In this document: one piece after another, positions 1 to 64,000 of the stretch | How the letters are laid out: every line of letters starts with the position of its first letter | Numbering within the stretch: the first letter of the stretch is position 1 | Assembly (NCBI GenBank): GCA_001801995.1 | Contig: MGZB01000001.1 | Location: 62,001 to 126,000, forward strand | Origin: Gammaproteobacteria bacterium RIFOXYD12_FULL_61_37 | GTDB lineage: Bacteria > Pseudomonadota > Gammaproteobacteria > Chromatiales > Chromatiaceae | Direction: 5' to 3' | Length of the DNA: 64,000 nt | Notes under the pieces: generated by a model | The model's input: only the letters and a program-made list of their open reading frames with translations | Told to the model about the DNA's origin: nothing | Database searches by the model: none | Made by a program: the position numbers and the translations under genes

Positions 1-118
1 GCGTCAGGATGACCAGCAGCAGGGTCAGGGCGATGCCCGCCGCCGCCATGTAGCCGAATTCCAGTTGCCGCTTCTTGCGCAGTTCCTCGCGCCAGGGGAG
101 TAGGTTGATGCGTGCCAT
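1..118 (-). CDS. pilN: PilN, type IV pilus assembly protein (N-terminal part)
   Basis: Only the first 39 or so codons are in the window; the gene runs off the left edge. The protein begins MARINLLPWREELRKKRQ, and the INLLPWR motif is the cytoplasmic tail that PilN inserts into PilM in the type IV pilus inner-membrane alignment complex. It is followed by a hydrophobic stretch (AAAGIALTLLLVILT) that would be the single membrane anchor. The ATG at 118 lies one base after the pilM stop, so the two genes are translationally coupled. Family assignment is confident from motif plus neighbour. Confidence 0.9.
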   Translation of the reverse strand, partial: MARINLLPWREELRKKRQLEFGYMAAAGIALTLLLVILT

Positions 119-119
119 G

Positions 120-1217
<1,098 letters not shown>

Positions 1218-1249
1218 TTACGGGATCGGTCCCATTACAACGTGCTTTA

Positions 1250-1278
1250 ATAATATCTCATAACTGTATAGCAGTAAA
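1250..1278 (-). promoter_or_regulatory. Candidate sigma70 promoter for pilMN
   Basis: Reading leftward, TTTACT (1278-1273) and TATTAT (1255-1250) are separated by exactly 17 bp, matching the -35 consensus at 4 of 6 and the -10 at 5 of 6 positions. The upstream DNA is A/T-rich, unlike the GC-rich surroundings. A start near 1243 would give a leader of about 47 nt to the pilM ATG. Prediction only. The rest of the 237-bp pilM/mrcA gap shows no other convincing signal. Confidence 0.45.
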
Positions 1279-1433
1279 AGAAAATTATGTGAAGTTAAAT
1301 TTCTGGACAGGGATAATGGAACGAGCGCCCGCATTTTCCATACGCGCTATCCTGAAGACGGGCAGGTGCCCGGCGGCTGATTAGTGTTTAGAATGCGGGA
1401 ACTGAGCTAACCAGGCCCTGGGGGCCGAATAAC

Positions 1434-3866
1434 GTGTTGAGATGGATAGGTAAATTTTTTCTGTGGATGCTTTCGACCGGCTTTCTACTGGCCGTTGCGG
1501 GAGCTGTAGGCGTCTATCTCTACTTTGAGCCCAAGCTGCCGTCGATCGAGATCCTGAAAGATGTTCGCATGCAGGTGCCGCTGAGGATATTCAGTGCCGA
1601 CGGCAAGCTGATGGCCGAGTTTGGGGAGAAGAAGCGGATTCCCCTCAAATACGCAGACATCCCGGATCAACTGGTCAAGGCGTTCCTGGCCGCCGAGGAC
1701 GACCGTTTCTTCGAGCATCCCGGCGTGGATTACCAGGGCATTCTCCGCGCCGCCGGCCTGATGATCCTGACGGGCAAAAAGAGCCAGGGCGGCAGTACCA
1801 TCACCATGCAGGTGGCAAGGAACTTTTTTCTAGGCCGGGAAAAGACCTTCGACCGCAAGCTGACCGAAATCCTCTTGTCGTTCCGCATCGAGCGGGAGCT
1901 TTCCAAGGAAGAGATCCTGGAGCTCTATCTCAATAAGATCTATCTGGGCAACCGGGCCTACGGCATAGGCGCCGCCGCACAGGTCTACTACGGCAAGGAG
2001 GTGAAGGAACTGTCTCTGCCCGAAATCGCCATGATCGCCGGCCTGCCCAAGGCCCCCTCGAAATTCAATCCCATCGTCAACCCACAGCGGGCCCAGGAGC
2101 GGCGAGACTATGTCTTGGGACGGATGCGCGATCTGGATTTCATCTCCAACGGTGAACTGGAGCAGGCGAAGAAGATATCGGAGAACGCAAAGGTACACGT
2201 CTCCATGGCCGAGGTGGATGCCCATTATGTGGCAGAGATGGTGCGTCACGAGATGGTGAGCCGTTATGGCGAGGATGCCTACATCAACGGCTACACGGTC
2301 TATACGACCATAGACTCCCGACTACAAGGTGCCGCCCTGTCGGCGGTGCGGAAGAACCTGCGCGTATACGAGCGCCGCCACGGGTATTTTGGGCCAGAGC
2401 AACGGCTGCCGGAGGCCGGCGCCAGTGACACCGCCTTGCAGCAGGCATTGTCCGCCACCTCAGCGGTGGCCGATCTGCGCCCGGCCATCGTGACCAAGGT
2501 CGAGGAGAAGAGCGCAACCGTCCATATCAAGGATGTGGGGCCAGTCACCCTGGGCTGGGAAGGGCTGGAATGGGCGCGCCAGCGCATCAGCGAGGATCAG
2601 CGAGGGAAAAAACCCAAGCAGGCCGGTGAAATCCTGAAGCCCGGCGATCTCGTCCGGGTCGCCGAAGAGGTCAAGCCGGACGGCTCCTCGCAGTGGACCC
2701 TGAGCCAGGTGCCGAAAACCCAGAGCGCCATGGTGTCGATCGCCCCTGAGGATGGCGCCATCAAGGCCCTGATCGGAGGATACGACTTCTACCACAGCAA
2801 GTTCAACCGCGCCGCCCAAGCCAAGCGCCAGCCAGGCTCCGGCTTTAAGGCGATGATCTATTCTGCCGCGCTGGAGGCGGGATTCACCCCCGCGACCCTG
2901 ATCAACGATGCGCCGGTGATCACCGACGACGAAAGTTCTCAGTCGGCCATGTGGCGGCCGGAAAACTATACGGGTGAATTCGGAGGCCCAACCCGGCTGC
3001 GGATGGCCCTCGCCAAGTCTCGCAACCTCGTCTCCATTCGTGTCCTGCGGTCAATGGGGGTCAAGCACGCGCTCGACCATATCCAGAAGTTCGGTTTTAA
3101 CGTAAACGAATTGCCGCACAATCTGACCATGGCCCTCGGCACCGGAGAGGTGACGCCCCTGGAAATGGCCCGCGCCTACGCCGTTTTCGCAAATGGCGGG
3201 TTTCTGATCGAGCCCCATGTGACCCAGCGGATAGAAGAGGCCGGCAAGGGCGTCGTCTTTCAGGCCAACCCACCCCGCGCTTGCGACCCCTGCGGCAGTC
3301 AGGGCGGAGCGGCCGCCAGCGTGCAGGAAGATATCGGCCTCTCGGCCGTCCGGCCGGCCCCAAGGGCTATCTCGCCGCAAAACAGCTTCCTGATGAATTC
3401 GATGATGCAGGACGTGATCCGCATGGGAACCGCCACGGACGCGAAGAAGCTAGGGCGCTCCGACTTGGCGGGCAAGACGGGCACCACCAACGATCAGCGC
3501 GACGCTTGGTTCAATGGCTTCCAAAAGAACCTGGTCGCCGTCGTCTGGGTGGGTAACGACGACTTCCAACCTTTGGGCGAGGACGAAACCGGCGGCAAGG
3601 CCGCATTGCCGGCCTGGATGGATTACATGTCCCTGGCCTTGAAGGATATTCCCGATCAACCGCCGGTCATGCCCTCGGGCATGTACAGGCTCCGTATCGA
3701 CCCGGAAACTGGAGGACCCGCCTCACCGGAACAGAAAAACGCTATCTACGAGGTGTTCCAGTTGGGCGCAGCCCCTCAAAAGACCAGCGAGGGCGAGGCT
3801 GGCACCGAACCACCCGCCAGCCCGCAGGCCCCTCCGGCAGAAAAGATCCCCGAAAATCTCTTTTGA
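1434..3866 (+). CDS. mrcA: Penicillin-binding protein 1A (bifunctional transglycosylase/transpeptidase)
   Basis: Class A PBP that polymerises and cross-links peptidoglycan at the outer face of the inner membrane. After a short cytoplasmic tail there is one membrane segment (residues 7-29). The GT51 transglycosylase domain shows EDDRFFEHPGVDYQG and GGSTITMQVARN. The transpeptidase domain has its active serine in SGFK within QPGSGFKAM, the SxN motif in KSRNLVS, and the KTG motif in AGKTGTTNDQRDAW. Length of 810 residues suits gammaproteobacterial PBP1a. The start is GTG at 1434, directly before the hydrophobic anchor. A cysteine-containing insert (RACDPCGSQ) precedes the final KTG region, as in other proteobacterial PBP1a proteins. 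Confidence 0.96.
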   Translation: MLRWIGKFFLWMLSTGFLLAVAGAVGVYLYFEPKLPSIEILKDVRMQVPLRIFSADGKLMAEFGEKKRIPLKYADIPDQLVKAFLAAEDDRFFEHPGVDYQGILRAAGLMILTGKKSQGGSTITMQVARNFFLGREKTFDRKLTEILLSFRIERELSKEEILELYLNKIYLGNRAYGIGAAAQVYYGKEVKELSLPEIAMIAGLPKAPSKFNPIVNPQRAQERRDYVLGRMRDLDFISNGELEQAKKISENAKVHVSMAEVDAHYVAEMVRHEMVSRYGEDAYINGYTVYTTIDSRLQGAALSAVRKNLRVYERRHGYFGPEQRLPEAGASDTALQQALSATSAVADLRPAIVTKVEEKSATVHIKDVGPVTLGWEGLEWARQRISEDQRGKKPKQAGEILKPGDLVRVAEEVKPDGSSQWTLSQVPKTQSAMVSIAPEDGAIKALIGGYDFYHSKFNRAAQAKRQPGSGFKAMIYSAALEAGFTPATLINDAPVITDDESSQSAMWRPENYTGEFGGPTRLRMALAKSRNLVSIRVLRSMGVKHALDHIQKFGFNVNELPHNLTMALGTGEVTPLEMARAYAVFANGGFLIEPHVTQRIEEAGKGVVFQANPPRACDPCGSQGGAAASVQEDIGLSAVRPAPRAISPQNSFLMNSMMQDVIRMGTATDAKKLGRSDLAGKTGTTNDQRDAWFNGFQKNLVAVVWVGNDDFQPLGEDETGGKAALPAWMDYMSLALKDIPDQPPVMPSGMYRLRIDPETGGPASPEQKNAIYEVFQLGAAPQKTSEGEAGTEPPASPQAPPAEKIPENLF

Positions 3867-4462
3867 TGCGTAAAGACAAGGTTTCCGGCGCGGTCGCCGC
3901 CGAGGCGGCGCGTATCCTGGCCGAGAGCGGCGGCTTGGATTTCGCCTCGGCTAGGCGAAAGGCCGCGAAACGCCTTGGCATAGGCGATCGAAAAAGCCTT
4001 CCGGATAACCTGTGCATAGAGGCTGCGTTAAGGGAATATCAAGCCTTGTTTCTGACCCACCGGCAACCCGAGGCGCTGAGACAGTCGAGAGAATGGGCCG
4101 CGCGGATAATGCGGACCCTGCATGCCTTCTCGCCACGACTCACCGGCGTGGTGCTCGATGGCAGCGCCGATTGGCGCAGTCCCCTGGAGATCCACCTCTT
4201 TGCCGATTGCTGCGAGGATGTCCTGTTGGAGCTGATGGGACAGCATGTTCGCTGGAACAACGAGGATCGCCTCGTCGTCTATCCCGACGGGGCACATGAA
4301 CGGCGTCCGCTGTTTCGTATCCAGCACGGGGATATGGAGGTGGAACTGATCTGCTTCCCCTCCGGGGAACTGAAGAACCGCATCCCCCTGAATCCCCTGG
4401 ACGGCCGGCCGATGAGGCGAGCCCGGCTGGCGGAATTGGAGAAGGAATTGCGCGAATCCTGA
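3866..4462 (+). CDS. Conserved hypothetical protein downstream of mrcA
   Basis: The ATG at 3866 overlaps the mrcA stop by one base (TGATG), so the gene is probably translationally coupled to PBP1a. The product of 198 residues is soluble, with no signal peptide or membrane segment. An alanine-rich N-terminal helical part (about 1-60) precedes a mixed region with GVVLDGSADWRSPLEIHLFADCC and a charged C-terminus. The GxxxxGSADWRSPLEIHLF stretch resembles the core of the nucleotidyltransferase fold (GS followed by an acidic strand), but the usual paired aspartates are not clear, so no function is assigned. An intrinsic terminator follows immediately. Confidence 0.75.
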   Translation: MRKDKVSGAVAAEAARILAESGGLDFASARRKAAKRLGIGDRKSLPDNLCIEAALREYQALFLTHRQPEALRQSREWAARIMRTLHAFSPRLTGVVLDGSADWRSPLEIHLFADCCEDVLLELMGQHVRWNNEDRLVVYPDGAHERRPLFRIQHGDMEVELICFPSGELKNRIPLNPLDGRPMRRARLAELEKELRES

Positions 4463-4476
4463 CCGGGTCAAATCGA

Positions 4477-4497
4477 AAAGGCGCCAGAGGCGCCTTT
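4477..4497. terminator. Bidirectional intrinsic terminator between the mrcA operon and rpmE
   Basis: A perfect 9-bp stem (AAAGGCGCC / GGCGCCTTT) closes on a 3-nt AGA loop, 15 bp after the upstream stop codon and 23 bp before the rpmE stop. The stem ends supply a short A-tract on one side and T-tract on the other, so it can act in both directions between two convergent genes. Confidence 0.75.
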
Positions 4498-4520
4498 CCA
4501 CAAAACCGCGTCGAGAACTC

Positions 4521-4724
4521 TTACCGGGCGTACTTGCGGCGGAACTTGTCCACGCGACCGGCGGTATCGACGATCTTCTGCTTGCCGGTATAGAAAGGAT
4601 GGCAAGAAGAGCAGACTTCGATATGGAGATCTTTCTCGCCCAAGGTGGAACGAGTCTCGAAGCTGTTGCCACAGCTACAGTTCACCTTGATCTCTTTGTA
4701 TTCGGGATGAATGTCGGCCTTCAT
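4521..4724 (-). CDS. rpmE: 50S ribosomal protein L31, zinc-binding type
   Basis: Ribosomal protein L31 of the large subunit, at the central protuberance/B1 bridge. The ATG at 4724 gives 67 residues starting [19 protein letters not shown], matching the family; an upstream in-frame extension is not homologous. Four cysteines (C16, C18, C38, C41) identify the zinc-containing C+ paralogue rather than the zinc-free YkgM type, so expression may depend on zinc supply. The C-terminal [16 protein letters not shown] is typical. It stands alone, convergent with the gene after mrcA. Confidence 0.97.
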
Positions 4725-4857
4725 TTTTACTGTCCAGATAATTAGGGTCGCGAACGCGAGGCAGCGAATTATAGAGATGCCACCGCCGGGGTTCAATAGC
4801 GGCCGCCCATTTTTTCACTGATGCGCCGTTTGAGTCCCTTTCAAAGGCGCCGGTCCG

Positions 4858-5997
4858 CTAAGCTGGCGCTTCAAAAAATCCGATCAGATCATTGAGAAAG
4901 CGAAAACCTAATTCGGTGGGAAGAACGAAGCCGGGCAGGGATTCCAGAAGCCCCTTGTCCATAGCCTTCCGTAGGGAGACCTCGATGCGGGATAAGGGGA
5001 GTCCCGTGCGCGCCTCGAAGAGGGGCAAAGCGAACCCTCGCCTAAGCCGCAAGGCATTCATCATGAATTCCAGGATCAGATCCTCGGTCCCAAGCCCTCG
5101 GCGGCCGGCCTCGGCCTGGGGCGCTGTCAGGTAGCGCCTGGGATGACGTTCCTTCCAGTTGCGCCTGACCTGTCCGCCCCCAAGGGTCAGCTTGCCGTGG
5201 GCGCCGGCGCCGATGCCGAGGTAGTCCCCGAACTCCCAGTAGTTGAGATTGTGGCGGCATTCCCGGCCGGGGCGGGAAAAGGCGGAGACCTCATATCTTT
5301 CCATGCCGCTGCTGGCCAGGAATTCGAGGCCGGTTTCCTGGATGTCATAGAGGCTGTCCTCGTCGGGCAATGACGGGGGGGCCTGGCTAAAAGGGGTATT
5401 CGGTTCCAGGGTGAGCTGATACCAGGAGAGATGCTCCGGCCCTAGGCCCATCGCCATGCGCAGATCGGCCATGGCCGCCTCTTGCGTTTGATGGGGAAGG
5501 CCGAACATCAGGTCCAGGTTGATGTTGCCGAAGCCCGCCTGGCGGGCAGTCTGAAAGGCCGCCACGGCATCCGCCCGTCCGTGGATGCGGCCGAGGGCCT
5601 TGAGTGAGCCCTCATCGAAGGATTGAACACCGATGGAGAGGCGGTTGACGCCGCTGTCACGATAAGCGGAGAAATGACCGGCATCCGCCGCACCCGGATT
5701 GGCCTCCAGCGTGATTTCGGCGCCCTCGACAAGGGGGGCAAGTTCTCCGATGGCCGCAAGCAGACGGGCCACCGCATCTCCCGGCAAGAGGCTGGGGGTG
5801 CCGCCGCCGATAAAGATCGATGCGATGGGCCGGTCCCCGGCGCTCGGGTACTGGCGGGAAAAGTCCGCGATCAGGGCATCCACATAGGCGGAAACATCCA
5901 GATCCCGAGGGAGTTCATGCGAGTTGAAGTCGCAGTAGGGACACTTGCGCAGGCACCAGGGGAAATGGATGTAGAGGGCAAGGGGGGGCAGTGGCAT
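4858..5997 (-). CDS. hemW: HemW, radical SAM haem chaperone-like protein
   Basis: HemW is a radical SAM protein related to oxygen-independent coproporphyrinogen oxidase but thought to bind and deliver haem. The cluster motif CX3CX2C is in WCLRKCPYCDFNSH near the N-terminus, followed by FIGGGTPSLL and the SAM-contact motif EANPGAADAGHF. The start at 5997 (MPLPPLALYIHFPWC) matches the normal HemW N-terminus; ATGs at 6018 or 6024 would extend it into the preceding GIY-YIG gene. HemW lacks the extra cysteine next to the CX2C of true HemN, which supports HemW over HemN. In many relatives it is preceded by rdgB; here a GIY-YIG gene and uvrD lie upstream. Confidence 0.9.
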   Translation of the reverse strand: MPLPPLALYIHFPWCLRKCPYCDFNSHELPRDLDVSAYVDALIADFSRQYPSAGDRPIASIFIGGGTPSLLPGDAVARLLAAIGELAPLVEGAEITLEANPGAADAGHFSAYRDSGVNRLSIGVQSFDEGSLKALGRIHGRADAVAAFQTARQAGFGNINLDLMFGLPHQTQEAAMADLRMAMGLGPEHLSWYQLTLEPNTPFSQAPPSLPDEDSLYDIQETGLEFLASSGMERYEVSAFSRPGRECRHNLNYWEFGDYLGIGAGAHGKLTLGGGQVRRNWKERHPRRYLTAPQAEAGRRGLGTEDLILEFMMNALRLRRGFALPLFEARTGLPLSRIEVSLRKAMDKGLLESLPGFVLPTELGFRFLNDLIGFFEAPA

Positions 5998-6001
5998 GAT
6001 G

Positions 6002-6259
6002 TTACCCGGCTTGGCCATGTCCACGGATCAGCGCCATTTTATCGCAGAGCTTCAATTGCTTGATGCTGTACTCACGCTGCTGGGCGGCGCCCCTGTCCTC
6101 GGCCTGTTCGGCATAAACCAGGGCCACCGGCCGCCGGGAGCGGGTGTATTTGGCGCCCTTGCCGCTGTTGTGGAGCGCGATCCTTGCCGCCAGGTCTTTC
6201 GCCACGCCGGTGTAATGGGTGCCGTCACCGCATTCGACGATGTAGACATGCCAGCTCAA
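6002..6259 (-). CDS. GIY-YIG domain protein, YhbQ/UPF0213 type
   Basis: A single-domain GIY-YIG nuclease-family protein of 85 residues, close in size to E. coli YhbQ. The signature strands are WHVYIVECGDGTHYTGVAKDL (VYI and YTG stand for GIY and YIG), then an AARIALHNSGKGAKYTRSRRP block and a glutamate in QREYSIKQL. The start is a TTG at 6259, three bases after the uvrD stop, which aligns with the family N-terminus; no ATG fits. Members may act in DNA repair, but the role is not settled. It sits in a uvrD-GIY-YIG-hemW string read leftward. Confidence 0.88.
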   Translation of the reverse strand: MSWHVYIVECGDGTHYTGVAKDLAARIALHNSGKGAKYTRSRRPVALVYAEQAEDRGAAQQREYSIKQLKLCDKMALIRGHGQAG

Positions 6260-6262
6260 GGG

Positions 6263-8416
6263 TCAGACCGGTTCCAGATTGGCATAGGAAAGCACTAGCC
6301 ACTTGCAACCGGCCGACTCGAAGTTCACCTGCACACGGGCACTCGGCCCCTGCCCCTCCGCATTGAGCACCAGGCCCTCGCCGAACTTGGCATGTCTGAC
6401 CCGCTGGCCCAGGCGGTATCCGGCGCTATCGTCGATAAAGGGACGGCTCTGATAGACCGCGCGGCTGACCTTGGGGGCGCTACGGACCTCTTCGATCAGG
6501 TGCGACGGGATCTCCCGCAGGAAGCGCGACGGCAGGGAATAGTTTTCATTGCCATAGAGGCGCCGGGTCTCGGCATGGGTCAGGTAGAGTTGATTCATGG
6601 CACGGGTCATGCCGACATAACAGAGACGGCGTTCCTCCTCCAGCTTGCCGGGGTCCTGGGCCGACATGCTGTGGGGGAAGAGCCCCTCCTCCAGCCCGCC
6701 GATGAAGACGAGGGGGAACTCCAGCCCCTTGGCCGAGTGGATCGTCATCAACTGGACGCAGTCCTCGTAGGGATCTGCCTGGCCCTCGCCCGCCTCCAGG
6801 GCGGCGTGAGAGAGGAAAACAGACAGAGGATCGGCCTCCTCGTCCGCGAAGTCGTATTCGAATTGGCGGGCGGCGGAGACCAGCTCCGCCAGGTTCTCGA
6901 TGCGGTCTTGCCCCTTGCCGTCCTTGCTGTTCTGGAAATGGGCGTGGAGGCCAGCCTTGTGGATGGCATGGGCGACACGGTCGTGCAGTTCCATGTCCGC
7001 CGTGGCGGCCTGCAATTCCTCGATCAATTCGAGGAAAAGCTTCAGGGCATTACCGGCCCGTGCCGTCATGCCCCCCCCCTGCAACAGCTCGATGGACGCC
7101 TGCCAGAGGGAGCAGCCGAAGTCACGAGCGTGGTTGCGGACGGCATCCAGGGTGCGGAGACCAATGCCGCGCGGCGGGGTATTGACCACCCGTTCGAAGG
7201 AACCGTCATCCTGGCGGTTGGTCAGCAGCCGCAGATAGGACAGGGCATCCTTGATCTCGGCGCGTTCGAAGAAGCGCAGACCGCCATAGACCCGGTAAGG
7301 GGTTCCGGTCTGGATCAGGGCCTCTTCGAACAGGCGCGATTGGGCGTTGGAGCGGTAGAGGATGGCGCAATCGGCCCGGCGCCGTCCGGTCTCGACGAAC
7401 TGGCGGATGCGTTCCGTCACGAAGCGGGCCTCGTCCACCTCGTTGAAGGCGCTGTAGAGGCGGAGGAGTTCGCCCTCACCGCTGTCGGTCCAGAGATTCT
7501 TGCCTAGACGGCTGGGGTTGTGGGCAATTACGGCGTTGGCGGCGGAAAGGATGTTGCCGGTGGAGCGGTAATTCTGTTCCAGCCGGATCAGACTTGCATC
7601 GGGGAAGTGCTTCTGGAAGTCGCGGATATTTTCCACCCGCGCCCCGCGCCAGCCATAGATCGACTGGTCATCGTCCCCCACCACGAACAGCTTGTTCTCT
7701 TCGCCGGCCAGGAGGCGCAGCCAGGCGTACTGAATGGCGTTGGTGTCCTGGAACTCGTCCACCAGCACATGCCGGAAACGCTTGCGGTAATGCCCCAGGA
7801 TGTCGGGGCGGTCACGCCACAGCTCCTGGGCGCGCAGCAGCAGCTCGGCGAAATCGACCATGCCGCCGCGCTCGCAGGCCGTCTGGTATTCCGTATAGAT
7901 GCGCACCATCTGGCGCTGGTAGGGATCATGGCCGGGATCGAGATGCTGCGGGCGCAGGCCCTCGTCCTTCTGGGCGTTGATGTACCACTGGGCCTGCTTC
8001 GGCGGCCACTTGGCCTCGTCGATGTCGAGGGAACGCATGACCCGCTTCACCAGCCGGAGCTGGTCGTCCGAATCGAGGATCTGAAACTCCCTGGGCAACC
8101 GCGCCTCTTGCCAGTGGGCGCGCAGCAGGCGGTGGGCCAGACCGTGGAAGGTGCCGACCCACATGCCGCTGTTGGGGGCCTGGAGTAGTTGCTCGATACG
8201 GCTCTGCATCTCGCGGGCCGACTTGCTGGTGAAGGTCACCGCCAGGATCGACCAGGGCGAAATCTGCTCCACCTCCAGCAGCCAGGCGATACGGTGGACC
8301 AGCACCCGCGTCTTGCCGCTGCCCGCGCCGGCCAGCACCAGCGCGCCGCCTGATGAAGTGGAGACTGCCTCGCGCTGGGCGTCGTTGAGATTGTCGAGAA
8401 TGTGGGAAACGTCCAT
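6263..8416 (-). CDS. uvrD: DNA helicase II UvrD
   Basis: Superfamily 1A 3'-5' helicase acting in nucleotide excision repair and methyl-directed mismatch repair. The Q motif (LNDAQREAV) and Walker A (AGAGSGKT, residues 29-36) open the protein; VDEFQDTN is motif II and GDDDQSIYGWRGA motif III. Motif IV-VI blocks include LEQNYRS, MTIHSAKGLEFPLVF and VGMTRA. The 717-residue length and C-terminal tail (VRHAKFGEGLVLNAEGQGP) favour UvrD over Rep, which lacks that tail. The ATG at 8416 gives the family N-terminus MDVSHILDNLNDAQ. The gene is divergent from the efflux operon, with only 48 bp between. Confidence 0.97.
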   Translation of the reverse strand: MDVSHILDNLNDAQREAVSTSSGGALVLAGAGSGKTRVLVHRIAWLLEVEQISPWSILAVTFTSKSAREMQSRIEQLLQAPNSGMWVGTFHGLAHRLLRAHWQEARLPREFQILDSDDQLRLVKRVMRSLDIDEAKWPPKQAQWYINAQKDEGLRPQHLDPGHDPYQRQMVRIYTEYQTACERGGMVDFAELLLRAQELWRDRPDILGHYRKRFRHVLVDEFQDTNAIQYAWLRLLAGEENKLFVVGDDDQSIYGWRGARVENIRDFQKHFPDASLIRLEQNYRSTGNILSAANAVIAHNPSRLGKNLWTDSGEGELLRLYSAFNEVDEARFVTERIRQFVETGRRRADCAILYRSNAQSRLFEEALIQTGTPYRVYGGLRFFERAEIKDALSYLRLLTNRQDDGSFERVVNTPPRGIGLRTLDAVRNHARDFGCSLWQASIELLQGGGMTARAGNALKLFLELIEELQAATADMELHDRVAHAIHKAGLHAHFQNSKDGKGQDRIENLAELVSAARQFEYDFADEEADPLSVFLSHAALEAGEGQADPYEDCVQLMTIHSAKGLEFPLVFIGGLEEGLFPHSMSAQDPGKLEEERRLCYVGMTRAMNQLYLTHAETRRLYGNENYSLPSRFLREIPSHLIEEVRSAPKVSRAVYQSRPFIDDSAGYRLGQRVRHAKFGEGLVLNAEGQGPSARVQVNFESAGCKWLVLSYANLEPV

Positions 8417-8464
8417 CGGGGGATTTTATCAGACTACAATTCCCAAGGTGGGACGCGGGGATAG

Positions 8465-9622
8465 ATGATGATCAAACAGGCGAAATGGTTGCTCTGGGTG
8501 CTGGCTGCGGTGGCGGCCGTTGCCTGGTTACGCTGGGAATTGCAGCCCGCGCCGCTGACAGTCAAGGTGGCCCTGGTGGAGCGGGGCCTGGTGGAACGCA
8601 CCGTAGCCAATACAAGGGCGGGGGCGGTCAAGGCCTGCCGCCGCGCCAAGCTTTCCCCCAGCGTGGGCGGACAGATCGCCCGCTTGGAGGTGAAGGAAGG
8701 CGAGCGGGTCAGTGAGGGAGATCTGTTGCTGGAACTCTGGAATCTGGATCTGGTGGCGGAGATGGGTCTGGCGGAGAGCCAAGCGTCGGCCTCGGAGGCC
8801 AGTGCCAAGGCCGCCTGCCTGCGGGCGGAGGAGGCCCAACGCGAGGCTGACCGCAAGTCCCGCCTGCATAAATCCGGGGCCGTCTCCGAGGAGACCATCG
8901 ACCAGGCTCAGACCCAGGCCCAGACCAGTAGCGCCGATTGCGATGCGGCCCGCGCCCAGGCCAAGGTCAGCGAGGCGCGCATCGGCGTGACCAGGGCCAA
9001 CCTCGAACGTACCCGCCTGCATGCCCCCTTTACTGGCGTCATCGCCAAGATCAACGGTGAACTGGAGGAATATGTCACCCCCTCCCCTCCCGGCATCGCC
9101 ACCCTGCCGGTGGTCGATCTGGTGGACGACGCCTGTTTCTATGTAGCCGCCCCCATCGACGAGGTGGACGCCATGGGGATCAAGGCCGGCATGGCCGCCC
9201 GCATCTCCCTGGACGCCTTTGGTGATCGCCGCTTCGATGCGGAGGTGCGGCGTATCGCCTGCTATGTCCTCGATGTGGAGAAGCAGGCCCGCACCGTCGA
9301 GGTGGAGGCGGTCTTCGTGAACGGGGACGATGCCCTGGAGCTGCTGGCCGGTTACAGCGCCGACCTGGAGATCGTGCTGGAAAAGCGGGAGGGGGTCTTA
9401 CGCATGCCTACCGAGGCGGTCCAGGAGGGCAATAAGGTGCTGGTCTTCGACCGGGCGGAGGGAGTGTTGAAGGAGCGCAAGATCGAGGCCGGGCTCTCCA
9501 ACTGGAAATACACCCAGGTGGCCGCCGGGTTGACGGAGGGCGAAGAGGTAGTGTTGCCGGCGGGCAAGCAGGGGCTGGTGGACAGCGCCCCGGCCCGGAT
9601 CGCGGAAGAGAGCGGCAAATGA
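8465..9622 (+). CDS. HlyD/MacA-family periplasmic adaptor of an ABC efflux system
   Basis: Membrane-fusion protein that would bridge an ABC transporter and an outer-membrane channel. One N-terminal membrane anchor (residues 7-20) precedes a biotinyl-lipoyl-like half motif (VGGQIARLEVKEGERVSEGDLLLEL), a long alanine- and glutamate-rich helical hairpin (about 100-190) and the second lipoyl half (HAPFTGVIAKINGELEEYV), then beta-barrel and membrane-proximal domains. The 385-residue length matches MacA. The downstream ATPase and two MacB-type permeases support a tripartite exporter; no outer-membrane TolC is present here. Substrate cannot be inferred. The start ATG at 8465 is followed by a second ATG at 8468. 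Confidence 0.88.
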   Translation: MMIKQAKWLLWVLAAVAAVAWLRWELQPAPLTVKVALVERGLVERTVANTRAGAVKACRRAKLSPSVGGQIARLEVKEGERVSEGDLLLELWNLDLVAEMGLAESQASASEASAKAACLRAEEAQREADRKSRLHKSGAVSEETIDQAQTQAQTSSADCDAARAQAKVSEARIGVTRANLERTRLHAPFTGVIAKINGELEEYVTPSPPGIATLPVVDLVDDACFYVAAPIDEVDAMGIKAGMAARISLDAFGDRRFDAEVRRIACYVLDVEKQARTVEVEAVFVNGDDALELLAGYSADLEIVLEKREGVLRMPTEAVQEGNKVLVFDRAEGVLKERKIEAGLSNWKYTQVAAGLTEGEEVVLPAGKQGLVDSAPARIAEESGK

Positions 9623-9639
9623 TCCTAAATTCCACATTC

Positions 9640-9771
9640 AACCGCAAAGACCGCAGAGGAACTCATAGAAATACAAGTAGTCACCTGTGCTTCGCCACTC
9701 ACCCAGAAGGTGAAAATGCCGAAAGAGGTAACCCCCGGTCTTCCTTCGCGTTCTTTGCGTCCTTTGCGGTT
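9640..9771. repeat. Imperfect inverted repeat of the ACCGCAAAG/ACGCAAAG type inside the efflux operon
   Basis: AACCGCAAAGACCGCAGAGG begins at 9640, and 9743-9771 reads in reverse complement as AACCGCAAAGGACGCAAAG continuing AACGCGAAGG. The two arms face each other across about 80 bp and fill the 166-bp gap between adaptor and ATPase genes, the only gap in an otherwise overlapping operon. From memory, strings of this kind recur between genes in many proteobacterial genomes. No open reading frame or terminator is seen between the arms. Confidence 0.55.
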
Positions 9772-9788
9772 AAGCCAAGGTTTCCAGG

Positions 9789-10457
9789 ATGATCCGGCTG
9801 GAGGCCATCGACCGCAGTTTTCAGGTGGGCGGCGAATGGGTGCATGCCCTGCGCCAGGTGAGCCTGGAGATCCCGGCGGGTGACTACGTCGCCATCATGG
9901 GGCCTTCGGGGTCCGGCAAATCGACCCTGCTCAACATGATCGGGCTGCTCGACCGGCCCGACCGGGGGCGCTATCTGCTCGGGGGAATCGACACCGCCGG
10001 CCTGAGCGAGGAGGGCCGGGCAGACCTGCGCCGCGACAAGATTGGCTTTGTGTTTCAGTCCTTTCACCTCATCCCCCGGCTCACCGCCGCCGAGAACGTG
10101 GAACTGCCCCTGGTGCTGGCCGGTATAGACCCCCATGAGCGCAAGGCCAGGGTGGCGGATTTGCTGCGGCAATTGAATCTCTCGGACCGGGCCAGGCACC
10201 GGCCGGATCAACTCTCGGGCGGACAACGGCAGCGCGTGGCCATTGCCCGCGCGCTGGCCATGCGGCCCGCCGTGCTCCTGGCCGACGAGCCCACCGGGAA
10301 CCTGGACCTGACCTCGGGCCGGGAGGTGGTGGAGACACTGGAAGGGATGAACGAGAAGGGTATCAGCCTCCTGGTCGTGACCCACGATCCCGCCATCGGC
10401 GGGCGGGCACGCCGTCGCATCCGCATGGTCGATGGCTTGGCCGAGGAGGGGGCATGA
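9789..10457 (+). CDS. ABC transporter ATP-binding protein, MacB/LolD family
   Basis: ATPase subunit of a mechanotransmission-type ABC system. Walker A is GPSGSGKST, the signature is QLSGGQRQRVAIARALA, Walker B is VLLADEPTGNLD, and the H-loop is VVTHDPAI. The 222-residue single-domain form with separate permeases resembles LolD or free-standing MacB ATPases. The ATG at 9789 gives MIRLEAIDRSFQVGGEWVHAL, the normal N-terminus. The following permease gene overlaps its end by 4 bp, showing translational coupling. With the HlyD adaptor and two permeases it forms a four-gene exporter operon. Confidence 0.94.
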   Translation: MIRLEAIDRSFQVGGEWVHALRQVSLEIPAGDYVAIMGPSGSGKSTLLNMIGLLDRPDRGRYLLGGIDTAGLSEEGRADLRRDKIGFVFQSFHLIPRLTAAENVELPLVLAGIDPHERKARVADLLRQLNLSDRARHRPDQLSGGQRQRVAIARALAMRPAVLLADEPTGNLDLTSGREVVETLEGMNEKGISLLVVTHDPAIGGRARRRIRMVDGLAEEGA

Positions 10458-11659
10458 GGACGGCCGATCTCTTCGGCTTCGGTCTCAAAGCCCTGGGCGG
10501 GGCGCGGTTGCGCACCGCTCTGATGCTGCTGGCCATGACCATCGGCGTTGCCGCCGTGGTGATGCTGACGGCCCTGGGCGAGGGGGCGCGCCGCTATGTG
10601 GTGGAGAGCTTTTCCGATCTTGGCACGCACCTTTTGATCGTCCTGCCGGGACGTTCCGAGACTACCGGGGCGGCCCCGCCGATCATGGGAGAGACCCCGC
10701 GCGACCTGACCCTGGACGACGCCCTCGCCCTGGCCCGAGGCAGGGATGTGGAGTTTGTCGCCCCGCTGATGATCGGCAGTGCACCCGCCTCCAACGGCGG
10801 TCGCCAGCGTGACTTGACGGTGATCGGTTCAACCTGGGAGCTGTTGCCGGTCCGGCATCTCAGGCTGCGCCAGGGCGGATTTCTGCCGAAGGGGGATGCC
10901 GATCGCGCCAGCCCGGTCGTGGTGCTGGGTGAGAAGACATTGAAGGAGCTGTTCGGCAATCAATCTCCCTTGGGGGCCTGGATTCGCCTCGGCGACCGCC
11001 GCTTCCGGGTGATCGGTGTGCTGGAACCGCTAGGCCAGAGCGTCGGGACCGATTTCTCCGATATCGCCATCATTCCCGTAGCCTCGGCCCAGGCCCTGTT
11101 CAACACCTCTTCCCTGTTCCGCATCCTGGTGCAGGCCAAAGGGCGGGAGGCCATCCCCAAGGCCAGGGAGTTTATCCTCGATACCATCCGCGCTCGCCAC
11201 GAGGGGGAAGACGATGTAACGGTGATCGCCCAGGATGCCCTGCTCTCCACCTTCGACGGCATCCTCCGCGCCCTGACTTACACCGTGGGCGCCATCGCCG
11301 CCGTCAGTCTGGCGGTGGCTGGGATACTGATCATGAACGTGATGCTGGTGGCGGTCTCCCAGCGTACCCAGGAGATCGGCCTGCTCAAGGCACTCGGGGC
11401 CACGCAGCCCCAGGTGCTGGGGCTGTTCCTGGCCGAATCGGCCCTGCTGTCCATCCTGGGCGCCATTTCCGGCGTGCTGGTCGCCCAGGGGGTGATCTGG
11501 GGGGTGGCGCGGGCCTATCCCGCCTTCCCCATTGCGGCTCCCCTCTGGGCCCCCATTGCGGCGGTGGCGGTGGCGATCACCAGCGGCCTGCTTTTCGGCT
11601 GGCTGCCAGCCCGGCGCGCCTCCCGGCTCGACCCGGTTTTGGCCCTGGCAGGCGGTTGA
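10454..11659 (+). CDS. ABC transporter permease, MacB/FtsX type (first of two)
   Basis: A 401-residue inner-membrane permease: an N-terminal membrane helix (about residues 20-41, LMLLAMTIGVAAVVMLTALGEG), a large periplasmic MacB_PCD-like domain (about 45-270), then three C-terminal helices ending in the coupling motif QEIGLLKALGATQPQVLGLFLAE. The start ATG lies within the end of the ATPase gene (4-bp overlap). It is a clear paralogue of the next gene, so the exporter probably works as a heterodimer of two permeases with two copies of the ATPase. It lacks the fused ATPase of E. coli MacB. Confidence 0.9.
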   Translation: MRTADLFGFGLKALGGARLRTALMLLAMTIGVAAVVMLTALGEGARRYVVESFSDLGTHLLIVLPGRSETTGAAPPIMGETPRDLTLDDALALARGRDVEFVAPLMIGSAPASNGGRQRDLTVIGSTWELLPVRHLRLRQGGFLPKGDADRASPVVVLGEKTLKELFGNQSPLGAWIRLGDRRFRVIGVLEPLGQSVGTDFSDIAIIPVASAQALFNTSSLFRILVQAKGREAIPKAREFILDTIRARHEGEDDVTVIAQDALLSTFDGILRALTYTVGAIAAVSLAVAGILIMNVMLVAVSQRTQEIGLLKALGATQPQVLGLFLAESALLSILGAISGVLVAQGVIWGVARAYPAFPIAAPLWAPIAAVAVAITSGLLFGWLPARRASRLDPVLALAGG

Positions 11660-12861
11660 ATATGCGCGCGGCCGACCTGATCAACCACTCATTCACGGCC
11701 CTGCGAGCGGGCCGGGTGAGAAGCTTTCTCACCATGCTGGGTATCGCCGTCGGCATCGCGGCCGTGGTGGTGCTGACGGCCGTCGGCGAAGGGGTGCAAC
11801 GTTACGTCCTGCGGGAGTTCACCCAGTTCGGCGCCAATCTGATCGCCGTCACGCCTGGGAAGACAGAGACCTTCGGCGTCTCCGGCGCCATGGTCAGTAA
11901 TGTGCGCCCCCTCAGCCTGGATGATGCCCGTTCTTTGGAGAGGGTGCCGGGCATAGAGGCTGTGGTGCCGGTAGTGCAGGGCAACGCGGCCGTGGAGGCG
12001 GGACGCATGTCACGGCGAAGCATGATCCTGGGTGTGGGATCGCGAGTCCCCGATGTCTGGAGCATGCATCCCGCCCTCGGGCGTTTTCTGCCGAGTGACG
12101 ATTTCACTGCCGCGCGGGGCTATGCCGTGCTGGGCAGCAAGATGGGCGAGGAGCTGTTCCCGGATCGCTCAGCCCTGGGTGAGCGCATCCGCATCGGCAG
12201 CGAGAGCTACCGGGTGGTCGGCGTCATGGAACGCAAGGGGCAGATGCTCGGCTTCGATCTGGACGATACGGTCTATATCCCCACTTCCCGCGCCATGGCC
12301 ATGTTCGACCGGGAGAGTCTGATGGAGATCGATCTGCTCTACAGCGCCGGCCTTAGTAGCGGTCCGGTGGCGGAGCAGGTCAAGCGCCATCTGAAAGAAC
12401 GCCACGGCGCCGAGGATTTCACCGTGGTGACCCAGGACCAGATGCTGGAGGTGCTGGGAGACATCCTGGGTGTGCTGACCATCGCCATTGGCGGCCTCGG
12501 CGGCATCTCGCTGCTGGTGGGAGGCGTCGGCATTCTGACCATTATGACCATCACGGTGAACGAACGCCGGGGCGAGGTCGGGCTGCTCCGGGCCCTAGGG
12601 GCGCGGCGGCGGCAGGTGTTGATCCTGTTCCTGCTGGATGCCGTCACCCTGGCCGGCGTGGGCGGCCTGATCGGCCTGGGGCTGGGGATCGGCTTGGCGC
12701 TGCTGGCGGGCGCCCTGCTCCCGGCCCTGCCCGTCAGCATCTCTTGGTTCTACGCGACCATGGCGGAGGTCATCGCCCTGCTCGTGGGACTGGCCTCCGG
12801 TGTTGCCCCCGCCATGCATGCGGCTCGCCTCGATCCGGTGGAGGCACTGCGGGCGGAGTGA
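11656..12861 (+). CDS. ABC transporter permease, MacB/FtsX type (second of two)
   Basis: The same length (401 residues) and layout as the preceding permease, which it overlaps by 4 bp: N-terminal helix with LTMLGIAVGIAAVVVLTAVGEG, a periplasmic domain, and three C-terminal helices with RRGEVGLLRALGARRRQVLILFL. The shared GIxxGIAAVVVLTAxGEG and E-GLL-ALGA blocks show an old tandem duplication. The two copies now differ in most periplasmic residues, so they are likely specialised. It ends the rightward operon, 11 bp before the stop of the convergent VanX-type gene, with no room for a separate terminator. Confidence 0.9.
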   Translation: MNMRAADLINHSFTALRAGRVRSFLTMLGIAVGIAAVVVLTAVGEGVQRYVLREFTQFGANLIAVTPGKTETFGVSGAMVSNVRPLSLDDARSLERVPGIEAVVPVVQGNAAVEAGRMSRRSMILGVGSRVPDVWSMHPALGRFLPSDDFTAARGYAVLGSKMGEELFPDRSALGERIRIGSESYRVVGVMERKGQMLGFDLDDTVYIPTSRAMAMFDRESLMEIDLLYSAGLSSGPVAEQVKRHLKERHGAEDFTVVTQDQMLEVLGDILGVLTIAIGGLGGISLLVGGVGILTIMTITVNERRGEVGLLRALGARRRQVLILFLLDAVTLAGVGGLIGLGLGIGLALLAGALLPALPVSISWFYATMAEVIALLVGLASGVAPAMHAARLDPVEALRAE

Positions 12862-12872
12862 GCCCTGACTTT

Positions 12873-13574
12873 CTATTTCACCTCGAAATCGAAATAGGTC
12901 CGGGGGAAGGGTTCGTTCCGCAAAGTGAAGTGCCACCATTCCATGCGGTAGGGCTTGAAGCCGTGTTTCATCATCATTTGCCGCAACAGGTGCCGGTTTG
13001 CCTTCTGCTGCGGGCTGATCTTGCCCCAATCGGTCCAAGAGACGGGACCAAAGAAATCGAACGGAGAGCCCATGTCCAGCTCCGCCCCCGTATGCAGGTC
13101 GATGAGGGTCAGATCGACCGTACTGCCTCGGGTGTGGCTGGATCGCCTTGCGATGTAACCTTCCCGGAACAGGTCCCGCTTTTCGAGTCCGGGGTAGTAG
13201 AGCGTTTTGGTGCGCTTGTCGCGGGGATCGCTGGCCCAGCGGAAAAAGTGACGGACACCACGTTTAGGGCGATAGGCGTCGAATATCCTTAATCCCAGGG
13301 AGCGAATGACCAGCTCCGCCTGAACCCTGGCGAGGACCCGAGCCGCCTCTTCGGTAAGAATGGCGTCGGGACCGGCGTAGCCGTCGATCCGGGCGCCAAC
13401 GAAATTGTTGCTGCCGGAATAGCGCAAATCGACGGAGATGGCCGGAATGATTTCTCTGACATAGACGAACCCACGGGGGAGATTCGCCGCCGTCACGGGG
13501 CTTGTCTGAAGGCAAAGGGTCATGAGGAAGGTCAGGATTACGAATCTCAAGCGATTATGCACCAAGGGCTCCAT
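12873..13574 (-). CDS. D-alanyl-D-alanine dipeptidase, VanX/DdpX type (M15D)
   Basis: A zinc peptidase of family M15 that cleaves D-Ala-D-Ala or related peptides. A signal peptide (about residues 10-30, ending SPVTAA) indicates export to the periplasm. The zinc ligands are visible in SSHTRGSTVDLTL (His and Asp of the SxHxxGxAxD motif) and in EWWHFTL (catalytic Glu and third His). Other family marks are YSGSNNFVGARIDGY and LGLRIFDAYRP. Length 233 suits the family. The periplasmic location argues for peptidoglycan turnover rather than vancomycin resistance, and no vanHA genes are near. The 245 bp upstream holds no gene. Confidence 0.88.
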   Translation of the reverse strand: MEPLVHNRLRFVILTFLMTLCLQTSPVTAANLPRGFVYVREIIPAISVDLRYSGSNNFVGARIDGYAGPDAILTEEAARVLARVQAELVIRSLGLRIFDAYRPKRGVRHFFRWASDPRDKRTKTLYYPGLEKRDLFREGYIARRSSHTRGSTVDLTLIDLHTGAELDMGSPFDFFGPVSWTDWGKISPQQKANRHLLRQMMMKHGFKPYRMEWWHFTLRNEPFPRTYFDFEVK

Positions 13575-13819
13575 TAGGAGGCAGGGAGATTCCAGCCAGA
13601 ATTCTCAACAGTTGACTTTAGTTGAAAGAATGTGTTGACCCCTGTCAATAATTTTACGATCCTTGTCCTTGCTATTCATGCACCGCCTTTTAGACTACAC
13701 GAGTGTTTGCGTTAAGTATCTTACCCCTGGGTTGAAGGAGCCGGCATCCCGAGTCGCAAATGAGCGGACCACCCGCAGGAATCGCGTCCACCCTTAAGCA
13801 GTAACCAGTGAGGGAAAGA

Positions 13820-14677
13820 ATGAAGTATCAGAACCCCGAGTTCGTGATCGCCAATGCCCACCATCTCCGCCTGAAGACGCGGATATTCCTTTATGTTGTC
13901 GCTATTCTCTCCTTCGGTGGCATTTACAGCGGCTACAACTGGTACGAGACCCAGCGGGAGAACAGTCGTCTCGATGCCCAGATCGCCGGGCTCAATCAGT
14001 CCTACAACGAACGCATCACCAGCCTTTCCGGCCTTATCGATATCTTCGAAGGCGAATTCCTCAAAAAAGGCGCCAACATCTCAGGCCTGGAGCGGGGCAA
14101 AATCGACGAATACCGGGATAAGCTGAGGGCATACAAGCGCCGGATGGAAATCGAGCAGATCGCCGACAAGATCCGCCTGCTGGCCAGCCATGTCGAAACC
14201 GAATACGCCATGGAGATCGCCGACTCCATTCACAAATGGGCAACGCCTTACGGCAACGACCCCGATATGCTGGTGGCACTTGCCTATGTCGAATCCAGCT
14301 TCAAGCCGTCACAGGTCTCCAACAAGGGGGCCTTGGGACTCACGCAGGTCATGCCGGCATGGGTCAATTGCGAGAACCCCAAAAAGATCTGTCACGAGTT
14401 AAGCTTCGTCCAGAGCGCAGATGACTTGGCCAATGATGTGGACAAGAATATCCGCGCAGGCTCGGCTATTCTGAAGTTCATGCTCCAGCAGTCGAAGGGC
14501 AAGTGGGACCACGCCCTGGCCTCCTATAACCTGGGCTGGAACAAGGTTGGTTCCGAGGTCGAGGCGGGCAACGACCTCGATTACATCTACGCCAAGAAGG
14601 TCCTGCGGGTCTACACACGTCTGAAACAGATCGAACTGCACCAGACGGCAGCGGCTGAAGAGCGTCCATCTGCTTGA
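13820..14677 (+). CDS. Membrane-anchored lytic transglycosylase (SLT domain)
   Basis: The product of 285 residues begins at ATG 13820, chosen over an upstream GTG at 13808 because an AGGGAAAG Shine-Dalgarno sequence lies just before it. One membrane segment (about residues 20-40) is followed by a helical, charged, probably coiled-coil region (about 45-130) and a C-terminal SLT (family 1) domain. The catalytic glutamate is in YVESSFKPSQVSNKGALGL, followed by TQVMPAW and ASYNLGWNKV. It probably cleaves peptidoglycan glycan strands from the inner-membrane side. The combination of anchor and coiled coil suggests a partner in an envelope machine, but no secretion or flagellar genes are adjacent. 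Confidence 0.87.
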   Translation: MKYQNPEFVIANAHHLRLKTRIFLYVVAILSFGGIYSGYNWYETQRENSRLDAQIAGLNQSYNERITSLSGLIDIFEGEFLKKGANISGLERGKIDEYRDKLRAYKRRMEIEQIADKIRLLASHVETEYAMEIADSIHKWATPYGNDPDMLVALAYVESSFKPSQVSNKGALGLTQVMPAWVNCENPKKICHELSFVQSADDLANDVDKNIRAGSAILKFMLQQSKGKWDHALASYNLGWNKVGSEVEAGNDLDYIYAKKVLRVYTRLKQIELHQTAAAEERPSA

Positions 14678-14713
14678 TTTGAGAATTGCCGGGGCATAAT
14701 TCGGCCATTTTTT

Positions 14714-14762
14714 GGACAGGATTTACAGGATTATTTCCCCATATAAGCTGTCAATCCTGTCC
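14714..14762. repeat. Inverted repeat GGACAGGATT...AATCCTGTCC at convergent gene ends
   Basis: GGACAGGATT (14714-14723) and AATCCTGTCC (14753-14762) are perfect 10-bp inverted copies separated by 29 bp, with an internal TTACAGGATT next to the first arm. The right arm overlaps the hldE stop codon. GGACAGGATTTACAGGATT-like strings are, from memory, a common dispersed intergenic repeat in proteobacteria. It may also serve as a terminator between the convergent transglycosylase and hldE genes. Confidence 0.55.
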
Positions 14763-16187
14763 ATCTCCCCGGTCGCGAATAGATTGAACGATCTGGGTGG
14801 TCGAAACACCATCGACATAAGTCAACGCCAGCACCTGTCCACCTGCCTCGCGGACACAGGCAGCCCCAGGAATCCTGTCTGGATCATTGTCGCCACCCTT
14901 GACCAGGAAATCCGGCTTGAGCCGACAGATCAACCGTTCCGGGGTCTCTTCCGCGAAGGGGACCACCCAATCGACACAGCCCAGGGCCGCCAGCACCCGC
15001 ATTCGCTGGACCAGGGTATTCACCGGCCGGTCATCACCCTTGAGGGCACGCACGGTCTCATCCGCATTGACCGCCACCACTAGCCGGTCGCCCAGCTTGC
15101 CCGCCTCTTCCAAATAGGTCACATGGCCCGCGTGCAGGATATCGAAACAGCCGTTGGTGAGAACGATGGTTTCTCCCCGCGCTCTGGCCGCGGCCAGGGC
15201 AGAGACCAGACTCTCCTCGCCGATGATGCCATGACCGGCCGCCTGCTCGTCATGCAGAGCCAGGTATAGCTCGTCTCCGCTCACCGTGGCCGTTCCCAGC
15301 TTGCCTACCGCCACCCCAGCGGCGGCGTTGGCCATGAGAGTCGCTGCCTCCAGGGAGATGCCGGTAGCAAGACCGGAGGCAAGGGTAGCGATGACGGTGT
15401 CACCGGCGCCCGTCACATCGAAGACCTCGCGGGCGCGGGTCGGCATATGGCGCGCCTGCCGCCCCTTCTCCAGCAGGGTCATGCCCTGCTCCCCGCGCGT
15501 GATCAGCAGGGCGTCAAGGCCCTGCTCGGCAATCATGAGTTCGCCGCGAACCGCCAGCTCATCTTCGGCCTCGCAAACGCCAGCGACCGCCTCGAACTCG
15601 TGCAGGTTGGGGGTGATCAGGGTGGCCCCCGCGTATTTGCCGAAATCCATCCCCTTGGGATCGACCAGCACCGGCTTGCCAGCGTTTCGGGCGGCCCGGA
15701 TGAAGGCCTGCGGGTGACGCAGGGTCCCCTTGCCGTAGTCGGAAAGGACCACAACATCGACGGTTGGCAACAATCGGGAGAATCCCTCCAGCAGGGAAGC
15801 CGGGTCAAAGCCCGGAAAACCATCCTCGAAATCAAGGCGGATCAATTGCTGGTGGCGGCTGATGATGCGGAGCTTGGTGATGGTTGGAAAGGATGCCATC
15901 CGCTCGAAACGGCAATCCACGCCACTCCCTTGCAGGCGAGCGGCCAGAACCCTGGCCATTTCGTCATCCCCGGTCAGACCCATCAGCAGGCAATGCCCAC
16001 CCAGCGCCCTGATATTGAGCGCCACGTTGGCCGCGCCGCCCGGCCGAAACTCCTCCTGCTCGACCCGCACCACGGGCACAGGGGCCTCAGGCGAGATCCT
16101 GGAGGCCGGTCCGTGCCAGTAACGGTCCATCATGACATCGCCGAGCACCAGGACCCGGCCGGTTGAGAAATCAGGAAGTTCTTTCAT
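14751..16187 (-). CDS. hldE: Bifunctional heptose 7-phosphate kinase / heptose 1-phosphate adenylyltransferase
   Basis: Makes ADP-heptose for the lipopolysaccharide inner core, acting in the cytoplasm. The N-terminal ribokinase-like domain (about 1-315) carries LVLGDVMMDRYWHG, RPGGAANVALNIRALGG and the catalytic DVTGAGDTVIATLASG. The C-terminal nucleotidyltransferase domain (about 340-478) starts with LTNGCFDILHAGHVTYLEEA, giving the HxGH motif, and ends with GVSTTQIVQSIRDR. At 478 residues it is the full-length fused enzyme, as in E. coli. It marks the organism as a Gram-negative with heptose-containing LPS. It lies 111 bp downstream of mutM on the same strand. Confidence 0.97.
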   Translation of the reverse strand: MKELPDFSTGRVLVLGDVMMDRYWHGPASRISPEAPVPVVRVEQEEFRPGGAANVALNIRALGGHCLLMGLTGDDEMARVLAARLQGSGVDCRFERMASFPTITKLRIISRHQQLIRLDFEDGFPGFDPASLLEGFSRLLPTVDVVVLSDYGKGTLRHPQAFIRAARNAGKPVLVDPKGMDFGKYAGATLITPNLHEFEAVAGVCEAEDELAVRGELMIAEQGLDALLITRGEQGMTLLEKGRQARHMPTRAREVFDVTGAGDTVIATLASGLATGISLEAATLMANAAAGVAVGKLGTATVSGDELYLALHDEQAAGHGIIGEESLVSALAAARARGETIVLTNGCFDILHAGHVTYLEEAGKLGDRLVVAVNADETVRALKGDDRPVNTLVQRMRVLAALGCVDWVVPFAEETPERLICRLKPDFLVKGGDNDPDRIPGAACVREAGGQVLALTYVDGVSTTQIVQSIRDRGDGQD

Positions 16188-16298
16188 GGGGCGTCGTCGT
16201 TAACGTGAAAATACGTGCTGAAAGCACACCATTGCTTTTCGGGATAAATCGGCGCTCATTTTCGCACGGGGAACCGCCCAGCAGGAATTATCCGAGGC

Positions 16299-17111
16299 TC
16301 AGCGCTGGCAGTGAGGGCAATGAAAGGTGGATCGCTGTCCCAGACGGCTCTCGCGGATGGGTTCTCCGCATTGGGTACAAGGCAGACCGGCGCGGCCATA
16401 GACCTTGAGCTGCTGGGCGAAGTAGCCGGGACGGCCGTCTTCGCGGATGAAGTCGCGCAGACTTGTACCTCCCTGTTCGATGGATCGGAGCAGTACCCCC
16501 TTGACGGCCTCGGCCAAAAACCTGTAGCGCTCCCGCTCGATCTCCCCCACCGCGCGGGCCGGGTGGATGCCGGCCATGAAGAGAGACTCGTTGGCATAGA
16601 TGTTACCGACACCCGCCAGAATGCGGCTGTCCATCAGAAACTGCTTCACAGCAGAGCGGCGGCCCTTGGCGCGTTGGTGCAGGTAATCCCCGTTGAAGGA
16701 CTCCTCCAGGGGCTCAGGACCCAGGCCCTTCAGCAGGGGGTGGACCAGAGGATCTGCCTCGGTCCAAATCAGGGCGCCGAAGCGCCTCGGATCGCGAAAC
16801 CGCAGAACCTGCCCATCGATGCGGATATCAACGTGGTCATGGGGACCCGGCGGGGCCTGGGCGGGAAGGACGCGTAGGCTGCCGGACATACCCAGATGGA
16901 GGATCAACGTCCCGCCATCGGTTCGCAGCAGCAAGTATTTGGCGCGGCGCTCTACCGCCAGGATGCGCCGGCCCTGGAGGTGGCGGGGCAGATCGGCCGG
17001 TATGGGCCAGCGGAGCCGGTGGTCGCGGATAATCACCTGTTCGATGATTCGGCCGGTGAGGTGGGGCGCGATACCGCACCGGGTGGTTTCGACCTCGGGC
17101 AGTTCGGGCAT
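16299..17111 (-). CDS. mutM: Formamidopyrimidine-DNA glycosylase
   Basis: Bifunctional DNA glycosylase/AP lyase that removes 8-oxoguanine and formamidopyrimidines. The N-terminal catalytic proline and glutamate are in MPELPEVETTRCG; the conserved lysine is in VERRAKYLLL; the helix-two-turn-helix region is at FLMDSRILAGVGNIYANE. A C-terminal zinc finger holds cysteines in CTQCG and CPHC, with the DNA-binding arginine in GQRSTFHC. Length 270 is standard. Its start is 7 bp after the DUF4340 stop, so it appears to be the last gene of the ABC-transporter operon, an unusual pairing. Confidence 0.97.
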   Translation of the reverse strand: MPELPEVETTRCGIAPHLTGRIIEQVIIRDHRLRWPIPADLPRHLQGRRILAVERRAKYLLLRTDGGTLILHLGMSGSLRVLPAQAPPGPHDHVDIRIDGQVLRFRDPRRFGALIWTEADPLVHPLLKGLGPEPLEESFNGDYLHQRAKGRRSAVKQFLMDSRILAGVGNIYANESLFMAGIHPARAVGEIERERYRFLAEAVKGVLLRSIEQGGTSLRDFIREDGRPGYFAQQLKVYGRAGLPCTQCGEPIRESRLGQRSTFHCPHCQR

Positions 17112-17118
17112 CAGCCTA

Positions 17119-18003
17119 TCAGTCGGCGGCAGGCGTGGGCGCGGGGCTTGTGCCGGGAATGGCTGTCTCGGGCTTGCCGCTTCCCGGCGGACTCAGGAGA
17201 TCAGAGCCGCCAGGCAAAAGGTAGCCGATCTTGAGATCGGGCTCGATCAGCCAAATCTGCCCTTCCCGCTTCTGAATCAGGAAGCGGTCGATCCGGTCGC
17301 CCTCTAGCGTCAGGGCAACCTCCTCACCACCCTCGACCTTGTCGATGGCGACGATTTGCAGCGATTGGGCGCGGAGCCAATCCTGCACCCGCTGATTCAG
17401 ATCGTCCGGGCTGAGGCTGGGGTCAGCAGGTTCCATGGCCCAGCCCATGCCGGTCTTATAGAGGCGGTATTGGGGAACCTTGATCTCCTTGAGCCGGGTG
17501 CCCTCCGGCAGCAGGCTGGGGCTCAGGAGTTGTTCCGGCAGGGCGCCGAGATGGTGGTAGAACCGATCGATGACCAGGTTCAACCGGCCACCATGCTCGA
17601 CATAGCGCTGATTGTTTACCGGATTGCTCGCGCCGAACAGGAAGCTGTCGTTGTCCACCTGGAGCCGGATCGGCTTGTCGAGGCCGAACTGGGCCAGGTT
17701 CTCCTTCGGCAGGGGAAAGCTGCCGATGATGGGGGCCTCCACCACCCGCGCCAGGGCGGTGAGGCGTATTCGATTGGCCGGCAAATCGTAGGGGCGAAGC
17801 ATATGCCAGCCCCCGCCCCGTTGCCCGAACTCAAGCACCCTGCCGTCGGGGTGCTCGATGCGAAGGCTTTGCACCCCGTCGGGCGAACGGCCAGTCAGCC
17901 GGTCCAGCCTTTCAGGCTCCTTGCCGGGCTCAAGCCAGGCGAAAAGCCCCAGGGCGGCGACCACCAGAAGCAAAAGGAGATTGATCAGCAGCTTGCGATT
18001 CAT
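17119..18003 (-). CDS. DUF4340 domain protein of a GldG-type ABC system
   Basis: The protein of 294 residues starts MNRKLLINLLLLLVVAALGLFAWL, one N-terminal membrane segment followed by a periplasmic region with repeated beta-rich units, as in DUF4340 proteins. Typical phrases are SLRIEHPDGRVLEFGQRGGGWHML and NLAQFGLDKPIRLQVDN. The start at 18003 is chosen because it begins exactly at the membrane segment; a longer frame would run into the GldG-like gene. The C-terminus is proline/alanine-rich. DUF4340 proteins are regular partners of GldG-like ABC systems, where the function is unknown; in this operon it follows ATPase, permease and GldG-like genes. Confidence 0.85.
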   Translation of the reverse strand: MNRKLLINLLLLLVVAALGLFAWLEPGKEPERLDRLTGRSPDGVQSLRIEHPDGRVLEFGQRGGGWHMLRPYDLPANRIRLTALARVVEAPIIGSFPLPKENLAQFGLDKPIRLQVDNDSFLFGASNPVNNQRYVEHGGRLNLVIDRFYHHLGALPEQLLSPSLLPEGTRLKEIKVPQYRLYKTGMGWAMEPADPSLSPDDLNQRVQDWLRAQSLQIVAIDKVEGGEEVALTLEGDRIDRFLIQKREGQIWLIEPDLKIGYLLPGGSDLLSPPGSGKPETAIPGTSPAPTPAAD

Positions 18004-18011
18004 AGGCTGGG

Positions 18012-19355
18012 TCAGCGGTTGCGGCGGCGCCACCAGATGAGGAAACCGGCGCCGAACAGGGCCAGCGGCAGGACGATCAGGAAGCTGAGGGCAAGGATCG
18101 CCCCAGCAGCCTGAGAGGCCTCAAAGCTGAGGTCGGGCGAGGTCTTGGCCGGGATGTCGAGCAGCCGTTCGTCGCCGCTCAGCCAGCGGATCAGATTGAC
18201 GCCCAGGTTCAGGTTGCCGCCGTTGCCGAGGAAGGCATTGGAGAGAAAATCTCCATCCCCCATCACTAGGACCCGCTGCCCCTTCTCCTTGACTTGGCGG
18301 TCGAAGAGATAGGCGATGGTCAGGGGTCCAGCCTTCTCGCCAACGTCAGCGTCGTGCTGGATCTGACCGCTGAGGGGGCCTGTCTCGTTCCAGGTACGCT
18401 CCAGGGTCTCAAGCAACGCAGAGCCATTCCACCCCTCCGGCACCTTCGCTTCCAGGCTGGCGGCATGGGGAAAGAGGCTGACCTGACTCAGGGAGCCCAC
18501 GGCAGGATGGTCGGGATAGGCGGTAATCAGGGCGACTGCCGGGTCTTTTATTCCGAGGGCGTAAGCGTTTACATCGACGACGGTCCCCGGCAGGACCTTC
18601 AGCCCCAGCGCTTCGGCCAGGGGCTCCAGGCCGAAGAGGGGGCCGGGGTCGAGCAGCCAAAGCAGGTTGCCGCCCTGCTCCAGATATTTTTTGAGGATTC
18701 CAACCTCACCCGGCATGAGATCGGCACGGGGGCCGGGGATGATCAGCAGATTGATATTCGCAGGGATATCGGGGGTCTCGGCCAGGTTCAGGGGACGCAC
18801 ACGGTAGCCCTTATGCTCCAGCTCCTTGCCGAAGTCGCCCAGGTCGAAATTGGCCTGCCCCTCGACGGCACGCTCCCCGTGGCCGGCGAGAAAGCCGACC
18901 CAGCGCTCGCCCCCCAGGATCAGACGCTGGATAGCGTTGGTGATGGACTCCTCATTGAGGTCGGTGAGGGTCTCGCTACGGCCCTGGTACTCCAGCATCA
19001 ACTCACCGGCGACGGTGATGCCGAGCTTGCGGGCCAGCTCCGGTTCCAGGTCGGGATTGATGAAGGAGAGCTCGATCTTGTCGCTGTAGCGCCGGTAACG
19101 TCCAATGAGTTCCCGGATAGGATCGCGCAGCAGGGCGTTTTCCGGGGCGAAGCACTTGATGCTGACCGGTCCCTCCAGCCGTTGCAGCAGACTGACGGAA
19201 GGCCCGGAAAGGCTATTGCGGCCGCCGGCGGTCCAGTCCCACTGGGTCTCGTAACGGGTGCCGAGCCAGCCGATCAGGCCGACGGCGGCGAAAAAGAGCA
19301 AATAAAAGGCGATATTGTTGATCCGGCGAGCGAGGACGCCATGGGGTTGGGGCAT
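18012..19355 (-). CDS. GldG-like ABC-type auxiliary membrane protein
   Basis: A 447-residue protein with a membrane helix near the N-terminus (about 12-32) and another near the C-terminus (about 415-437), with a large periplasmic domain between. The periplasmic part has RLEGPVSIKCFAPENALLRDPIRELIGRY (thioredoxin-like GldG fold) and a Rossmann-like block LLIIPGPRADLMPGEVGILKKYLEQGGNLLWLLDPG, both typical of the GldG/IFT52-like family. In Bacteroidetes GldAFG supports gliding; elsewhere the substrate is unknown. It follows the permease by 3 bp and overlaps none of its neighbours. Confidence 0.88.
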   Translation of the reverse strand: MPQPHGVLARRINNIAFYLLFFAAVGLIGWLGTRYETQWDWTAGGRNSLSGPSVSLLQRLEGPVSIKCFAPENALLRDPIRELIGRYRRYSDKIELSFINPDLEPELARKLGITVAGELMLEYQGRSETLTDLNEESITNAIQRLILGGERWVGFLAGHGERAVEGQANFDLGDFGKELEHKGYRVRPLNLAETPDIPANINLLIIPGPRADLMPGEVGILKKYLEQGGNLLWLLDPGPLFGLEPLAEALGLKVLPGTVVDVNAYALGIKDPAVALITAYPDHPAVGSLSQVSLFPHAASLEAKVPEGWNGSALLETLERTWNETGPLSGQIQHDADVGEKAGPLTIAYLFDRQVKEKGQRVLVMGDGDFLSNAFLGNGGNLNLGVNLIRWLSGDERLLDIPAKTSPDLSFEASQAAGAILALSFLIVLPLALFGAGFLIWWRRRNR

Positions 19356-19358
19356 GGT

Positions 19359-20111
19359 TCAATCCTCCCTGCGCCGGTTATCCAACCGGCGGATGGTCAG
19401 CAGCAGAAAGGCCGCAATCAGCAGCAGGTAGTAGATCAGATCGCTGGTCCGGATCAGACCCCGCATCATGAACTCGTAGTGGGACTGGAGGGAGAGCCAG
19501 TTGAACAGCCGTCCGCTCTGCTCGCCGGTCTCGGCCGCCAGATTGATGATCCAGAAGAAAAGCAGCACGCCGTAGGTGCCTATGGCGGCGATGGCGGGCT
19601 GGGCGGTCAAGCTGGAGATGAAGAGCCCGACAGCGGCGAAGGAGGCTGTCGCCAGGAAAAGACCCAGAAGGGCAGCGGCCAGCTTGCCGAAATCGAGGCT
19701 GCCACCGATCAGGAGTGACAGCGGCATCAGCAGGGTCAGGCCGAGGGAGACGGCGATGAAACCCATGAAGCCGAGGTATTTGCCTAGCACGATCTGGGTC
19801 ATGGAGACCGGCGCCGTCAGCAGCAGGCTGAAGGTGCCGTTGCGTAGCTCGTCGCTGATCAGACGCATGGTCAGCAGCGGCGTCAGCAGCATGAGGAAGG
19901 TAACGGCAGCACCGAAGAGGGGCGTGGCGATCAGGTCGGTCAGCCCCGGCGCGCCCTCCATGCCCGCGAGACGCGACTGCACTTGCAGGAAGGTATCGAT
20001 CTGGGCCAGAAAGATCCAGGCCAGGATCAACTGAATGACCCCCAGCACGCTCCAGGCGAGGGGTGACAGAAAAAGGCTCTTCCATTCGCGGGAAGCGATC
20101 ACGCCGATCAT
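19359..20111 (-). CDS. ABC-2 type permease, GldF/NosY-like
   Basis: An integral membrane protein of 250 residues with six predicted helices, beginning MIGVIASREWKSLFLSPLAWSVLGVIQLILAW. The motif ELRNGTFSLLLTAPVSMTQIVLGKYLG is the usual coupling segment of ABC-2 permeases that work with GldA-type ATPases. Its start overlaps the end of the ATPase gene by 4 bp. Together with ATPase, GldG-like and DUF4340 proteins it forms a complete predicted exporter or envelope-remodelling complex. Confidence 0.9.
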   Translation of the reverse strand: MIGVIASREWKSLFLSPLAWSVLGVIQLILAWIFLAQIDTFLQVQSRLAGMEGAPGLTDLIATPLFGAAVTFLMLLTPLLTMRLISDELRNGTFSLLLTAPVSMTQIVLGKYLGFMGFIAVSLGLTLLMPLSLLIGGSLDFGKLAAALLGLFLATASFAAVGLFISSLTAQPAIAAIGTYGVLLFFWIINLAAETGEQSGRLFNWLSLQSHYEFMMRGLIRTSDLIYYLLLIAAFLLLTIRRLDNRRRED

Positions 20112-21028
20112 GCTACGGATTCTCTGGTGGTGAGTTCGACGAAAATCTGCTCCAGGGTGCGGCGTTGCGGAGTCAGCTCCCGCAGCCCCCAGCCGGCGGC
20201 CACCAGACGCCCGGCCAGGGCGCTGATCGCCGTATCGGGATAGGGGCGCAACTGGAAGCGGCCGTTGTCCAGCCGGTCCGCCTCCCGAATCCCCTCCAGG
20301 GAAACCAGATCGTCGAGGGAGGGTTCGCGGTCGAAGGCGACAAGAAGTATCTCGGCGGCCGACTCTTCGTCCGCCACCCTGGCGGAATAGACCGTCCTGC
20401 CCTTGTCGATGATCTGCACCCGGTTACAGAGGCTCTGCACCTCGGGAAGGATATGGGTGGAGAGGATGACGGCGTGCATCTCGCCCAGCTCGCGGATCAA
20501 CTGGCGAATCTCGCGGATCTGGTTAGGGTCCAGCCCCACCGTCGGCTCGTCCAGCACCACCACCGTCGGGTTGTGGACGATGGCTTGGGCTATGCCCACC
20601 CGCTGCTGGTAGCCCTTGGAGAGATTGCCGATCAAGCGGTGGCCCACATCGGTCAGGCCGCAACGCTCCTTGGCGAGCAGCACCGCATCGCGCTGATGGT
20701 CCTTGGGAACGGCATTCAGCCGGGCAGCGAAGATTAGGAACTCGTCCACCGTCATCTCACGGTAGAGCGGCGGGGTCTCGGGGAGATAGCCGAGACTGCG
20801 CTTCGCCTCCAATGGCCGCTCCAGCAGATCCACCCCATTGATCTTCACCGTCCCGCCATGGGGGGCCAGGTTGCCGGTCAGCATGCGCATGGTGGTGGAC
20901 TTACCCGCCCCGTTGGGGCCGAGAAAACCGAGGATATCGCCCCGAGCGAGCTCGATGTCGAGCCCGTCCACGGCAGAGCGGTGGCCATAGCGGCGCACCA
21001 GATTGACAGCTTGAATCAGGGTATCCAT
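20108..21028 (-). CDS. ABC transporter ATP-binding protein, GldA/NosF type
   Basis: The ATPase subunit for the ABC-2 permease that overlaps its 3' end. Walker A is GPNGAGKST, the signature is LSKGYQQRVGIAQAI and Walker B is VVVLDEPTVGLDP. The 306 residues include a C-terminal extension of about 85 residues (VAFDREPSLDDLVSLEGI onward to EQIFVELTT), common in GldA-type ATPases. The start ATG at 21028 gives MDTLIQAVNLVRRYGHRSAVDG; an upstream extension in frame has no family similarity. First gene of a five-gene leftward operon ending in mutM, divergent from the FAH-family gene. Confidence 0.93.
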   Translation of the reverse strand: MDTLIQAVNLVRRYGHRSAVDGLDIELARGDILGFLGPNGAGKSTTMRMLTGNLAPHGGTVKINGVDLLERPLEAKRSLGYLPETPPLYREMTVDEFLIFAARLNAVPKDHQRDAVLLAKERCGLTDVGHRLIGNLSKGYQQRVGIAQAIVHNPTVVVLDEPTVGLDPNQIREIRQLIRELGEMHAVILSTHILPEVQSLCNRVQIIDKGRTVYSARVADEESAAEILLVAFDREPSLDDLVSLEGIREADRLDNGRFQLRPYPDTAISALAGRLVAAGWGLRELTPQRRTLEQIFVELTTRESVA

Positions 21029-21173
21029 ATGAGCGCACAAGATACGGGGCGAGGACCTTGGGTTCAAGCCCGGATATTTCACCTTCGTCGGACTATTATT
21101 GGCAGGATTAACAGGTTTGATTGTTCCAACGCGCCAGCCTGGAACGATGATTAATATGAGCGGGGAGAACCAG

Positions 21174-21977
21174 ATGCGAATTGCGCGATTTCAAGACACC
21201 AAAGGGCAGGTTCATTACGGCATCGACCGGGGCAACCCCGAGCTGGAGGTCCTGGAGGGCGATCTCTATGCGGGCCTTAGACCCACGGGGCGGATCGCGG
21301 TCCAGGCGCAGCGGTTGGCACCCCTGGTCCCGGCGAATATCTTCTGCATCGGGCTCAACTACCGGGCGCACGCGGCGGAGACCGGGGCCAAGCTGCCGGA
21401 GAGTCCTGTGGTCTTCATGAAGCCCAGTTCCGCCCTGGCCGATCCCGATAGCGAGATCCGGCTTCCAGCCTGTTGCACCCGTGGACCCGAGGTGGATTAC
21501 GAGGCGGAGCTGGCTGTGGTGATCGGCAAGGCGGCCCGCAATGTGGAACCGGGGCGGGCGCTGGAGCATGTGCTGGGCTACTGTTGCGCCAACGATGTCT
21601 CTGCCCGGCGCTGGCAGAAGCACGGGGGCGGCGGCCAGTGGGTGCGCGGCAAGAGTTTCGATACCTTCTGCCCCCTGGGACCAGTGTTGGTCACCCCGGC
21701 GGAGATTCCCGATCCCCAGGCCCTGCGCGTCCGTGCCTGGCTGAACGGCGAGGCCATGCAGGACGGCAACACAGCGGACATGATCTTCGGTGTGGCGGAT
21801 CTCATCAGCTTCCTGAGCCAGGACACGACCCTTCTGCCCGGCACACTCATACTCACCGGCACCCCCGCCGGCGTCGGCTTCGCCCGGACGCCGCCGGTCT
21901 TCCTCGCCCCAGGGGACGAGATCGTGGTGGAGATCGAGGGTATCGGGCGGCTAAGCAACCAGGTGGCTCAGGGGTAG
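21174..21977 (+). CDS. Fumarylacetoacetate hydrolase (FAH) family protein
   Basis: A 267-residue enzyme of the FAH superfamily, which cleaves C-C bonds of acylpyruvates or isomerises/decarboxylates hydroxymuconate-type acids using a metal ion. Family marks are FCIGLNYRAHAAETGA, EVDYEAELAVVIG (the ExE metal ligands), GYCCANDVSARRWQ, RGKSFDTFCPLGPVL and GTLILTGTPAGVGFAR. The ATG at 21174 is preceded by a GGGGAG Shine-Dalgarno; upstream in-frame codons are not conserved. No other aromatic-degradation gene is near, so the substrate is unknown; oxaloacetate or acylpyruvate turnover is possible. Confidence 0.88.
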   Translation: MRIARFQDTKGQVHYGIDRGNPELEVLEGDLYAGLRPTGRIAVQAQRLAPLVPANIFCIGLNYRAHAAETGAKLPESPVVFMKPSSALADPDSEIRLPACCTRGPEVDYEAELAVVIGKAARNVEPGRALEHVLGYCCANDVSARRWQKHGGGGQWVRGKSFDTFCPLGPVLVTPAEIPDPQALRVRAWLNGEAMQDGNTADMIFGVADLISFLSQDTTLLPGTLILTGTPAGVGFARTPPVFLAPGDEIVVEIEGIGRLSNQVAQG

Positions 21978-21993
21978 CTCTAACTCTATTCAA

Positions 21994-22014
21994 CCCTCCC
22001 CCGAAGGGTGAGGG
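21994..22014. terminator. Hairpin between convergent FAH-family gene and ilvA
   Basis: CCCTC-C-CCC pairs with GGG-T-GAGGG around a GAA loop, a nine-position stem with one mismatch, in the 64-bp gap between two convergent stop codons. No T-tract follows on either side, so it is a weak terminator candidate or a REP-like element. Confidence 0.4.
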
Positions 22015-22041
22015 AGTCCAGCCCGCTGCCTGAATGCCGGC

Positions 22042-23574
22042 TTATCCCGCCGTGATTTGATCGGTCCCGGCGAAGAGCTGGTAGGCCGGGTTCGCCGTCT
22101 CCTCGGCAAAGGGGTATCCCATCTTTTCCAACAGCCCCTGGAGTTTCTCCTTGTCTTGGCCGGAGACCTGTATGCCCATCAACACCCTGCCGTAGGCCGA
22201 GCCATGGTTGCGGTAGTGGAACAGGCTGATGTTCCAGCTCCTGCCGAGGCGGGTGAGAAAATCGAACAGGGAGCCGGGGCGCTCGGGAAACTCGAAGCGG
22301 TAAAGCAGCTCATTCTTCAGCCCTGGGGCATGACCGCCGACCATGTAGCGGATATGGAGCTTCGCCACCTCGTTGTCGGTCATGTCGGTCACCGGGTAGC
22401 CGTGTTCGTTCAACCTGGCGATGAGGTCCTTGCGTTCCTCGTCCCCCGCGATTTCGATACCGGCGAAGACTTGGGCGTTGCGGCTGTCGGCGTAGCGGTA
22501 ATTGAATTCGGTGATGCTGCGGCGGCCGAGCAGTTTGCAAAACTGGTGAAAGCTACCGGGACGCTCCGGGATCTCAACCGCCAGCAGGGCCTCCCGCTGC
22601 TCGCCCAGCTCCGCCCGCTCCGCTACATGGCGCAGGCGGTCGAAATTGATGTTGGCGCCACTCTCGATGGCGACCAGGCTTTTCCCCGAACAGCTCTCGC
22701 GCTGCACGTACTTCTTCAGACCAGCGACGGAGAGGGCGCCCGCAGGCTCGGCAATGGTGCGGGTATCCTCGAAGATGTCCTTGATGGCGGCGCAGATTTC
22801 ATCGGTGCTGACCAGGATGACCTCATCCACGTAGAGCTTGGCCAGTTTGAAGGTCTCCACCCCCACCTGGCGCACGGCCACGCCATCGGCAAACAGGCCT
22901 ACCTGTTGCAGCGAGACGCGCTTTCCCGCCGCGAGCGCGGCATGCATACAGGCGGCGTCCTCGGGCTCAACACCGACGATCTTCGTCTCGGGACGGACAT
23001 ACTTCACATAGGCGGCTACCCCGCCAATCAATCCACCGCCGCCGATGGGCACGAAGATCGCGTCGATGGGCGCCGGGTGCTGTCTCAGGATTTCGGCCGC
23101 GATGGTCCCCTGGCCGGCGATGACCTCGGGATCGTCGAAGGGGTGAATGAAGGTTTGGCCATGCTCCCCGGCCAGGGTCAACGCATGTTGATAGGCATCG
23201 TCGTAGGAGTCGCCGTGCAACACGGGCTTTCCTCCCAGCCGGCGCACGGAACGCACTTTGATGGGCGGCGTGGTCTTCGGCATGACGATGGTGGCCTTGA
23301 TGCCGAGGAGATGTGCGGAGAGCGCCACGCCTTGGGCATGGTTGCCTGCCGATGCGGTAATCACCCCGCGCTCCCTCGCTTCCACCGGAATCTGGGTGAT
23401 GCGGTTATAGGCGCCCCGGAGCTTAAAAGAGAACACGGGCTGCAAGTCTTCCCTTTTCAAATAGACCGTGTTCCCTGTCCTTTCCGACAGTTGCTTGGCC
23501 AGGTTGAGGGGGGTTTCCTTCGCCACGTCGTAAACGCGGGCGCGCAGGATTCGTTCGATGTAGTGACTGGGCAT
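22042..23574 (-). CDS. ilvA: Threonine ammonia-lyase (threonine deaminase), biosynthetic
   Basis: First enzyme of isoleucine synthesis: PLP-dependent deamination of threonine to 2-oxobutanoate. PLP lysine K51 is in FSFKLRGAYNRI, the phosphate-binding glycine loop is PIGGGGLIGG, and SAGNHAQGVALSA is the substrate loop. Two C-terminal ACT-like regulatory domains (about 325-410 and 420-500; REALLAVEIPERPGSFHQFC and NELLYRFEFPERPGSLFDFL) give isoleucine/valine control. Length 510 is close to E. coli IlvA. The ATG at 23574 (MPSHYIERILRARVYDVA) is the family start. Divergent from rpiA, as in many Gammaproteobacteria. Confidence 0.97.
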   Translation of the reverse strand: MPSHYIERILRARVYDVAKETPLNLAKQLSERTGNTVYLKREDLQPVFSFKLRGAYNRITQIPVEARERGVITASAGNHAQGVALSAHLLGIKATIVMPKTTPPIKVRSVRRLGGKPVLHGDSYDDAYQHALTLAGEHGQTFIHPFDDPEVIAGQGTIAAEILRQHPAPIDAIFVPIGGGGLIGGVAAYVKYVRPETKIVGVEPEDAACMHAALAAGKRVSLQQVGLFADGVAVRQVGVETFKLAKLYVDEVILVSTDEICAAIKDIFEDTRTIAEPAGALSVAGLKKYVQRESCSGKSLVAIESGANINFDRLRHVAERAELGEQREALLAVEIPERPGSFHQFCKLLGRRSITEFNYRYADSRNAQVFAGIEIAGDEERKDLIARLNEHGYPVTDMTDNEVAKLHIRYMVGGHAPGLKNELLYRFEFPERPGSLFDFLTRLGRSWNISLFHYRNHGSAYGRVLMGIQVSGQDKEKLQGLLEKMGYPFAEETANPAYQLFAGTDQITAG

Positions 23575-23771
23575 ATGGCTTGAGCCGGGGTAGGTTATTC
23601 GGGGCCGCAGGCGGCAATCTGCGATTCTAGGATAATCCGTTGCTCCAATGACAGGCATTCACATCGCCGGTAAGATATCCCGGCCTTGTCGTACCCCTGT
23701 CCGTGGCCTATTCCAACCCTTTATCAGGAGCCGGGGCAGGGTAATGAATCTATATGTCGCGGAGCGGAAAC

Positions 23772-24428
23772 ATGAATCAAGACGAACTGAAAAAACAGGC
23801 GGCGGAGGCCGCGTTAGCCTATGTGGACGGCGGCATCATCGGTGTCGGCACCGGCTCCACCGTAAACCATTTCATCGACCTTTTGGCGGGCATCAAGGGT
23901 CGCATCGACGGGGCTGTCTCCAGTTCCGAGGCATCCACCAAGCGGCTGCGCTCCCACGGCATCGACGTGATCGACCTCAACAGCGCGGGGCCGCTCTCCC
24001 TCTATGTGGACGGCGCCGACGAATCCAATCACCAGCTCGAATTGATCAAGGGCGGCGGCGGCGCACTGACCCGCGAGAAGATCCTGGCCGCCGCCAGTAA
24101 AACCTTTGTCTGCATCGCCGACGAGTCGAAACTGGTGAGGATGCTGGGGAAATTCCCCCTGCCGGTTGAAGTCATCCCCATGGCGCGCAGCTATGTGGCG
24201 CGCGAGCTGGTAAAGCTGGGCGGCACCCCTGTCTGGCGCGAGAATCTGGTCAGCGACAACGGCAACGCGATCCTGGATGTCCATCACCTGGAGATCATGG
24301 AACCAATCAAGTTGGAGAACCGCATCAACCAGATCGCTGGTGTGGTAACCGTAGGCCTTTTCGCCAACCGCCCAGCGGACCTGTTGATCCTGGGTTCCGC
24401 ACAGGGTCCCCGAATCATCGAGGCCTGA
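23772..24428 (+). CDS. rpiA: Ribose-5-phosphate isomerase A
   Basis: Interconverts ribose 5-phosphate and ribulose 5-phosphate in the pentose phosphate and Calvin cycles. The 218-residue length matches E. coli RpiA. Motifs are [17 protein letters not shown] (phosphate loop), [37 protein letters not shown] (catalytic Asp, Glu and Lys region) and [10 protein letters not shown]. The ATG at 23772 follows a GGAG ribosome binding site and matches the family start; an ATG at 23754 would add six non-conserved residues. Convergent with pmbA, with only 12 bp between stop codons. Confidence 0.97.
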
Positions 24429-24440
24429 TTGGCTGGCAGG

Positions 24441-25814
24441 TCAATCGCCGGCGATGGTCATCTGGTCGATGAGCCAGGAGCCGGTGCGGACACTGCCGGG
24501 GATGTCCGTATCATTGCCGACGGCGCTCAGACCCATGAAGATGTCGCGCAGATTGCCTGCGATGGTGATTTCCTCCACCGGATAGGCAATCTCACCCCCT
24601 TCGACCCAGAACCCGGCCGCGCCTCGGGAAAAATCACCCGTCACCCGGTTGACCCCCTGCCCCATCATCTCGGTGACGACCAGGCCTCTATCCATTTCCC
24701 GTACCAAGTCAGAGAGCCCACGCTCGCCCGATTCGATGGCGAGGTTGTGGACTCCTCCGGCGTTGGCGGTGGTTTGCATACCCAATTTGCGTGCTGAATA
24801 GCTATCGAGGACATAGCTCCGAAGAATGCCGTCGCTGACCAGATTCTTGGCCGAGGTGGCGACACCCTCGTTGTCGAAAGGGGAGCTGGAGAGGCCGCCG
24901 CGCAAGAGTGGATTCTCATGGATGCGCACGAAGGATGGAAATATCTGCCGGTCAAGCATGTCGAGGAGAAAGCTGGCACGGCGGTAAAGGGCGCCCCCGC
25001 GAATGGCGCCGACGAAGGTCCGTAACAGGCTGGGGGCGACATCGGCGCGGAAGATGACGGGGGCCGACTGCGTGGGGAGGCGGCGTGCCCCCAGGCGGGC
25101 AAGGGTCCTTTGCGCTGCCGTGACGCCGATCTCTTCGGCCGGAGTGAGCCTTGAGGGGTCCCGTGCCGTGCCGTACCAATAATCCCGTTGCATGCCGGAA
25201 TCATCCCGTCCGATCAAGGCACAGCTCAAGGAGTGCCGGGACGAGGGATAGCCGCCGATGAAACCCTGGCTATTGCCATAGACATGGATGCCGGCAACCG
25301 TGTTCAACGAGGCACCTTCCGAGTTGTGAATGCGCGCATCGTACCCCCGGCCGGCTTCCTCACAGCGCATGGCCATTTCGGCAGCCGCTGCTGGGTCGAT
25401 CGGCCAGGGGTGATAGAGGTCCAGGTCCGGGGGATCGACGGCCATGAGCCCGGCATCGGCAAGCCCTGAGTAGGGGTCGTCAGTGGTATAGCGGGCAATG
25501 TCGCAGGCGGCGCCGACGGTTTCACGGATCGCCTGGGGGCTAAGGTCGGAGGTGTTGGCGCTGCCCTTTCGCTTGCCGAAATAGACAGTGATGCCCAGAT
25601 TGTTGTCGCGGGTATATTCGACGGTCTCCAACTCCCCGAGACGCACATTGACGGAGAGCCCGGCGTCCTGGGAGGCAGCAGCCTCGGCGGCATCGGCACC
25701 CAGGCGTCTGGCCTCCTTGAGAAGGTCCTCGACGACCTGTTGGATGAAGGCTTGCTGTTCCAGCATATTGGGGTCCAATACTTTGTTCTCGTAGGAATCG
25801 GGGGCCGTTTTCAT
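24441..25814 (-). CDS. pmbA: PmbA/TldE, subunit of the TldD/TldE metalloprotease
   Basis: Partner of TldD in the heterodimeric zinc protease that matures microcins and degrades unfolded peptides such as CcdA. The product of 457 residues shows VRLGELETVEYTRDNNLGITVYFGKRKGSA and the C-terminal RGAAGFWVEGGEIAYPVEEITIAGNLRD. TldE lacks the zinc motif, as here. The ATG at 25814 overlaps the tldD stop by one base (TGATG), so the two proteins are made in coupled fashion. In E. coli the two genes are far apart; adjacency here supports complex formation. Confidence 0.95.
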   Translation of the reverse strand: MKTAPDSYENKVLDPNMLEQQAFIQQVVEDLLKEARRLGADAAEAAASQDAGLSVNVRLGELETVEYTRDNNLGITVYFGKRKGSANTSDLSPQAIRETVGAACDIARYTTDDPYSGLADAGLMAVDPPDLDLYHPWPIDPAAAAEMAMRCEEAGRGYDARIHNSEGASLNTVAGIHVYGNSQGFIGGYPSSRHSLSCALIGRDDSGMQRDYWYGTARDPSRLTPAEEIGVTAAQRTLARLGARRLPTQSAPVIFRADVAPSLLRTFVGAIRGGALYRRASFLLDMLDRQIFPSFVRIHENPLLRGGLSSSPFDNEGVATSAKNLVSDGILRSYVLDSYSARKLGMQTTANAGGVHNLAIESGERGLSDLVREMDRGLVVTEMMGQGVNRVTGDFSRGAAGFWVEGGEIAYPVEEITIAGNLRDIFMGLSAVGNDTDIPGSVRTGSWLIDQMTIAGD

Positions 25815-27253
25815 CAGGCAGTGCCGCCCACGGTCAGTTGTTCGACCCGCAGGGTCGGCTGGCCGACGCCCACGGGCACGCTTTGTCCTTCCTTGCCGCA
25901 CACGCCCACGCCCTTGTCGAGCTGAAGATCATTGCCCACCAGGGTGACGCGGGTAAGGACTTCCGGCCCGTTGCCGATCAGGGTGGCGCCCTTGACCGGA
26001 CGGCCGATTTTGCCATTCTCGATTAAATAGGCCTCGCTGGCGGAGAAGACGAACTTGCCGGAGGTGATATCCACCTGCCCGCCGCCGAAGTTGACCGCGT
26101 AGAGCCCCTTGTCCACCGAGGCGATGATCTCGGCCGGATCGGTCTGCCCCGCCAGCATGTAGGTATTGGTCATGCGTGGCATGGGGAGGTGGGCATAGGA
26201 TTCGCGGCGACCGTTACCGGTTGGGGCCACGCCCATCAGACGGGCGTTGAGCCGATCTTGCAGGTAGCCTTTCAATATGCCGTTTTCAATCAGTACGGTT
26301 CGCTGGGTGGGCGTCCCCTCGTCGTCGATGCTGAGGGAACCCCGGCGGCCGGGCATGGCCCCGTCGTCCACCACGGTGCAGAGTTCAGACGCCACCCGTT
26401 CCCCTATCCTCCCGGCAAAAGCGGAAGAGCCCTTGCGGTTGAAATCCCCTTCCAGGCCGTGGCCCACCGCCTCGTGCAGCAGGACGCCCGGCCAGCCCGG
26501 CCCCAGCACGACGGTCATGGTCCCCGCCGGGGCAGGTACGGCATCGAGGTTGACCAAGGCCTGGTGAACGGCCTCACGCGCAAATTCCAGACACCGGTCC
26601 CCGTCGAGCAGGAACGGCAACAGATCCCTGGCCCCGCCGCCACTTCCACCCTGCTCTCGCCGCCCGTTGTGCTCGGCGATGACGCTGACGTTGAGCCGCA
26701 CCAGCGGCCGGATATCGGCGCTCAGGCAACCATCGCCGGCAGCGATCAGGACCACTTCGTGGGCGGCGACCAGGCTGACCATGACCTGGGTAACGCGCGG
26801 GTCTTGTTTGCGGGCCTCGGCATCAACCCGGCGCAGGATGTCGATCTTGGTCTCCCTTTCCAGGGAGCGGAGGGGGTCATCGAAGGTATAGAGCGGGGCC
26901 GTCCGGGCGGCGGCCTTGACGGCGATATGCCTTCCCTGTCCAGCGCGAACGATGCTGCTGGCCGCCCTGGCGGCCTCCATGAGATGCCGGCGGTCGATGT
27001 CGTCGGAGTAGGCGAATCCCGTCTTTTCGCCACTGACGGCGCGCAGGCCCACGCCTTTCTCGATGCTGAAGGCGCCCTCCTTGACGATGCCATCCTCCAG
27101 CGCCCATGACTCCAAGCGGCTGTGCTGGAAATAGATGTCCGCAAGATCGACATCCGGCATGCTGAGCAGGCTCAAAGCCTGCTCGATATCGGTTTCGCTG
27201 AGTCCGTGGGGCGAGAGGATGAGATCACGGGCAATAGCCAGGGTATCGGTCAT
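25814..27253 (-). CDS. tldD: TldD, zinc-binding subunit of the TldD/TldE protease
   Basis: The catalytic subunit: the [11 protein letters not shown] segment gives the HExxxH zinc motif, in a 479-residue protein of the usual length. N-terminal [40 protein letters not shown] and C-terminal [31 protein letters not shown] are strongly typical. It starts 24 bp after the nitrilase-family gene and is coupled to pmbA. Order yhdP-nitrilase-tldD matches many Gammaproteobacteria. Confidence 0.97.
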
Positions 27254-27277
27254 GGGTTGTGATTACTGTTTGAATGG

Positions 27278-28117
27278 TTAGCGATTGATGCCGCATTCCA
27301 GGAAACGGTGTTCCAGGACTGGAAAGGTGCGGCGGGTGGTCGCCAGGAAATCCAGATCGATCCCGGCGGTGATGACAGCGGCGCCGGTGGGGGCCTTCGC
27401 CAATACGGCACCCCAGGGGTCGATAATCATGCTGTGGCCGTAGGTCTCGCGTCCGCTGATATGGAAGCCGCCCTGCGCCGCAGCAACGACATAGGCGAGA
27501 TTCTCGATGGCGCGCGCCCTCAACAGAACCTCCCAGTGGGCCTTGCCCGTCAGGGCCGTAAAGGCGGCAGGCAGGCAGAAGATGTCGATTTTCTTGTCGA
27601 TCAGGTTACGAAAAAGCTCAGGAAAGCGGAGATCGTAGCAGATGGCGAGGCCAAGGCGGCCAAAGGGGGTATCGAGGCTGACAACTTGCCTGCCCGGCTC
27701 GATAGCGGATGACTCCTGGTATTTCTCATCGGTCTGTGGGAGGGAGACATCGAACAGGTGAATCTTGTCGTAGCGGGCAACCCGCTGCCCCTTATCGTCA
27801 TAGACCAGACAGGAGGCATTCACCTTCTCGGTTCTTTCCGATTTGATGGGGATGGCGCCTCCCACCAGCCAGAGCCCATAACGCTTGGCCATCTGACTGA
27901 GAAAACCCTGAAGAGGACCCTCCCCTTCCTGTTCGGCGATGGTCCAGAGTTCCTTGTCCGTCTTGCCCATGAAGGCGAAATTTTCCGGCAGCACTGCCAG
28001 GCGGGCGCCAGCTTCCGCAGCCTCCGCCAGCAGCTTTTGCGCCTCAAGCAGATTGGCGTCGACGTTAGGGCTGCTGGCCATCTGGATGGCCGCTACTCTG
28101 CTTTTCAAATGTTTCAT
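27278..28117 (-). CDS. Carbon-nitrogen hydrolase (nitrilase superfamily)
   Basis: A 279-residue cytosolic amidase-like enzyme with the complete Glu-Lys-Cys triad: E45 in LPENFAFMG, the lysine in YDKIHLFDV and the cysteine in LAICYDLRFPELFR. Close in type to the Nit/YbeM group that hydrolyses deaminated glutathione, suggested by its length and by KIHLFDVSLP; this specific substrate is inference. It lies between yhdP and tldD, a position it holds in many Gammaproteobacteria. Start ATG 28117 (MKHLKSRVAAIQMASSPN). Confidence 0.9.
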   Translation of the reverse strand: MKHLKSRVAAIQMASSPNVDANLLEAQKLLAEAAEAGARLAVLPENFAFMGKTDKELWTIAEQEGEGPLQGFLSQMAKRYGLWLVGGAIPIKSERTEKVNASCLVYDDKGQRVARYDKIHLFDVSLPQTDEKYQESSAIEPGRQVVSLDTPFGRLGLAICYDLRFPELFRNLIDKKIDIFCLPAAFTALTGKAHWEVLLRARAIENLAYVVAAAQGGFHISGRETYGHSMIIDPWGAVLAKAPTGAAVITAGIDLDFLATTRRTFPVLEHRFLECGINR

Positions 28118-28176
28118 GTGGTTAGCCTAATAGTAGTGCGGGCAGGTTATAACACTATTCAACAGGGGCTGTCCGC

Positions 28177-31100
28177 TTACTGGTTATGGATATTGAAGCC
28201 CTTCGGCTTGGTTGTCATGTCACCCGCCTCAACCTCGCCACCATTGCCGGCGCGGTTGGTTCTCCGCAGGGTCGATTCAATTTTGGGGTTGTCCCAGGGA
28301 CCCGAGACCTGGTACTGGGTGGTGCTTACCTTGTTGAGTTCCTTGCCGATGATTTTGTTGGTCACGAACAGCGCGGCGCCGATGACCGGTCCTCCGGCAA
28401 TGGCGCCGGCCGTGGCCAGGGTGCCGGTGAGGTCGGGCGTGACCGTGACTTGCTGGTCGAAATCCTTTGAGATCAGCCCCGTCTTGCCGGAAATATTGAT
28501 GACCCCGGTGGGGCCCTCGATCAGCAGATTGTGGGTATAGGCATCGCCGTTATCCAGACTGAACCGCCCTTCGATGCGGTCAAAGCTCAGCCCTTTCCCG
28601 AAAAAGTCGCTGAAATCCAGGGTCAGGCGCCGTTGCAGGGCGCCCAGGTTGAGCAGGCCGAATACGCGGCCGACGCCGGGTTCCATGTCGGCAAAGCTGC
28701 CTTTTCTCAACCGCAGATCCAATTCGCCGTCCAATTGCAGATTCTTTACATCCCTGGGGTCTCCGGGCCAAGTCAGCGAGCCTTCGATGCGACCAGGGGC
28801 CTTCCTTATGTTGGCGGTAAAGGCAAAGGCCTCCAGCAGCCTGCCGAGGTCCTGGGTTTCCATCAGGAACCGGGCGGAGGAACCGGGATACAGCTTTCCG
28901 TACAGCCAATTCCCCGTTGCGTTCAGGTTGAACCAGGCGGAGGCGACCTTGAGCTGGTCGAAGTAAAGACCATCCTCCCGTTTGTTGGCCCTGAACAGAA
29001 GGCTTCCCAGGTCCTGGCCATTGAAGATCAGGTGTTTGCTGTCCACATAAAAGGAAGGGAGACTGCGCGGATCGAACTTGTTGGGTTGATCCCCCCGATC
29101 CGGCTTACCTTTGTCGGAATTGAAAACAAGCTGATCCAGATCGAGGCGGATAACCCCGTTTTTCAAATCCGAGGGCAACTCGACCAGCCCCTTAAACAGG
29201 GGGCTTTCGACCACTCCCCGCCAGCCTTCCTCTGCGGGGCCTCCCTTGAGCCGAATCTGGTCAAAGGCCAGATCCTTATATTCGAAGCGGCCGAAGTTGA
29301 CATCCACCTCGCGCATCTTGAAGCCCGTCGCCCCCTGGGTTCCGTTCTTTTGCTGAGATGGCGGAAGCATTTCGATCCAAGGGTCGAGCTTGAAGTGGGA
29401 AAGCTGCCCACTGATGTAGAGGCCCTCTTGATCGGGCTGGCGTGCCGGTTCACCCCCGAAACTGATCCCGGCGCGATCTATCTCCCTTTTCCCCTGGCCT
29501 GATTTGGACATGATCAAAATAGCGTCCGCGACCCCTTCCAGCCGGATACCCACCGGCATGACCTTGTTGGGCGGGGCGGGAGTCAGGTTGATGCGCAGGG
29601 GTTGATGGCTATTGTCCCTCTTGCCGATTGGTGGCGGCAGGTCGATGGAAACGCCATCCAGATTGGTGGTCAGACTCAGTTCCGTCGAGGTATTGGGGCC
29701 GCGGCTGGAATGGGGAAGATCAACCGTCAAATGCCAATTGGTAATGCCTTTAATGTGAGGAAAAGAGAGGCCCACATAGCGGTCCAGCAAGGTCTTTACG
29801 TCAAACCGGCCACGGGCATGGATCAGGGTGCGCCTTGGGCCTTCCTTCGGCGACTCCACATCCACCCTCAGATCGGACCCGAGCCCCGTGGCCTTGATGC
29901 CATCCGCCCAGACTTTGGTTTCGTCGAAATGGAGTTCACCGCTGGCGCCGGCGAGATCGACCTCCCACTTAGGCATCTTGAACCGGTTGTCGAGAAATCG
30001 GAGCGCACCGACGATCTTGGGATCGCTGTTGTCCTCGACGGCCAGCGGCTGGACGAGATGGAGCGACAGGCGGGCGTCCCCCTCGACCGCCATCTCGGAG
30101 ACGATGGAACCGAACCGCGCGGACAGGGGGCTATCGGAGAGCACTCTCAGATCATCGGCCAGGGGACCTGAGACCACACCATCGAGCAGCAGCGGCGAGA
30201 CCGGCTCCAGGCTGTCGATCCTGACCTCGGCCTTTTCCACCTTGCTGGCGTAGATATCGGCGTCATAGATCTTGCCGTCGAAGCTGTTATTGAGGAAGTG
30301 GAGTTCCGCGTCCATCCCCTCCAATCGCGGCCAGCCATCCTGATAATCGAAGATGGCATCTTCGACGCCGACCAGGGCCTCGAAACGCCCGGTGGGATTC
30401 TTGTCGAAGGGAAAATCCTGGATCGGGCCGTGGAAAAGGATCGTGCCCGAGCGAAGATTGCCGGCTACCAGCCCGCGATCCAACCGTTTGACAAGATTGG
30501 GATTCATAACGCCGGCGGGCAGGTACTGATGGAGATAGGCTACATCTCCGTTGCTCAGCTCGGTTTGCAGATTGAGCTGGGGTGAACCTGTCTCTGGGGC
30601 ATACAAGGAAAATCGCGACCGGGTCATGAAATCCGGGGTGTTGATTTCAAGCGAATCGGATTGGATTCGAAGATCACGTCCCGTCCTGTTCCACTGGACG
30701 GACCCCTGCGCCCTCTTTAGCCGGAGAGGCTGACGAAAGAGTCCATCGGCAAAGTCGAGAAGGACATCGTTGCTATCGACGACCAGCTTGCCACTGGAGG
30801 GATTGGCTTGAAATCTGAGGGAAAGATTGCTGACCCCTGGGAATTCTTTCCCGGCCTTGACGCGCAGACGCTCGGTGCGGCCCGACAGCTCCCAGTGGGC
30901 AGGCTGCTTCGGCGCTTCCAGTGACACCTCCCCTTCCTTGCGCGGAGCGCCGCCCCCGTCGTTAAAGGTAAAACGGAGGTCATGCAGGTCTCCGGCGGGT
31001 TGCAATTGGCGCAAGGACTCCGCGATTCCCGGCTCACCATCCGCCCCTACAGGCGGGAAGAGCGTGGCGACCGAAAGGAAATCCTGCAAGCGCATGAAGC

Positions 31101-32211
31101 TGGCGCTGGTCTCCAGGCGGGTCAGGCGATTGGCGTCCTGCCAGACCTGAACGGTCATGGACGATTTGGGCCAGAGGGCGTCATTCCGCTTGAACTGCAC
31201 GTCAACCAGCTCCATGCGCCAGCCGCCGTTACCGAGGCGCCAGCGGAATTGACCCTGAAGCTGGTTGAGGGCGTAGGCGTTCTCGACTTCGCCCTGTTTC
31301 CGGGTGATGGTGACGCCTTGTAGCGAGATGTCGCCCTCCAATCGTTGCAGGCGGCCATGGGTGATATTGCCCCAGACCTGAAACGCGGCGAGCCCGGAAA
31401 CCTGTTTGAAATCCGGCGGGATGAAATGCTTCAGCAAGGCCTCCAGCGCCAGCGCCTCTCCGGCAAGATAGAAGTCGCTGTCCCAGTCACTCGTCTGGGT
31501 CGGATCGCCCCGGAGCCTTACCGCCGCCTTGACGTGATTGTTCGGCGCATCCCTGCGCCTCTCCCCTTCGGGGCTTGCGCGAAAATCTGCTCCAGGCAGA
31601 TTTTTCGCGGTATATCCATCGACTTGCAATCCTGCCTCAAGCTTGAAATACCCCCCCTCTTGCCGGAGGTTGAGATTGAGGTTGTACAGCCGGAGCGGTT
31701 CGCTCGAACGGGGCGTTTCTAGCGTGATTTCAGAACTGATCAAGCCCACGCCGAGGGGTAATTCCTTCAGATCAAGCCCGTCTCCCGTCTCTCCGCCAAA
31801 TTCCAGATCATTGATGCCCAGCAATCGAATACTGCCGTCTTCCTGGCGGCGCAGGCGCAAATGGGCATCAGCCAGGGAAAGCATGGCCGGGACCGGCCTT
31901 CCCTCGCGGAGGGAATCCCACAGGCTGAAATCAACGCGAATTTCGGACAGGCGCAAGGGCGTGGACTTACCCTGCTCCATGGAAAGCTCAACGTCCCGGA
32001 GAATCAATTGCGGGCCGAAACCGTACCAATGGCCCCTGATCGATCCCACGCCTACCTGACGGCCGATGGCCTGCTCCAGTGCGCTTTCAATCTCGGCGCG
32101 ATAGCCGGCTGCCAGGGGAAGTACCAGGCGAGCCAAACCAATCCCTATTCCCATCACGACAACGGTGATGACGACAACGCGGTTGGTGATGGAGGCCAGG
32201 GAGCGAAGCAT
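28177..32211 (-). CDS. yhdP: YhdP family AsmA-like envelope protein
   Basis: A 1344-residue AsmA-like protein that, in E. coli, bridges the periplasm and moves phospholipids to the outer membrane. An N-terminal membrane anchor (about residues 10-35) is followed by long beta-rich repeats predicted to form a hydrophobic groove, and a conserved C-terminal region (LGALQRRLTLDFSDFFGKGLSFDRIEGRFSLDNG, then DFDQQVTVTPDLTGTLATAGAIAGGP). It starts 5 bp after the rng stop. Near residues 200-223 the coding sequence holds a hairpin-rich segment (31541-31610) that looks like an in-frame insertion; the frame stays open through it. Confidence 0.94.
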   Translation of the reverse strand: MLRSLASITNRVVVITVVVMGIGIGLARLVLPLAAGYRAEIESALEQAIGRQVGVGSIRGHWYGFGPQLILRDVELSMEQGKSTPLRLSEIRVDFSLWDSLREGRPVPAMLSLADAHLRLRRQEDGSIRLLGINDLEFGGETGDGLDLKELPLGVGLISSEITLETPRSSEPLRLYNLNLNLRQEGGYFKLEAGLQVDGYTAKNLPGADFRASPEGERRRDAPNNHVKAAVRLRGDPTQTSDWDSDFYLAGEALALEALLKHFIPPDFKQVSGLAAFQVWGNITHGRLQRLEGDISLQGVTITRKQGEVENAYALNQLQGQFRWRLGNGGWRMELVDVQFKRNDALWPKSSMTVQVWQDANRLTRLETSASFMRLQDFLSVATLFPPVGADGEPGIAESLRQLQPAGDLHDLRFTFNDGGGAPRKEGEVSLEAPKQPAHWELSGRTERLRVKAGKEFPGVSNLSLRFQANPSSGKLVVDSNDVLLDFADGLFRQPLRLKRAQGSVQWNRTGRDLRIQSDSLEINTPDFMTRSRFSLYAPETGSPQLNLQTELSNGDVAYLHQYLPAGVMNPNLVKRLDRGLVAGNLRSGTILFHGPIQDFPFDKNPTGRFEALVGVEDAIFDYQDGWPRLEGMDAELHFLNNSFDGKIYDADIYASKVEKAEVRIDSLEPVSPLLLDGVVSGPLADDLRVLSDSPLSARFGSIVSEMAVEGDARLSLHLVQPLAVEDNSDPKIVGALRFLDNRFKMPKWEVDLAGASGELHFDETKVWADGIKATGLGSDLRVDVESPKEGPRRTLIHARGRFDVKTLLDRYVGLSFPHIKGITNWHLTVDLPHSSRGPNTSTELSLTTNLDGVSIDLPPPIGKRDNSHQPLRINLTPAPPNKVMPVGIRLEGVADAILIMSKSGQGKREIDRAGISFGGEPARQPDQEGLYISGQLSHFKLDPWIEMLPPSQQKNGTQGATGFKMREVDVNFGRFEYKDLAFDQIRLKGGPAEEGWRGVVESPLFKGLVELPSDLKNGVIRLDLDQLVFNSDKGKPDRGDQPNKFDPRSLPSFYVDSKHLIFNGQDLGSLLFRANKREDGLYFDQLKVASAWFNLNATGNWLYGKLYPGSSARFLMETQDLGRLLEAFAFTANIRKAPGRIEGSLTWPGDPRDVKNLQLDGELDLRLRKGSFADMEPGVGRVFGLLNLGALQRRLTLDFSDFFGKGLSFDRIEGRFSLDNGDAYTHNLLIEGPTGVINISGKTGLISKDFDQQVTVTPDLTGTLATAGAIAGGPVIGAALFVTNKIIGKELNKVSTTQYQVSGPWDNPKIESTLRRTNRAGNGGEVEAGDMTTKPKGFNIHNQ
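31541..31610 (-). repeat. Hairpin-rich segment in frame inside yhdP
   Basis: Three palindromes lie side by side within 70 bp of coding sequence. GGCGCA/TGCGCC (31544-31559) has a 4-nt spacer; CCCC/GGGG (31563-31573) has a 3-nt spacer; a 13-bp inverted repeat with one bulged base has arms CGCGAAAATCTGC (31578-31590) and 31596-31609. It encodes about 23 residues including NLPGADFRASPEGERRRDAPN, which is polar and unlike the flanking beta-rich repeats. The pattern is that of a small palindromic mobile element tolerated in frame; that origin is inference. Confidence 0.5.
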
Positions 32212-32216
32212 GGTGT

Positions 32217-33665
32217 TCAGACCAGAACGATGTCGAATTGTTCTTGGGTGTAGAGCGGCTCCGCCTGGAGTTTGATGGGTTTGCCGATGAACTCTTCCAG
32301 CTCAGCCAGGTGCTCGGACTCTTCGTCCAGCAGGCGATCCACAACCTCTTGGGAGGCGAGGACTAGGAGTTGTTCGATGTCGAATTGACGCGACTCGCGC
32401 AGCAACTCCCGGAAGATTTCGTAACAGGTGGTCTGCGGAGACTTCACCGAACCCCGTCCGCCACAACAGGCACAAGGAACGCAGAGGATATGTTCCAGCG
32501 ACTCGCGCGTCCGCTTGCGCGTCATCTGAACCAGCCCGAGGGAAGAGACTTCCGAGACGTGGGTCTTGGCATGGTCCTCGGCGAGGCACTTCTCCATGGC
32601 CCTCAGCACTTGGCGCTTGTGGTCCTCGTCGGTCATGTCGATGAAATCGATGATGATGATCCCGCCCAGATTGCGCAGGCGGAGTTGGCGGCAAATGGTC
32701 TGGGCCGCCTCCAGATTGGTTTTGAAGATGGTCTCTTCCAAATTGCGATGGCCGACAAAGGCGCCGGTGTTGACATCTATGGTGGTCACGGCCTCGGTCT
32801 GATCAATCACCAAGTGGCCCCCGGACTTAAGCTCCACCTTGCGCTCCAGGGCTTTTTGAATCTCATCCTCGACCGCGTAGAGGTCAAAGATCGGCCGCTC
32901 GCCCGGATAATATTCAATCTTCGCCGTCATCTCGGGGATGAAGCGCTGGGAAAAATCGACCGCTTTCTGCCAGGTAGCGCGAGAATCGATGCGTATCTTT
33001 TCGACGTCGGGACCAACCAAGTCCCGCATGGCCCGAATCGCCAGGGGGAGATCCGCGTGGATCAGGGAACGGGGCCGGGCCTCGCCCATCCGCTCCCTGA
33101 TCGATTGCCAGAGCCGCAAAAGAAACTTGATGTCGGCCTTCAGCGAATCCTCGCCGGCACCCTCGGCAGCGGTGCGGGCGATAAATCCCCCGCCGCCTTC
33201 CGGGGCACTGAGGTTCAATAGGTCGCGCAGGCGTTGGCGCTCATGGTCATCCTCGATCTTTTGCGAGACCCCCGCCCCCTTCAGAAAGGGCATGAAGACC
33301 AGGAAGCGCGAGGGAATGGAAAGATTGGTGGTCAGGCGTGCGCCCTTGGTGCCCAGGGGGTCCTTGACCACTTGGACGATCAGGCTGTCGCCATCGCTGA
33401 TCAGCTCCTGGATGTTCTCCGAGCGGTTCTCTCCCGACTCTGCAATGATGTCGGAGGCATGGAGGAATGCCGCCTTGTCCAGCCCAATATCGATGAAAGC
33501 GGCCTGCATGCCGGGAAGGACGCGAGAGACCACGCCTTTGTAGATATTGCCCACCAGACCGCAGCGCCGGTTGCGCTCCACCAGAATTTCCTGCACGGAG
33601 CCGTTCTCAATCAGCGCGACGCGCGTCTCGGGCGGGGTGACATTGACCAGGATCTCTTCGCTCAT
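32217..33665 (-). CDS. rng: Ribonuclease G
   Basis: Endoribonuclease related to the catalytic half of RNase E, which processes the 16S rRNA 5' end and decays some mRNAs. The N-terminal S1 domain (about 35-130: NIYKGVVSRVLPGMQAAFIDIGLDKAAFLHASDI), the catalytic DNase I-like part with VDVNTG (TTIDVNTGAFVG) and IIIIDFIDM, and the zinc-link CVPCACCGGRG are present. It lacks the long RNase E scaffold region. The start at 33665 gives MSEEILVNVTPPETRVALIENG, the family start. 79 bp after maf and 5 bp before yhdP: the maf-rng-yhdP order is typical. Confidence 0.96.
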   Translation of the reverse strand: MSEEILVNVTPPETRVALIENGSVQEILVERNRRCGLVGNIYKGVVSRVLPGMQAAFIDIGLDKAAFLHASDIIAESGENRSENIQELISDGDSLIVQVVKDPLGTKGARLTTNLSIPSRFLVFMPFLKGAGVSQKIEDDHERQRLRDLLNLSAPEGGGGFIARTAAEGAGEDSLKADIKFLLRLWQSIRERMGEARPRSLIHADLPLAIRAMRDLVGPDVEKIRIDSRATWQKAVDFSQRFIPEMTAKIEYYPGERPIFDLYAVEDEIQKALERKVELKSGGHLVIDQTEAVTTIDVNTGAFVGHRNLEETIFKTNLEAAQTICRQLRLRNLGGIIIIDFIDMTDEDHKRQVLRAMEKCLAEDHAKTHVSEVSSLGLVQMTRKRTRESLEHILCVPCACCGGRGSVKSPQTTCYEIFRELLRESRQFDIEQLLVLASQEVVDRLLDEESEHLAELEEFIGKPIKLQAEPLYTQEQFDIVLV

Positions 33666-33744
33666 TGGCTTCCAGTAATCATCCACAGACAAATAAGTGA
33701 ATACTAACTTAGACCTACCCCATCCCAGGGATATTTTTCCCGCG

Positions 33745-34323
33745 CTAAAGCACCGGCAGGCCTGCCTCCCGCAGTAATTCAGCGGTTTCGAACAAGGGAA
33801 GTCCCATCACACCGGAATAGCTGCCCTCAAGGCGCTCGACAAAGGTGGCGGCCAGCCCCTGAATACCATACCCGCCCGCCTTGCCGGCAGGCTCGCCCGT
33901 GCGCCAGTATGCGCGAATCTCCGCCTCATCCAAGGGACGGAAGCAAACCAAGCTCTCGCTCATCCGCGCCCGCTCTCCTCTCCAGATCAGCGCCACGGCG
34001 CTCAAAACCTGATGACTGCGTCCCGAAAGGCAGCCCAGCATCCTCACCGCATCTTCTTCGTCGAGTGGCTTGCCCAGGATACGGCCATACACCACTACGT
34101 CGGTATCGGCCGCCAGCACCGGCAGATCGGCGCGAGACAGGCCCCGCATGGCCGCCCTGACCTTCTCCAACGCCATGCGCATCACGAACGCCTCGGCCGG
34201 CTCGCCCACCAAGGGGGTCTCGTCGATTTCGACATCGACTAGGGCGTGAGGAACTCGAATCTGGTTGAGAAGCTCGCGCCGCCGGGGAGAGCGTGAGGCA
34301 AGATAAATAAGGGGCGCAGTCAC
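33745..34323 (-). CDS. maf: Maf/YhdE family nucleotide pyrophosphatase
   Basis: House-cleaning nucleoside triphosphate pyrophosphatase of 192 residues. The N-terminus TAPLIYLASRSPRRRELLNQI holds the SxSPRR substrate motif, followed by VLAADTDVVV and GKPLDEEDAVRMLGCLSGRSHQVLSAVAL, and the C-terminal EGSYSGVMGLPLFET. The YhdE-type (dTTP/UTP) subfamily is likely. The start is taken as GTG at 34323, which sits directly before the conserved strand; the open frame continues upstream to 34794 but that part has no family similarity and overlaps rlmH. Confidence 0.93.
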   Translation of the reverse strand: MTAPLIYLASRSPRRRELLNQIRVPHALVDVEIDETPLVGEPAEAFVMRMALEKVRAAMRGLSRADLPVLAADTDVVVYGRILGKPLDEEDAVRMLGCLSGRSHQVLSAVALIWRGERARMSESLVCFRPLDEAEIRAYWRTGEPAGKAGGYGIQGLAATFVERLEGSYSGVMGLPLFETAELLREAGLPVL

Positions 34324-34412
34324 GATAGGGAAGGATTCGATGGATGGCCCCGAACTATACCAGCAGGCCCCGTTCGGAGGCAGTCCGCAGCAAAAAAAGC
34401 AACTCTGCGAGA

Positions 34413-34883
34413 TCAGGCACGGTGATAGGGATGGTTCCGCAACAGGCTCCAGGCGCGGTAAATCTGCTCGGCCAGAATCACCCGCACCAGGGGATGAGGG
34501 AAGGTCATGGCCGACAGTGACCAGCGCAGATCCGCCACGGCAAGACAGCGATCGCAAAGGCCCTCCGGACCGCCCACCAGCAGAGCCACGTCCCGGCCCG
34601 AGCGCATCCAATCGCCCAGATGCGCGGATAGCTGCCCCGTGCTCCAAGGCTTGCCGATGACATCCAGAACCACCACCAGCGCGCCCTTGGGGATGGCGGC
34701 CAGCATCCGGCCCCCCTCCTCCCTGACGGCCCGGTGGATATCGGCACTTTTCCCGCGATGGCCGGGGGCGATCTCCACCAGGTTCAAGGCACACTCATTT
34801 GGAAGACGCTTGGCGTATTCCAAATAACCCTCGCCCACCCAGTGGGGCATCTTGTTGCCGATGGAGATTAAATGGAGCCTCAT
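34413..34883 (-). CDS. rlmH: 23S rRNA pseudouridine-1915 N3-methyltransferase RlmH
   Basis: SPOUT-class methyltransferase that modifies the 23S rRNA helix 69 pseudouridine. The 156-residue product starts MRLHLISIGNKMPHWVGEGYLEYAKRLP. The SAM-binding knot is in VALLVGGPEGLCDR, and the C-terminal LSAMTFPHPLVRVILAEQIYRAWSLLRNHPYHRA is the family end. The usual partner rsfS is not upstream; an HPP-family gene is 42 bp upstream instead. Confidence 0.97.
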   Translation of the reverse strand: MRLHLISIGNKMPHWVGEGYLEYAKRLPNECALNLVEIAPGHRGKSADIHRAVREEGGRMLAAIPKGALVVVLDVIGKPWSTGQLSAHLGDWMRSGRDVALLVGGPEGLCDRCLAVADLRWSLSAMTFPHPLVRVILAEQIYRAWSLLRNHPYHRA

Positions 34884-34925
34884 GGGGGGCCATTTTATGT
34901 CAAAGCCGCTCCTCAGCGTGACAAG

Positions 34926-35456
34926 TCACCACCAGAATTCGGGATAGCGCCGGACCTTAGAAAAGAGGTTTTGAGTCAGGAAGGCGCTGATGAAGAGCAC
35001 ACCGGCGCCTATCAGAATGGACGCCACGTAGGCGAATCCAAGCTGATGCACGGGGCCTTCGCCAATGACGGCGATCAGCGCCGTGGCCCCGCCGGGCGGG
35101 TGCAGTGTGCGGGAAAGCTGCATGGCGGCGATGGCGCTCGCGACAGCCATGGCGGGGGCTAAGATCGAGTATTCGTGCAATAGCAGATAACAGGAGACAC
35201 CGATCAAGGCCGAGAGGGCATGACCGCCGAAAAGGTTGCGTGGTTGAGCAAAGGGGCTACCCGGCGCGGCGAACAGTAATACCGACGAAGCGCCGAAAGA
35301 ACCGACGATGAGTAAGTAATCATTGCCGTTGAAATTCAGCGATGCCAGCCAGGCGATAAAACCCATACCCAGCAGGGAACCCAGCCAGGCACGGATGATG
35401 GCTTCGGCTGACGAGGCCTTGCTGGGGGAATGGTGTTTTTCGGGGGCGGCAAGCAT
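34926..35456 (-). CDS. HPP family integral membrane protein
   Basis: A 176-residue inner-membrane protein with four predicted helices. The HPP motif that names the family is in SRTLHPPGGATALIAVIGEG, and APGSPFAQPRNLFGGHALSALIGV is a second conserved block. Plant and cyanobacterial members transport nitrite, but the function of bacterial members is not established generally. No nitrite or nitrate gene is near. A short hydrophilic N-terminus with no regulatory CBS domain is seen. It may be cotranscribed with rlmH. Confidence 0.85.
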   Translation of the reverse strand: MLAAPEKHHSPSKASSAEAIIRAWLGSLLGMGFIAWLASLNFNGNDYLLIVGSFGASSVLLFAAPGSPFAQPRNLFGGHALSALIGVSCYLLLHEYSILAPAMAVASAIAAMQLSRTLHPPGGATALIAVIGEGPVHQLGFAYVASILIGAGVLFISAFLTQNLFSKVRRYPEFWW

Positions 35457-35532
35457 CCGCGCATATTAGCGGACCGGGAAGGCGGGTGATTGACATTGCA
35501 CAAGTCATTTCACGCGCTCTTTATGGGGATGC

Positions 35533-37602
35533 CTAATGCAATTTATTGGCCGGGAGCTTGCCGAGTGTGATGCGGATGGCAATGCCAGCATCGACGGTAT
35601 AGATGTGATTCAGCAGCCATTCGCGCAGAAACTCTACGACCTCGACGCCCAATATGAGGGGATTGTGTATCAGCTCCCGCTTAAATCCATCCAGTTTGCG
35701 TTCGAAGGCCCTGTGCATGCGGGCGTGGGCCTCCAGCTCACGGTAGCCGTAGGCCTCCATCATTCTTTCTTCCGCCGTGAAATGGATTCGGCAATAGCGG
35801 TCCAGGGCGAACAGGGCCTTGCCGATCTCGATGGTTCCCATTTCGTTGTGAAGCGACTGGTGGAGCCGGCTTACCCAGTGCAGCAGGTGGCGGTGGTGTT
35901 CATCAATGATGTCTATACCCACCGAATAGCCGGGGTTCCAGGGTATGAGACTGCTGTCCGCGCCGGATGCGTCGAACGGCAGACGCTCGCGGGGATTGAT
36001 GGTGTCGTCCTGGTATCGTGCGCGGATTTTCAGGATATCGGTGAGCGCATTGTCGAAGGCATCCACCAGGCTAGGATCGAAAAAGGCGCCGCGATGGTCG
36101 TGGATGTAATCGATGGCCTGCTCGACAGGCCAGCCGCGCTTGTAGGGGCGCTCCGAAATCAGGGCGTCGAACACATCGGAAACGGCGCAAATACGGGCAG
36201 CGATGGGTATCTCTTCACCGGAAAGACCATGCGGATAGCCCCTGCCATCCCATCTCTCGTGGTGACTGAGGGCGATATCCCGCGCCATGCGCATCAAGGA
36301 ATCCCCGTTTTCCAAAAGCCGGGCGCCGATGACCGTGTGCTTTTTCATCCGTTCGAATTCGTCGTAGCTCAAGGGCGCCGGTTTCAACAATATATCGTCG
36401 GCAATGCCGATCTTGCCCAGGTCGTGCATAGGGGCGGCCTGCTCGATCAGCTCGCAGGTCGCCTGATCCAGGCCAGCCGCGTTGGCAATCAGCGCCGCGA
36501 ATTTGCTCATGCGCAGGATGTGCATCCCGGTTTCGGCATCCCGGTATTCCGAAGCCAGGGCTAAACGGTGAATGGTGTCGGTGCGGGAGTGGTGCAGCTC
36601 CACCTGTTTCAGCTTGATTCTTTCCTCAGCCATGCGGCGCCCCACGACGCCAGCCAGGATGTCGGCCAGTTCCTTCATGACCTCTTGGTCGCCGTCGCCA
36701 TGCACATGGCTGGGAGGCAGATAGACAACCAGGGTACCCAGCAAACGCGAGCCATCCTCCAGCGGCAGGCTGTATGCGCCACCCCAGTTCCCTTTCTCAA
36801 AACACTGATCGCATTGCTCCGAGCTGGGGGCGTAAAGGGGCTCCCGCCTCTTGGCGGCCAAACCGCACAATCCGCGTCCGAGCGGGATCTTGAAGCAGCT
36901 TTTACGTTGTTCCCGCGACAGATTGCGATGGGCGATCAGTGATAATTCGCCCTTGTTGTTGGCGAGAAAGATCGCTCCCTGCGATGTCTCTGAAAGACTG
37001 GGCGCGGACAGGATCTGATCCAGGGCGGCTTCCATCTGATCCTTGAAGCCGAAAGGAAGGAACGCGGTGCGGGCGAGGCCGAGCATGGCTTCTTTGCTTT
37101 GCTCCAGCTTAACCCGAACCTGTTCCGAGCGGGAACGTACCGATGCCTCGGCCTCCACGGCCTGCTCGGCGCGATACAGTTCCAACTGAACGCCATGGAT
37201 ATAGTTGCTGAGCGAAAGCTGCCGTTCGATACGCGCGTTCAGACTTTGCGGGGCGAAAGGCTTGGTGACGTAGTCAGCCGCGCCCAGACTGAAGCCCTGC
37301 GCTTCGTCATCCTCCTCTGACAGGGCGGTCAGAAATATGATGGGAATGTCCCTGGTTCTGGTGTCGGCCTTGAGGCGGCGGCATACCTCGTACCCGTCCA
37401 TGCCGGGCATCATAATGTCCAGCAGAATGAGGTCCGGCCTGGGGTCCTGGCTCGCAAGATCAAGCGCCATTTTCCCGCTCTCGGCGGTAAGCAGTTGATA
37501 CCTGTCTCTCAGTCGAGCCGAGAGAATAAGGATATTGTCCGGTCCATCGTCGACGATGAGCAGCTTTTTTTGTGGGGTTGGTGCTCGAATTTGCATTTCC
37601 AT
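35533..37602 (-). CDS. Response regulator with GAF, HD-GYP and bacteriohemerythrin domains
   Basis: A 689-residue soluble signalling protein. Domain 1 (about 12-130) is a receiver with phospho-acceptor D62 (LLDIMMPGMDG) and the conserved lysine in TKPFAP. Domain 2 (about 170-335) is GAF-like with cysteines in GLCGLAAKRREPLYA and CDQCF. Domain 3 (about 345-530) is HD-GYP with HDLGK and HHERWDGRGYPHGL, a c-di-GMP phosphodiesterase motif set. Domain 4 (about 550-675) is hemerythrin, with iron ligands in EHHRHLLHW, HFTAEERMM, HARMHRAF and a final HxxxxD (HIYTVD). It probably couples oxygen and phosphorylation to c-di-GMP breakdown. No kinase gene is adjacent. M1 or M3 may be the start. Confidence 0.9.
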   Translation of the reverse strand: MEMQIRAPTPQKKLLIVDDGPDNILILSARLRDRYQLLTAESGKMALDLASQDPRPDLILLDIMMPGMDGYEVCRRLKADTRTRDIPIIFLTALSEEDDEAQGFSLGAADYVTKPFAPQSLNARIERQLSLSNYIHGVQLELYRAEQAVEAEASVRSRSEQVRVKLEQSKEAMLGLARTAFLPFGFKDQMEAALDQILSAPSLSETSQGAIFLANNKGELSLIAHRNLSREQRKSCFKIPLGRGLCGLAAKRREPLYAPSSEQCDQCFEKGNWGGAYSLPLEDGSRLLGTLVVYLPPSHVHGDGDQEVMKELADILAGVVGRRMAEERIKLKQVELHHSRTDTIHRLALASEYRDAETGMHILRMSKFAALIANAAGLDQATCELIEQAAPMHDLGKIGIADDILLKPAPLSYDEFERMKKHTVIGARLLENGDSLMRMARDIALSHHERWDGRGYPHGLSGEEIPIAARICAVSDVFDALISERPYKRGWPVEQAIDYIHDHRGAFFDPSLVDAFDNALTDILKIRARYQDDTINPRERLPFDASGADSSLIPWNPGYSVGIDIIDEHHRHLLHWVSRLHQSLHNEMGTIEIGKALFALDRYCRIHFTAEERMMEAYGYRELEAHARMHRAFERKLDGFKRELIHNPLILGVEVVEFLREWLLNHIYTVDAGIAIRITLGKLPANKLH

Positions 37603-37827
37603 GCCCAGATTTTAACCTTTATTAAGAAATATCTCATAGCCTTGAGTGAAAATACTCGCGATGGAATACTCGAAAACAGGGCGCCCGAACAGAGACAAAT
37701 GGGGATAGGATAGGACCTGCTTCGAAATCCGCCGAACCACGGTCGATTCCGAATCCTGCGGCCATTTGAAGGGTAAAAAAGGTCTTCATGGACTTGGGGG
37801 CTATCACTAACAGCAGTGGGTTAACGC

Positions 37828-38535
37828 ATGCGCATTCATTATCTACAACACGTTTCGTTTGAGGGACTTGGCAGCATGGAGGACTTCCTAGTAGCAGGTG
37901 GTCACAGACTTACATGCAGCCGGCTTGACCTGAAGCAACCTTTGCCCGATCTCGACGGTTTTGACTGGCTCATCGTCATGGGCGGTCCCATGGGCGTATA
38001 TGACGAAGACCAGTATCCATGGCTCAAGGAAGAGAAGGACTTTATCAGACGGGCCGTGGAAGACGGGAAGGTGGTGCTGGGGATCTGCCTCGGCGCTCAG
38101 CTCATAGCCGAGGTAATGGGGGCCAGGGTCGAAAAAAATGCTCACAGGGAAATTGGCTGGTTTCCGATAGAACCCTCGCTGGAGATATCCGGAACTATTT
38201 TGAATGGCCTATTTTCGCCCGGATTTGAAGTATTTCATTGGCATGGAGATACCTTCGGCATACCCGGCGGGGCAGTTCCTTTGGCGTCCAGCTCCGCCTG
38301 CAGGAACCAGGGGTTTATATTGGGCAATCGCGTCATTGGGTTGCAGTTTCACCTTGAAACCACTTCGTCGTCCGCTGCCGAATTGATCATGAACTGCCGC
38401 GATGAATTAGATGGCAGTGAGTATGTACAGCCGGAGCTGGAGATATTAAGTAATCCCGATAGATTTGATCGCATCAATAGGGTGATGTGCTCATTGTTGC
38501 AGAGATTGGAAGAGAAAAATCCGTGCCGGCAATGA
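37828..38535 (+). CDS. Class I glutamine amidotransferase family protein
   Basis: A 235-residue protein with the triad of class I amidotransferases: the nucleophile cysteine in GICLGAQLIAEVMGA, and His/Glu in LQFHLETTSSS. YDEDQYPWLKEEKDFIRRAVEDGKVVLG and RVEKNAHREIGWFPI resemble the GMP-synthase-like group that includes gamma-glutamyl hydrolases of polyamine breakdown, but no synthase domain or polyamine gene is attached, so the acceptor is unknown. Its stop overlaps the next start as ATGA. The 225 bp upstream contains no gene that I can see. Confidence 0.85.
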   Translation: MRIHYLQHVSFEGLGSMEDFLVAGGHRLTCSRLDLKQPLPDLDGFDWLIVMGGPMGVYDEDQYPWLKEEKDFIRRAVEDGKVVLGICLGAQLIAEVMGARVEKNAHREIGWFPIEPSLEISGTILNGLFSPGFEVFHWHGDTFGIPGGAVPLASSSACRNQGFILGNRVIGLQFHLETTSSSAAELIMNCRDELDGSEYVQPELEILSNPDRFDRINRVMCSLLQRLEEKNPCRQ

Positions 38536-38966
38536 AGCCCCTCTTGATTTCAGGATGGCTTTTTTTCGCATTGTCTTCGGAAGCCGATGAACTACCCGAT
38601 CTTTCCTCAATGGAGCGGGCCGGAGAGGCGCTGATTTTGGATAAGCAACACCACCACGCCTTCGTCCACTATGCCGATGGCAACAAGGGCCATCTGGCAC
38701 TGGAGCAGATCATCGGCTGGACGGATAGCAAGGCCGCTTGGGAAACGGTGGACTCGGTCCCCCTGCCCGATCTGAGCCATGAACAGATCCTTTCCTATGT
38801 GATGTGTGAACTGAATGGCAAGTTTGTCCCGGAGATCGCAGCCATCACCGAGCGAACCAAGGGAGCGGACCAGGGAAGGGTGGTGAAGGCGTGGCGCGCC
38901 GATCTGGATGCGGGCAAGATCATGGAGATCGCTACGGATGGAATCGTATGCGGTACCGAGAAATAG
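38532..38966 (+). CDS. Small secreted hypothetical protein
   Basis: Not recognised. The ATG at 38532 overlaps the stop of the amidotransferase gene by 4 bp, giving 144 residues. The first 18 residues (MKPLLISGWLFFALSSEA) look like a short signal peptide. The mature part is acidic, rich in histidine near its start (DKQHHHAFVHYADG), and has two cysteines (VMCELNG and IVCGTEK) that could form a disulfide in the periplasm. The HHH cluster could bind metal, but this is speculation. Translational coupling suggests it is made with the amidotransferase. Confidence 0.65.
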   Translation: MKPLLISGWLFFALSSEADELPDLSSMERAGEALILDKQHHHAFVHYADGNKGHLALEQIIGWTDSKAAWETVDSVPLPDLSHEQILSYVMCELNGKFVPEIAAITERTKGADQGRVVKAWRADLDAGKIMEIATDGIVCGTEK

Positions 38967-38984
38967 GATCTTTTGCCTTTTCGA

Positions 38985-39539
38985 TCAAACCCTGACAAAG
39001 GCGCCGGTCCGCCCATCGAGGATGGGAGTCGGACGATGGAGGGTACCAAGAGGGCCGGATAGCAAGAAGTCAACTTCCGTGCCGAGCTGCTTACGAACAT
39101 CGACCGCGCTCCGGGACGGCGCTCGGCCGCTGAGATTGGCACTGGTGGAGACCAGCGCAGTGCCAGCGGCTCGACACAAGGCCGAGGCAGTGGGGTGCGC
39201 GGTGACTCGCACAGCGATGGTCTCATGGTTTCCACAAACCCAGCCCGGCGCGGACGGACGAGCGGGCAACAGCCAAGTGAAAGGCCCCGGCCAGGAAGCC
39301 AGAACCGGCCGCATCGCCTCTTCGTCCAGGGGGACGACATACTCCCGCAACTGATCGAAATCGGCCGCAATCAGGATCAGCCCCTTGTTGATATCCCGCT
39401 TCTTGATAGCCAGGAGACGCAGGACCGCCGCCTCCAACCGCGGGTGGCAGCCGAGCCCGTAAACCCCCTCCGTGGGGTAGGCAACTATGCCGCCCGCCTT
39501 TATCCAGCGAGCGGCTTGCCGGAGGCGGAACTGACCCAC
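38985..39539 (-). CDS. tsaC: Threonylcarbamoyl-AMP synthase, Sua5/YciO/YrdC family
   Basis: Makes threonylcarbamoyl-AMP for the t6A37 modification of tRNAs reading ANN codons. The product of 184 residues has IVAYPTEGVYGLGCHPR, AIKKRDINKGLILIAADFDQL, the PGPFTWLLPA block, ETIAVRVTAHPTASALC, and TALVSTSANLSGRAP, all typical. The start is taken as GTG at 39539, one base after the purE stop; an ATG at 39569 inside purE is an alternative. It is the short TsaC form without the Sua5 C-terminal domain. Coupled to purE, an order seen in other Gammaproteobacteria. Confidence 0.92.
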   Translation of the reverse strand: MGQFRLRQAARWIKAGGIVAYPTEGVYGLGCHPRLEAAVLRLLAIKKRDINKGLILIAADFDQLREYVVPLDEEAMRPVLASWPGPFTWLLPARPSAPGWVCGNHETIAVRVTAHPTASALCRAAGTALVSTSANLSGRAPSRSAVDVRKQLGTEVDFLLSGPLGTLHRPTPILDGRTGAFVRV

Positions 39540-39540
39540 T

Positions 39541-40044
39541 CTAGCGCAATGAGGCCTGAAGCTCCGCATCGGACGCCTTGACGCTTTCGGCATTGGCGAC
39601 ACGTTCCGCGCGGATGCGCCCAGCAAGTTCCGCATCGGCCAAGGCCAGGATCTGGGCGGCCAGATATCCCGCGTTTTTGGCGCCAGCACCACCCACGGCC
39701 ACGGTGGCCACGGGGATGCCGCCCGGCATCTGCACGGTGGAGAGCAGGGAGTCCATCCCCTTGAGCGGCCCGGCGTCCAGCGGAATACCGATCACCGGCT
39801 TGAGGGTCAGGCCCGCCACGGTCCCCGCCAGATGGGCCGCCAAGCCGGCGGCGGCAATGAAGATTTGGCAGCCGCGCTGCTCGGCATCCTTTACATAGGC
39901 ATGGGTGACGTCCGGCGTGCGGTGGGCGGAAGTGATCTTGACCTCGAAAGGGATTTCGAGGGACTTCAGGACTTCAAGGGTCTTTTCGATCACGGGCAAG
40001 TCGGATTTGGAGCCCATGAGCACGGCGACAAAAGCTTTGTTCAT
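39541..40044 (-). CDS. purE: N5-carboxyaminoimidazole ribonucleotide mutase
   Basis: Class I PurE, which shifts the carboxylate of N5-CAIR to give CAIR in purine synthesis. The 167 residues begin MNKAFVAVLMGSKSDLPVIEKTLEVL; the catalytic histidine is in TSAHRTPDVTHAY and the substrate loop in AAAGLAAHLAGTVAG. purK is not adjacent. The ribosome binding site (AGAGG) falls in an 18-bp string, 40045-40062, that is repeated 93 bp upstream within the topA terminator. Confidence 0.96.
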   Translation of the reverse strand: MNKAFVAVLMGSKSDLPVIEKTLEVLKSLEIPFEVKITSAHRTPDVTHAYVKDAEQRGCQIFIAAAGLAAHLAGTVAGLTLKPVIGIPLDAGPLKGMDSLLSTVQMPGGIPVATVAVGGAGAKNAGYLAAQILALADAELAGRIRAERVANAESVKASDAELQASLR

Positions 40045-40155
40045 GTCAAACGTCCTCTGACGATTGTCGAGTAAAGACGGCGGAGCTTAATGGCGTTCCC
40101 TCGTCTTCTTCAAGAGATCAGCGAAAATTACTAAGGCGTCAAACGTCCTCTGACG
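40045..40155 (-). repeat. 18-bp direct repeat: purE leader and its copy in the topA terminator
   Basis: GTCAAACGTCCTCTGACG occurs at 40045-40062 and again at 40138-40155, a spacing of 93 bp. Read leftward, the copy next to purE carries the AGAGG ribosome binding site 8 bp before the ATG. The other copy forms the loop and part of both arms of the hairpin after topA. The intervening 75 bp have no gene. Confidence 0.75.
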
Positions 40156-40161
40156 CCTTAG
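40131..40161 (-). terminator. Terminator at the end of topA
   Basis: CTAAGGCGTCA (40131-40141) and TGACGCCTTAG (40151-40161) form a perfect 11-bp stem with a 9-nt loop. Read leftward it overlaps the topA TAA stop and is followed by TAATTTTC, a short T-rich tract. It separates topA from purE on the same strand. Confidence 0.65.
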
Positions 40162-42443
40162 GTCTCGTCGCCACCTGCGTCCTCGACAAAACCGCACTCC
40201 TTTTGAGGGCAGACTTTCTGGGCGCCGCTACGCTTGGTGACCTTGAGGGTAAGGATGGGCCATTCGCAGGAGGGGCACTTCTCGCTCAGGGGCTCGTTCC
40301 AGACCGCGTAGTCGCACGCCGGATAGGTGGAACAGGAGTAGAATATCTTACCCCGGCGCGACTTGCGCTTGAGCAGGCTACCCTTGCCGCACTGGGGGCA
40401 GGCAACACCGGTGTCGGCGGGCTTCTCCAGCGCCTCGATATGGCGGCATTGAGGATAGTTACCGCAACCGATGAACTTGCCGTAGCGTCCCTGCTTGATC
40501 AGCAGGGGCGAGCCGCAGTCGGGGCAGTTCCTCCCCTCGACGGTCTCCGGCTTCTCTGCTTCCGCCTTGTCGCCGCTCAGGTTCCGGGTGTAGGAGCAGG
40601 CCGGGTAGTCGGTGCAGCCGATGAAGCGGCCATGCTTGCCCAGGCGGATCGCCAGCGGCTTGCCGCAATCGGGGCAGGCCTCCTCAAGCATTTCCTGGGT
40701 GACATCGCTGCGCTTGACGTTTTCCTGGGTGTGATCAACCTGATCCTTGAAGGGCTGCCAGAATTTGTTCAATAACAGGCCCCACTCCTCCTCCCCGCGA
40801 GAGACGGCATCCAACTGGTCCTCCAGTTGGGCGGTGAAGTCGTAATCCACGTAGCGGGTGAAGTAATCGGTAAGGAAGCGGTTGACGATGCGACCGATGT
40901 CGGTCGGCTGGAAGCGCTTCTTGTCGAGGGTGACGTATTCCCGCTCCTGGAGGGTCGAGATGATGGCGGCATAGGTGGAGGGGCGGCCGATGCCGTACTC
41001 CTCCAGCGTCTTGACCAGGCTGGCCTCGGTGTAGCGCGGCGGCGGTTCGGTGAAATGCTGCTCGGGCCGGATCGCCTTGAGCGCGACCCGGTCGCCTTCT
41101 TTCAGGGGCGGGAGCATGCGTTCCTCTTCGTCGCCGCCCTTGGCGTCATCGACACTCTCCTGGTAGAGGACAATGAATCCGGGGTCGATCAGAGTCGAGC
41201 CGGTGGCGCGAAAGAGATTACCCTCGCCCGCGCTCAGATCGACCGTGACCGTGGAGAGGGTGGCGTGGAGCATCTGGCAAGCGAGGGTACGTTTCCAGAT
41301 CAGCTCGTAGAGGCGGGACTGGTCGCTGCTCAGATGGGGCTTGACCTCCTCCGGGGTACGCCGGGCCGAGGTGGGGCGGATCGCCTCGTGGGCTTCCTGG
41401 GCGTTCTTGGCCTTGGTCTTGTAGTGCCGGACCTGCTCCGGCAGGGCCTGGGGGCCAAAGCGTTCGGCGATGAATTCACGGATTTCGGCCAGGGCCTCGT
41501 CAGCCAGGTGGACCGAATCGGTACGCATGTAGCTGATCAGGCCGACGGCACCGCCGCCGATATCGACGCCCTCGTAGAGCTGCTGCGCGGTACGCATGGT
41601 CCGCTGGGTGGTGAAGCCGAGCTTGCGGGAGGCCTCTTGCTGGAGGGTGGAGGTGGTGAAGGGAGGCGCCGGATTGCGCTTGCGCTGGCGTTTCTCGACT
41701 TTCTCGACCTGGAGTGACCCATTGGCGGCTGCCGTCAGCCGCTGCTCCACCGCTTCGGCCCTTTCCCTGCCGGTAATGCTGAACTGTTCGAGCTTGTCTC
41801 CCTCGAAGTGGGTCAGCTTAGCCTCGAAACCCTGTTGCTTCTGCTCCGCATCAGCAATGACCGTCCAGTATTCCCGCGTCTGAAAGGCCTCAATCTCCAG
41901 TTCTCGCTCCACGATCATGCGCAGGGCGGGACTCTGTACGCGACCAGCAGAGAGCCCACGTCGAATCTTGCGCCACAGCAGGGGCGAGAGGTTGAAGCCG
42001 ACCAGATAGTCGAGGGCACGCCGCGTCTGCTGGGCGTTGACCAGATCCATGGAAAGCTCACGCGGGTGGGCAACAGCCTCCTGGATGGCCCGCTTGGTGA
42101 TTTCGTGGAAGACGACGCGGTGGACCGGTTTGTCCTTGAGCAGACCACGGGCCTTAAGCAGCTCATAGAGATGCCAGGAGATGGCTTCGCCCTCGCGGTC
42201 GGGGTCAGTGGCCAGGTAGAGGGTATCGGACTTTTTCAATTCCTTGGCGATGGCCTGCACATGTTTGTCATTGCGCTCGATGACCTGGTACTTCATCTTG
42301 AAGTTGTCGCCGGGATCGACCGCGCCCTCCTTGGGCACCAAGTCGCGCACATGGCCGTAGGAGGCCATGACCTCAAAGTCCTTGCCGAGGTATTTTTTGA
42401 TGGTTTTGGCCTTGGCCGGGGATTCGACGATAACCAGATTCAT
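40158..42443 (-). CDS. topA: DNA topoisomerase I
   Basis: Type IA topoisomerase that relaxes negative supercoils. The Toprim domain starts at MNLVIVESPAKAKTIKKYLG, with the acidic DPDREGEAISWHLYELL. The active tyrosine is in GLISYMRTDSVHLAD. The C-terminus carries four zinc-ribbon units (CPDCGKPLAIRLGKHGRFIGC, CPDCGSPLLIKQGRYGKFIGC, CPQCGKGSLLKRK, and a last unit with CPSCEW and KVCPQKECG). The length of 761 residues is a little shorter than E. coli TopA (865), mainly in the C-terminal part. The ATG at 42443 is the family start. Downstream of smg, as is common. Confidence 0.97.
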   Translation of the reverse strand: MNLVIVESPAKAKTIKKYLGKDFEVMASYGHVRDLVPKEGAVDPGDNFKMKYQVIERNDKHVQAIAKELKKSDTLYLATDPDREGEAISWHLYELLKARGLLKDKPVHRVVFHEITKRAIQEAVAHPRELSMDLVNAQQTRRALDYLVGFNLSPLLWRKIRRGLSAGRVQSPALRMIVERELEIEAFQTREYWTVIADAEQKQQGFEAKLTHFEGDKLEQFSITGRERAEAVEQRLTAAANGSLQVEKVEKRQRKRNPAPPFTTSTLQQEASRKLGFTTQRTMRTAQQLYEGVDIGGGAVGLISYMRTDSVHLADEALAEIREFIAERFGPQALPEQVRHYKTKAKNAQEAHEAIRPTSARRTPEEVKPHLSSDQSRLYELIWKRTLACQMLHATLSTVTVDLSAGEGNLFRATGSTLIDPGFIVLYQESVDDAKGGDEEERMLPPLKEGDRVALKAIRPEQHFTEPPPRYTEASLVKTLEEYGIGRPSTYAAIISTLQEREYVTLDKKRFQPTDIGRIVNRFLTDYFTRYVDYDFTAQLEDQLDAVSRGEEEWGLLLNKFWQPFKDQVDHTQENVKRSDVTQEMLEEACPDCGKPLAIRLGKHGRFIGCTDYPACSYTRNLSGDKAEAEKPETVEGRNCPDCGSPLLIKQGRYGKFIGCGNYPQCRHIEALEKPADTGVACPQCGKGSLLKRKSRRGKIFYSCSTYPACDYAVWNEPLSEKCPSCEWPILTLKVTKRSGAQKVCPQKECGFVEDAGGDET

Positions 42444-42535
42444 AGGCAAGCGGTATTCCTGAAATCAGCGCTTTTTAGTGAACGTGGTTGAGGCGGGGAC
42501 TGTCAAGTCCTCCGGCCTCTCCCCTGACGGGGATA

Positions 42536-43012
42536 TCAGTGCAGGTAGGCAAGCTCATCGCTGTAGACCAGATCTTCCATACGGGCGAAGGCCAGTTCCT
42601 GGCCGGGCTGGTTCATCAGCACCAGCAAGACGATCCATTTAAGCTCATCCTCGCCGACGAGACCGGTGTCAAGGGCCATGGCACGTTCGATGACCGTCTC
42701 CCGGCTGATCGGGTCAAGCATCTCGTTCTGCTCCAGGAACAACAGCAGCCCCCGGCAATCCTGATCGAGCCGCTGTTTCTCCTCATCGGTGTAGATGCGC
42801 ATGGCGTTGAGCCTGGACGGCTTGGCGTTCGGCTCCATCTGCATCAGGGCCAATTCGTCGAGCCACTGTATGGCCTTTTCGACTACCACGTTGGGGAATC
42901 CCGCCATGGAGAGTTCTTCCATCAGGGTATTCTGGTCCGTGGGGGGCGGGGTCTCGCCATCCATATAGTTTTCGTAAAGGTATATCAGCACGTCCACCAT
43001 GGTGTCGGTCAT
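42536..43012 (-). CDS. smg: Smg family protein (DUF494)
   Basis: A 158-residue helical cytosolic protein of unknown biochemical role, found beside dprA (smf) in many Proteobacteria. It starts MTDTMVDVLIYLYENYMDG and contains EELSMAGFPNVVVEKAIQWLDELA and KWIVLLVLMNQPGQELAFARMEDLVY, all family marks. It lies 61 bp after dprA and 92 bp before topA, forming the dprA-smg-topA order. Confidence 0.93.
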   Translation of the reverse strand: MTDTMVDVLIYLYENYMDGETPPPTDQNTLMEELSMAGFPNVVVEKAIQWLDELALMQMEPNAKPSRLNAMRIYTDEEKQRLDQDCRGLLLFLEQNEMLDPISRETVIERAMALDTGLVGEDELKWIVLLVLMNQPGQELAFARMEDLVYSDELAYLH

Positions 43013-43073
43013 GCCCGGCTCTCTGCAAGAATTTGGGTATTAAAAGGGGCTTCTATTCCCGGCTTCGAGCCGA

Positions 43074-44177
43074 TCACCGGATGCGGCAATAGAAACCACC
43101 TGGCGCGGATGATACATGACCTTCGAGTTCTAGCAAGAGAAGCATGGATGACACCTCTTCCACCTTTCTGCCACTCCGCTGCACCAATTCATCCACTGAG
43201 ATGGGATCGAATCCCATGTCATCGAGCAGTTGACCATAGTCGCCGTCAACCTTCGGAGCCCCAACCCCCGCCCCTGCGCTAGGCATGGAATCATCAGCCA
43301 CCATCAGTCCAAGCAGGGGCGCAAGCTCCTCGACGATATCTTGTGCCGACTCCACCAGCTTGGCGCCGTTGCGGATCAAGTCGTGGCAACCCCGCGCCAT
43401 GGGATTGTGGATGGAACCAGGGATGGCAAACACCTCGCGTCCCTGCTCGGCGGCAAGGCGAGCAGTGATCAACGAGCCGCTGCGAAGGGCCGCCTCCACT
43501 ACCAGCACACCTAAACTAAGCCCGCTGATGATGCGGTTCCTGCGAGGAAAATTGCCGGGGAGCGGTGGACTGCCGAGCGGCAGTTCACTGACCAGGGCGC
43601 CACCTGCATCGACGATGGCATGGGCCAGTTCGCGGTTATTGGCTGGATAAATACGATCGACGCCCGTCCCCATGACGGCAACGGTCTTACCGCCCTCCAA
43701 CGCACCTCGATGGGCGGCCCCATCTATGCCATCGGCCAGGCCACTGGTGATGATGAGGCCACGCGCGGCCAGGTGTTTCGAAAACTCCCTGGCGGTCTTT
43801 TGCCCGCCCGGCGTGGGTCTGCGGCTGCCGACCATGGCCAGTTGGGGCAGGTGGAGCAGATCGGGATCGCCGCAGACATAGAGCATGGGCGGTGGATCGG
43901 GCAAGTCCCGCAATAACGGGGGGTAATCGCTGGAATACAGGGTGATGAGACGGTTGCCGGGCTGCTCCAGCCAAGCAATATCCCTATCCAGCACCGCTTG
44001 ATCCGGCGACCGCAAGTAGGAAACGCTGTCCTGCCCGAGTCCGCATTCGGCCAGCCGACCGGGATCGGCGGCCAACAGGGTTTCAGGCGGGCCGACCCTC
44101 TCCAGCAATTGCAGCAACGTCCGCACCCCGATACCGGGGGCACGGTGCAGGATCAACCAAGAACGGGGATCGTCCAT
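43074..44177 (-). CDS. dprA: DNA processing protein DprA (Smf)
   Basis: Loads RecA on incoming single-stranded DNA during transformation; also present in non-competent bacteria. The N-terminal SAM/helix-hairpin part (RAPGIGVRTLLQLLERVGPPE) precedes the Rossmann fold with LAMVGSRRPTPGGQKTAREFS, GLIITSGLADGIDGAAHRGALEGG and AVMGTGVDRIYPANNREL, and a C-terminal winged helix (about 310-365) ending LLLELEGHVSSAPGGFYCR. The 367-residue length is usual. It follows the LysM gene by 30 bp. pilMN at the left end would fit with DNA uptake ability, but no com genes are seen. Confidence 0.96.
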   Translation of the reverse strand: MDDPRSWLILHRAPGIGVRTLLQLLERVGPPETLLAADPGRLAECGLGQDSVSYLRSPDQAVLDRDIAWLEQPGNRLITLYSSDYPPLLRDLPDPPPMLYVCGDPDLLHLPQLAMVGSRRPTPGGQKTAREFSKHLAARGLIITSGLADGIDGAAHRGALEGGKTVAVMGTGVDRIYPANNRELAHAIVDAGGALVSELPLGSPPLPGNFPRRNRIISGLSLGVLVVEAALRSGSLITARLAAEQGREVFAIPGSIHNPMARGCHDLIRNGAKLVESAQDIVEELAPLLGLMVADDSMPSAGAGVGAPKVDGDYGQLLDDMGFDPISVDELVQRSGRKVEEVSSMLLLLELEGHVSSAPGGFYCRIR

Positions 44178-44207
44178 GACCTACGGGGCTCCACTGGCTT
44201 GCCCGGA

Positions 44208-45359
44208 TTAATAAAGATCCGGGGTGCGGACCCGGTCCAGCACATGGATGGCATCGGTCGCCTTCAGCACCAGGGCGAAGCTGACCCGTGGAAAGACGCG
44301 GAAGATCATCAGGGTGCCGACGGGTTCGTCTGGCAGGGTTACTTTGCCGGCGGGATCGGGAATGACGTATTTCTCTACCTTGGGATACTCGCGTTCTGCA
44401 TCGAAAAACTCGATCATCTGCCGCGAGCGGCGCTCCGGGGCCTCTTCGTCCACATAGTAGGGGTCGGAAACCGTCTTGCCCCGCTGGTCTATGCTCATGA
44501 CATCGCCCTGCTCAAGCCCCTTGTTTTCGCCGCAGTCCAGGGCGACGACATTGTACTGGCCGATCTGGGTGACGCCATTGAGAACGCTGATGATGCTGCA
44601 ATGCGGATTGCCGCTGGGCGGTTTGGGGGTAAATTGGGTGAGCGGCCGGTCTTCGCTCATGGGGACCAGGCGATCGCCCGCCAAAATCTCCAGGTCGCTC
44701 TGGACGACTTGCGCAGTGGCGGGGTCGTTGTGGCGCAGGGTAAGCGCCTCACCGACATACAACGCCTCCTGACCGAGAACGCGCCCGGAATCGGCATGTT
44801 TGTATAGCTTGCCGGGCCTGACGACATGGTACTTCGGCTCCGTTAAACTGCGCGCGGAGTCGCGTATGTAGATCTTCTGGCCGGTGCTTGCCACGATGTG
44901 TTCCTGGGCGAAGCCGAGCACATAGGGGGCTGTGTCTAGGCTGCCGGGGTCAACCACATAGGGTCTCGTGAGAAATGGCCTTATGGCATCCAGGGGAATC
45001 GTGGGTATGGGCTGCGTCAACTGCTCGATCCGCACCTTGGGCGAAAGCTTGATGGCGCTCCGGCCGTTCCGCTCCAGGGACAGTATCGGCTTGCCGTTGG
45101 CATCGAAGCTCAGGGCAATGCTATCGCCGGGGAAGATCAGATGGGGATCGGGGATCTGGGGGTTGTACTGCCAGACATCGGGCCAGCGCCAAGGGGCCTC
45201 CAGAAATCGGGCAGCGATGTCCCACAAAGTATCACCCGCCTGCACCACATAGCGGTCCGGATGATTGGGAGTGACGGCAATTTTGTCCCCCGCCTGGAGA
45301 TTGAAAGACAAGAGCAGCCCCGCGAAAACCCCGGCCATTAAGCGGCTGAACTTGGACAT
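44208..45359 (-). CDS. LysM domain periplasmic protein
   Basis: A 383-residue secreted protein. A signal peptide (about 1-23, LMAGVFAGLLLSFNLQAG) is followed by a LysM domain (about 33-85: YVVQAGDTLWDIAARFLEAPWRWPDVWQYNPQIPDPHLIFPGDSI) that binds peptidoglycan glycan chains. The remaining 290 residues form a beta-rich region with a second motif YHVVRPGKLYKHADSGRVLG and CGENKGLEQGDVMSIDQRG. Proteins of this kind are regularly encoded next to dprA and divergent from def in Gammaproteobacteria; the role is unproven but likely in cell-wall attachment. Confidence 0.9.
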   Translation of the reverse strand: MSKFSRLMAGVFAGLLLSFNLQAGDKIAVTPNHPDRYVVQAGDTLWDIAARFLEAPWRWPDVWQYNPQIPDPHLIFPGDSIALSFDANGKPILSLERNGRSAIKLSPKVRIEQLTQPIPTIPLDAIRPFLTRPYVVDPGSLDTAPYVLGFAQEHIVASTGQKIYIRDSARSLTEPKYHVVRPGKLYKHADSGRVLGQEALYVGEALTLRHNDPATAQVVQSDLEILAGDRLVPMSEDRPLTQFTPKPPSGNPHCSIISVLNGVTQIGQYNVVALDCGENKGLEQGDVMSIDQRGKTVSDPYYVDEEAPERRSRQMIEFFDAEREYPKVEKYVIPDPAGKVTLPDEPVGTLMIFRVFPRVSFALVLKATDAIHVLDRVRTPDLY

Positions 45360-45508
45360 GGCGATTCCTTTGGTGAAGAATTGATGTCAGTGTAGCCCAA
45401 CATGCGCCTGTCTCAAAATACCAGGGCGCGTTCGTTGCCAATTACATCATAAGGTTAGCGTAAGAACCTACAGTTTTTTCGAAGAAATATTCTAAGGCCC
45501 GCGCAAAT

Positions 45509-46051
45509 ATGTCGAAACTTGAAATTCTCCGTTTTCCCGACCCCCGTCTGCGAACCAAGGCGAAACCTGTGATGGCGGTAGACGGGACGATCCGCAGCCT
45601 GGCGGAAGACATGCTCGAAACCATGTATGCCGCCCCCGGAATCGGCCTCGCGGCGACCCAGGTCAACGTGCATAGGCGGGTGATCGTGGTCGATGTCACT
45701 GAGGATCGCAGCGATCCCTTGGTGCTGATCAATCCCGAAGTGGCTGACAAACGCGGCGTTGAGACCATGGACGAGGGCTGCCTCTCCGTACCCGGCTTCT
45801 ACGAGAGCGTCTCGCGCTCGGAGTGGGTCAGGGTGAAGGCGCTCGACCTGGAGGGCAATCCCTTCGAGCTGGAAACGGACGGGCTGAAGGCGGTTTGCAT
45901 CCAGCATGAAATCGATCATCTGGAGGGCAAACTCTTTGTCGATTACCTCTCCAGCCTGAAACGGCAGCGCATCAGACGGAAGCTGGAAAAGGACTCTCCG
46001 GCGCGGAGCGAGGAGCCCTCTCGTCTCACCCATCACGAGCCGGTAATTTGA
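45509..46051 (+). CDS. def: Peptide deformylase
   Basis: Removes the formyl group from nascent N-terminal methionine. Motif 1 is [10 protein letters not shown] (GxGLAAxQ), motif 2 EGCLSVPGF (EGCxS) and motif 3 [12 protein letters not shown] (HExDH), giving the Cys and two His metal ligands and the catalytic Glu. The length of 180 residues includes a C-terminal tail a little longer than in E. coli ([20 protein letters not shown]). First gene of def-fmt-rsmB, read away from the LysM gene. Confidence 0.97.
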
Positions 46052-46135
46052 CAGTGAGGGTCGCCTAGAAAGGGAAAGTGTCTCTGGAACGAGATAGAAT
46101 CGAATCAATTCCGGCAACAAGCTTTAACACAAACC

Positions 46136-47065
46136 ATGCGCATCATTTTTGCGGGAACGCCAGACTTCTCCGTACCGCCCTTGCAGGCCCTGCTGGGGAG
46201 CGAACATCAGGTCATCGCGGTCTACACCCAGCCTGACCGGCCCGCCGGCAGGGGGCGCAAGCTGACTCCCAGTCCCGTGAAGGAGCTGGCGCTGGCAACC
46301 TGCCTACCCGTTTACCAACCACTCAACTTCAAGGGCGAACCGGATCTGGCCGCCCTAGAATCCCTTGGCGCCGATCTCATGATCGTGGTTGCATACGGAT
46401 TGCTCCTCCCCCAGCGCGTCCTTAATGCCCCGCGGCTTGGCTGCATCAATATCCACGCTTCCTTGCTGCCTCGCTGGCGCGGGGCAGCGCCGATTCAAAG
46501 AGCCATTGCCGCAGGTGACCGGGAGTCCGGCATCACCATCATGCAAATGGAGGCCGGGCTGGACACCGGGCCGATGCATCTGATCCGGCCCTGCCCCATC
46601 GATGAGCGGGAGACAGGGGAGACCCTGCACGACAAGCTCTCGGCACTGGGCGCACTGGCCTTGATGGAGTCCCTGCCCGCCATCGAAGCGGGGATATCCC
46701 AGCCTCAACCCCAGGACGGCGCCAGCGCCGTCTACGCCCACAAGCTCAAAAAGGAGGAATCCCTGATCGATTGGCGGCAACCGGCGGCCGGAATAGATCG
46801 CCTGGTGCGTGCATTCAATCCCTGGCCTGTGGCCCAAACCCCTTGTGGAGATTCCATGCTGAGGATCTGGGATGCAGTTCCGCTTCAGGCGGAGACGGCC
46901 CCTAGCCTGGCCGGTTCCGTCATCGCAGCGGGGTCGGCGGGGATCGACGTCGTTACGGGCCAGGGCCTATTGCGCATTACCCGGTTACAGATGCCGGGCA
47001 AGCGCGTCATGGATGCCGCCGATTTTCTGAACGCCCATGCGCTGGCGGGGGTAACTCTTGGCTGA
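46136..47065 (+). CDS. fmt: Methionyl-tRNA formyltransferase
   Basis: Formylates initiator Met-tRNA using 10-formyl-tetrahydrofolate. It begins MRIIFAGTPDFSVPPLQALL, contains the tetrahydrofolate-binding SLLPRWRGAAPIQRAI loop with catalytic Asn and His (CINIHAS), and a C-terminal OB-fold domain (about 205-305). Length 309 matches the family. Eighty-four bases after def, and overlapping the next gene by 8 bp, so def-fmt-rsmB is one operon. Confidence 0.97.
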   Translation: MRIIFAGTPDFSVPPLQALLGSEHQVIAVYTQPDRPAGRGRKLTPSPVKELALATCLPVYQPLNFKGEPDLAALESLGADLMIVVAYGLLLPQRVLNAPRLGCINIHASLLPRWRGAAPIQRAIAAGDRESGITIMQMEAGLDTGPMHLIRPCPIDERETGETLHDKLSALGALALMESLPAIEAGISQPQPQDGASAVYAHKLKKEESLIDWRQPAAGIDRLVRAFNPWPVAQTPCGDSMLRIWDAVPLQAETAPSLAGSVIAAGSAGIDVVTGQGLLRITRLQMPGKRVMDAADFLNAHALAGVTLG

Positions 47066-48377
47066 GGGTAGCAAGCAGGGGGGTGTCGAGTCGCGCGTTT
47101 GCGCGGCGAGGGTCATAGACGCCGTCTACAGCGGACGGTCCCTGTCCGACGCCTTAGCCATGCCTTGCGTCCAGGGCTCCCATCAACCCTTCATCCAAGC
47201 GATCTGTTACGGGGTGTTCAGGGAATTCCCCCGCCATAAGCACCTGCTGGGACACCTGTTGAATAAGCCGCTCAAACCAGCCGACAGCGACATTGATGCG
47301 CTCGCCCAAGCGGCGCTCTACCAGATCGACTGCATGCGCGTGCCGCCCCATGCGGCCGTGAATGAGACGGTGCAGGCCGCGCGGCGGATGGGCAAGCCAT
47401 GGGCAAGCAACCTGCTCAATGCCTTGCTGCGCCGCTATCTGCGGGAAAGTGAGGCGCTGAACGCCAGCTTGAATGGGGATGAAGAGGCCACCCTGCGCAT
47501 GCCCGCCTGGCTGACCCAGAGGTTCCGCCAGGCCTGGCCCGATGGCTGGCGCGGCCTAGTCGAAGCCAGCGGCCGACAAGCCGGATTGACCCTGCGCGTC
47601 AACCGCATGAAGATCGACCCTAAGGCGTATCTTCAGCTTCTAGCGGAAAAGGAGATCCTGGCGCATCCCCACCCGCAATTGTCCGAGGCGCTCATGTTGG
47701 ACAGGGCCCTGCCGGTGGAACTGTTGCCGGGATTTTCAGAGGGTCTGGTCTCCGTGCAGGATGCCGGCGCTCAATTGGCCGCAGTTCTTCTGGATGCGGC
47801 CAGGGGGGACCGGGTGCTGGATGCATGCGCCGCGCCGGGAGGCAAAAGCTGTCATCTACTGGAACGTGCCGGGGGCGAGTTGGACCTCTGGGCGGTGGAC
47901 CTGGACGCCGTCCGCTTGCAGCGGATCAGGGAGAACCTGGAGCGGCTTGGCCTGACAGCCCATTGCAGCACCGGCGATGCCACAGAGCCCACCGGGGATT
48001 GGGGCCAAGGGACTTACCAGCGAATTTTGCTCGATGCCCCCTGTTCCGCCACCGGTGTGATCCGCCGCCATCCCGATATCAAGGTCTTGCGCAAACCTGG
48101 GGACCTGACGGCCCTGACGGATACCCAGCGGCGTTGCCTGGACGCCCTTTGGCCGCTGCTGGCGCCGGGGGGAATGCTTCTTTACGCGACCTGCTCCATT
48201 CTGCCGGAGGAGAACGAGTTACAGGTGGCCGGTTTCCTTGAGCGGCATCTGGACGCAAGGGAGCGGCCGATCGAGGCGGACTGGGGCCTGGCAAGGGCGT
48301 CCGGCCGACAGACCCTGCCGGGGGAGAATGGCATGGATGGCTTCTATTACGCCTGTCTGGAAAAGATCCCAGGATGA
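47058..48377 (+). CDS. rsmB: 16S rRNA (cytosine-967-C5)-methyltransferase RsmB
   Basis: Methylates C967 of 16S rRNA. The NusB-like N-terminal domain (about 10-150, with QAALYQIDCMRVPPHAAVNETVQAAR) leads into the SAM methyltransferase domain: VLDACAAPGGKSCHLLE (motif I), LLDAPCSATGVIRRHPDIK (catalytic Cys motif IV) and LLYATCSILPEENELQV (second Cys). The start is TTG at 47058, overlapping the fmt end by 8 bp; no ATG fits the family N-terminus. Length 439. Next gene overlaps by 4 bp. Confidence 0.96.
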   Translation: MAEGSKQGGVESRVCAARVIDAVYSGRSLSDALAMPCVQGSHQPFIQAICYGVFREFPRHKHLLGHLLNKPLKPADSDIDALAQAALYQIDCMRVPPHAAVNETVQAARRMGKPWASNLLNALLRRYLRESEALNASLNGDEEATLRMPAWLTQRFRQAWPDGWRGLVEASGRQAGLTLRVNRMKIDPKAYLQLLAEKEILAHPHPQLSEALMLDRALPVELLPGFSEGLVSVQDAGAQLAAVLLDAARGDRVLDACAAPGGKSCHLLERAGGELDLWAVDLDAVRLQRIRENLERLGLTAHCSTGDATEPTGDWGQGTYQRILLDAPCSATGVIRRHPDIKVLRKPGDLTALTDTQRRCLDALWPLLAPGGMLLYATCSILPEENELQVAGFLERHLDARERPIEADWGLARASGRQTLPGENGMDGFYYACLEKIPG

Positions 48378-48967
48378 TCAAGACAAAGGGCTCAGCTCGC
48401 GCCAGGGGAACGGTAGCCGCCAGGCTGTCACGCTGGATGTCCGCCCTGGTGCTGGCTGGCTTTGCGGGTTCCCTGCTGGCGGAGGGCATTGAGATCGAAA
48501 GCCTCTCCTCCCGCTTGCACAAGGGCGTTTACCTAGTGGATGCACAGATCCTCTACCAACCCTCCAAGACCATACTGGATGCGCTGGAGCACGGAGTCCC
48601 CCTGACCTTCGAAGTCAAGTTGGATGTTCGGCGCAAGGATGCCTGGATGTGGGAAAGGGCCGTCGCCCGGCACCGTTTGCGTTACAGCCTGCGCTACCAC
48701 GCGCTGGTGTCCCGTTACGAGGTGTTCCTGCCGGATAAAAAGGTGTTGCGGTATGCCACCCTGGAGGCGGCGTTGCGCGCACTCGGCGGGTTGAGCGACC
48801 TGTCCCTCGTCGAATCCGCCTCGCTCGAATCGGACGAGGAATATGAACTGCATCTCGGGATTGAACTCGATATCGAATCCCTTCCAGTACCGCTAAGGCC
48901 CAGGGCCTACCTTTCGTCCGATTGGTCCCTCTCCTACGAGCACCGCCCGTGGCTTCTGATCCGCTGA
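48374..48967 (+). CDS. DUF4390 domain protein
   Basis: A 197-residue protein with an N-terminal hydrophobic export signal (about residues 20-36) and a conserved periplasmic domain of unknown function, DUF4390, recognised by LVDAQILYQPSKTILDALEHGVPLTFEV and WMWERAVARHRLRYSLRYHALVSRYEV. It is usually encoded between rsmB and ntrY, as here, with the start overlapping rsmB by 4 bp and the end overlapping ntrY by about 19 bp. The tight coupling suggests a role in envelope sensing with NtrY, but that is inference. Confidence 0.88.
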   Translation: MIKTKGSARARGTVAARLSRWMSALVLAGFAGSLLAEGIEIESLSSRLHKGVYLVDAQILYQPSKTILDALEHGVPLTFEVKLDVRRKDAWMWERAVARHRLRYSLRYHALVSRYEVFLPDKKVLRYATLEAALRALGGLSDLSLVESASLESDEEYELHLGIELDIESLPVPLRPRAYLSSDWSLSYEHRPWLLIR

Positions 48968-51162
48968 GACCCTCGCGTAGCGGGTGGCCGATACTGGGGC
49001 TGCTGCTGGTTCTGCTACTCGTCCTTCATTTTTTGAGCCGCGCCGTGCAGGACGTGGAGGGATCGAGCCGATTCTTCGTCCCGCTGCTACTTTTCGCCAT
49101 CGGCGGACTGATTCTGCTGGCCCTGCTGATTCTGATAAGCGGGATACGGCTGTGGCTGGAATACCGGCAAAAGAAGGTCGGTTCCCGCCTCACCCTGCGC
49201 ATGGTGATTGTGTTCCTCCTGCTGTCGCTGCCGCCGGTGACGCTGGTTTACTACTACTCCTTGGAAACCATGTTGCGGGGGATCGAGCATTGGTTCGATG
49301 TCGATATCGATGGTGCTGTCGAAGACGCCTTGCGGCTCAGCCAGGTTTCGCTGGATCTGCATAAGCGGGAAAAGCTACGTCTAACCAATTATCTGATGAT
49401 GGGGGTTCAAGACAGCTCGGAGACAGCGTTGGCCCTCAGCATCGACGAGCTGCGCGAGCGGTTCGAGGTGCGGGAGCTGGTGTTGACGGATCTGAATAAT
49501 CGCGTCATCGCATCAAGCAGCGCCGACCCCGCCAATCTGGTACCCAGCCCGCCGCAGAATGACGCCGTGCGCCAAGTCAAGGAGGGGGAACCCTTTGTCG
49601 ACCTTGTTCTTTCCGGCGAGGGTGGAATGCTGAGGGTGCGGGTAGTGGTGGCGGACCCCAAGGGCAGACCTTTCATCCTTCAGGCCCTCTACGAGACTCC
49701 CGAACAGATCAGCGCCATGACCGGAAAGGTTCAGGAATCCTTCCGGAGATACCGTGAACTAGCCTATCTGCGCGATTCGTTAAAGTTCAGTTTCGGCCTG
49801 ACCCTGTTGCTGGTACTGCTTTATGCCTCTCTGGCCGCCATTTGGGCCGCCTTCTTCTCCGCCCGGCGGCTGGTAGCCCCGGTGACCCAGATCGCGGAAG
49901 GCACAAGGGCGGTGGCCGAGGGCCATTACGACAAGCAACTGCCTTTGCCGCGCGGCCGGGATGAGCTGACTTTTCTCGTATCATCCTTCAACTCCATGAC
50001 GCGGAGCATCGCACTGGCCCGGGACATGACCGAACGAAGCCAGCAGGAAGTCGAAACCCAGCGTGCCTATTTGCAAACCGTGCTGGGGCGGCTGTCATCG
50101 GGGGTAATGGCCTTTGGTTCGAATCTCTGCCTACAAACGGCTAATCCGTCGGCCCGGCAGATTCTCGGCGTGGATCTCGACAGCATGCAGGGTAAGCCAC
50201 TGTATCAACTGGGGATAGAGCACCCCGGCTTGCAGGATTTCGTCGATGCCATCGAGGAGCCCCTGGCGGAAAGTCATGGTGAATGGCGCAATGAAGTAAC
50301 CCTGTTTACCGGCGAGGGGCGCAAGGTCTTGCTGTGCAGCGTCTCCCCCCTGGCGATGCCCTGGGATGAGGCGGCCGGTCACGTGCTGGTGTTCGACGAT
50401 GTCACCGCCCTGCTACAGGCCCAAAGAAACGCCGCCTGGGGCGGGGTCGCCCAGCGCCTGGCTCACGAGATAAAGAACCCTCTAACGCCGATTCAGTTGT
50501 CGGCAGAACGGTTGCGCCACAAGCTCTTGGATAAGCTGGCCGATGAGGACCGGCAAATGCTCGACCGCGCCACCCGCACCATTGTGCAGCAGGTCGAGGC
50601 GATGAAAGAGATGGTCAACGCCTTCTCGGATTTTGCGCGATCCCCAAAGATGCAGGCGGAACCCATCGTATTCGATCCCTTCATCAACGACGCACTCGAT
50701 CTCTACCGCGTGGCGGGTCAGGGTACGACCATCAAGATCAATCTGGCCGCCGGTCCGGCCAAAATTGAGGCCGACCCGGCCCGCCTGCGACAGGTAGTGG
50801 TGAATTTGGTGAAGAACGCCCTTGAAGCCCTAGAGTCCGTGCCCGAGGGATTCATTTTGGTGTCAACCCGTCTCGGCGAGGGTGAGGAAAGCAATTTCGT
50901 GGAGCTGGAGGTCCGGGACAATGGCCCCGGTTTTTCCAGCCCCGTGCTGGAACACCTGTTTGAACCCTATGTGACAACCAAGACCAAGGGCAGCGGCTTG
51001 GGCCTGGCTATCGTAAAAAAGATCGTTGAGGAACACGGCGGTATCGTTCGTGCGGAAAATTTGAATGGGTGCGGTGCCCATATCCTGATATATCTGCCCT
51101 TACTGGGCGTTTACGGCGAGACAGGGGAAGGGGAACAATCCGTGGAGATGGCGAGCAGATGA
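48949..51162 (+). CDS. ntrY: NtrY-type membrane sensor histidine kinase
   Basis: A 737-residue sensor kinase. Three N-terminal membrane helices are suggested (about 10-32, 42-64, 85-107), then a periplasmic sensing region, a further helix (about 290-315), a HAMP linker (SARRLVAPVTQIAEGTRAVAEGHY), a PAS domain (about 375-490), a HisKA with phospho-acceptor histidine in LAHEIKNPLTPIQLSAERL and a HATPase with NLVKNALEALE, DNGPGF and GSGLGLAIVKKIVEEHGG. The likely start is GTG at 48949; a TTG at 48922 is possible. It overlaps ntrX by 4 bp. NtrYX of Proteobacteria respond to nitrogen, redox or envelope cues; the signal here is unknown. Confidence 0.92.
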   Translation: MASDPLRPSRSGWPILGLLLVLLLVLHFLSRAVQDVEGSSRFFVPLLLFAIGGLILLALLILISGIRLWLEYRQKKVGSRLTLRMVIVFLLLSLPPVTLVYYYSLETMLRGIEHWFDVDIDGAVEDALRLSQVSLDLHKREKLRLTNYLMMGVQDSSETALALSIDELRERFEVRELVLTDLNNRVIASSSADPANLVPSPPQNDAVRQVKEGEPFVDLVLSGEGGMLRVRVVVADPKGRPFILQALYETPEQISAMTGKVQESFRRYRELAYLRDSLKFSFGLTLLLVLLYASLAAIWAAFFSARRLVAPVTQIAEGTRAVAEGHYDKQLPLPRGRDELTFLVSSFNSMTRSIALARDMTERSQQEVETQRAYLQTVLGRLSSGVMAFGSNLCLQTANPSARQILGVDLDSMQGKPLYQLGIEHPGLQDFVDAIEEPLAESHGEWRNEVTLFTGEGRKVLLCSVSPLAMPWDEAAGHVLVFDDVTALLQAQRNAAWGGVAQRLAHEIKNPLTPIQLSAERLRHKLLDKLADEDRQMLDRATRTIVQQVEAMKEMVNAFSDFARSPKMQAEPIVFDPFINDALDLYRVAGQGTTIKINLAAGPAKIEADPARLRQVVVNLVKNALEALESVPEGFILVSTRLGEGEESNFVELEVRDNGPGFSSPVLEHLFEPYVTTKTKGSGLGLAIVKKIVEEHGGIVRAENLNGCGAHILIYLPLLGVYGETGEGEQSVEMASR

Positions 51163-52535
51163 GTGGAGCCTACATTTTAGTAGTCGATGACGAACCGGAT
51201 ATCCGGGGACTGGTGCAGGAGATCCTCCAGGACGAGGGTTACCGCGTGGCCGTTGCCGAAAACGGTGAGCGCGCACGCCAGATCATGCGGGAGGGGCGTC
51301 CCGATCTGGTGTTCCTGGATATCTGGATGCCGGACGTGGACGGCATCACCCTGCTCAAGGAGTGGGGCGAAAGCGGGGATCTTCCCTGCCCCATCATCAT
51401 GATGTCGGGGCATGGTACGGTGGAAACGGCAGTGGAGGCCACCCGTCTGGGCGCCTACGATTTTCTGGAAAAGCCCCTGTCGCTGGCCAAGCTGCTGTTG
51501 ACCGTGGAGCGGGCCTTGGAGGCCGACCGATTGCAGCAGGAAAACATTGGCTTGCGCAGCCAGGCCTCGCAACCCGTGGAGCCGATCGGAAAGAGCGCCA
51601 CCATGCATCGCCTGCGCGAGCAGGTGCGCCGTATCGCCGTTCACGATACCTGGGTATTGATCACCGGCGAACCCGGCAGCGGACGGGAGACCTTCGCCCG
51701 CTTTCTGCACACCCAGAGCCCCCGGCGAAGCAGCCCCTTCGTCAAGGTCGCCGTTTCCGCAATCCCTCGGGAAAACGCGGCGCGTGAGCTGTTCGGCAGC
51801 GAACAGGATGGACAGATCCGTTACGGCATCTTCGAACAGGCGAGGGGAGGAACCCTCTTTCTCGATGAAGTCGCCGACATGGATGTAGAGGCCCAGTCGC
51901 ATCTCCTGGGCGCCCTGGAGAAGAATGCCTTCGTCCGCGTCGGCGGTAGCGAGCCGGTCCCCATCAACGCCCGGATCGTAGCCGCCACGCAAGTGAATCT
52001 CGCCGAGATGGTCAAGCAAGGCGAATTCCGCGAAGAGCTCTTTTTCCACCTCAACGTGGTACCCCTGCATGTCCCGCCCCTGCGTGAACATACCGAGGAC
52101 ATCTCCGACCTGCTGAGTTATTACGTGGACCACTTCTCCATCCACGAACGCCTCCCTTATCGCCATTTCGATGTGAGGGCGCAGAATTTTCTGCGGAACT
52201 ACGGTTGGCCAGGGAATGTGCGTGAATTGAAGAATCTGGTGCAGCGGTTGATGATCCTGGGCACCGCCGAGGAAATTGGTTTGGATGATGTTCAGGGGGC
52301 CTTGGCTGTTTCATCCAGGGGGAGCCAAGGGAGCGGAGGTTCTCCATTGCCGCTGAACCTCGATCAGCCCTTGCGGCAGGCGCGGGAGGACTTCGAAAAG
52401 CTCTATCTCGAATATCAATTGGATAAATATAAGGGCAACGTCAGCAGGGTGGCCCAGGAGGTCGGTATGGAGCGGACCCATCTCTACCGGAAAATGCGCG
52501 CCGTCGGGATCGAGATCAAGGAACGCAAACCTTGA
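51159..52535 (+). CDS. ntrX: NtrX-type response regulator without the sigma54 contact loop
   Basis: Partner of NtrY, 458 residues. The receiver has phospho-acceptor D54 (FLDIWMPDVDG) and K105 (FLEKPLS). The AAA+ domain (about 143-370) has a Walker A-like GEPGSGRE in which Arg176 replaces the usual lysine, and a normal Walker B (GGTLFLDEVADM). The GAFTGA loop that contacts sigma54 is missing: ELFGSEQDGQIRYGIFEQARGGT continues directly. The C-terminal Fis-like helix-turn-helix is GNVSRVAQEVGMERTHLYRKM. The frame is intact, so this is not a frameshift. It probably regulates without activating sigma54. ATGA overlap with ntrY. Confidence 0.92.
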   Translation: MSGAYILVVDDEPDIRGLVQEILQDEGYRVAVAENGERARQIMREGRPDLVFLDIWMPDVDGITLLKEWGESGDLPCPIIMMSGHGTVETAVEATRLGAYDFLEKPLSLAKLLLTVERALEADRLQQENIGLRSQASQPVEPIGKSATMHRLREQVRRIAVHDTWVLITGEPGSGRETFARFLHTQSPRRSSPFVKVAVSAIPRENAARELFGSEQDGQIRYGIFEQARGGTLFLDEVADMDVEAQSHLLGALEKNAFVRVGGSEPVPINARIVAATQVNLAEMVKQGEFREELFFHLNVVPLHVPPLREHTEDISDLLSYYVDHFSIHERLPYRHFDVRAQNFLRNYGWPGNVRELKNLVQRLMILGTAEEIGLDDVQGALAVSSRGSQGSGGSPLPLNLDQPLRQAREDFEKLYLEYQLDKYKGNVSRVAQEVGMERTHLYRKMRAVGIEIKERKP

Positions 52536-52557
52536 TGATCTGGGCGCCGAAGACGGA

Positions 52558-53199
52558 TCAGTTTTCCTCATGAAAAAGGGCAAGCGTCTCGGCGGCAATC
52601 TCACAGACTTCCGGGTCTTCGTCGTCGAGCAGTCCCTCGATCAAAGGTATAGAGGAAGGATCGCCACAGATGCCGAGATAGTGACAGACATCGGCCCGGA
52701 CCTGGGAGTCCGGCGAAGTGGTCAGTTGCGCCAGGGGTGAAACCGCATACTCCAGGGCGGGATCTCCGGCCAGCTCCTCGATCAGGGCACCGATGCCGAT
52801 GCGCACCGCCATGGGAACGCTCAAATCACCGAGCATAGGGGTCAGTTCCGTCATAATCGAAGGCGAAGGACGGACCCGCTGAATGGCCTCCTGAAGCCGG
52901 TGCTGTTCGATCAAATAGGCGATGTATGCCGCCTGACCACTGTTGCCGGCGGCATGCTCGACCCATTCCGCCAGATCGGAGAGACTATGAACTCCAGCGA
53001 GTTCGAATTCTCCGATACGGCACCAGGGAACACTGCGGACATCATGGCTCGCGGCAATCTCGGGCCGAAGACTGGTATTGACGATCTCCAGGCGTCCCAA
53101 CTTGCCTTGTTTGACCAACTGGGACAGGTACTCGACCATGGCGGGACAATGGGAGCAACCGTTGGCGATGAGCAGGAGTGCTTCGGTTTTGCTGGGCAT
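52558..53199 (-). CDS. Thioredoxin-like domain fused to HEAT-like repeats
   Basis: A 213-residue cytosolic protein. The N-terminal 80 residues form a thioredoxin fold: LIANGCSHCPAMVEYLSQL gives a CSHC redox motif, and DVRSVPWCRIGEFEL gives the cis-proline loop, with a third cysteine after it. The rest (about 85-213) is helical with HEAT-like units (ALEYAVSPLAQLTTSPDSQVRADVCHYLGICGDPSSIPLIEGLLDDEDPEVCEIAAETLAL). It probably reduces or senses thiols on a protein partner. It is divergent from aprBA and convergent with ntrX; a link to sulfur oxidation is only contextual. Confidence 0.78.
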   Translation of the reverse strand: MPSKTEALLLIANGCSHCPAMVEYLSQLVKQGKLGRLEIVNTSLRPEIAASHDVRSVPWCRIGEFELAGVHSLSDLAEWVEHAAGNSGQAAYIAYLIEQHRLQEAIQRVRPSPSIMTELTPMLGDLSVPMAVRIGIGALIEELAGDPALEYAVSPLAQLTTSPDSQVRADVCHYLGICGDPSSIPLIEGLLDDEDPEVCEIAAETLALFHEEN

Positions 53200-53352
53200 G
53201 AATGACGCCTATCGTTGAATACTACCGCCGATTATCGCACAAGCGTTTCATCGGCGAAGATTGGGCAATAAGTAAAGACAACGCCATGGCAAGGACTTAA
53301 TAAAGCCGTCTTATGGGATCAGTTTATAAAACTGTTTGGCACAATCGCCCAT

Positions 53353-53382
53353 TTGTCCTTATCTTTCCCACTCCCATATTAT
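53353..53382 (+). promoter_or_regulatory. Candidate sigma70 promoter for aprBA
   Basis: TTGTCC (53353-53358) and TATTAT (53377-53382) are 18 bp apart and match the -35 and -10 consensus at 4 and 5 of 6 positions. Transcription would begin near 53389. No FNR-like TTGAT-N4-ATCAA box is visible in the gap. Confidence 0.5.
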
Positions 53383-53385
53383 GCA

Positions 53386-53410
53386 TGGATGGGCCTTTTG
53401 CGCCCATCCA
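53386..53410 (+). promoter_or_regulatory. Stem-loop at the predicted 5' end of the aprBA transcript
   Basis: TGGATGGGC (53386-53394) and GCCCATCCA (53402-53410) form a perfect 9-bp stem with a 7-nt loop (CTTTTGC). It overlaps the predicted start site and has no T-tract behind it, so it is more likely to protect the mRNA 5' end than to terminate. The two arms might instead be an operator. Confidence 0.45.
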
Positions 53411-53519
53411 AAGACAAGGACCTCGTATCTACCGTTCACGGGGCCTTGGGGGCCGTGTTTTACTTGAACGCCTCGACCGAGGCGCCGTTTCACTGCGAGT
53501 GATTTTAGGAGAACCGACT

Positions 53520-53993
53520 ATGCCAACATTTGTGCGTACTGATAAGTGCGATGGCTGTAAGGGCCAGGACAAGACTGCGTGCATGTACATCTGCCCGCAC
53601 GACCTGATGAAGCTGGACAAGGATGGCTCTGAGACCGGCCACGCCATGAAGTCTTACAATCAAGAGCCCGAGCAGTGCTGGGAATGCTATTCCTGCATCA
53701 AGATCTGCCCCCAGCAGGCGATCGAAGCCCGTCCCTATGCCGACATCGTCCCCTTGGGCGGCTCTGTGCAGCCCCTGCGCGGCACTGATTCCATCATGTG
53801 GACCATCAAGTTCCGCAACGGCACCATGAAGCGCTTCAAGTTCCCGATCCGCACCACCCCCGAAGGCTCCATCGATTGCTACGGAGGCAAGCCCGCTGCA
53901 GATATCGCCAAGATTGGCGCGTCTGGTTTCTTCAACCACAACGAGCAGAAAGGCTACCGCGCCGGCAATCCCGCCGAGCTGATTTGCAAGTAA
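53520..53993 (+). CDS. aprB: Adenylylsulfate reductase beta subunit (AprB)
   Basis: Iron-sulfur subunit of dissimilatory APS reductase, which in sulfur oxidisers joins sulfite and AMP to APS (reverse in sulfate reducers). Two [4Fe-4S] sites are explicit: C10, C13, C21, C25 (CDGCKG and ACMYICP) and C53, C56, C59, C63 (CWECYSCIKICP). A C-terminal extension (about 95-157) that wraps AprA is present, ending NHNEQKGYRAGNPAELICK. The length of 157 residues matches the family (about 150). The ATG at 53520 follows a strong AGGAG site. Codon choice looks highly biased to C-ending codons, as expected for abundant protein. Confidence 0.97.
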   Translation: MPTFVRTDKCDGCKGQDKTACMYICPHDLMKLDKDGSETGHAMKSYNQEPEQCWECYSCIKICPQQAIEARPYADIVPLGGSVQPLRGTDSIMWTIKFRNGTMKRFKFPIRTTPEGSIDCYGGKPAADIAKIGASGFFNHNEQKGYRAGNPAELICK

Positions 53994-54044
53994 GCCGTTT
54001 GCCGTCACTGCAAACCTATTTCTGAAATTTTAGAGGTAAGAATA

Positions 54045-56075
54045 ATGGCTGGAGAATTTGGAAATCCCGAGGTAGTCCAGGAAGAAGTTGACATCCTCAT
54101 CATCGGTGGTGGCATGGGCGCCTGCGGCACAGCTTACGAGCTCGGCCCCTGGCTCGACGCCGCCAAGAAGCAAGGCGTCGACATCAAGGTCAAGCTGGTC
54201 GACAAGGCCGCCCTCGACCGATCCGGCGCTGTTGCTCAGGGCCTGTCCGCTATCAACACCTACATCGGTCCCGAGCAGGACCCCGCTGATTATGCCCGCA
54301 TGGTCTCCAACGACCTGATGGGTATCACCCGCGACGACCTGGCCTATGACTTGGGCCGTCACGTTGACGAATCCGTTCATTTGTTCGAAGAGTGGGGCCT
54401 GCCCATCTGGAAGACCGATGCCAACGGCGAACGTCATGACGGCGCCGCCGCCATCGGCGAAGGTCTGCCCAGCCTGAGAGAAGGTGGCAAGCCCGTCCGT
54501 TCCGGCAAGTGGCAGATCATGATCAACGGTGAATCCTATAAGTGGATCGTCGCCGAAGCCGCCAAGAAGGCGCTGGGCATGGATCGTATCCAGGAGCGCA
54601 TCTTCATCGTCAAACTGGTCAACGACAAGAACGACAAGAACCGCGTCGCCGGTGCCGTCGGTTTCTCCGTCCGCGATCATCAGCTGTTCGTTTACAAGTT
54701 CAAGGCCTGCCTGCTGGTCGCCGGTGGCTGCGTCAACCTGTTCCGTCCCCGCTCCGTCGGTGAAGGCCAGGGCCGCGCCTGGTATCCCGTATGGAACGCC
54801 GGTTCCACCTACGCCATGGCTGCCGAAGCCGGCGCAGAACTGACCATGATGGAAAACCGCTTCGTGCCCGCCCGCTTCAAGGACGGTTACGGCCCGGTCG
54901 GCGCCTGGTTCCTCCTGTTCAAATCCCAGGCCACCAACGGCTTTGGTGAAATCTACATGGCCCGCAACAAGGAAATGTTGAACGACTATCCTCCCTACGG
55001 CCAGGCCGCCGTTCCCGCCTCCTGCCTGCGCAATCACCTGATGCTCAAGGAGATGAAGGAAGGCCGCGGTCCCATTTGGATGGATACCGTCACCGCTCTC
55101 GCCAAGCTGCGCGAGACCCTGTCTCCCCGCGAAGTGAAGCACCTGGAAGCAGAAGCTTGGGAAGACTTCCTCGACATGTGTATCGGCCAGTGCGGTATCT
55201 GGGCCGGCGAAAACATCGAACCGGACAAGAAAAAGTCCGAACTGATGCCCACCGAACCCTACCTGCTTGGCTCCCACTCCGGCTGCTGCGGTATCTGGGT
55301 ATCCGGCCCCGAGGACGTTGGTGCTCCCACCTCCGAAGAGCATGCCGACAAGGGCAAGATCCCCGCTCACCTGCCCGAAGGCTGGAACTGGGGCTACCGT
55401 GGCATGACCACCGTCAAGGGTCTGTTCACCGCAGCAGACGGCGTTGGCGCCTCCGGCCACAAGTTCTCCTCCGGCTCCCATGCCGAAGGCCGTATGGCGG
55501 CCAAGTCTATGGTCAAGTTTGTCATGGACAACCAGGGCTGGAAGCCTGAGCTGGATACCGACGTGGACACCCTGATCGCCGAGATCTACCGTCCTGTCCG
55601 TAACTATCTGGAGTTCAAGGACTACTCCACCGCCATCGACGTGAATCCCAACTACATCACCCCCAAGATGTTGCAGTTCCGTCTCCAGAAGATCATGGAC
55701 GAATATGTTGCCGGTGTGGCCACCTACTACACCACCAACAACATCATGCTGGATCTGGCTGAAGAGAAGCTGGGCATGCTGAAGGAAGATGCTCTCAAGA
55801 TGCGCGCCAAGGACCTGCACGAGTTGTTGCGCGCATGGGAAAACTACCATCGCATCCTGACCGCCGAAGCTCACATGAAGCACATTCAGTTCCGTGAAGA
55901 ATCCCGTTATCCGGGCTTCTACTACCGCATGGACAAGAACTTCGTGGATGAAGAAAACTGGAAGTGCTTTGTCAACTCCATCTATGACAAGAACACCAAG
56001 ACTTGGAACGTGTTCAAGCGCGCCCATAAGGACCTGGTGGACAAGACCAAGCTGTTCAAGGCTGGTGCCCACTAA
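54045..56075 (+). CDS. aprA: Adenylylsulfate reductase alpha subunit (AprA)
   Basis: FAD-containing catalytic subunit, 676 residues, of the fumarate reductase flavoprotein superfamily. The FAD dinucleotide motif is ILIIGGGMGACGTAYELGPWL near the N-terminus, with DRSGAVAQGLSAINTYIG behind it. The active-site region includes ENRFVPARFKDGYGPVGAWFLLFKS and GSHSGCCGIWVSGPEDVGAP, and a second flavin contact GLFTAADGVGASGHKFSSGSHAEG. It follows aprB by 51 bp with a GAGG ribosome binding site. Neither sat, aprM nor qmoABC is adjacent, so the electron partner is encoded elsewhere. Strong codon bias suggests high expression. A clear terminator follows. Confidence 0.97.
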   Translation: MAGEFGNPEVVQEEVDILIIGGGMGACGTAYELGPWLDAAKKQGVDIKVKLVDKAALDRSGAVAQGLSAINTYIGPEQDPADYARMVSNDLMGITRDDLAYDLGRHVDESVHLFEEWGLPIWKTDANGERHDGAAAIGEGLPSLREGGKPVRSGKWQIMINGESYKWIVAEAAKKALGMDRIQERIFIVKLVNDKNDKNRVAGAVGFSVRDHQLFVYKFKACLLVAGGCVNLFRPRSVGEGQGRAWYPVWNAGSTYAMAAEAGAELTMMENRFVPARFKDGYGPVGAWFLLFKSQATNGFGEIYMARNKEMLNDYPPYGQAAVPASCLRNHLMLKEMKEGRGPIWMDTVTALAKLRETLSPREVKHLEAEAWEDFLDMCIGQCGIWAGENIEPDKKKSELMPTEPYLLGSHSGCCGIWVSGPEDVGAPTSEEHADKGKIPAHLPEGWNWGYRGMTTVKGLFTAADGVGASGHKFSSGSHAEGRMAAKSMVKFVMDNQGWKPELDTDVDTLIAEIYRPVRNYLEFKDYSTAIDVNPNYITPKMLQFRLQKIMDEYVAGVATYYTTNNIMLDLAEEKLGMLKEDALKMRAKDLHELLRAWENYHRILTAEAHMKHIQFREESRYPGFYYRMDKNFVDEENWKCFVNSIYDKNTKTWNVFKRAHKDLVDKTKLFKAGAH

Positions 56076-56098
56076 TCCCATCGGGATATTGGACTAGA

Positions 56099-56132
56099 AG
56101 TCCGGGCGTCTTTGGCGCCCGGACTTTTTTTT
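56099..56132 (+). terminator. Intrinsic terminator of aprBA
   Basis: AGTCCGGGCG (56099-56108) and CGCCCGGACT (56116-56125) form a perfect 10-bp G/C-rich stem with a 7-nt loop, followed by a run of eight T. It begins 24 bp after the aprA stop. This is the clearest terminator in the window. Confidence 0.92.
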
Positions 56133-56160
56133 GTCACCTCCAAATGCGAAATCAACCTCG

Positions 56161-56166
56161 TATAAT
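56161..56166 (+). promoter_or_regulatory. Candidate -10 element for the YkgJ-type gene
   Basis: A perfect TATAAT lies 39 bp before the next start codon, in the short gap after the aprBA terminator. No good -35 hexamer is at 16-18 bp, so an activator may be required. Low-certainty call. Confidence 0.35.
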
Positions 56167-56204
56167 TTCTTCCTGACTTGAATCACTTCAAATAGGCTAG
56201 GCAA

Positions 56205-57098
56205 ATGAGCGGAAAGTTTGACATTCCATTTAAGAGCAAGGTCGTCCCGGCCATACTGGAAGAGGGCGCTAGGATCAAATTCCGGTGTCATAAGGAGATA
56301 TCCTGCTTCAATGCCTGCTGCCGGAATGCCGATATCACCCTGACCCCCTATGACGTGATCCGTTTGAAACAGCGGCTTGGCACCAGTTCGGCCGAGGTGC
56401 TGAGGGAGCACAGCGTTCCCTTCGAAATGGATAATCACGGACTTCCTGGGATCAAAATGAAGACCACGGACAGCGGGGCCTGCCTCCTCATGCAAGAGGG
56501 AGAAGGCTGCACCGTCTACGAAGACCGGCCAACGGCCTGTCGTTACTACCCCGTCGCCATGCTGGCCATGAAACCCAGTGACGAGCCAACCGAGCGGCAT
56601 GCGTACAGCCTGGTCAAAGAGGCCCACTGCAAGGGACATGACGAGGAGGTCGAACAGACCGTCGATGAATATCGCCGCGCCCAAGGCGTTGCCGATTACG
56701 ACGAGATCAATAGGGATTTTTATCAACTTATTCTAAAGAAGAAATCCACTGGCCCTGCGGTTGGCCGTCCATCCGATACCAGCCTGCAACTCTTTTTCAT
56801 GGCCTGTTACGACATCGACCGTTTCAAGAAATTTGCCTTGAGCGGCGCCTTCCGGGCCGCCTACAACCTGGATGCCTCGGTGTTCGAGCAAATCGAGACC
56901 GATGACGTTTTCGCGCTGCAATTCTCCATGGCCTTTCTCAAACAAGTCCTGTTCGGCGAGAAGACCATCGAGGAGCAAGAGGGCGCCTGGGAAAAGCGCG
57001 TGACCGAACGCAAAGAGATATGGGAGTTACGCCGCCAAGCGGAGATCGCCCGCGACGAGCAGAGGAACGAGGAGTTGATGCGGGAAGTGGAGTCCTAA
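56205..57098 (+). CDS. YkgJ-type cysteine-cluster protein
   Basis: A 297-residue cytosolic protein of the YkgJ/CxxCxxCC family, expected to bind zinc or an iron-sulfur centre. The cysteines are in FRCHKEISCFNACCRNADITLTP and later in TDSGACLLMQEGEGCTVYEDRPTACRYYP, the usual set. The C-terminal part (about 170-297) is helical and ends in a charged coil (TERKEIWELRRQAEIARDEQRNEELM). The gene lies after aprBA but beyond its terminator. The specific biochemical role is unknown; a link to sulfur metabolism would be inference from neighbours only. Confidence 0.85.
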   Translation: MSGKFDIPFKSKVVPAILEEGARIKFRCHKEISCFNACCRNADITLTPYDVIRLKQRLGTSSAEVLREHSVPFEMDNHGLPGIKMKTTDSGACLLMQEGEGCTVYEDRPTACRYYPVAMLAMKPSDEPTERHAYSLVKEAHCKGHDEEVEQTVDEYRRAQGVADYDEINRDFYQLILKKKSTGPAVGRPSDTSLQLFFMACYDIDRFKKFALSGAFRAAYNLDASVFEQIETDDVFALQFSMAFLKQVLFGEKTIEEQEGAWEKRVTERKEIWELRRQAEIARDEQRNEELMREVES

Positions 57099-57143
57099 CC
57101 TCGAACCATCTGGTCCGTGACCAGCGGGAAAGGAGCGGGATAA

Positions 57144-58523
57144 ATGCCATCCGGGCACTACCCTCCCCATTTGTATACCACTGGAGGCGCGCTGGACAGT
57201 GCCGACCTTCAGAGGGAGCTGGACCACCTGAGGTCACACCTGAAAGTGAATGGGGTTGGGAAAGGAAAAGTCCTGGCCCTGGTTACGGACTCGTCACGAC
57301 TGACGGCACTATTGTTTTACGCCTGTTCGCGGCTGGGCGTAGCCCTCTTTCCCCTCGATCCCCTCATGACCAAGCCGCGCCGCCTGAGTCTGCTGCGACA
57401 GGCTGGAGCTGATTTCCTTATCCACCAGCCGGACGCTTTCCCCAGCTCCGGTTACCCGCGCATTTTGTCGCTTCCAGGAAAATCGAAAGCCTCACCTGCA
57501 CGGGAAGCGGAGATAGCCTTGATCATTGCCACCAGCGGCTCCAGTGGCAGCCCGAAGGCCGTGATGCTGGCCCCGGACGCGCTGCTGGCCGGAGCCTCGG
57601 CGGCGAATGCCATCCTGGGATTCAGCGCCGGTGATTGCTGGCTGAACTGTCTCCCCCCATTCCATATCGGCGGCATGGCAATCCACTGCCGCGCAGCCCT
57701 TGCCGGGGCAGCGGTGGTCCTGCACCAGGGCTTCGATGCCGGGCGTCTCTGGCACGACCTGAAGCTCTTCCCGGTAACCCACCTTTCACTGGTTCCTGCC
57801 ATGTTATCGCGGTTGCTTGATGTCGCCGATGGGCCGCCGCCTTCATGGCTGCGCGTAGTCCTGATCGGCGGAGACGCCCTTAATGAAGGCCTTGCCGCGT
57901 GTGCTCTTGCCGCCGGTTGGCCGCTATGGGTCAGCTACGGTATGAGCGAGACGGCCGCACTCGTCGCGGCGAGCCCAGCCACAAGGGAGCGGTTGTCGCC
58001 CCCCCTTGGCCTAATCGGTGGTATTCAATGCGAGGTGGTCGATGAATCTGGACAGAGTACCGATGGGATTGGCCGCATCAAGCTCCGGGGCAGGAGCCTG
58101 ATGCTTGGCTATGCCAACCCCCTGGGCATGCCGGGGGATGGCCTGGACAGGAATGACTGGTTTCTTACCAGCGACCTCGGTCAGCTCGACAAGCAGGGCC
58201 TGCGCGTACTGGGGCGGGCCGACGGGATTCTGGTCAGCGGTGGGGAAAAGATACCGCCGGGGGTGGTGGAGGAGCGTTTGCTCGATTGCCCCGGCATAGG
58301 AGCCGCCTGCGTGTCCGGATTAACCGATACGGTCTGGGGGCAAAGGCTCTGTGTTTATTACGAAGGCCCCGCCACACCGGAAGAGGTCGAGGCCTGGTGC
58401 CGTGAACATATCCAGGGGGCGATGCGCCCCCGTTTGTTCCGGCAGGTGCAGCGGTTGCCTCTGCTGTCGAACGGTAAAATCGACCGCCAGGCCATCAGGC
58501 AATGGGCCGGAGACCAGGGCTGA
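57144..58523 (+). CDS. MenE-like AMP-dependent acyl-CoA synthetase
   Basis: An ANL-superfamily adenylating enzyme of 459 residues. The phosphate loop is IIATSGSSGSPKAVML, the aromatic adenine motif SYGMSETAALVA, the ribose-binding Asp in LTSDLGQLDKQG, the hinge VLGRADGILVSGGEKI and the catalytic lysine in LLSNGKIDRQAI. Size and motifs resemble O-succinylbenzoate-CoA ligase MenE, with a short N-terminal domain, but no other menaquinone gene is near. It could activate another small carboxylic acid. It starts 46 bp after the YkgJ-type gene and is probably cotranscribed with it. The convergent FNR gene follows. Confidence 0.85.
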   Translation: MPSGHYPPHLYTTGGALDSADLQRELDHLRSHLKVNGVGKGKVLALVTDSSRLTALLFYACSRLGVALFPLDPLMTKPRRLSLLRQAGADFLIHQPDAFPSSGYPRILSLPGKSKASPAREAEIALIIATSGSSGSPKAVMLAPDALLAGASAANAILGFSAGDCWLNCLPPFHIGGMAIHCRAALAGAAVVLHQGFDAGRLWHDLKLFPVTHLSLVPAMLSRLLDVADGPPPSWLRVVLIGGDALNEGLAACALAAGWPLWVSYGMSETAALVAASPATRERLSPPLGLIGGIQCEVVDESGQSTDGIGRIKLRGRSLMLGYANPLGMPGDGLDRNDWFLTSDLGQLDKQGLRVLGRADGILVSGGEKIPPGVVEERLLDCPGIGAACVSGLTDTVWGQRLCVYYEGPATPEEVEAWCREHIQGAMRPRLFRQVQRLPLLSNGKIDRQAIRQWAGDQG

Positions 58524-58532
58524 GCCTCGCGT

Positions 58533-59318
58533 TTATGCACATGAGGTGTTTCCCGCCAGCCCTTCCAGCAGATCAAACCGTTCCAACCTGACGCGCTTGC
58601 CGCTCACAGTGACCGTTCCCTCTTTCTGCAAGCGGGAGAGTCCTCGCGTGACGGTTTCGCGGGATAGACCGAGATAGCTGGCGATGTCCGAGCGCGTCAT
58701 GGTCAATCTGAATTCTGACCCCGGCATCCCGCGCGCCCTATGGCGGGATGAGAGGCTGAGGAAGAAGGCGGCGAGTCGTTGCTCGCCGTTCTGGCGGACG
58801 AGGGAGGCGTGAAGTCCGTGGCAAAAGGCGATCTCCTGCCCCAGGATGGAGATGATGCCTCGCTGGAATGCCTCAAGAGACCGTCCGGGTTGTTGCAACC
58901 GTGCCATGCGCAATTCACAGACACTGCTCGGCTCCAGTGCCCGCACGGTACAGGGGTAATGCTCCCCCGCCATGCCATCCGCTCCGATCAGATCGCCTGC
59001 GAACTGAAATCCGGCAACCTGGTCAGGATGTTGCTCCTTCTTATGCAGCATGATGAAGGACCCCGATTTTACGGCGAACAGCGAGTGAAAGGGATCGCCG
59101 CTACGGAACAGCGTCTCGCCTCGCGCTACCCGCTGACGGCGAAACAGGACGCCCTTGGCCAGTTCGACCTTCTCGCTGCCATAGTCGAGCAGGGCGCAGA
59201 TAGGGTCCAGGGAGCAGAGGTTACACTCCACCTCGGACTCGTTCTCCCTGGAGGGAGGTGTATCGCAGCGCAGTATTTTGAATTCCGGCTCCCGCCGGGG
59301 GGATGGGTTGTTCATCAT
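58533..59318 (-). CDS. fnr: FNR-type oxygen-sensing transcription regulator (Crp/Fnr family)
   Basis: A Crp/Fnr regulator with the [4Fe-4S] cysteines of FNR: C32, C35 and C41 (CNLCSLDPIC; spacing CX2CX5C as in E. coli FNR) and C123 in GEHYPCTVRALEP. The cyclic-nucleotide-like domain has RGETLFRSGDPFHSLFAVKSGSF; the helix-turn-helix is RSDIASYLGLSRETVTRGLSRLQKEG. The recognition helix reads ETVTR where E. coli FNR has ETISR, so the DNA target is likely close to TTGAT-N4-ATCAA. The ATG at 59318 is preferred over an in-frame TTG at 59333. 261 residues. Confidence 0.9.
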   Translation of the reverse strand: MMNNPSPRREPEFKILRCDTPPSRENESEVECNLCSLDPICALLDYGSEKVELAKGVLFRRQRVARGETLFRSGDPFHSLFAVKSGSFIMLHKKEQHPDQVAGFQFAGDLIGADGMAGEHYPCTVRALEPSSVCELRMARLQQPGRSLEAFQRGIISILGQEIAFCHGLHASLVRQNGEQRLAAFFLSLSSRHRARGMPGSEFRLTMTRSDIASYLGLSRETVTRGLSRLQKEGTVTVSGKRVRLERFDLLEGLAGNTSCA

Positions 59319-59425
59319 GTTCTGATCCGCCAAAAATCACATCCAGTTGAGCCAAAAAACGCTTGTGAGTATGCGAATCATAGCGGCAAGTGTCGGCAGA
59401 AAAATTGATGTAATCCGGTAAAAGC

Positions 59426-60229
59426 TCAGTGAACGGAGGGGAATTGTGCTTGAACAGGACCTGACTGATGAGGCCCCTTCCAATAAGCCTTCAGGCTGTA
59501 CCAGACCAGTCCGAGGGATTCGTGCATGAAGGTCCGGGAGGCAAGGAGAGCGCTAAAGCTGGGCAGCCATCTCAGGTATTCGGGATGTAACGCAAGGCCG
59601 GTCGAGAATTGGGTCGGGGCCGGGATAACCTGGACTCCCGCGCGCTCGAATTCCCTAGCGGCGCGCTGCATATGCCAAGGGTGGGTTACCAGGAAGACCT
59701 TCCTGATGCCCTCGGCTTGTAGCAACAGAGCGGTAAATTGGGCGTTTTCTCTGGTGTTGCAGCTCTTGCCCTCTGTCAAAACAGGCGACGTTTTGAATTC
59801 ACCCTCAAGCACGGACTTGATCAGATCGGCCTCCGCTATCTTTTCCCCCTCAAACACAGTTCCGCCAGTAGCAATCAGCCGCAATCCGGTCCTGCGGTGC
59901 AACAGGGCGGCATAGCGGACTCGGGCCAGGCTCGGATCGCTGAGGGTATCGCCACCGTACTCCGGTGCCGCCGAGGCTCGGCCTCCCCCCAGAACGACGA
60001 TGGCATCGGCTTGGGCGCTGGCAATTTGCGCCTCCGTCAAGGCAGGGTAGGTCTCCAAAAGGCCGATAAGCTGGTGGCCAACATAGGGCGTACTGAGGAG
60101 ATAGAGGGAGACCAGCGTCAGAATGACAAGCGAGCGGCGGCGAAAGAGAACTGCGAGGAGCAGCATCAGGACAAAGAGCCCCGGAGGCAGCAGCAGGGTC
60201 TTTGCCAGGACATAGAGAAAGCTGGTCAT
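59426..60229 (-). CDS. YdcF/ElyC-family membrane protein (DUF218)
   Basis: A 267-residue protein with two N-terminal membrane helices (about 10-30 and 35-55) and a DUF218 domain facing the periplasm. The family blocks are [53 protein letters not shown] and [22 protein letters not shown]. In E. coli ElyC and SanA of this family affect envelope integrity. Its start overlaps the lipA end by 4 bp, so it is the last gene of the dacA-dat-DUF493-lipB-lipA operon. Confidence 0.9.
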
Positions 60230-61227
60230 GGAGCGCCCTCGATGCGGGAGCCTGCCAGCACATCCCGCGACTGAAGATCGGCATGATAGGAAGACCGCAC
60301 CATGGGGCCGCTGGCTACGCCGGTGAACCCCAGGGACTGGGCCAGTTTATCCAGCTCGGCAAACTCATCCGGGGTGACGAAACGTTCCACCGACAAGTGG
60401 TCCTTGGAGGGTTGCAGATATTGCCCCAGGGTCAACATGTCGCAGCCATGGCTACGCAGATCCAGTAGCACGGACTCGATCTCCGCCCTGGTCTCACCCA
60501 GCCCCAGCATCAAACCGGATTTGCTGACCGCCTGGGGATACTGCTCCTTGAATCGTTTCAACAGAGCGAGCGAACCAGCGTAATCTGCACCGGGGCGGCA
60601 TTTCCGGTAGAGCCGGGGCACGGTTTCCAGATTGTGGTTGAAGACATCGGGCATAGCGCCATCGAAACAGGCCATGGCCGTGTCAACCCGCCCGCGGAAG
60701 TCGGGGGTCAGTATCTCGATCCGAGGGGACGAATAGCTGCCGCGTATGGCACGAATGCATTCGGCATAGTGGCCAGCGCCGCCATCGCGGAGATCGTCCC
60801 GGTCAACCGAGGTAATGACCAAATACTTCAGCCCCATCTCGGCGACCGCCCCGGCCAGCCGCTGGGGCTCACCGGGATCGAGTGGTAGCGGGTTACCGTG
60901 GGCTACGTCACAGAAGGGGCAGCGCCGGGTGCAGATGTCCCCCATGATCATGAAAGTGGCGGTCCCATGGCCGAAGCATTCCCCTAGATTGGGGCATTGA
61001 GCCTCCTCGCAGACTGAGCTGAGACCGCGCTCACGGAGTATCTTTTTGATCCGGACCACGCCCTGGCCCGAGGGCGCCTTGGCGCGAATCCATTTTGGTT
61101 TGCGTTGCAGCGTCTCCGATGGAATCACCTTGACCGGGATGCGCTCCAGCTTGTCCGCCCCGCGCTGGTGTGACTCGGGGGTAGAGCGGGAAGGTGCGTT
61201 GTAATCGTCAGGCGGGATGGGGGGCAT
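60226..61227 (-). CDS. lipA: Lipoyl synthase
   Basis: Radical SAM enzyme that inserts two sulfur atoms into protein-bound octanoyl groups to make lipoate. Both clusters are visible: the auxiliary [12 protein letters not shown] (CX4CX5C) and the radical [13 protein letters not shown] (CX3CX2C). [12 protein letters not shown] and [21 protein letters not shown] are family marks. The ATG at 61227 gives 333 residues with an N-terminal extension of about 50 residues before the conserved part; it starts 8 bp after lipB. Confidence 0.96.
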
Positions 61228-61234
61228 AATTGTC

Positions 61235-61882
61235 CTATACGGGGAGCCGTCCGGCTGCGTCCTGGGCTGTGTAGCCGAGCCGGTCGCAGAGATAGGCGGA
61301 GAGTTGTCCCTGGATTTCACCGATGGATAGACCGCTGCCAAGCTGCCGCAGGCTGGTGACAGCCAATCCCTGGTAACCGCAGGGATTGATGCGGCTGAAA
61401 GGCTCTAGATCCAGATCAACGTTGAGGCTCAGCCCGTGATAACAAAAACCCTTGCGCACCCGCAATCCCAAGGCGGCTATTTTGGCCCCGGCCACGTAGA
61501 CGCCGGGGGCCTCGCGCCGGGCGTGGGCCTCGATGCCATGTCCGGCAAGCAAGCTGATAACCGCATCCTCCATGCCTTGCACCAAGCCACGGACACCGGT
61601 GCCCGTCTCTTTCAAATCGAGCAGCAGGTAGGCTAGCAATTGACCGGGGCCATGGTAGGTGACTTGGCCGCCGCGATCGATTTGCTGGACGGGAATGTCG
61701 CCGGGGTTGAGAAGGTGCTCCTTTTTGCCTGCCTGGCCCAGGGTGAAGACTGGGGGATGCTGGAGGAGCCAGAGTTCGCTGGGGGTCTGCCCGTCCCGCA
61801 GATCGGTGAATCGACGCATGGCCTCCCATACCGGGAGGTAGGGTTGCAGGCCCAAGCGGCGAACCAAGAGAGGAAAGGTCAC
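61235..61882 (-). CDS. lipB: Octanoyltransferase LipB
   Basis: Transfers octanoyl from acyl carrier protein to lipoyl domains. The family blocks are [43 protein letters not shown], the lysine in [16 protein letters not shown] and the acyl-cysteine in [14 protein letters not shown]. 215 residues, as in E. coli. Its start overlaps the DUF493 stop (ATGA). Together with LipA this is the main route to lipoylated dehydrogenases. Confidence 0.97.
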
Positions 61883-62160
61883 AGGGCCATCAGCACCTTG
61901 TGATGGGCGCTCAGATCCCGATAGATGGCATCCATCTGGGTGCGGTTTTCGGCCTGGACCCGCACCGAAACTGAGAGATATTTTCCACCGCTGCTGGGAC
62001 GGCTAGTAAAGTCATTCTCGCCCAGATTGGGCACATGGACACGCACCAACTGCACCACCAGCATTTCGAAGCCGTCCTCGGCCAATCCCATGGCCTTGAT
62101 CATGATCTCGCAGGGGAAGCTGAGTATCTCTTGCGGAACCTGTCCGGCCTGGGATTTCAT
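61879..62160 (-). CDS. ybeD: DUF493 (YbeD) family protein
   Basis: A 93-residue ferredoxin-fold protein close in size to E. coli YbeD (87). [63 protein letters not shown] are family marks. It sits between dat and lipB exactly as in E. coli (dacA-ybeD-lipB), with ATGA overlap to lipB and a one-base gap to dat. It is thought to be regulatory in lipoate metabolism by position, unproven. Confidence 0.93.
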
Positions 62161-62161
62161 C

Positions 62162-63028
62162 TTAACCCTCGGCCCCCGTGCGCAAACGCTCCTTGCAGAT
62201 CTGATAGAGGCAAGTCATGCGCTGCCACAGAGGTCCCGGCCAGCCATTACCGACAGGGCGGCCGTTCAAAGTGGTGACGGCCATGACTTCACGGGTCGAA
62301 CTTGTCATCCAGATCTCGTCGGCTCCCTCCAGGTCCGCCAGGCCGATGGAAGCCTCAGCCAAGGGGATTCCGGCACCGGCAGCCAATTCCAGCACCAGAT
62401 CGCGTGTGATACCCGGCAGCAGGGATGGTCCCTTGGCCGGGGTCAGGAGCAGACCATCCTTGACGATGAAGAGGTTACTGGCCGTTCCCTCTGTGGCCTG
62501 GCCGTCACGGATCAGTATGGCCTCGTCGCAACCTTCTTCGGTTGCCTGCTGCCGGAGCAGGATGTTGGCAAGGAGAGTGATGCTCTTGATATTGCAGAGC
62601 TGCCAGCGCACATCGTCGAGGGTAACGGCGGCGATCCCCTTTTGCAGTTTCTCGGGGCTGGGCGGGCTGATTGGGGTGGCCATGGCAAACACCGTCGGTT
62701 TGACCACCGCCGGGAAGGCGTGATCACGCTTATCGGCAGCGCCCCGCGTGATTTGAAGGTAGAGGGAATAGTCACCCGGCCTCCCCTCCAGCAGCCGCGC
62801 CAGGATGGTAGCCCAGTCGCCGTCAGCGAGGGGCGAAGCCAAGCGGATGCCGCGCAGGCTGTCGTCGAGCCGCGCCAGGTGCTGCTTTAGGCGGAAGGGG
62901 TGGCCGCCGTAAGCGGGAATGACCTCATAGACCCCGTCGCCGAACAGAAATCCGCGATCGAGCACCGAGATTTTCGCCTGCTCGATTGGGAGAAAATCGC
63001 CATTGAGATAGACCAACGGACCGCCCAT
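62162..63028 (-). CDS. dat: D-amino-acid aminotransferase (class IV, PLP-dependent)
   Basis: A fold-type IV aminotransferase of 288 residues. LVYLNGDFLPIEQAKISVLDRGFLFGDGVYEVIP is the D-alanine aminotransferase/branched-chain N-terminus, PLP lysine is in CNIKSITLLANILL, and the phosphate-binding EGTASNLFIVKDG and LPGITRDLVLELA follow. The start at 63028 lies 4 bp after the dacA-type gene. The place beside a D-Ala carboxypeptidase supports D-alanine/D-glutamate synthesis; a 4-amino-4-deoxychorismate lyase (PabC) role is less likely from size. Confidence 0.9.
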   Translation of the reverse strand: MGGPLVYLNGDFLPIEQAKISVLDRGFLFGDGVYEVIPAYGGHPFRLKQHLARLDDSLRGIRLASPLADGDWATILARLLEGRPGDYSLYLQITRGAADKRDHAFPAVVKPTVFAMATPISPPSPEKLQKGIAAVTLDDVRWQLCNIKSITLLANILLRQQATEEGCDEAILIRDGQATEGTASNLFIVKDGLLLTPAKGPSLLPGITRDLVLELAAGAGIPLAEASIGLADLEGADEIWMTSSTREVMAVTTLNGRPVGNGWPGPLWQRMTCLYQICKERLRTGAEG

Positions 63029-63032
63029 CCCG

Positions 63033-64000
63033 TTATTTCTTAAACCAGAGCATAAAACCGTCGGACAAACGGGTGAAGATGCCACCCTCCTTGACATCCT
63101 CCAGGGCGACGAGCTGCGCGGTCTTGACTACCTTGCCATCCTCCGTCACATCGACCTCGCCGACTTTGGCACCCTTGGCGACGGGCGCCTCGACGTGATC
63201 CGAGAGCCTGATGACCGTCTCAAGCTTCTTCTTGTCACGGCGGGGCTGAGTGACGAACAGGTCCTCGGCCGTACCCACGTCGATGGTGCCCTTATCACCC
63301 TTCCAGACAGTGGCCTTACCGACCGCCTGACCGGTTGCGAGAACCTTGACGTTCTCGAAAAAGGCAAAGCCATAGTTGAGCAGGGCCTGGCTTTCCGTAG
63401 CCCGGACACTCATGCTCGTAGAGCCGAGCACCACGGATAGCAACCGCGTTTCCTCGCGTTTGGCGGAAGCCACCAGGCAATAGCCGGCGGCCTCGGTATG
63501 CCCGGTCTTGATACCATCGACACTGGGGTCCTTCAACAGCAAGGTGTTGCGGTTGTGCTGGGTAATGTTGTGGAAGACATACTCTTTGATGGCGAACCAG
63601 GGATAGTACTCGGGAAAATCGCGGATCAGGGCCGCCCCGAGCTTGGCCATGTCGCGGGCCGTAGTGACGTGGCCTGGTGCCGGGAGCCCCTCGGGATTGA
63701 GAAAGTGGGAATTGGTCATGCCGATCCGCTTGGCATGCTCGTTCATCAGCGTGGCGAAGGTGCCCACGTTGCCACCGATGTGCTCGGCCAAGGCGATGGA
63801 TGCATCGTTGCCCGACTGGATGATCATGCCCTTGATCAGATCCTCGACGCCCACCTGCTTGCCGACCGCGACAAATGTCTTGGACCCCCCGGTTCGCCAG
63901 GCATTCTCGCTTATGGTGGCCATGTCCTGGAGCTTGAGATTGCCCGCCTTGAGTTCGTGGAAGACGGTATAGGCGGTCATGATCTTGGTCAGGCTAGCCG
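63033..64000 (-). CDS. dacA: D-alanyl-D-alanine carboxypeptidase, PBP5/6 type (5' end outside window)
   Basis: A low-molecular-weight PBP that trims the terminal D-Ala of peptidoglycan stem peptides. The window ends just upstream of the active-site SLTK motif (SxxK; serine codon at 63993-63995), so the signal peptide and first 40 or so residues are missing. Present are SGN in MIIQSGNDASIALAEH, KTG in DGIKTGHTEAAGYCLVASA and the C-terminal PBP5 domain (about LATGQAVGKATVWKGDKGTIDVG onward) ending FTRLSDGFMLWFKK, the amphipathic membrane anchor. First visible gene of the operon that runs to the YdcF-like gene. Confidence 0.95.
   Translation of the reverse strand, partial: ASLTKIMTAYTVFHELKAGNLKLQDMATISENAWRTGGSKTFVAVGKQVGVEDLIKGMIIQSGNDASIALAEHIGGNVGTFATLMNEHAKRIGMTNSHFLNPEGLPAPGHVTTARDMAKLGAALIRDFPEYYPWFAIKEYVFHNITQHNRNTLLLKDPSVDGIKTGHTEAAGYCLVASAKREETRLLSVVLGSTSMSVRATESQALLNYGFAFFENVKVLATGQAVGKATVWKGDKGTIDVGTAEDLFVTQPRRDKKKLETVIRLSDHVEAPVAKGAKVGEVDVTEDGKVVKTAQLVALEDVKEGGIFTRLSDGFMLWFKK

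Follow-up and report, generated by a model that had tools for sequence, protein, structure and literature searches.

Very probably, the yhdP gene of this bacterium carries a small mobile palindromic repeat that has inserted cleanly into it. A 66-bp segment with three hairpins interrupts the gene in the 64,000-nucleotide stretch analysed here (the window), is absent from the matching empty sites of relatives, occurs in many copies in the genome and leaves the reading frame open, and its hairpins are conserved through paired changes between copies. The preliminary description had proposed a mobile element inserted in the gene. Its insertion is borne out by the empty sites, and these empty sites together with the spread of the copies argue for mobility.

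The repeat unit in yhdP and its empty site

The window comes from a genome of 3.47 Mb in 57 contigs (G000), for which a relative of the same genus (G001) is available. The open reading frame that contains the segment is YhdP (Pfam PF13116, E 2.3e-247), and the features are collected in Table 1. The bounds of the unit are based on the 66-bp difference from G001, the period of the tandem arrays, the tnpB site (start at G) and codons 203-224; an alternative boundary, 31541-31606, is no worse a match to the empty site in yhdP.

Table 1. Features of the repeat unit and its host gene (positions in the window)
Feature	Position	Strand	Basis or remark
Palindromic repeat unit in yhdP, GTTCGGCGC...ATTTTT	31540..31605	+	66 bp; boundary +/-1 base
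Hairpin 1, GGCGCA-TCCC-TGCGCC	31544..31559	+	Folding and copy alignment
Hairpin 2, CCCC-TTC-GGGG	31563..31573	+	Folding and copy alignment
Hairpin 3, AAAATCTGC...GCAGATTTT	31582..31604	+	Two-sided changes between copies in 8/9 pairs
ATT, T-rich left flank of insertion site	31537..31539	+	Present too in the empty G001 gene
Insert in yhdP frame, KNLPGADFRASPEGERRRDAPN	31540..31605	-	YhdP residues 203-224, 22 residues
yhdP, 1344 aa, frame intact	28177..32211	-	ORF list and Pfam

The three palindromes that had been described at 31541-31610 are present, both by direct reading and by comparison of folding with shuffled sequences. Folded as RNA, the minus strand of the segment reaches -34 kcal/mol, compared with -21.8 +/- 2.9 kcal/mol in 200 dinucleotide shuffles (z -4.2), and none of the 200 shuffles is as stable. 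The 13-bp inverted repeat with one bulge (31582-31590/31596-31604 and 31578-31585/31602-31609) is likewise real, although its outer CGCG (31606-31609) is mostly host-gene sequence outside the unit. Consequently, the site of insertion contributed part of the 13-bp length by chance. The peptide encoded by the segment does lie in frame within the YhdP ORF, as previously noted, but it has 22 residues, one more than was then given. The window's own copy is open in all six frames, and the 22-residue insert would be expected to be translated, judging from the intact reading frame.

Comparison with relatives reveals the empty site directly. The YhdP protein of G001, which is 77% identical over its full length, is shorter by exactly 22 residues, or 66 bp, and the junction reads gattg|gcagt in G001 and gattg[66 bp]gcggt in the window. 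In an alignment of 20 YhdP N-terminal regions, all 22 insert columns are gaps in 19/19 relatives; G001 is 78% identical in this region, and the others are 19-34% identical, so that gap placement is soft there. Alignment thus bears out the earlier expectation of about 20 extra residues, and G001 lacks exactly 22. A search of the source genome for the segment returns 33 BLAST matches at E<=1e-3, itself included, which are mostly intergenic and include one other gene that uses the same frame. The distant YhdP proteins aligned therefore do not conserve the segment, and the string is not single-copy.

An ancestral origin of the segment, as a native YhdP loop since lost in relatives, is extremely improbable. 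The in-frame state is the sole point in favor of this reading, and it is refuted by the relatives tested: the columns are gaps in every one of them, the same DNA recurs throughout the genome, and a near-identical peptide is found in unrelated proteins. In an AlphaFold2 model of YhdP built from the same alignment (mean pLDDT 80.4), strands 188-197 and 226-234 are joined by a turn that contains the insert, and the pLDDT falls below 50 at residues 209-221. The model suggests that the 22-residue insert forms a loop tolerable by the beta-sheet wall of YhdP. A fold search of the PDB with this model gave no matches at E <= 0.001.

The repeat family and its larger carriers

Matches to the unit often occur in tandem arrays with a period of 66 bp and one to four units per array. 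A search with a single unit found it in 32 of the 146 genomes of the source's family, own genome included. The structure was evaluated in an alignment (A1) of 46 of 48 thinned copies, all from the source's own family, after the removal, prior to thinning, of 15 loci whose copies were odd or partial. Among these 46 distinct copies, two-sided changes are found in 12 of 19 hairpin pairs, compared with 4.6 in shuffles, none of which (0/500) was as high. Similarly, 92.3% of the alignment cells are paired, compared with 36.7-53.8% when the partner is slid; since the copies are related, these controls are not strict probabilities.

A covariance model (R1), whose E-values are rough, gives 52 matches at E<=0.01 in the source genome, 59 in G001, 28 in G003 and 26 in G013, and it matches 140 of 369 genomes sampled across the class (E<=0.001), own genome included. 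The loci studied are a non-random set, some chosen by a peptide match to YhdP and others as the best matches of longer lists; one match list was taken at one row per locus (70/87), and a second list was used whole (97/97). In some other genomes, the model matches are 77-82 bases long. A related repeat class with 77-base model matches and a different first hairpin, e.g. GATGAAAAACGTCCCTGTTTTTC, is seen at loci L181-L186 of the source genome. The phage collection contains no match to the unit, and plasmids yielded either no unit match or 21-base chance matches. The unit also occurs on one IMG/VR viral contig (L306:1600-1760), where its position seems to be immediately upstream of an ORF start, and this contig represents a possible route between hosts.

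The paired changes that keep the hairpins across species, together with the mostly intergenic location of the copies, would also fit hairpins that are kept for a role in RNA, such as a transcript end, a 3' stabiliser or a small RNA, with spread as a side effect. For BRE, a published repeat, an overlap with the small-RNA region bprJ is described (PMC3110155). In the source genome, the unit is oriented against the genes at 12 of 14 sites between co-directional genes, although most of these copies belong to a single larger repeat. However, when all 65 sites between co-directional genes are counted, 36 are oriented against the genes and 29 with them. The TTCGG strand has fewer G-T pairs (17) than A-C mismatches (33), so an RNA role of this strand gains no support. 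A terminator scan of two copies found no terminator-like match. Rfam returned nothing at the element in four loci and, in the window, one chance-level match (PhotoRC-I, with 13.5 bits where the gathering score is 45). With this evidence on both sides, the RNA role is considered quite unlikely.

Many copies are nested in larger repeats. The source genome has 37 unit sites when weak model matches are counted, and 16 of them fall within a larger repeat that is intergenic and has TIR-like ends; each of these 16 unit-bearing copies holds one to four units. A search of the genome with the right part of the larger repeat gave 42 matches: 16 with the unit, 20 without it, 2 remnants, 2 truncated on the unit side and 2 fragments. 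An exact empty site is provided by L269 (~165 bp), which reads gcatttg|tctgtg where a full copy reads gcatttg[66 bp]tctgtg. TTTG is found at both ends of the unit in this larger repeat, so a short duplication is possible there. The larger repeat (CCTAGAAACCTCTTTTCAACCGCAAAGGACGC...GCGGTTAAATGAGGAAATTAGG) is about 165 bp long when the unit is not counted, and the source genome has about 40 copies of it with and without the unit (L269, L271, L279, L285, L287, L290-L305 and others). In G001 (L191-L211), the unit has other carriers: a different larger repeat with CTAACCCAACCTAC ends, and a third repeat (gtgtagcgag...). The unit is therefore carried by at least three different larger intergenic repeats, and because it rides different repeats in the two genomes, it is not tied to one carrier.

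These observations bear on whether the unit moves by itself at all. It could instead be part of MITE-like larger intergenic repeats, have spread along with these and have reached genes via recombination, template switching or gene conversion, with arrays formed by slippage. The 16 nested sites, the variation in array copy number from one to four and the likeness of the composite copies to one another favor this explanation. The 20 larger-repeat copies that lack the unit, the different repeats on which the G001 units ride, and the in-gene copies, which gain one or two units without any larger-repeat sequence, weigh against it and make it rather unlikely.

Copies in other genes and the target site

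Besides yhdP, six genes, one in the source genome and five in related or same-class genomes, contain one or two in-frame units, and their relatives are 22 or about 44 residues shorter at these positions. The pyruvate oxidoreductase-like (POR) protein of the source genome (1541 aa) has 22 residues more than that of G001, in the same reading frame as in YhdP. The DEAD-box helicase of G013 has 22 more than that of G004, and CshA (5ivl, a PDB match) has 6 residues between two aligned stretches where the G013 helicase has 28. QueG of G001 contains two tandem units; its nine relatives, the source genome among them, are shorter by 44 residues in six cases and by 43 in three, and the placement of the gap varies. 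CobT of G001 also contains two units, and four of five relatives show a 44-residue gap, one of them being the second cobT of G001; the fifth aligned solely downstream of the site. A HipA-like protein of G478 has 22 residues more than two relatives, with a further length difference elsewhere, and TnpB of G131 has 22 more than two Burkholderia relatives. Two further in-gene insertions are probable, one in HsdM of G055 (L118), where relatives are variable at the site, and a putative one in a SPOR-domain protein of G001 (L206).

Across these nine in-gene sites, the unit is antisense in eight and sense in TnpB, and three reading frames are used. A gene caller applied to 125 sites, with arrays merged, places the same nine in genes. 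This survey covered matches of 64-74 columns and left 13 sites at contig or locus edges unclassified, the caller's codon model was trained on the window's family alone, and at L113, where the caller's strand was wrong, the strand was set by homology. Because a bacterial genome is mostly coding, in-gene copies are strongly depleted, which is consistent with selection against broken genes. The copies that persist in genes might do so because selection spares just those inserts that leave the frame intact and lie in loops able to accommodate them.

Several candidates were rejected. The unit does not appear to be designed to suit genes, as 8 of 94 distinct units are open in six frames, compared with 20.9 expected from shuffles. 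Apparent in-gene copies at L182, L187, L061, L138 and window positions 36906-36993 were judged to be spurious frames or weak matches, and L066, where an ABC transporter ORF opens with two units, was excluded because it lies at a contig end.

Other in-frame repeats were observed in the POR-like genes. The POR-like gene of the source genome (L009:5610-5665) holds a second palindromic repeat, GTGTAGGTCGCCCTTCAGGGCGAC...GGCCTGAAGGCCGGCCTACAC, in frame and with a net gain of 10 residues relative to G001. It reads GVGRPSGRHAGLKAGL and is flanked by GTGTAG and CTACAC, ends that look like those of a GTAG REP dimer. A related peptide occurs near the start of the next ORF (L009:6525), and the same POR-like gene has a further in-frame extra of 17 residues relative to G001. 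The G001 orthologue (L228/L236) has its own in-frame repeat, QGGxSVAGGRTPGATD, single at one site and as a tandem double at another, and this repeat is missing at those sites in the source genome and two other aligned relatives. The source's genus may be prone to insertions of repeats in frame, beyond one accident.

The ends of the unit and its target were evaluated at the in-gene sites and in the wider set of copies. No target duplication is found at the yhdP, POR and tnpB sites. TTG or TTA stands to the left of TTCGG in 106 of 116 copies, a count drawn from matches of 68-73 columns (116/167) in which many copies come from one shared larger repeat and are not independent. At the tnpB site, excising GTTCG...TTTTTTT leaves TTTCCGCG, which is identical to one of two relatives (the other has TTCCCGCG), while excising TTCG...TTTC alters a proline kept by both. 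This boundary evidence indicates that the unit most likely starts with G (or A) and that its target is most likely TT; the yhdP site taken alone fits the other boundary slightly better. Seven of the nine in-gene sites have TT directly before them, a dinucleotide whose frequency in the window is 4.3% (P about 9e-9); the two sites without it are those in CobT and HsdM. The empty relatives of the DEAD-box helicase and QueG are too diverged to reveal the target.

Movement and relation to known systems

In the proposed mechanism, the three-hairpin 66-bp unit would enter beside a short T run without target duplication, as at the three readable in-gene sites. The yhdP frame stays open because 66 is a multiple of three and the copy is stop-free in the frame used, and the protein would acquire, at a beta-turn, a loop of 22 residues that is probably disordered. 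Other copies lie between genes, inside larger repeats and in head-to-tail 66-bp arrays, genes included (44 residues in QueG and CobT). Tandem arrays could also grow by slippage.

The unit may move as a folded single strand, acted on in trans by an HUH/Y1-type enzyme that uses a T-rich target and leaves no target duplication. This route is plausible, at somewhat below an even chance, because the clean T-rich insertion without duplication, the hairpins kept by paired changes and the tandem growth all fit it. IS200/IS605-type mobile ends are characterized by the lack of target duplication, a T-rich target and subterminal hairpins. The unit resembles them in its hairpins, its T-rich target and the lack of target duplication at three sites. 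Among 139 loci, a single one has a Y1-type relative near the unit. The source genome has six Y1 genes, none with a unit within 1.5 kb on either side, and the repeats that flank its three RAYT-like genes differ from the unit. The one relative found near any copy is a RAYT-like gene adjoining the in-gene tnpB copy (L115:2041-4188). Two other RAYT-like genes have different surroundings: one lies between GTAG repeats of its own (L029:1328-1903, GTAGGTGCGAATTCATTCGCAC), and another lies beside a CRISPR-like array with seven repeats in the examined stretch (L028:900-1360, TGAACCTTAGCCCTGTTATAGAAGGGATTAAGAC, spacing 68-73).

Comparison with published repeats places the unit near several known systems. 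The RPEs of Rickettsia are palindromic repeats located between genes and in frame within ORFs that likely encode functional proteins (PMC3733652). The parallel with them drawn in the preliminary description is apt, as the unit, too, is a palindromic repeat that occurs between genes as well as in frame within them. Compared by description rather than by sequence, the two differ in that the RPEs analysed in PMC3733652 end in CGTC, which the unit lacks, and in that the unit's model matches span many families of one class and are often tandem, inside proteins as well. The GTAG and CGTC REPs (Di Nocera et al. 2013, PMC3733652) are small palindromes, clustered or dimeric and in some cases located in ORFs, where dimers or groups encode 20-30 residues. 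The unit shares with them its small palindromes, clustering and location in ORFs, but it has three hairpins in 66 bp and no flanking RAYT gene was found. Its A1 consensus contains neither GTAG at a hairpin foot, as in GTAG REPs, nor CGTC at one end, as in CGTC REPs and RPE-4 and RPE-6.

BRE (Hot et al. 2011, PMC3110155) is a short betaproteobacterial repeat of about 90 bp (75-91 in Bordetella) with 69% GC, arranged in tandem with no or few bases in between, usually intergenic and possibly mobile, and some copies lie wholly within coding sequences. The unit is similarly tandem and intergenic with some copies in coding sequences; it is 66 bp long, compared with about 90 bp for BRE, and some of its model matches elsewhere reach 77-82 bases. 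The unit may belong to BRE, as far as the descriptions can be compared, and the available text of PMC3110155 presents no hairpin, empty-site or reading-frame analysis. The enterobacterial RU elements (PMC2759123) are small mobile intergenic repeats that also occur in genes, as does the unit, but by description they are longer, with units of 103-168 bp. The unit differs from a MITE, since its ends are not inverted repeats and the yhdP, POR and tnpB sites show no duplication (the TTTG of the larger repeat is ambiguous). A literature search by sequence motifs of the unit and of its peptide returned one unrelated paper, and a search by topic gave no other description of the unit.

Translated mobile palindromes, namely RPEs and intragenic REPs, are already known, and the unit adds good empty-site and structural evidence. 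Their best-known examples come from Rickettsia, a parasite in which relaxed selection could account for them. The present case includes seven genes with inserts absent from relatives (and two more that are probable), intact frames, exact empty sites, tandem growth within proteins, a covarying structure and class-wide model matches. More tentatively still than the single-strand route itself, autonomous three-hairpin units may move throughout the class as single-stranded DNA, via an enzyme in trans, into larger repeats and genes, where they would extend ordinary cellular proteins by 22-residue loops, either single or tandem, and constitute a standing source of new protein segments in free-living bacteria. 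How the units move, which loops tolerate them and what effect they have on the host protein thereby become testable questions, and small mobile DNA can serve as a continuing source of short protein loops.
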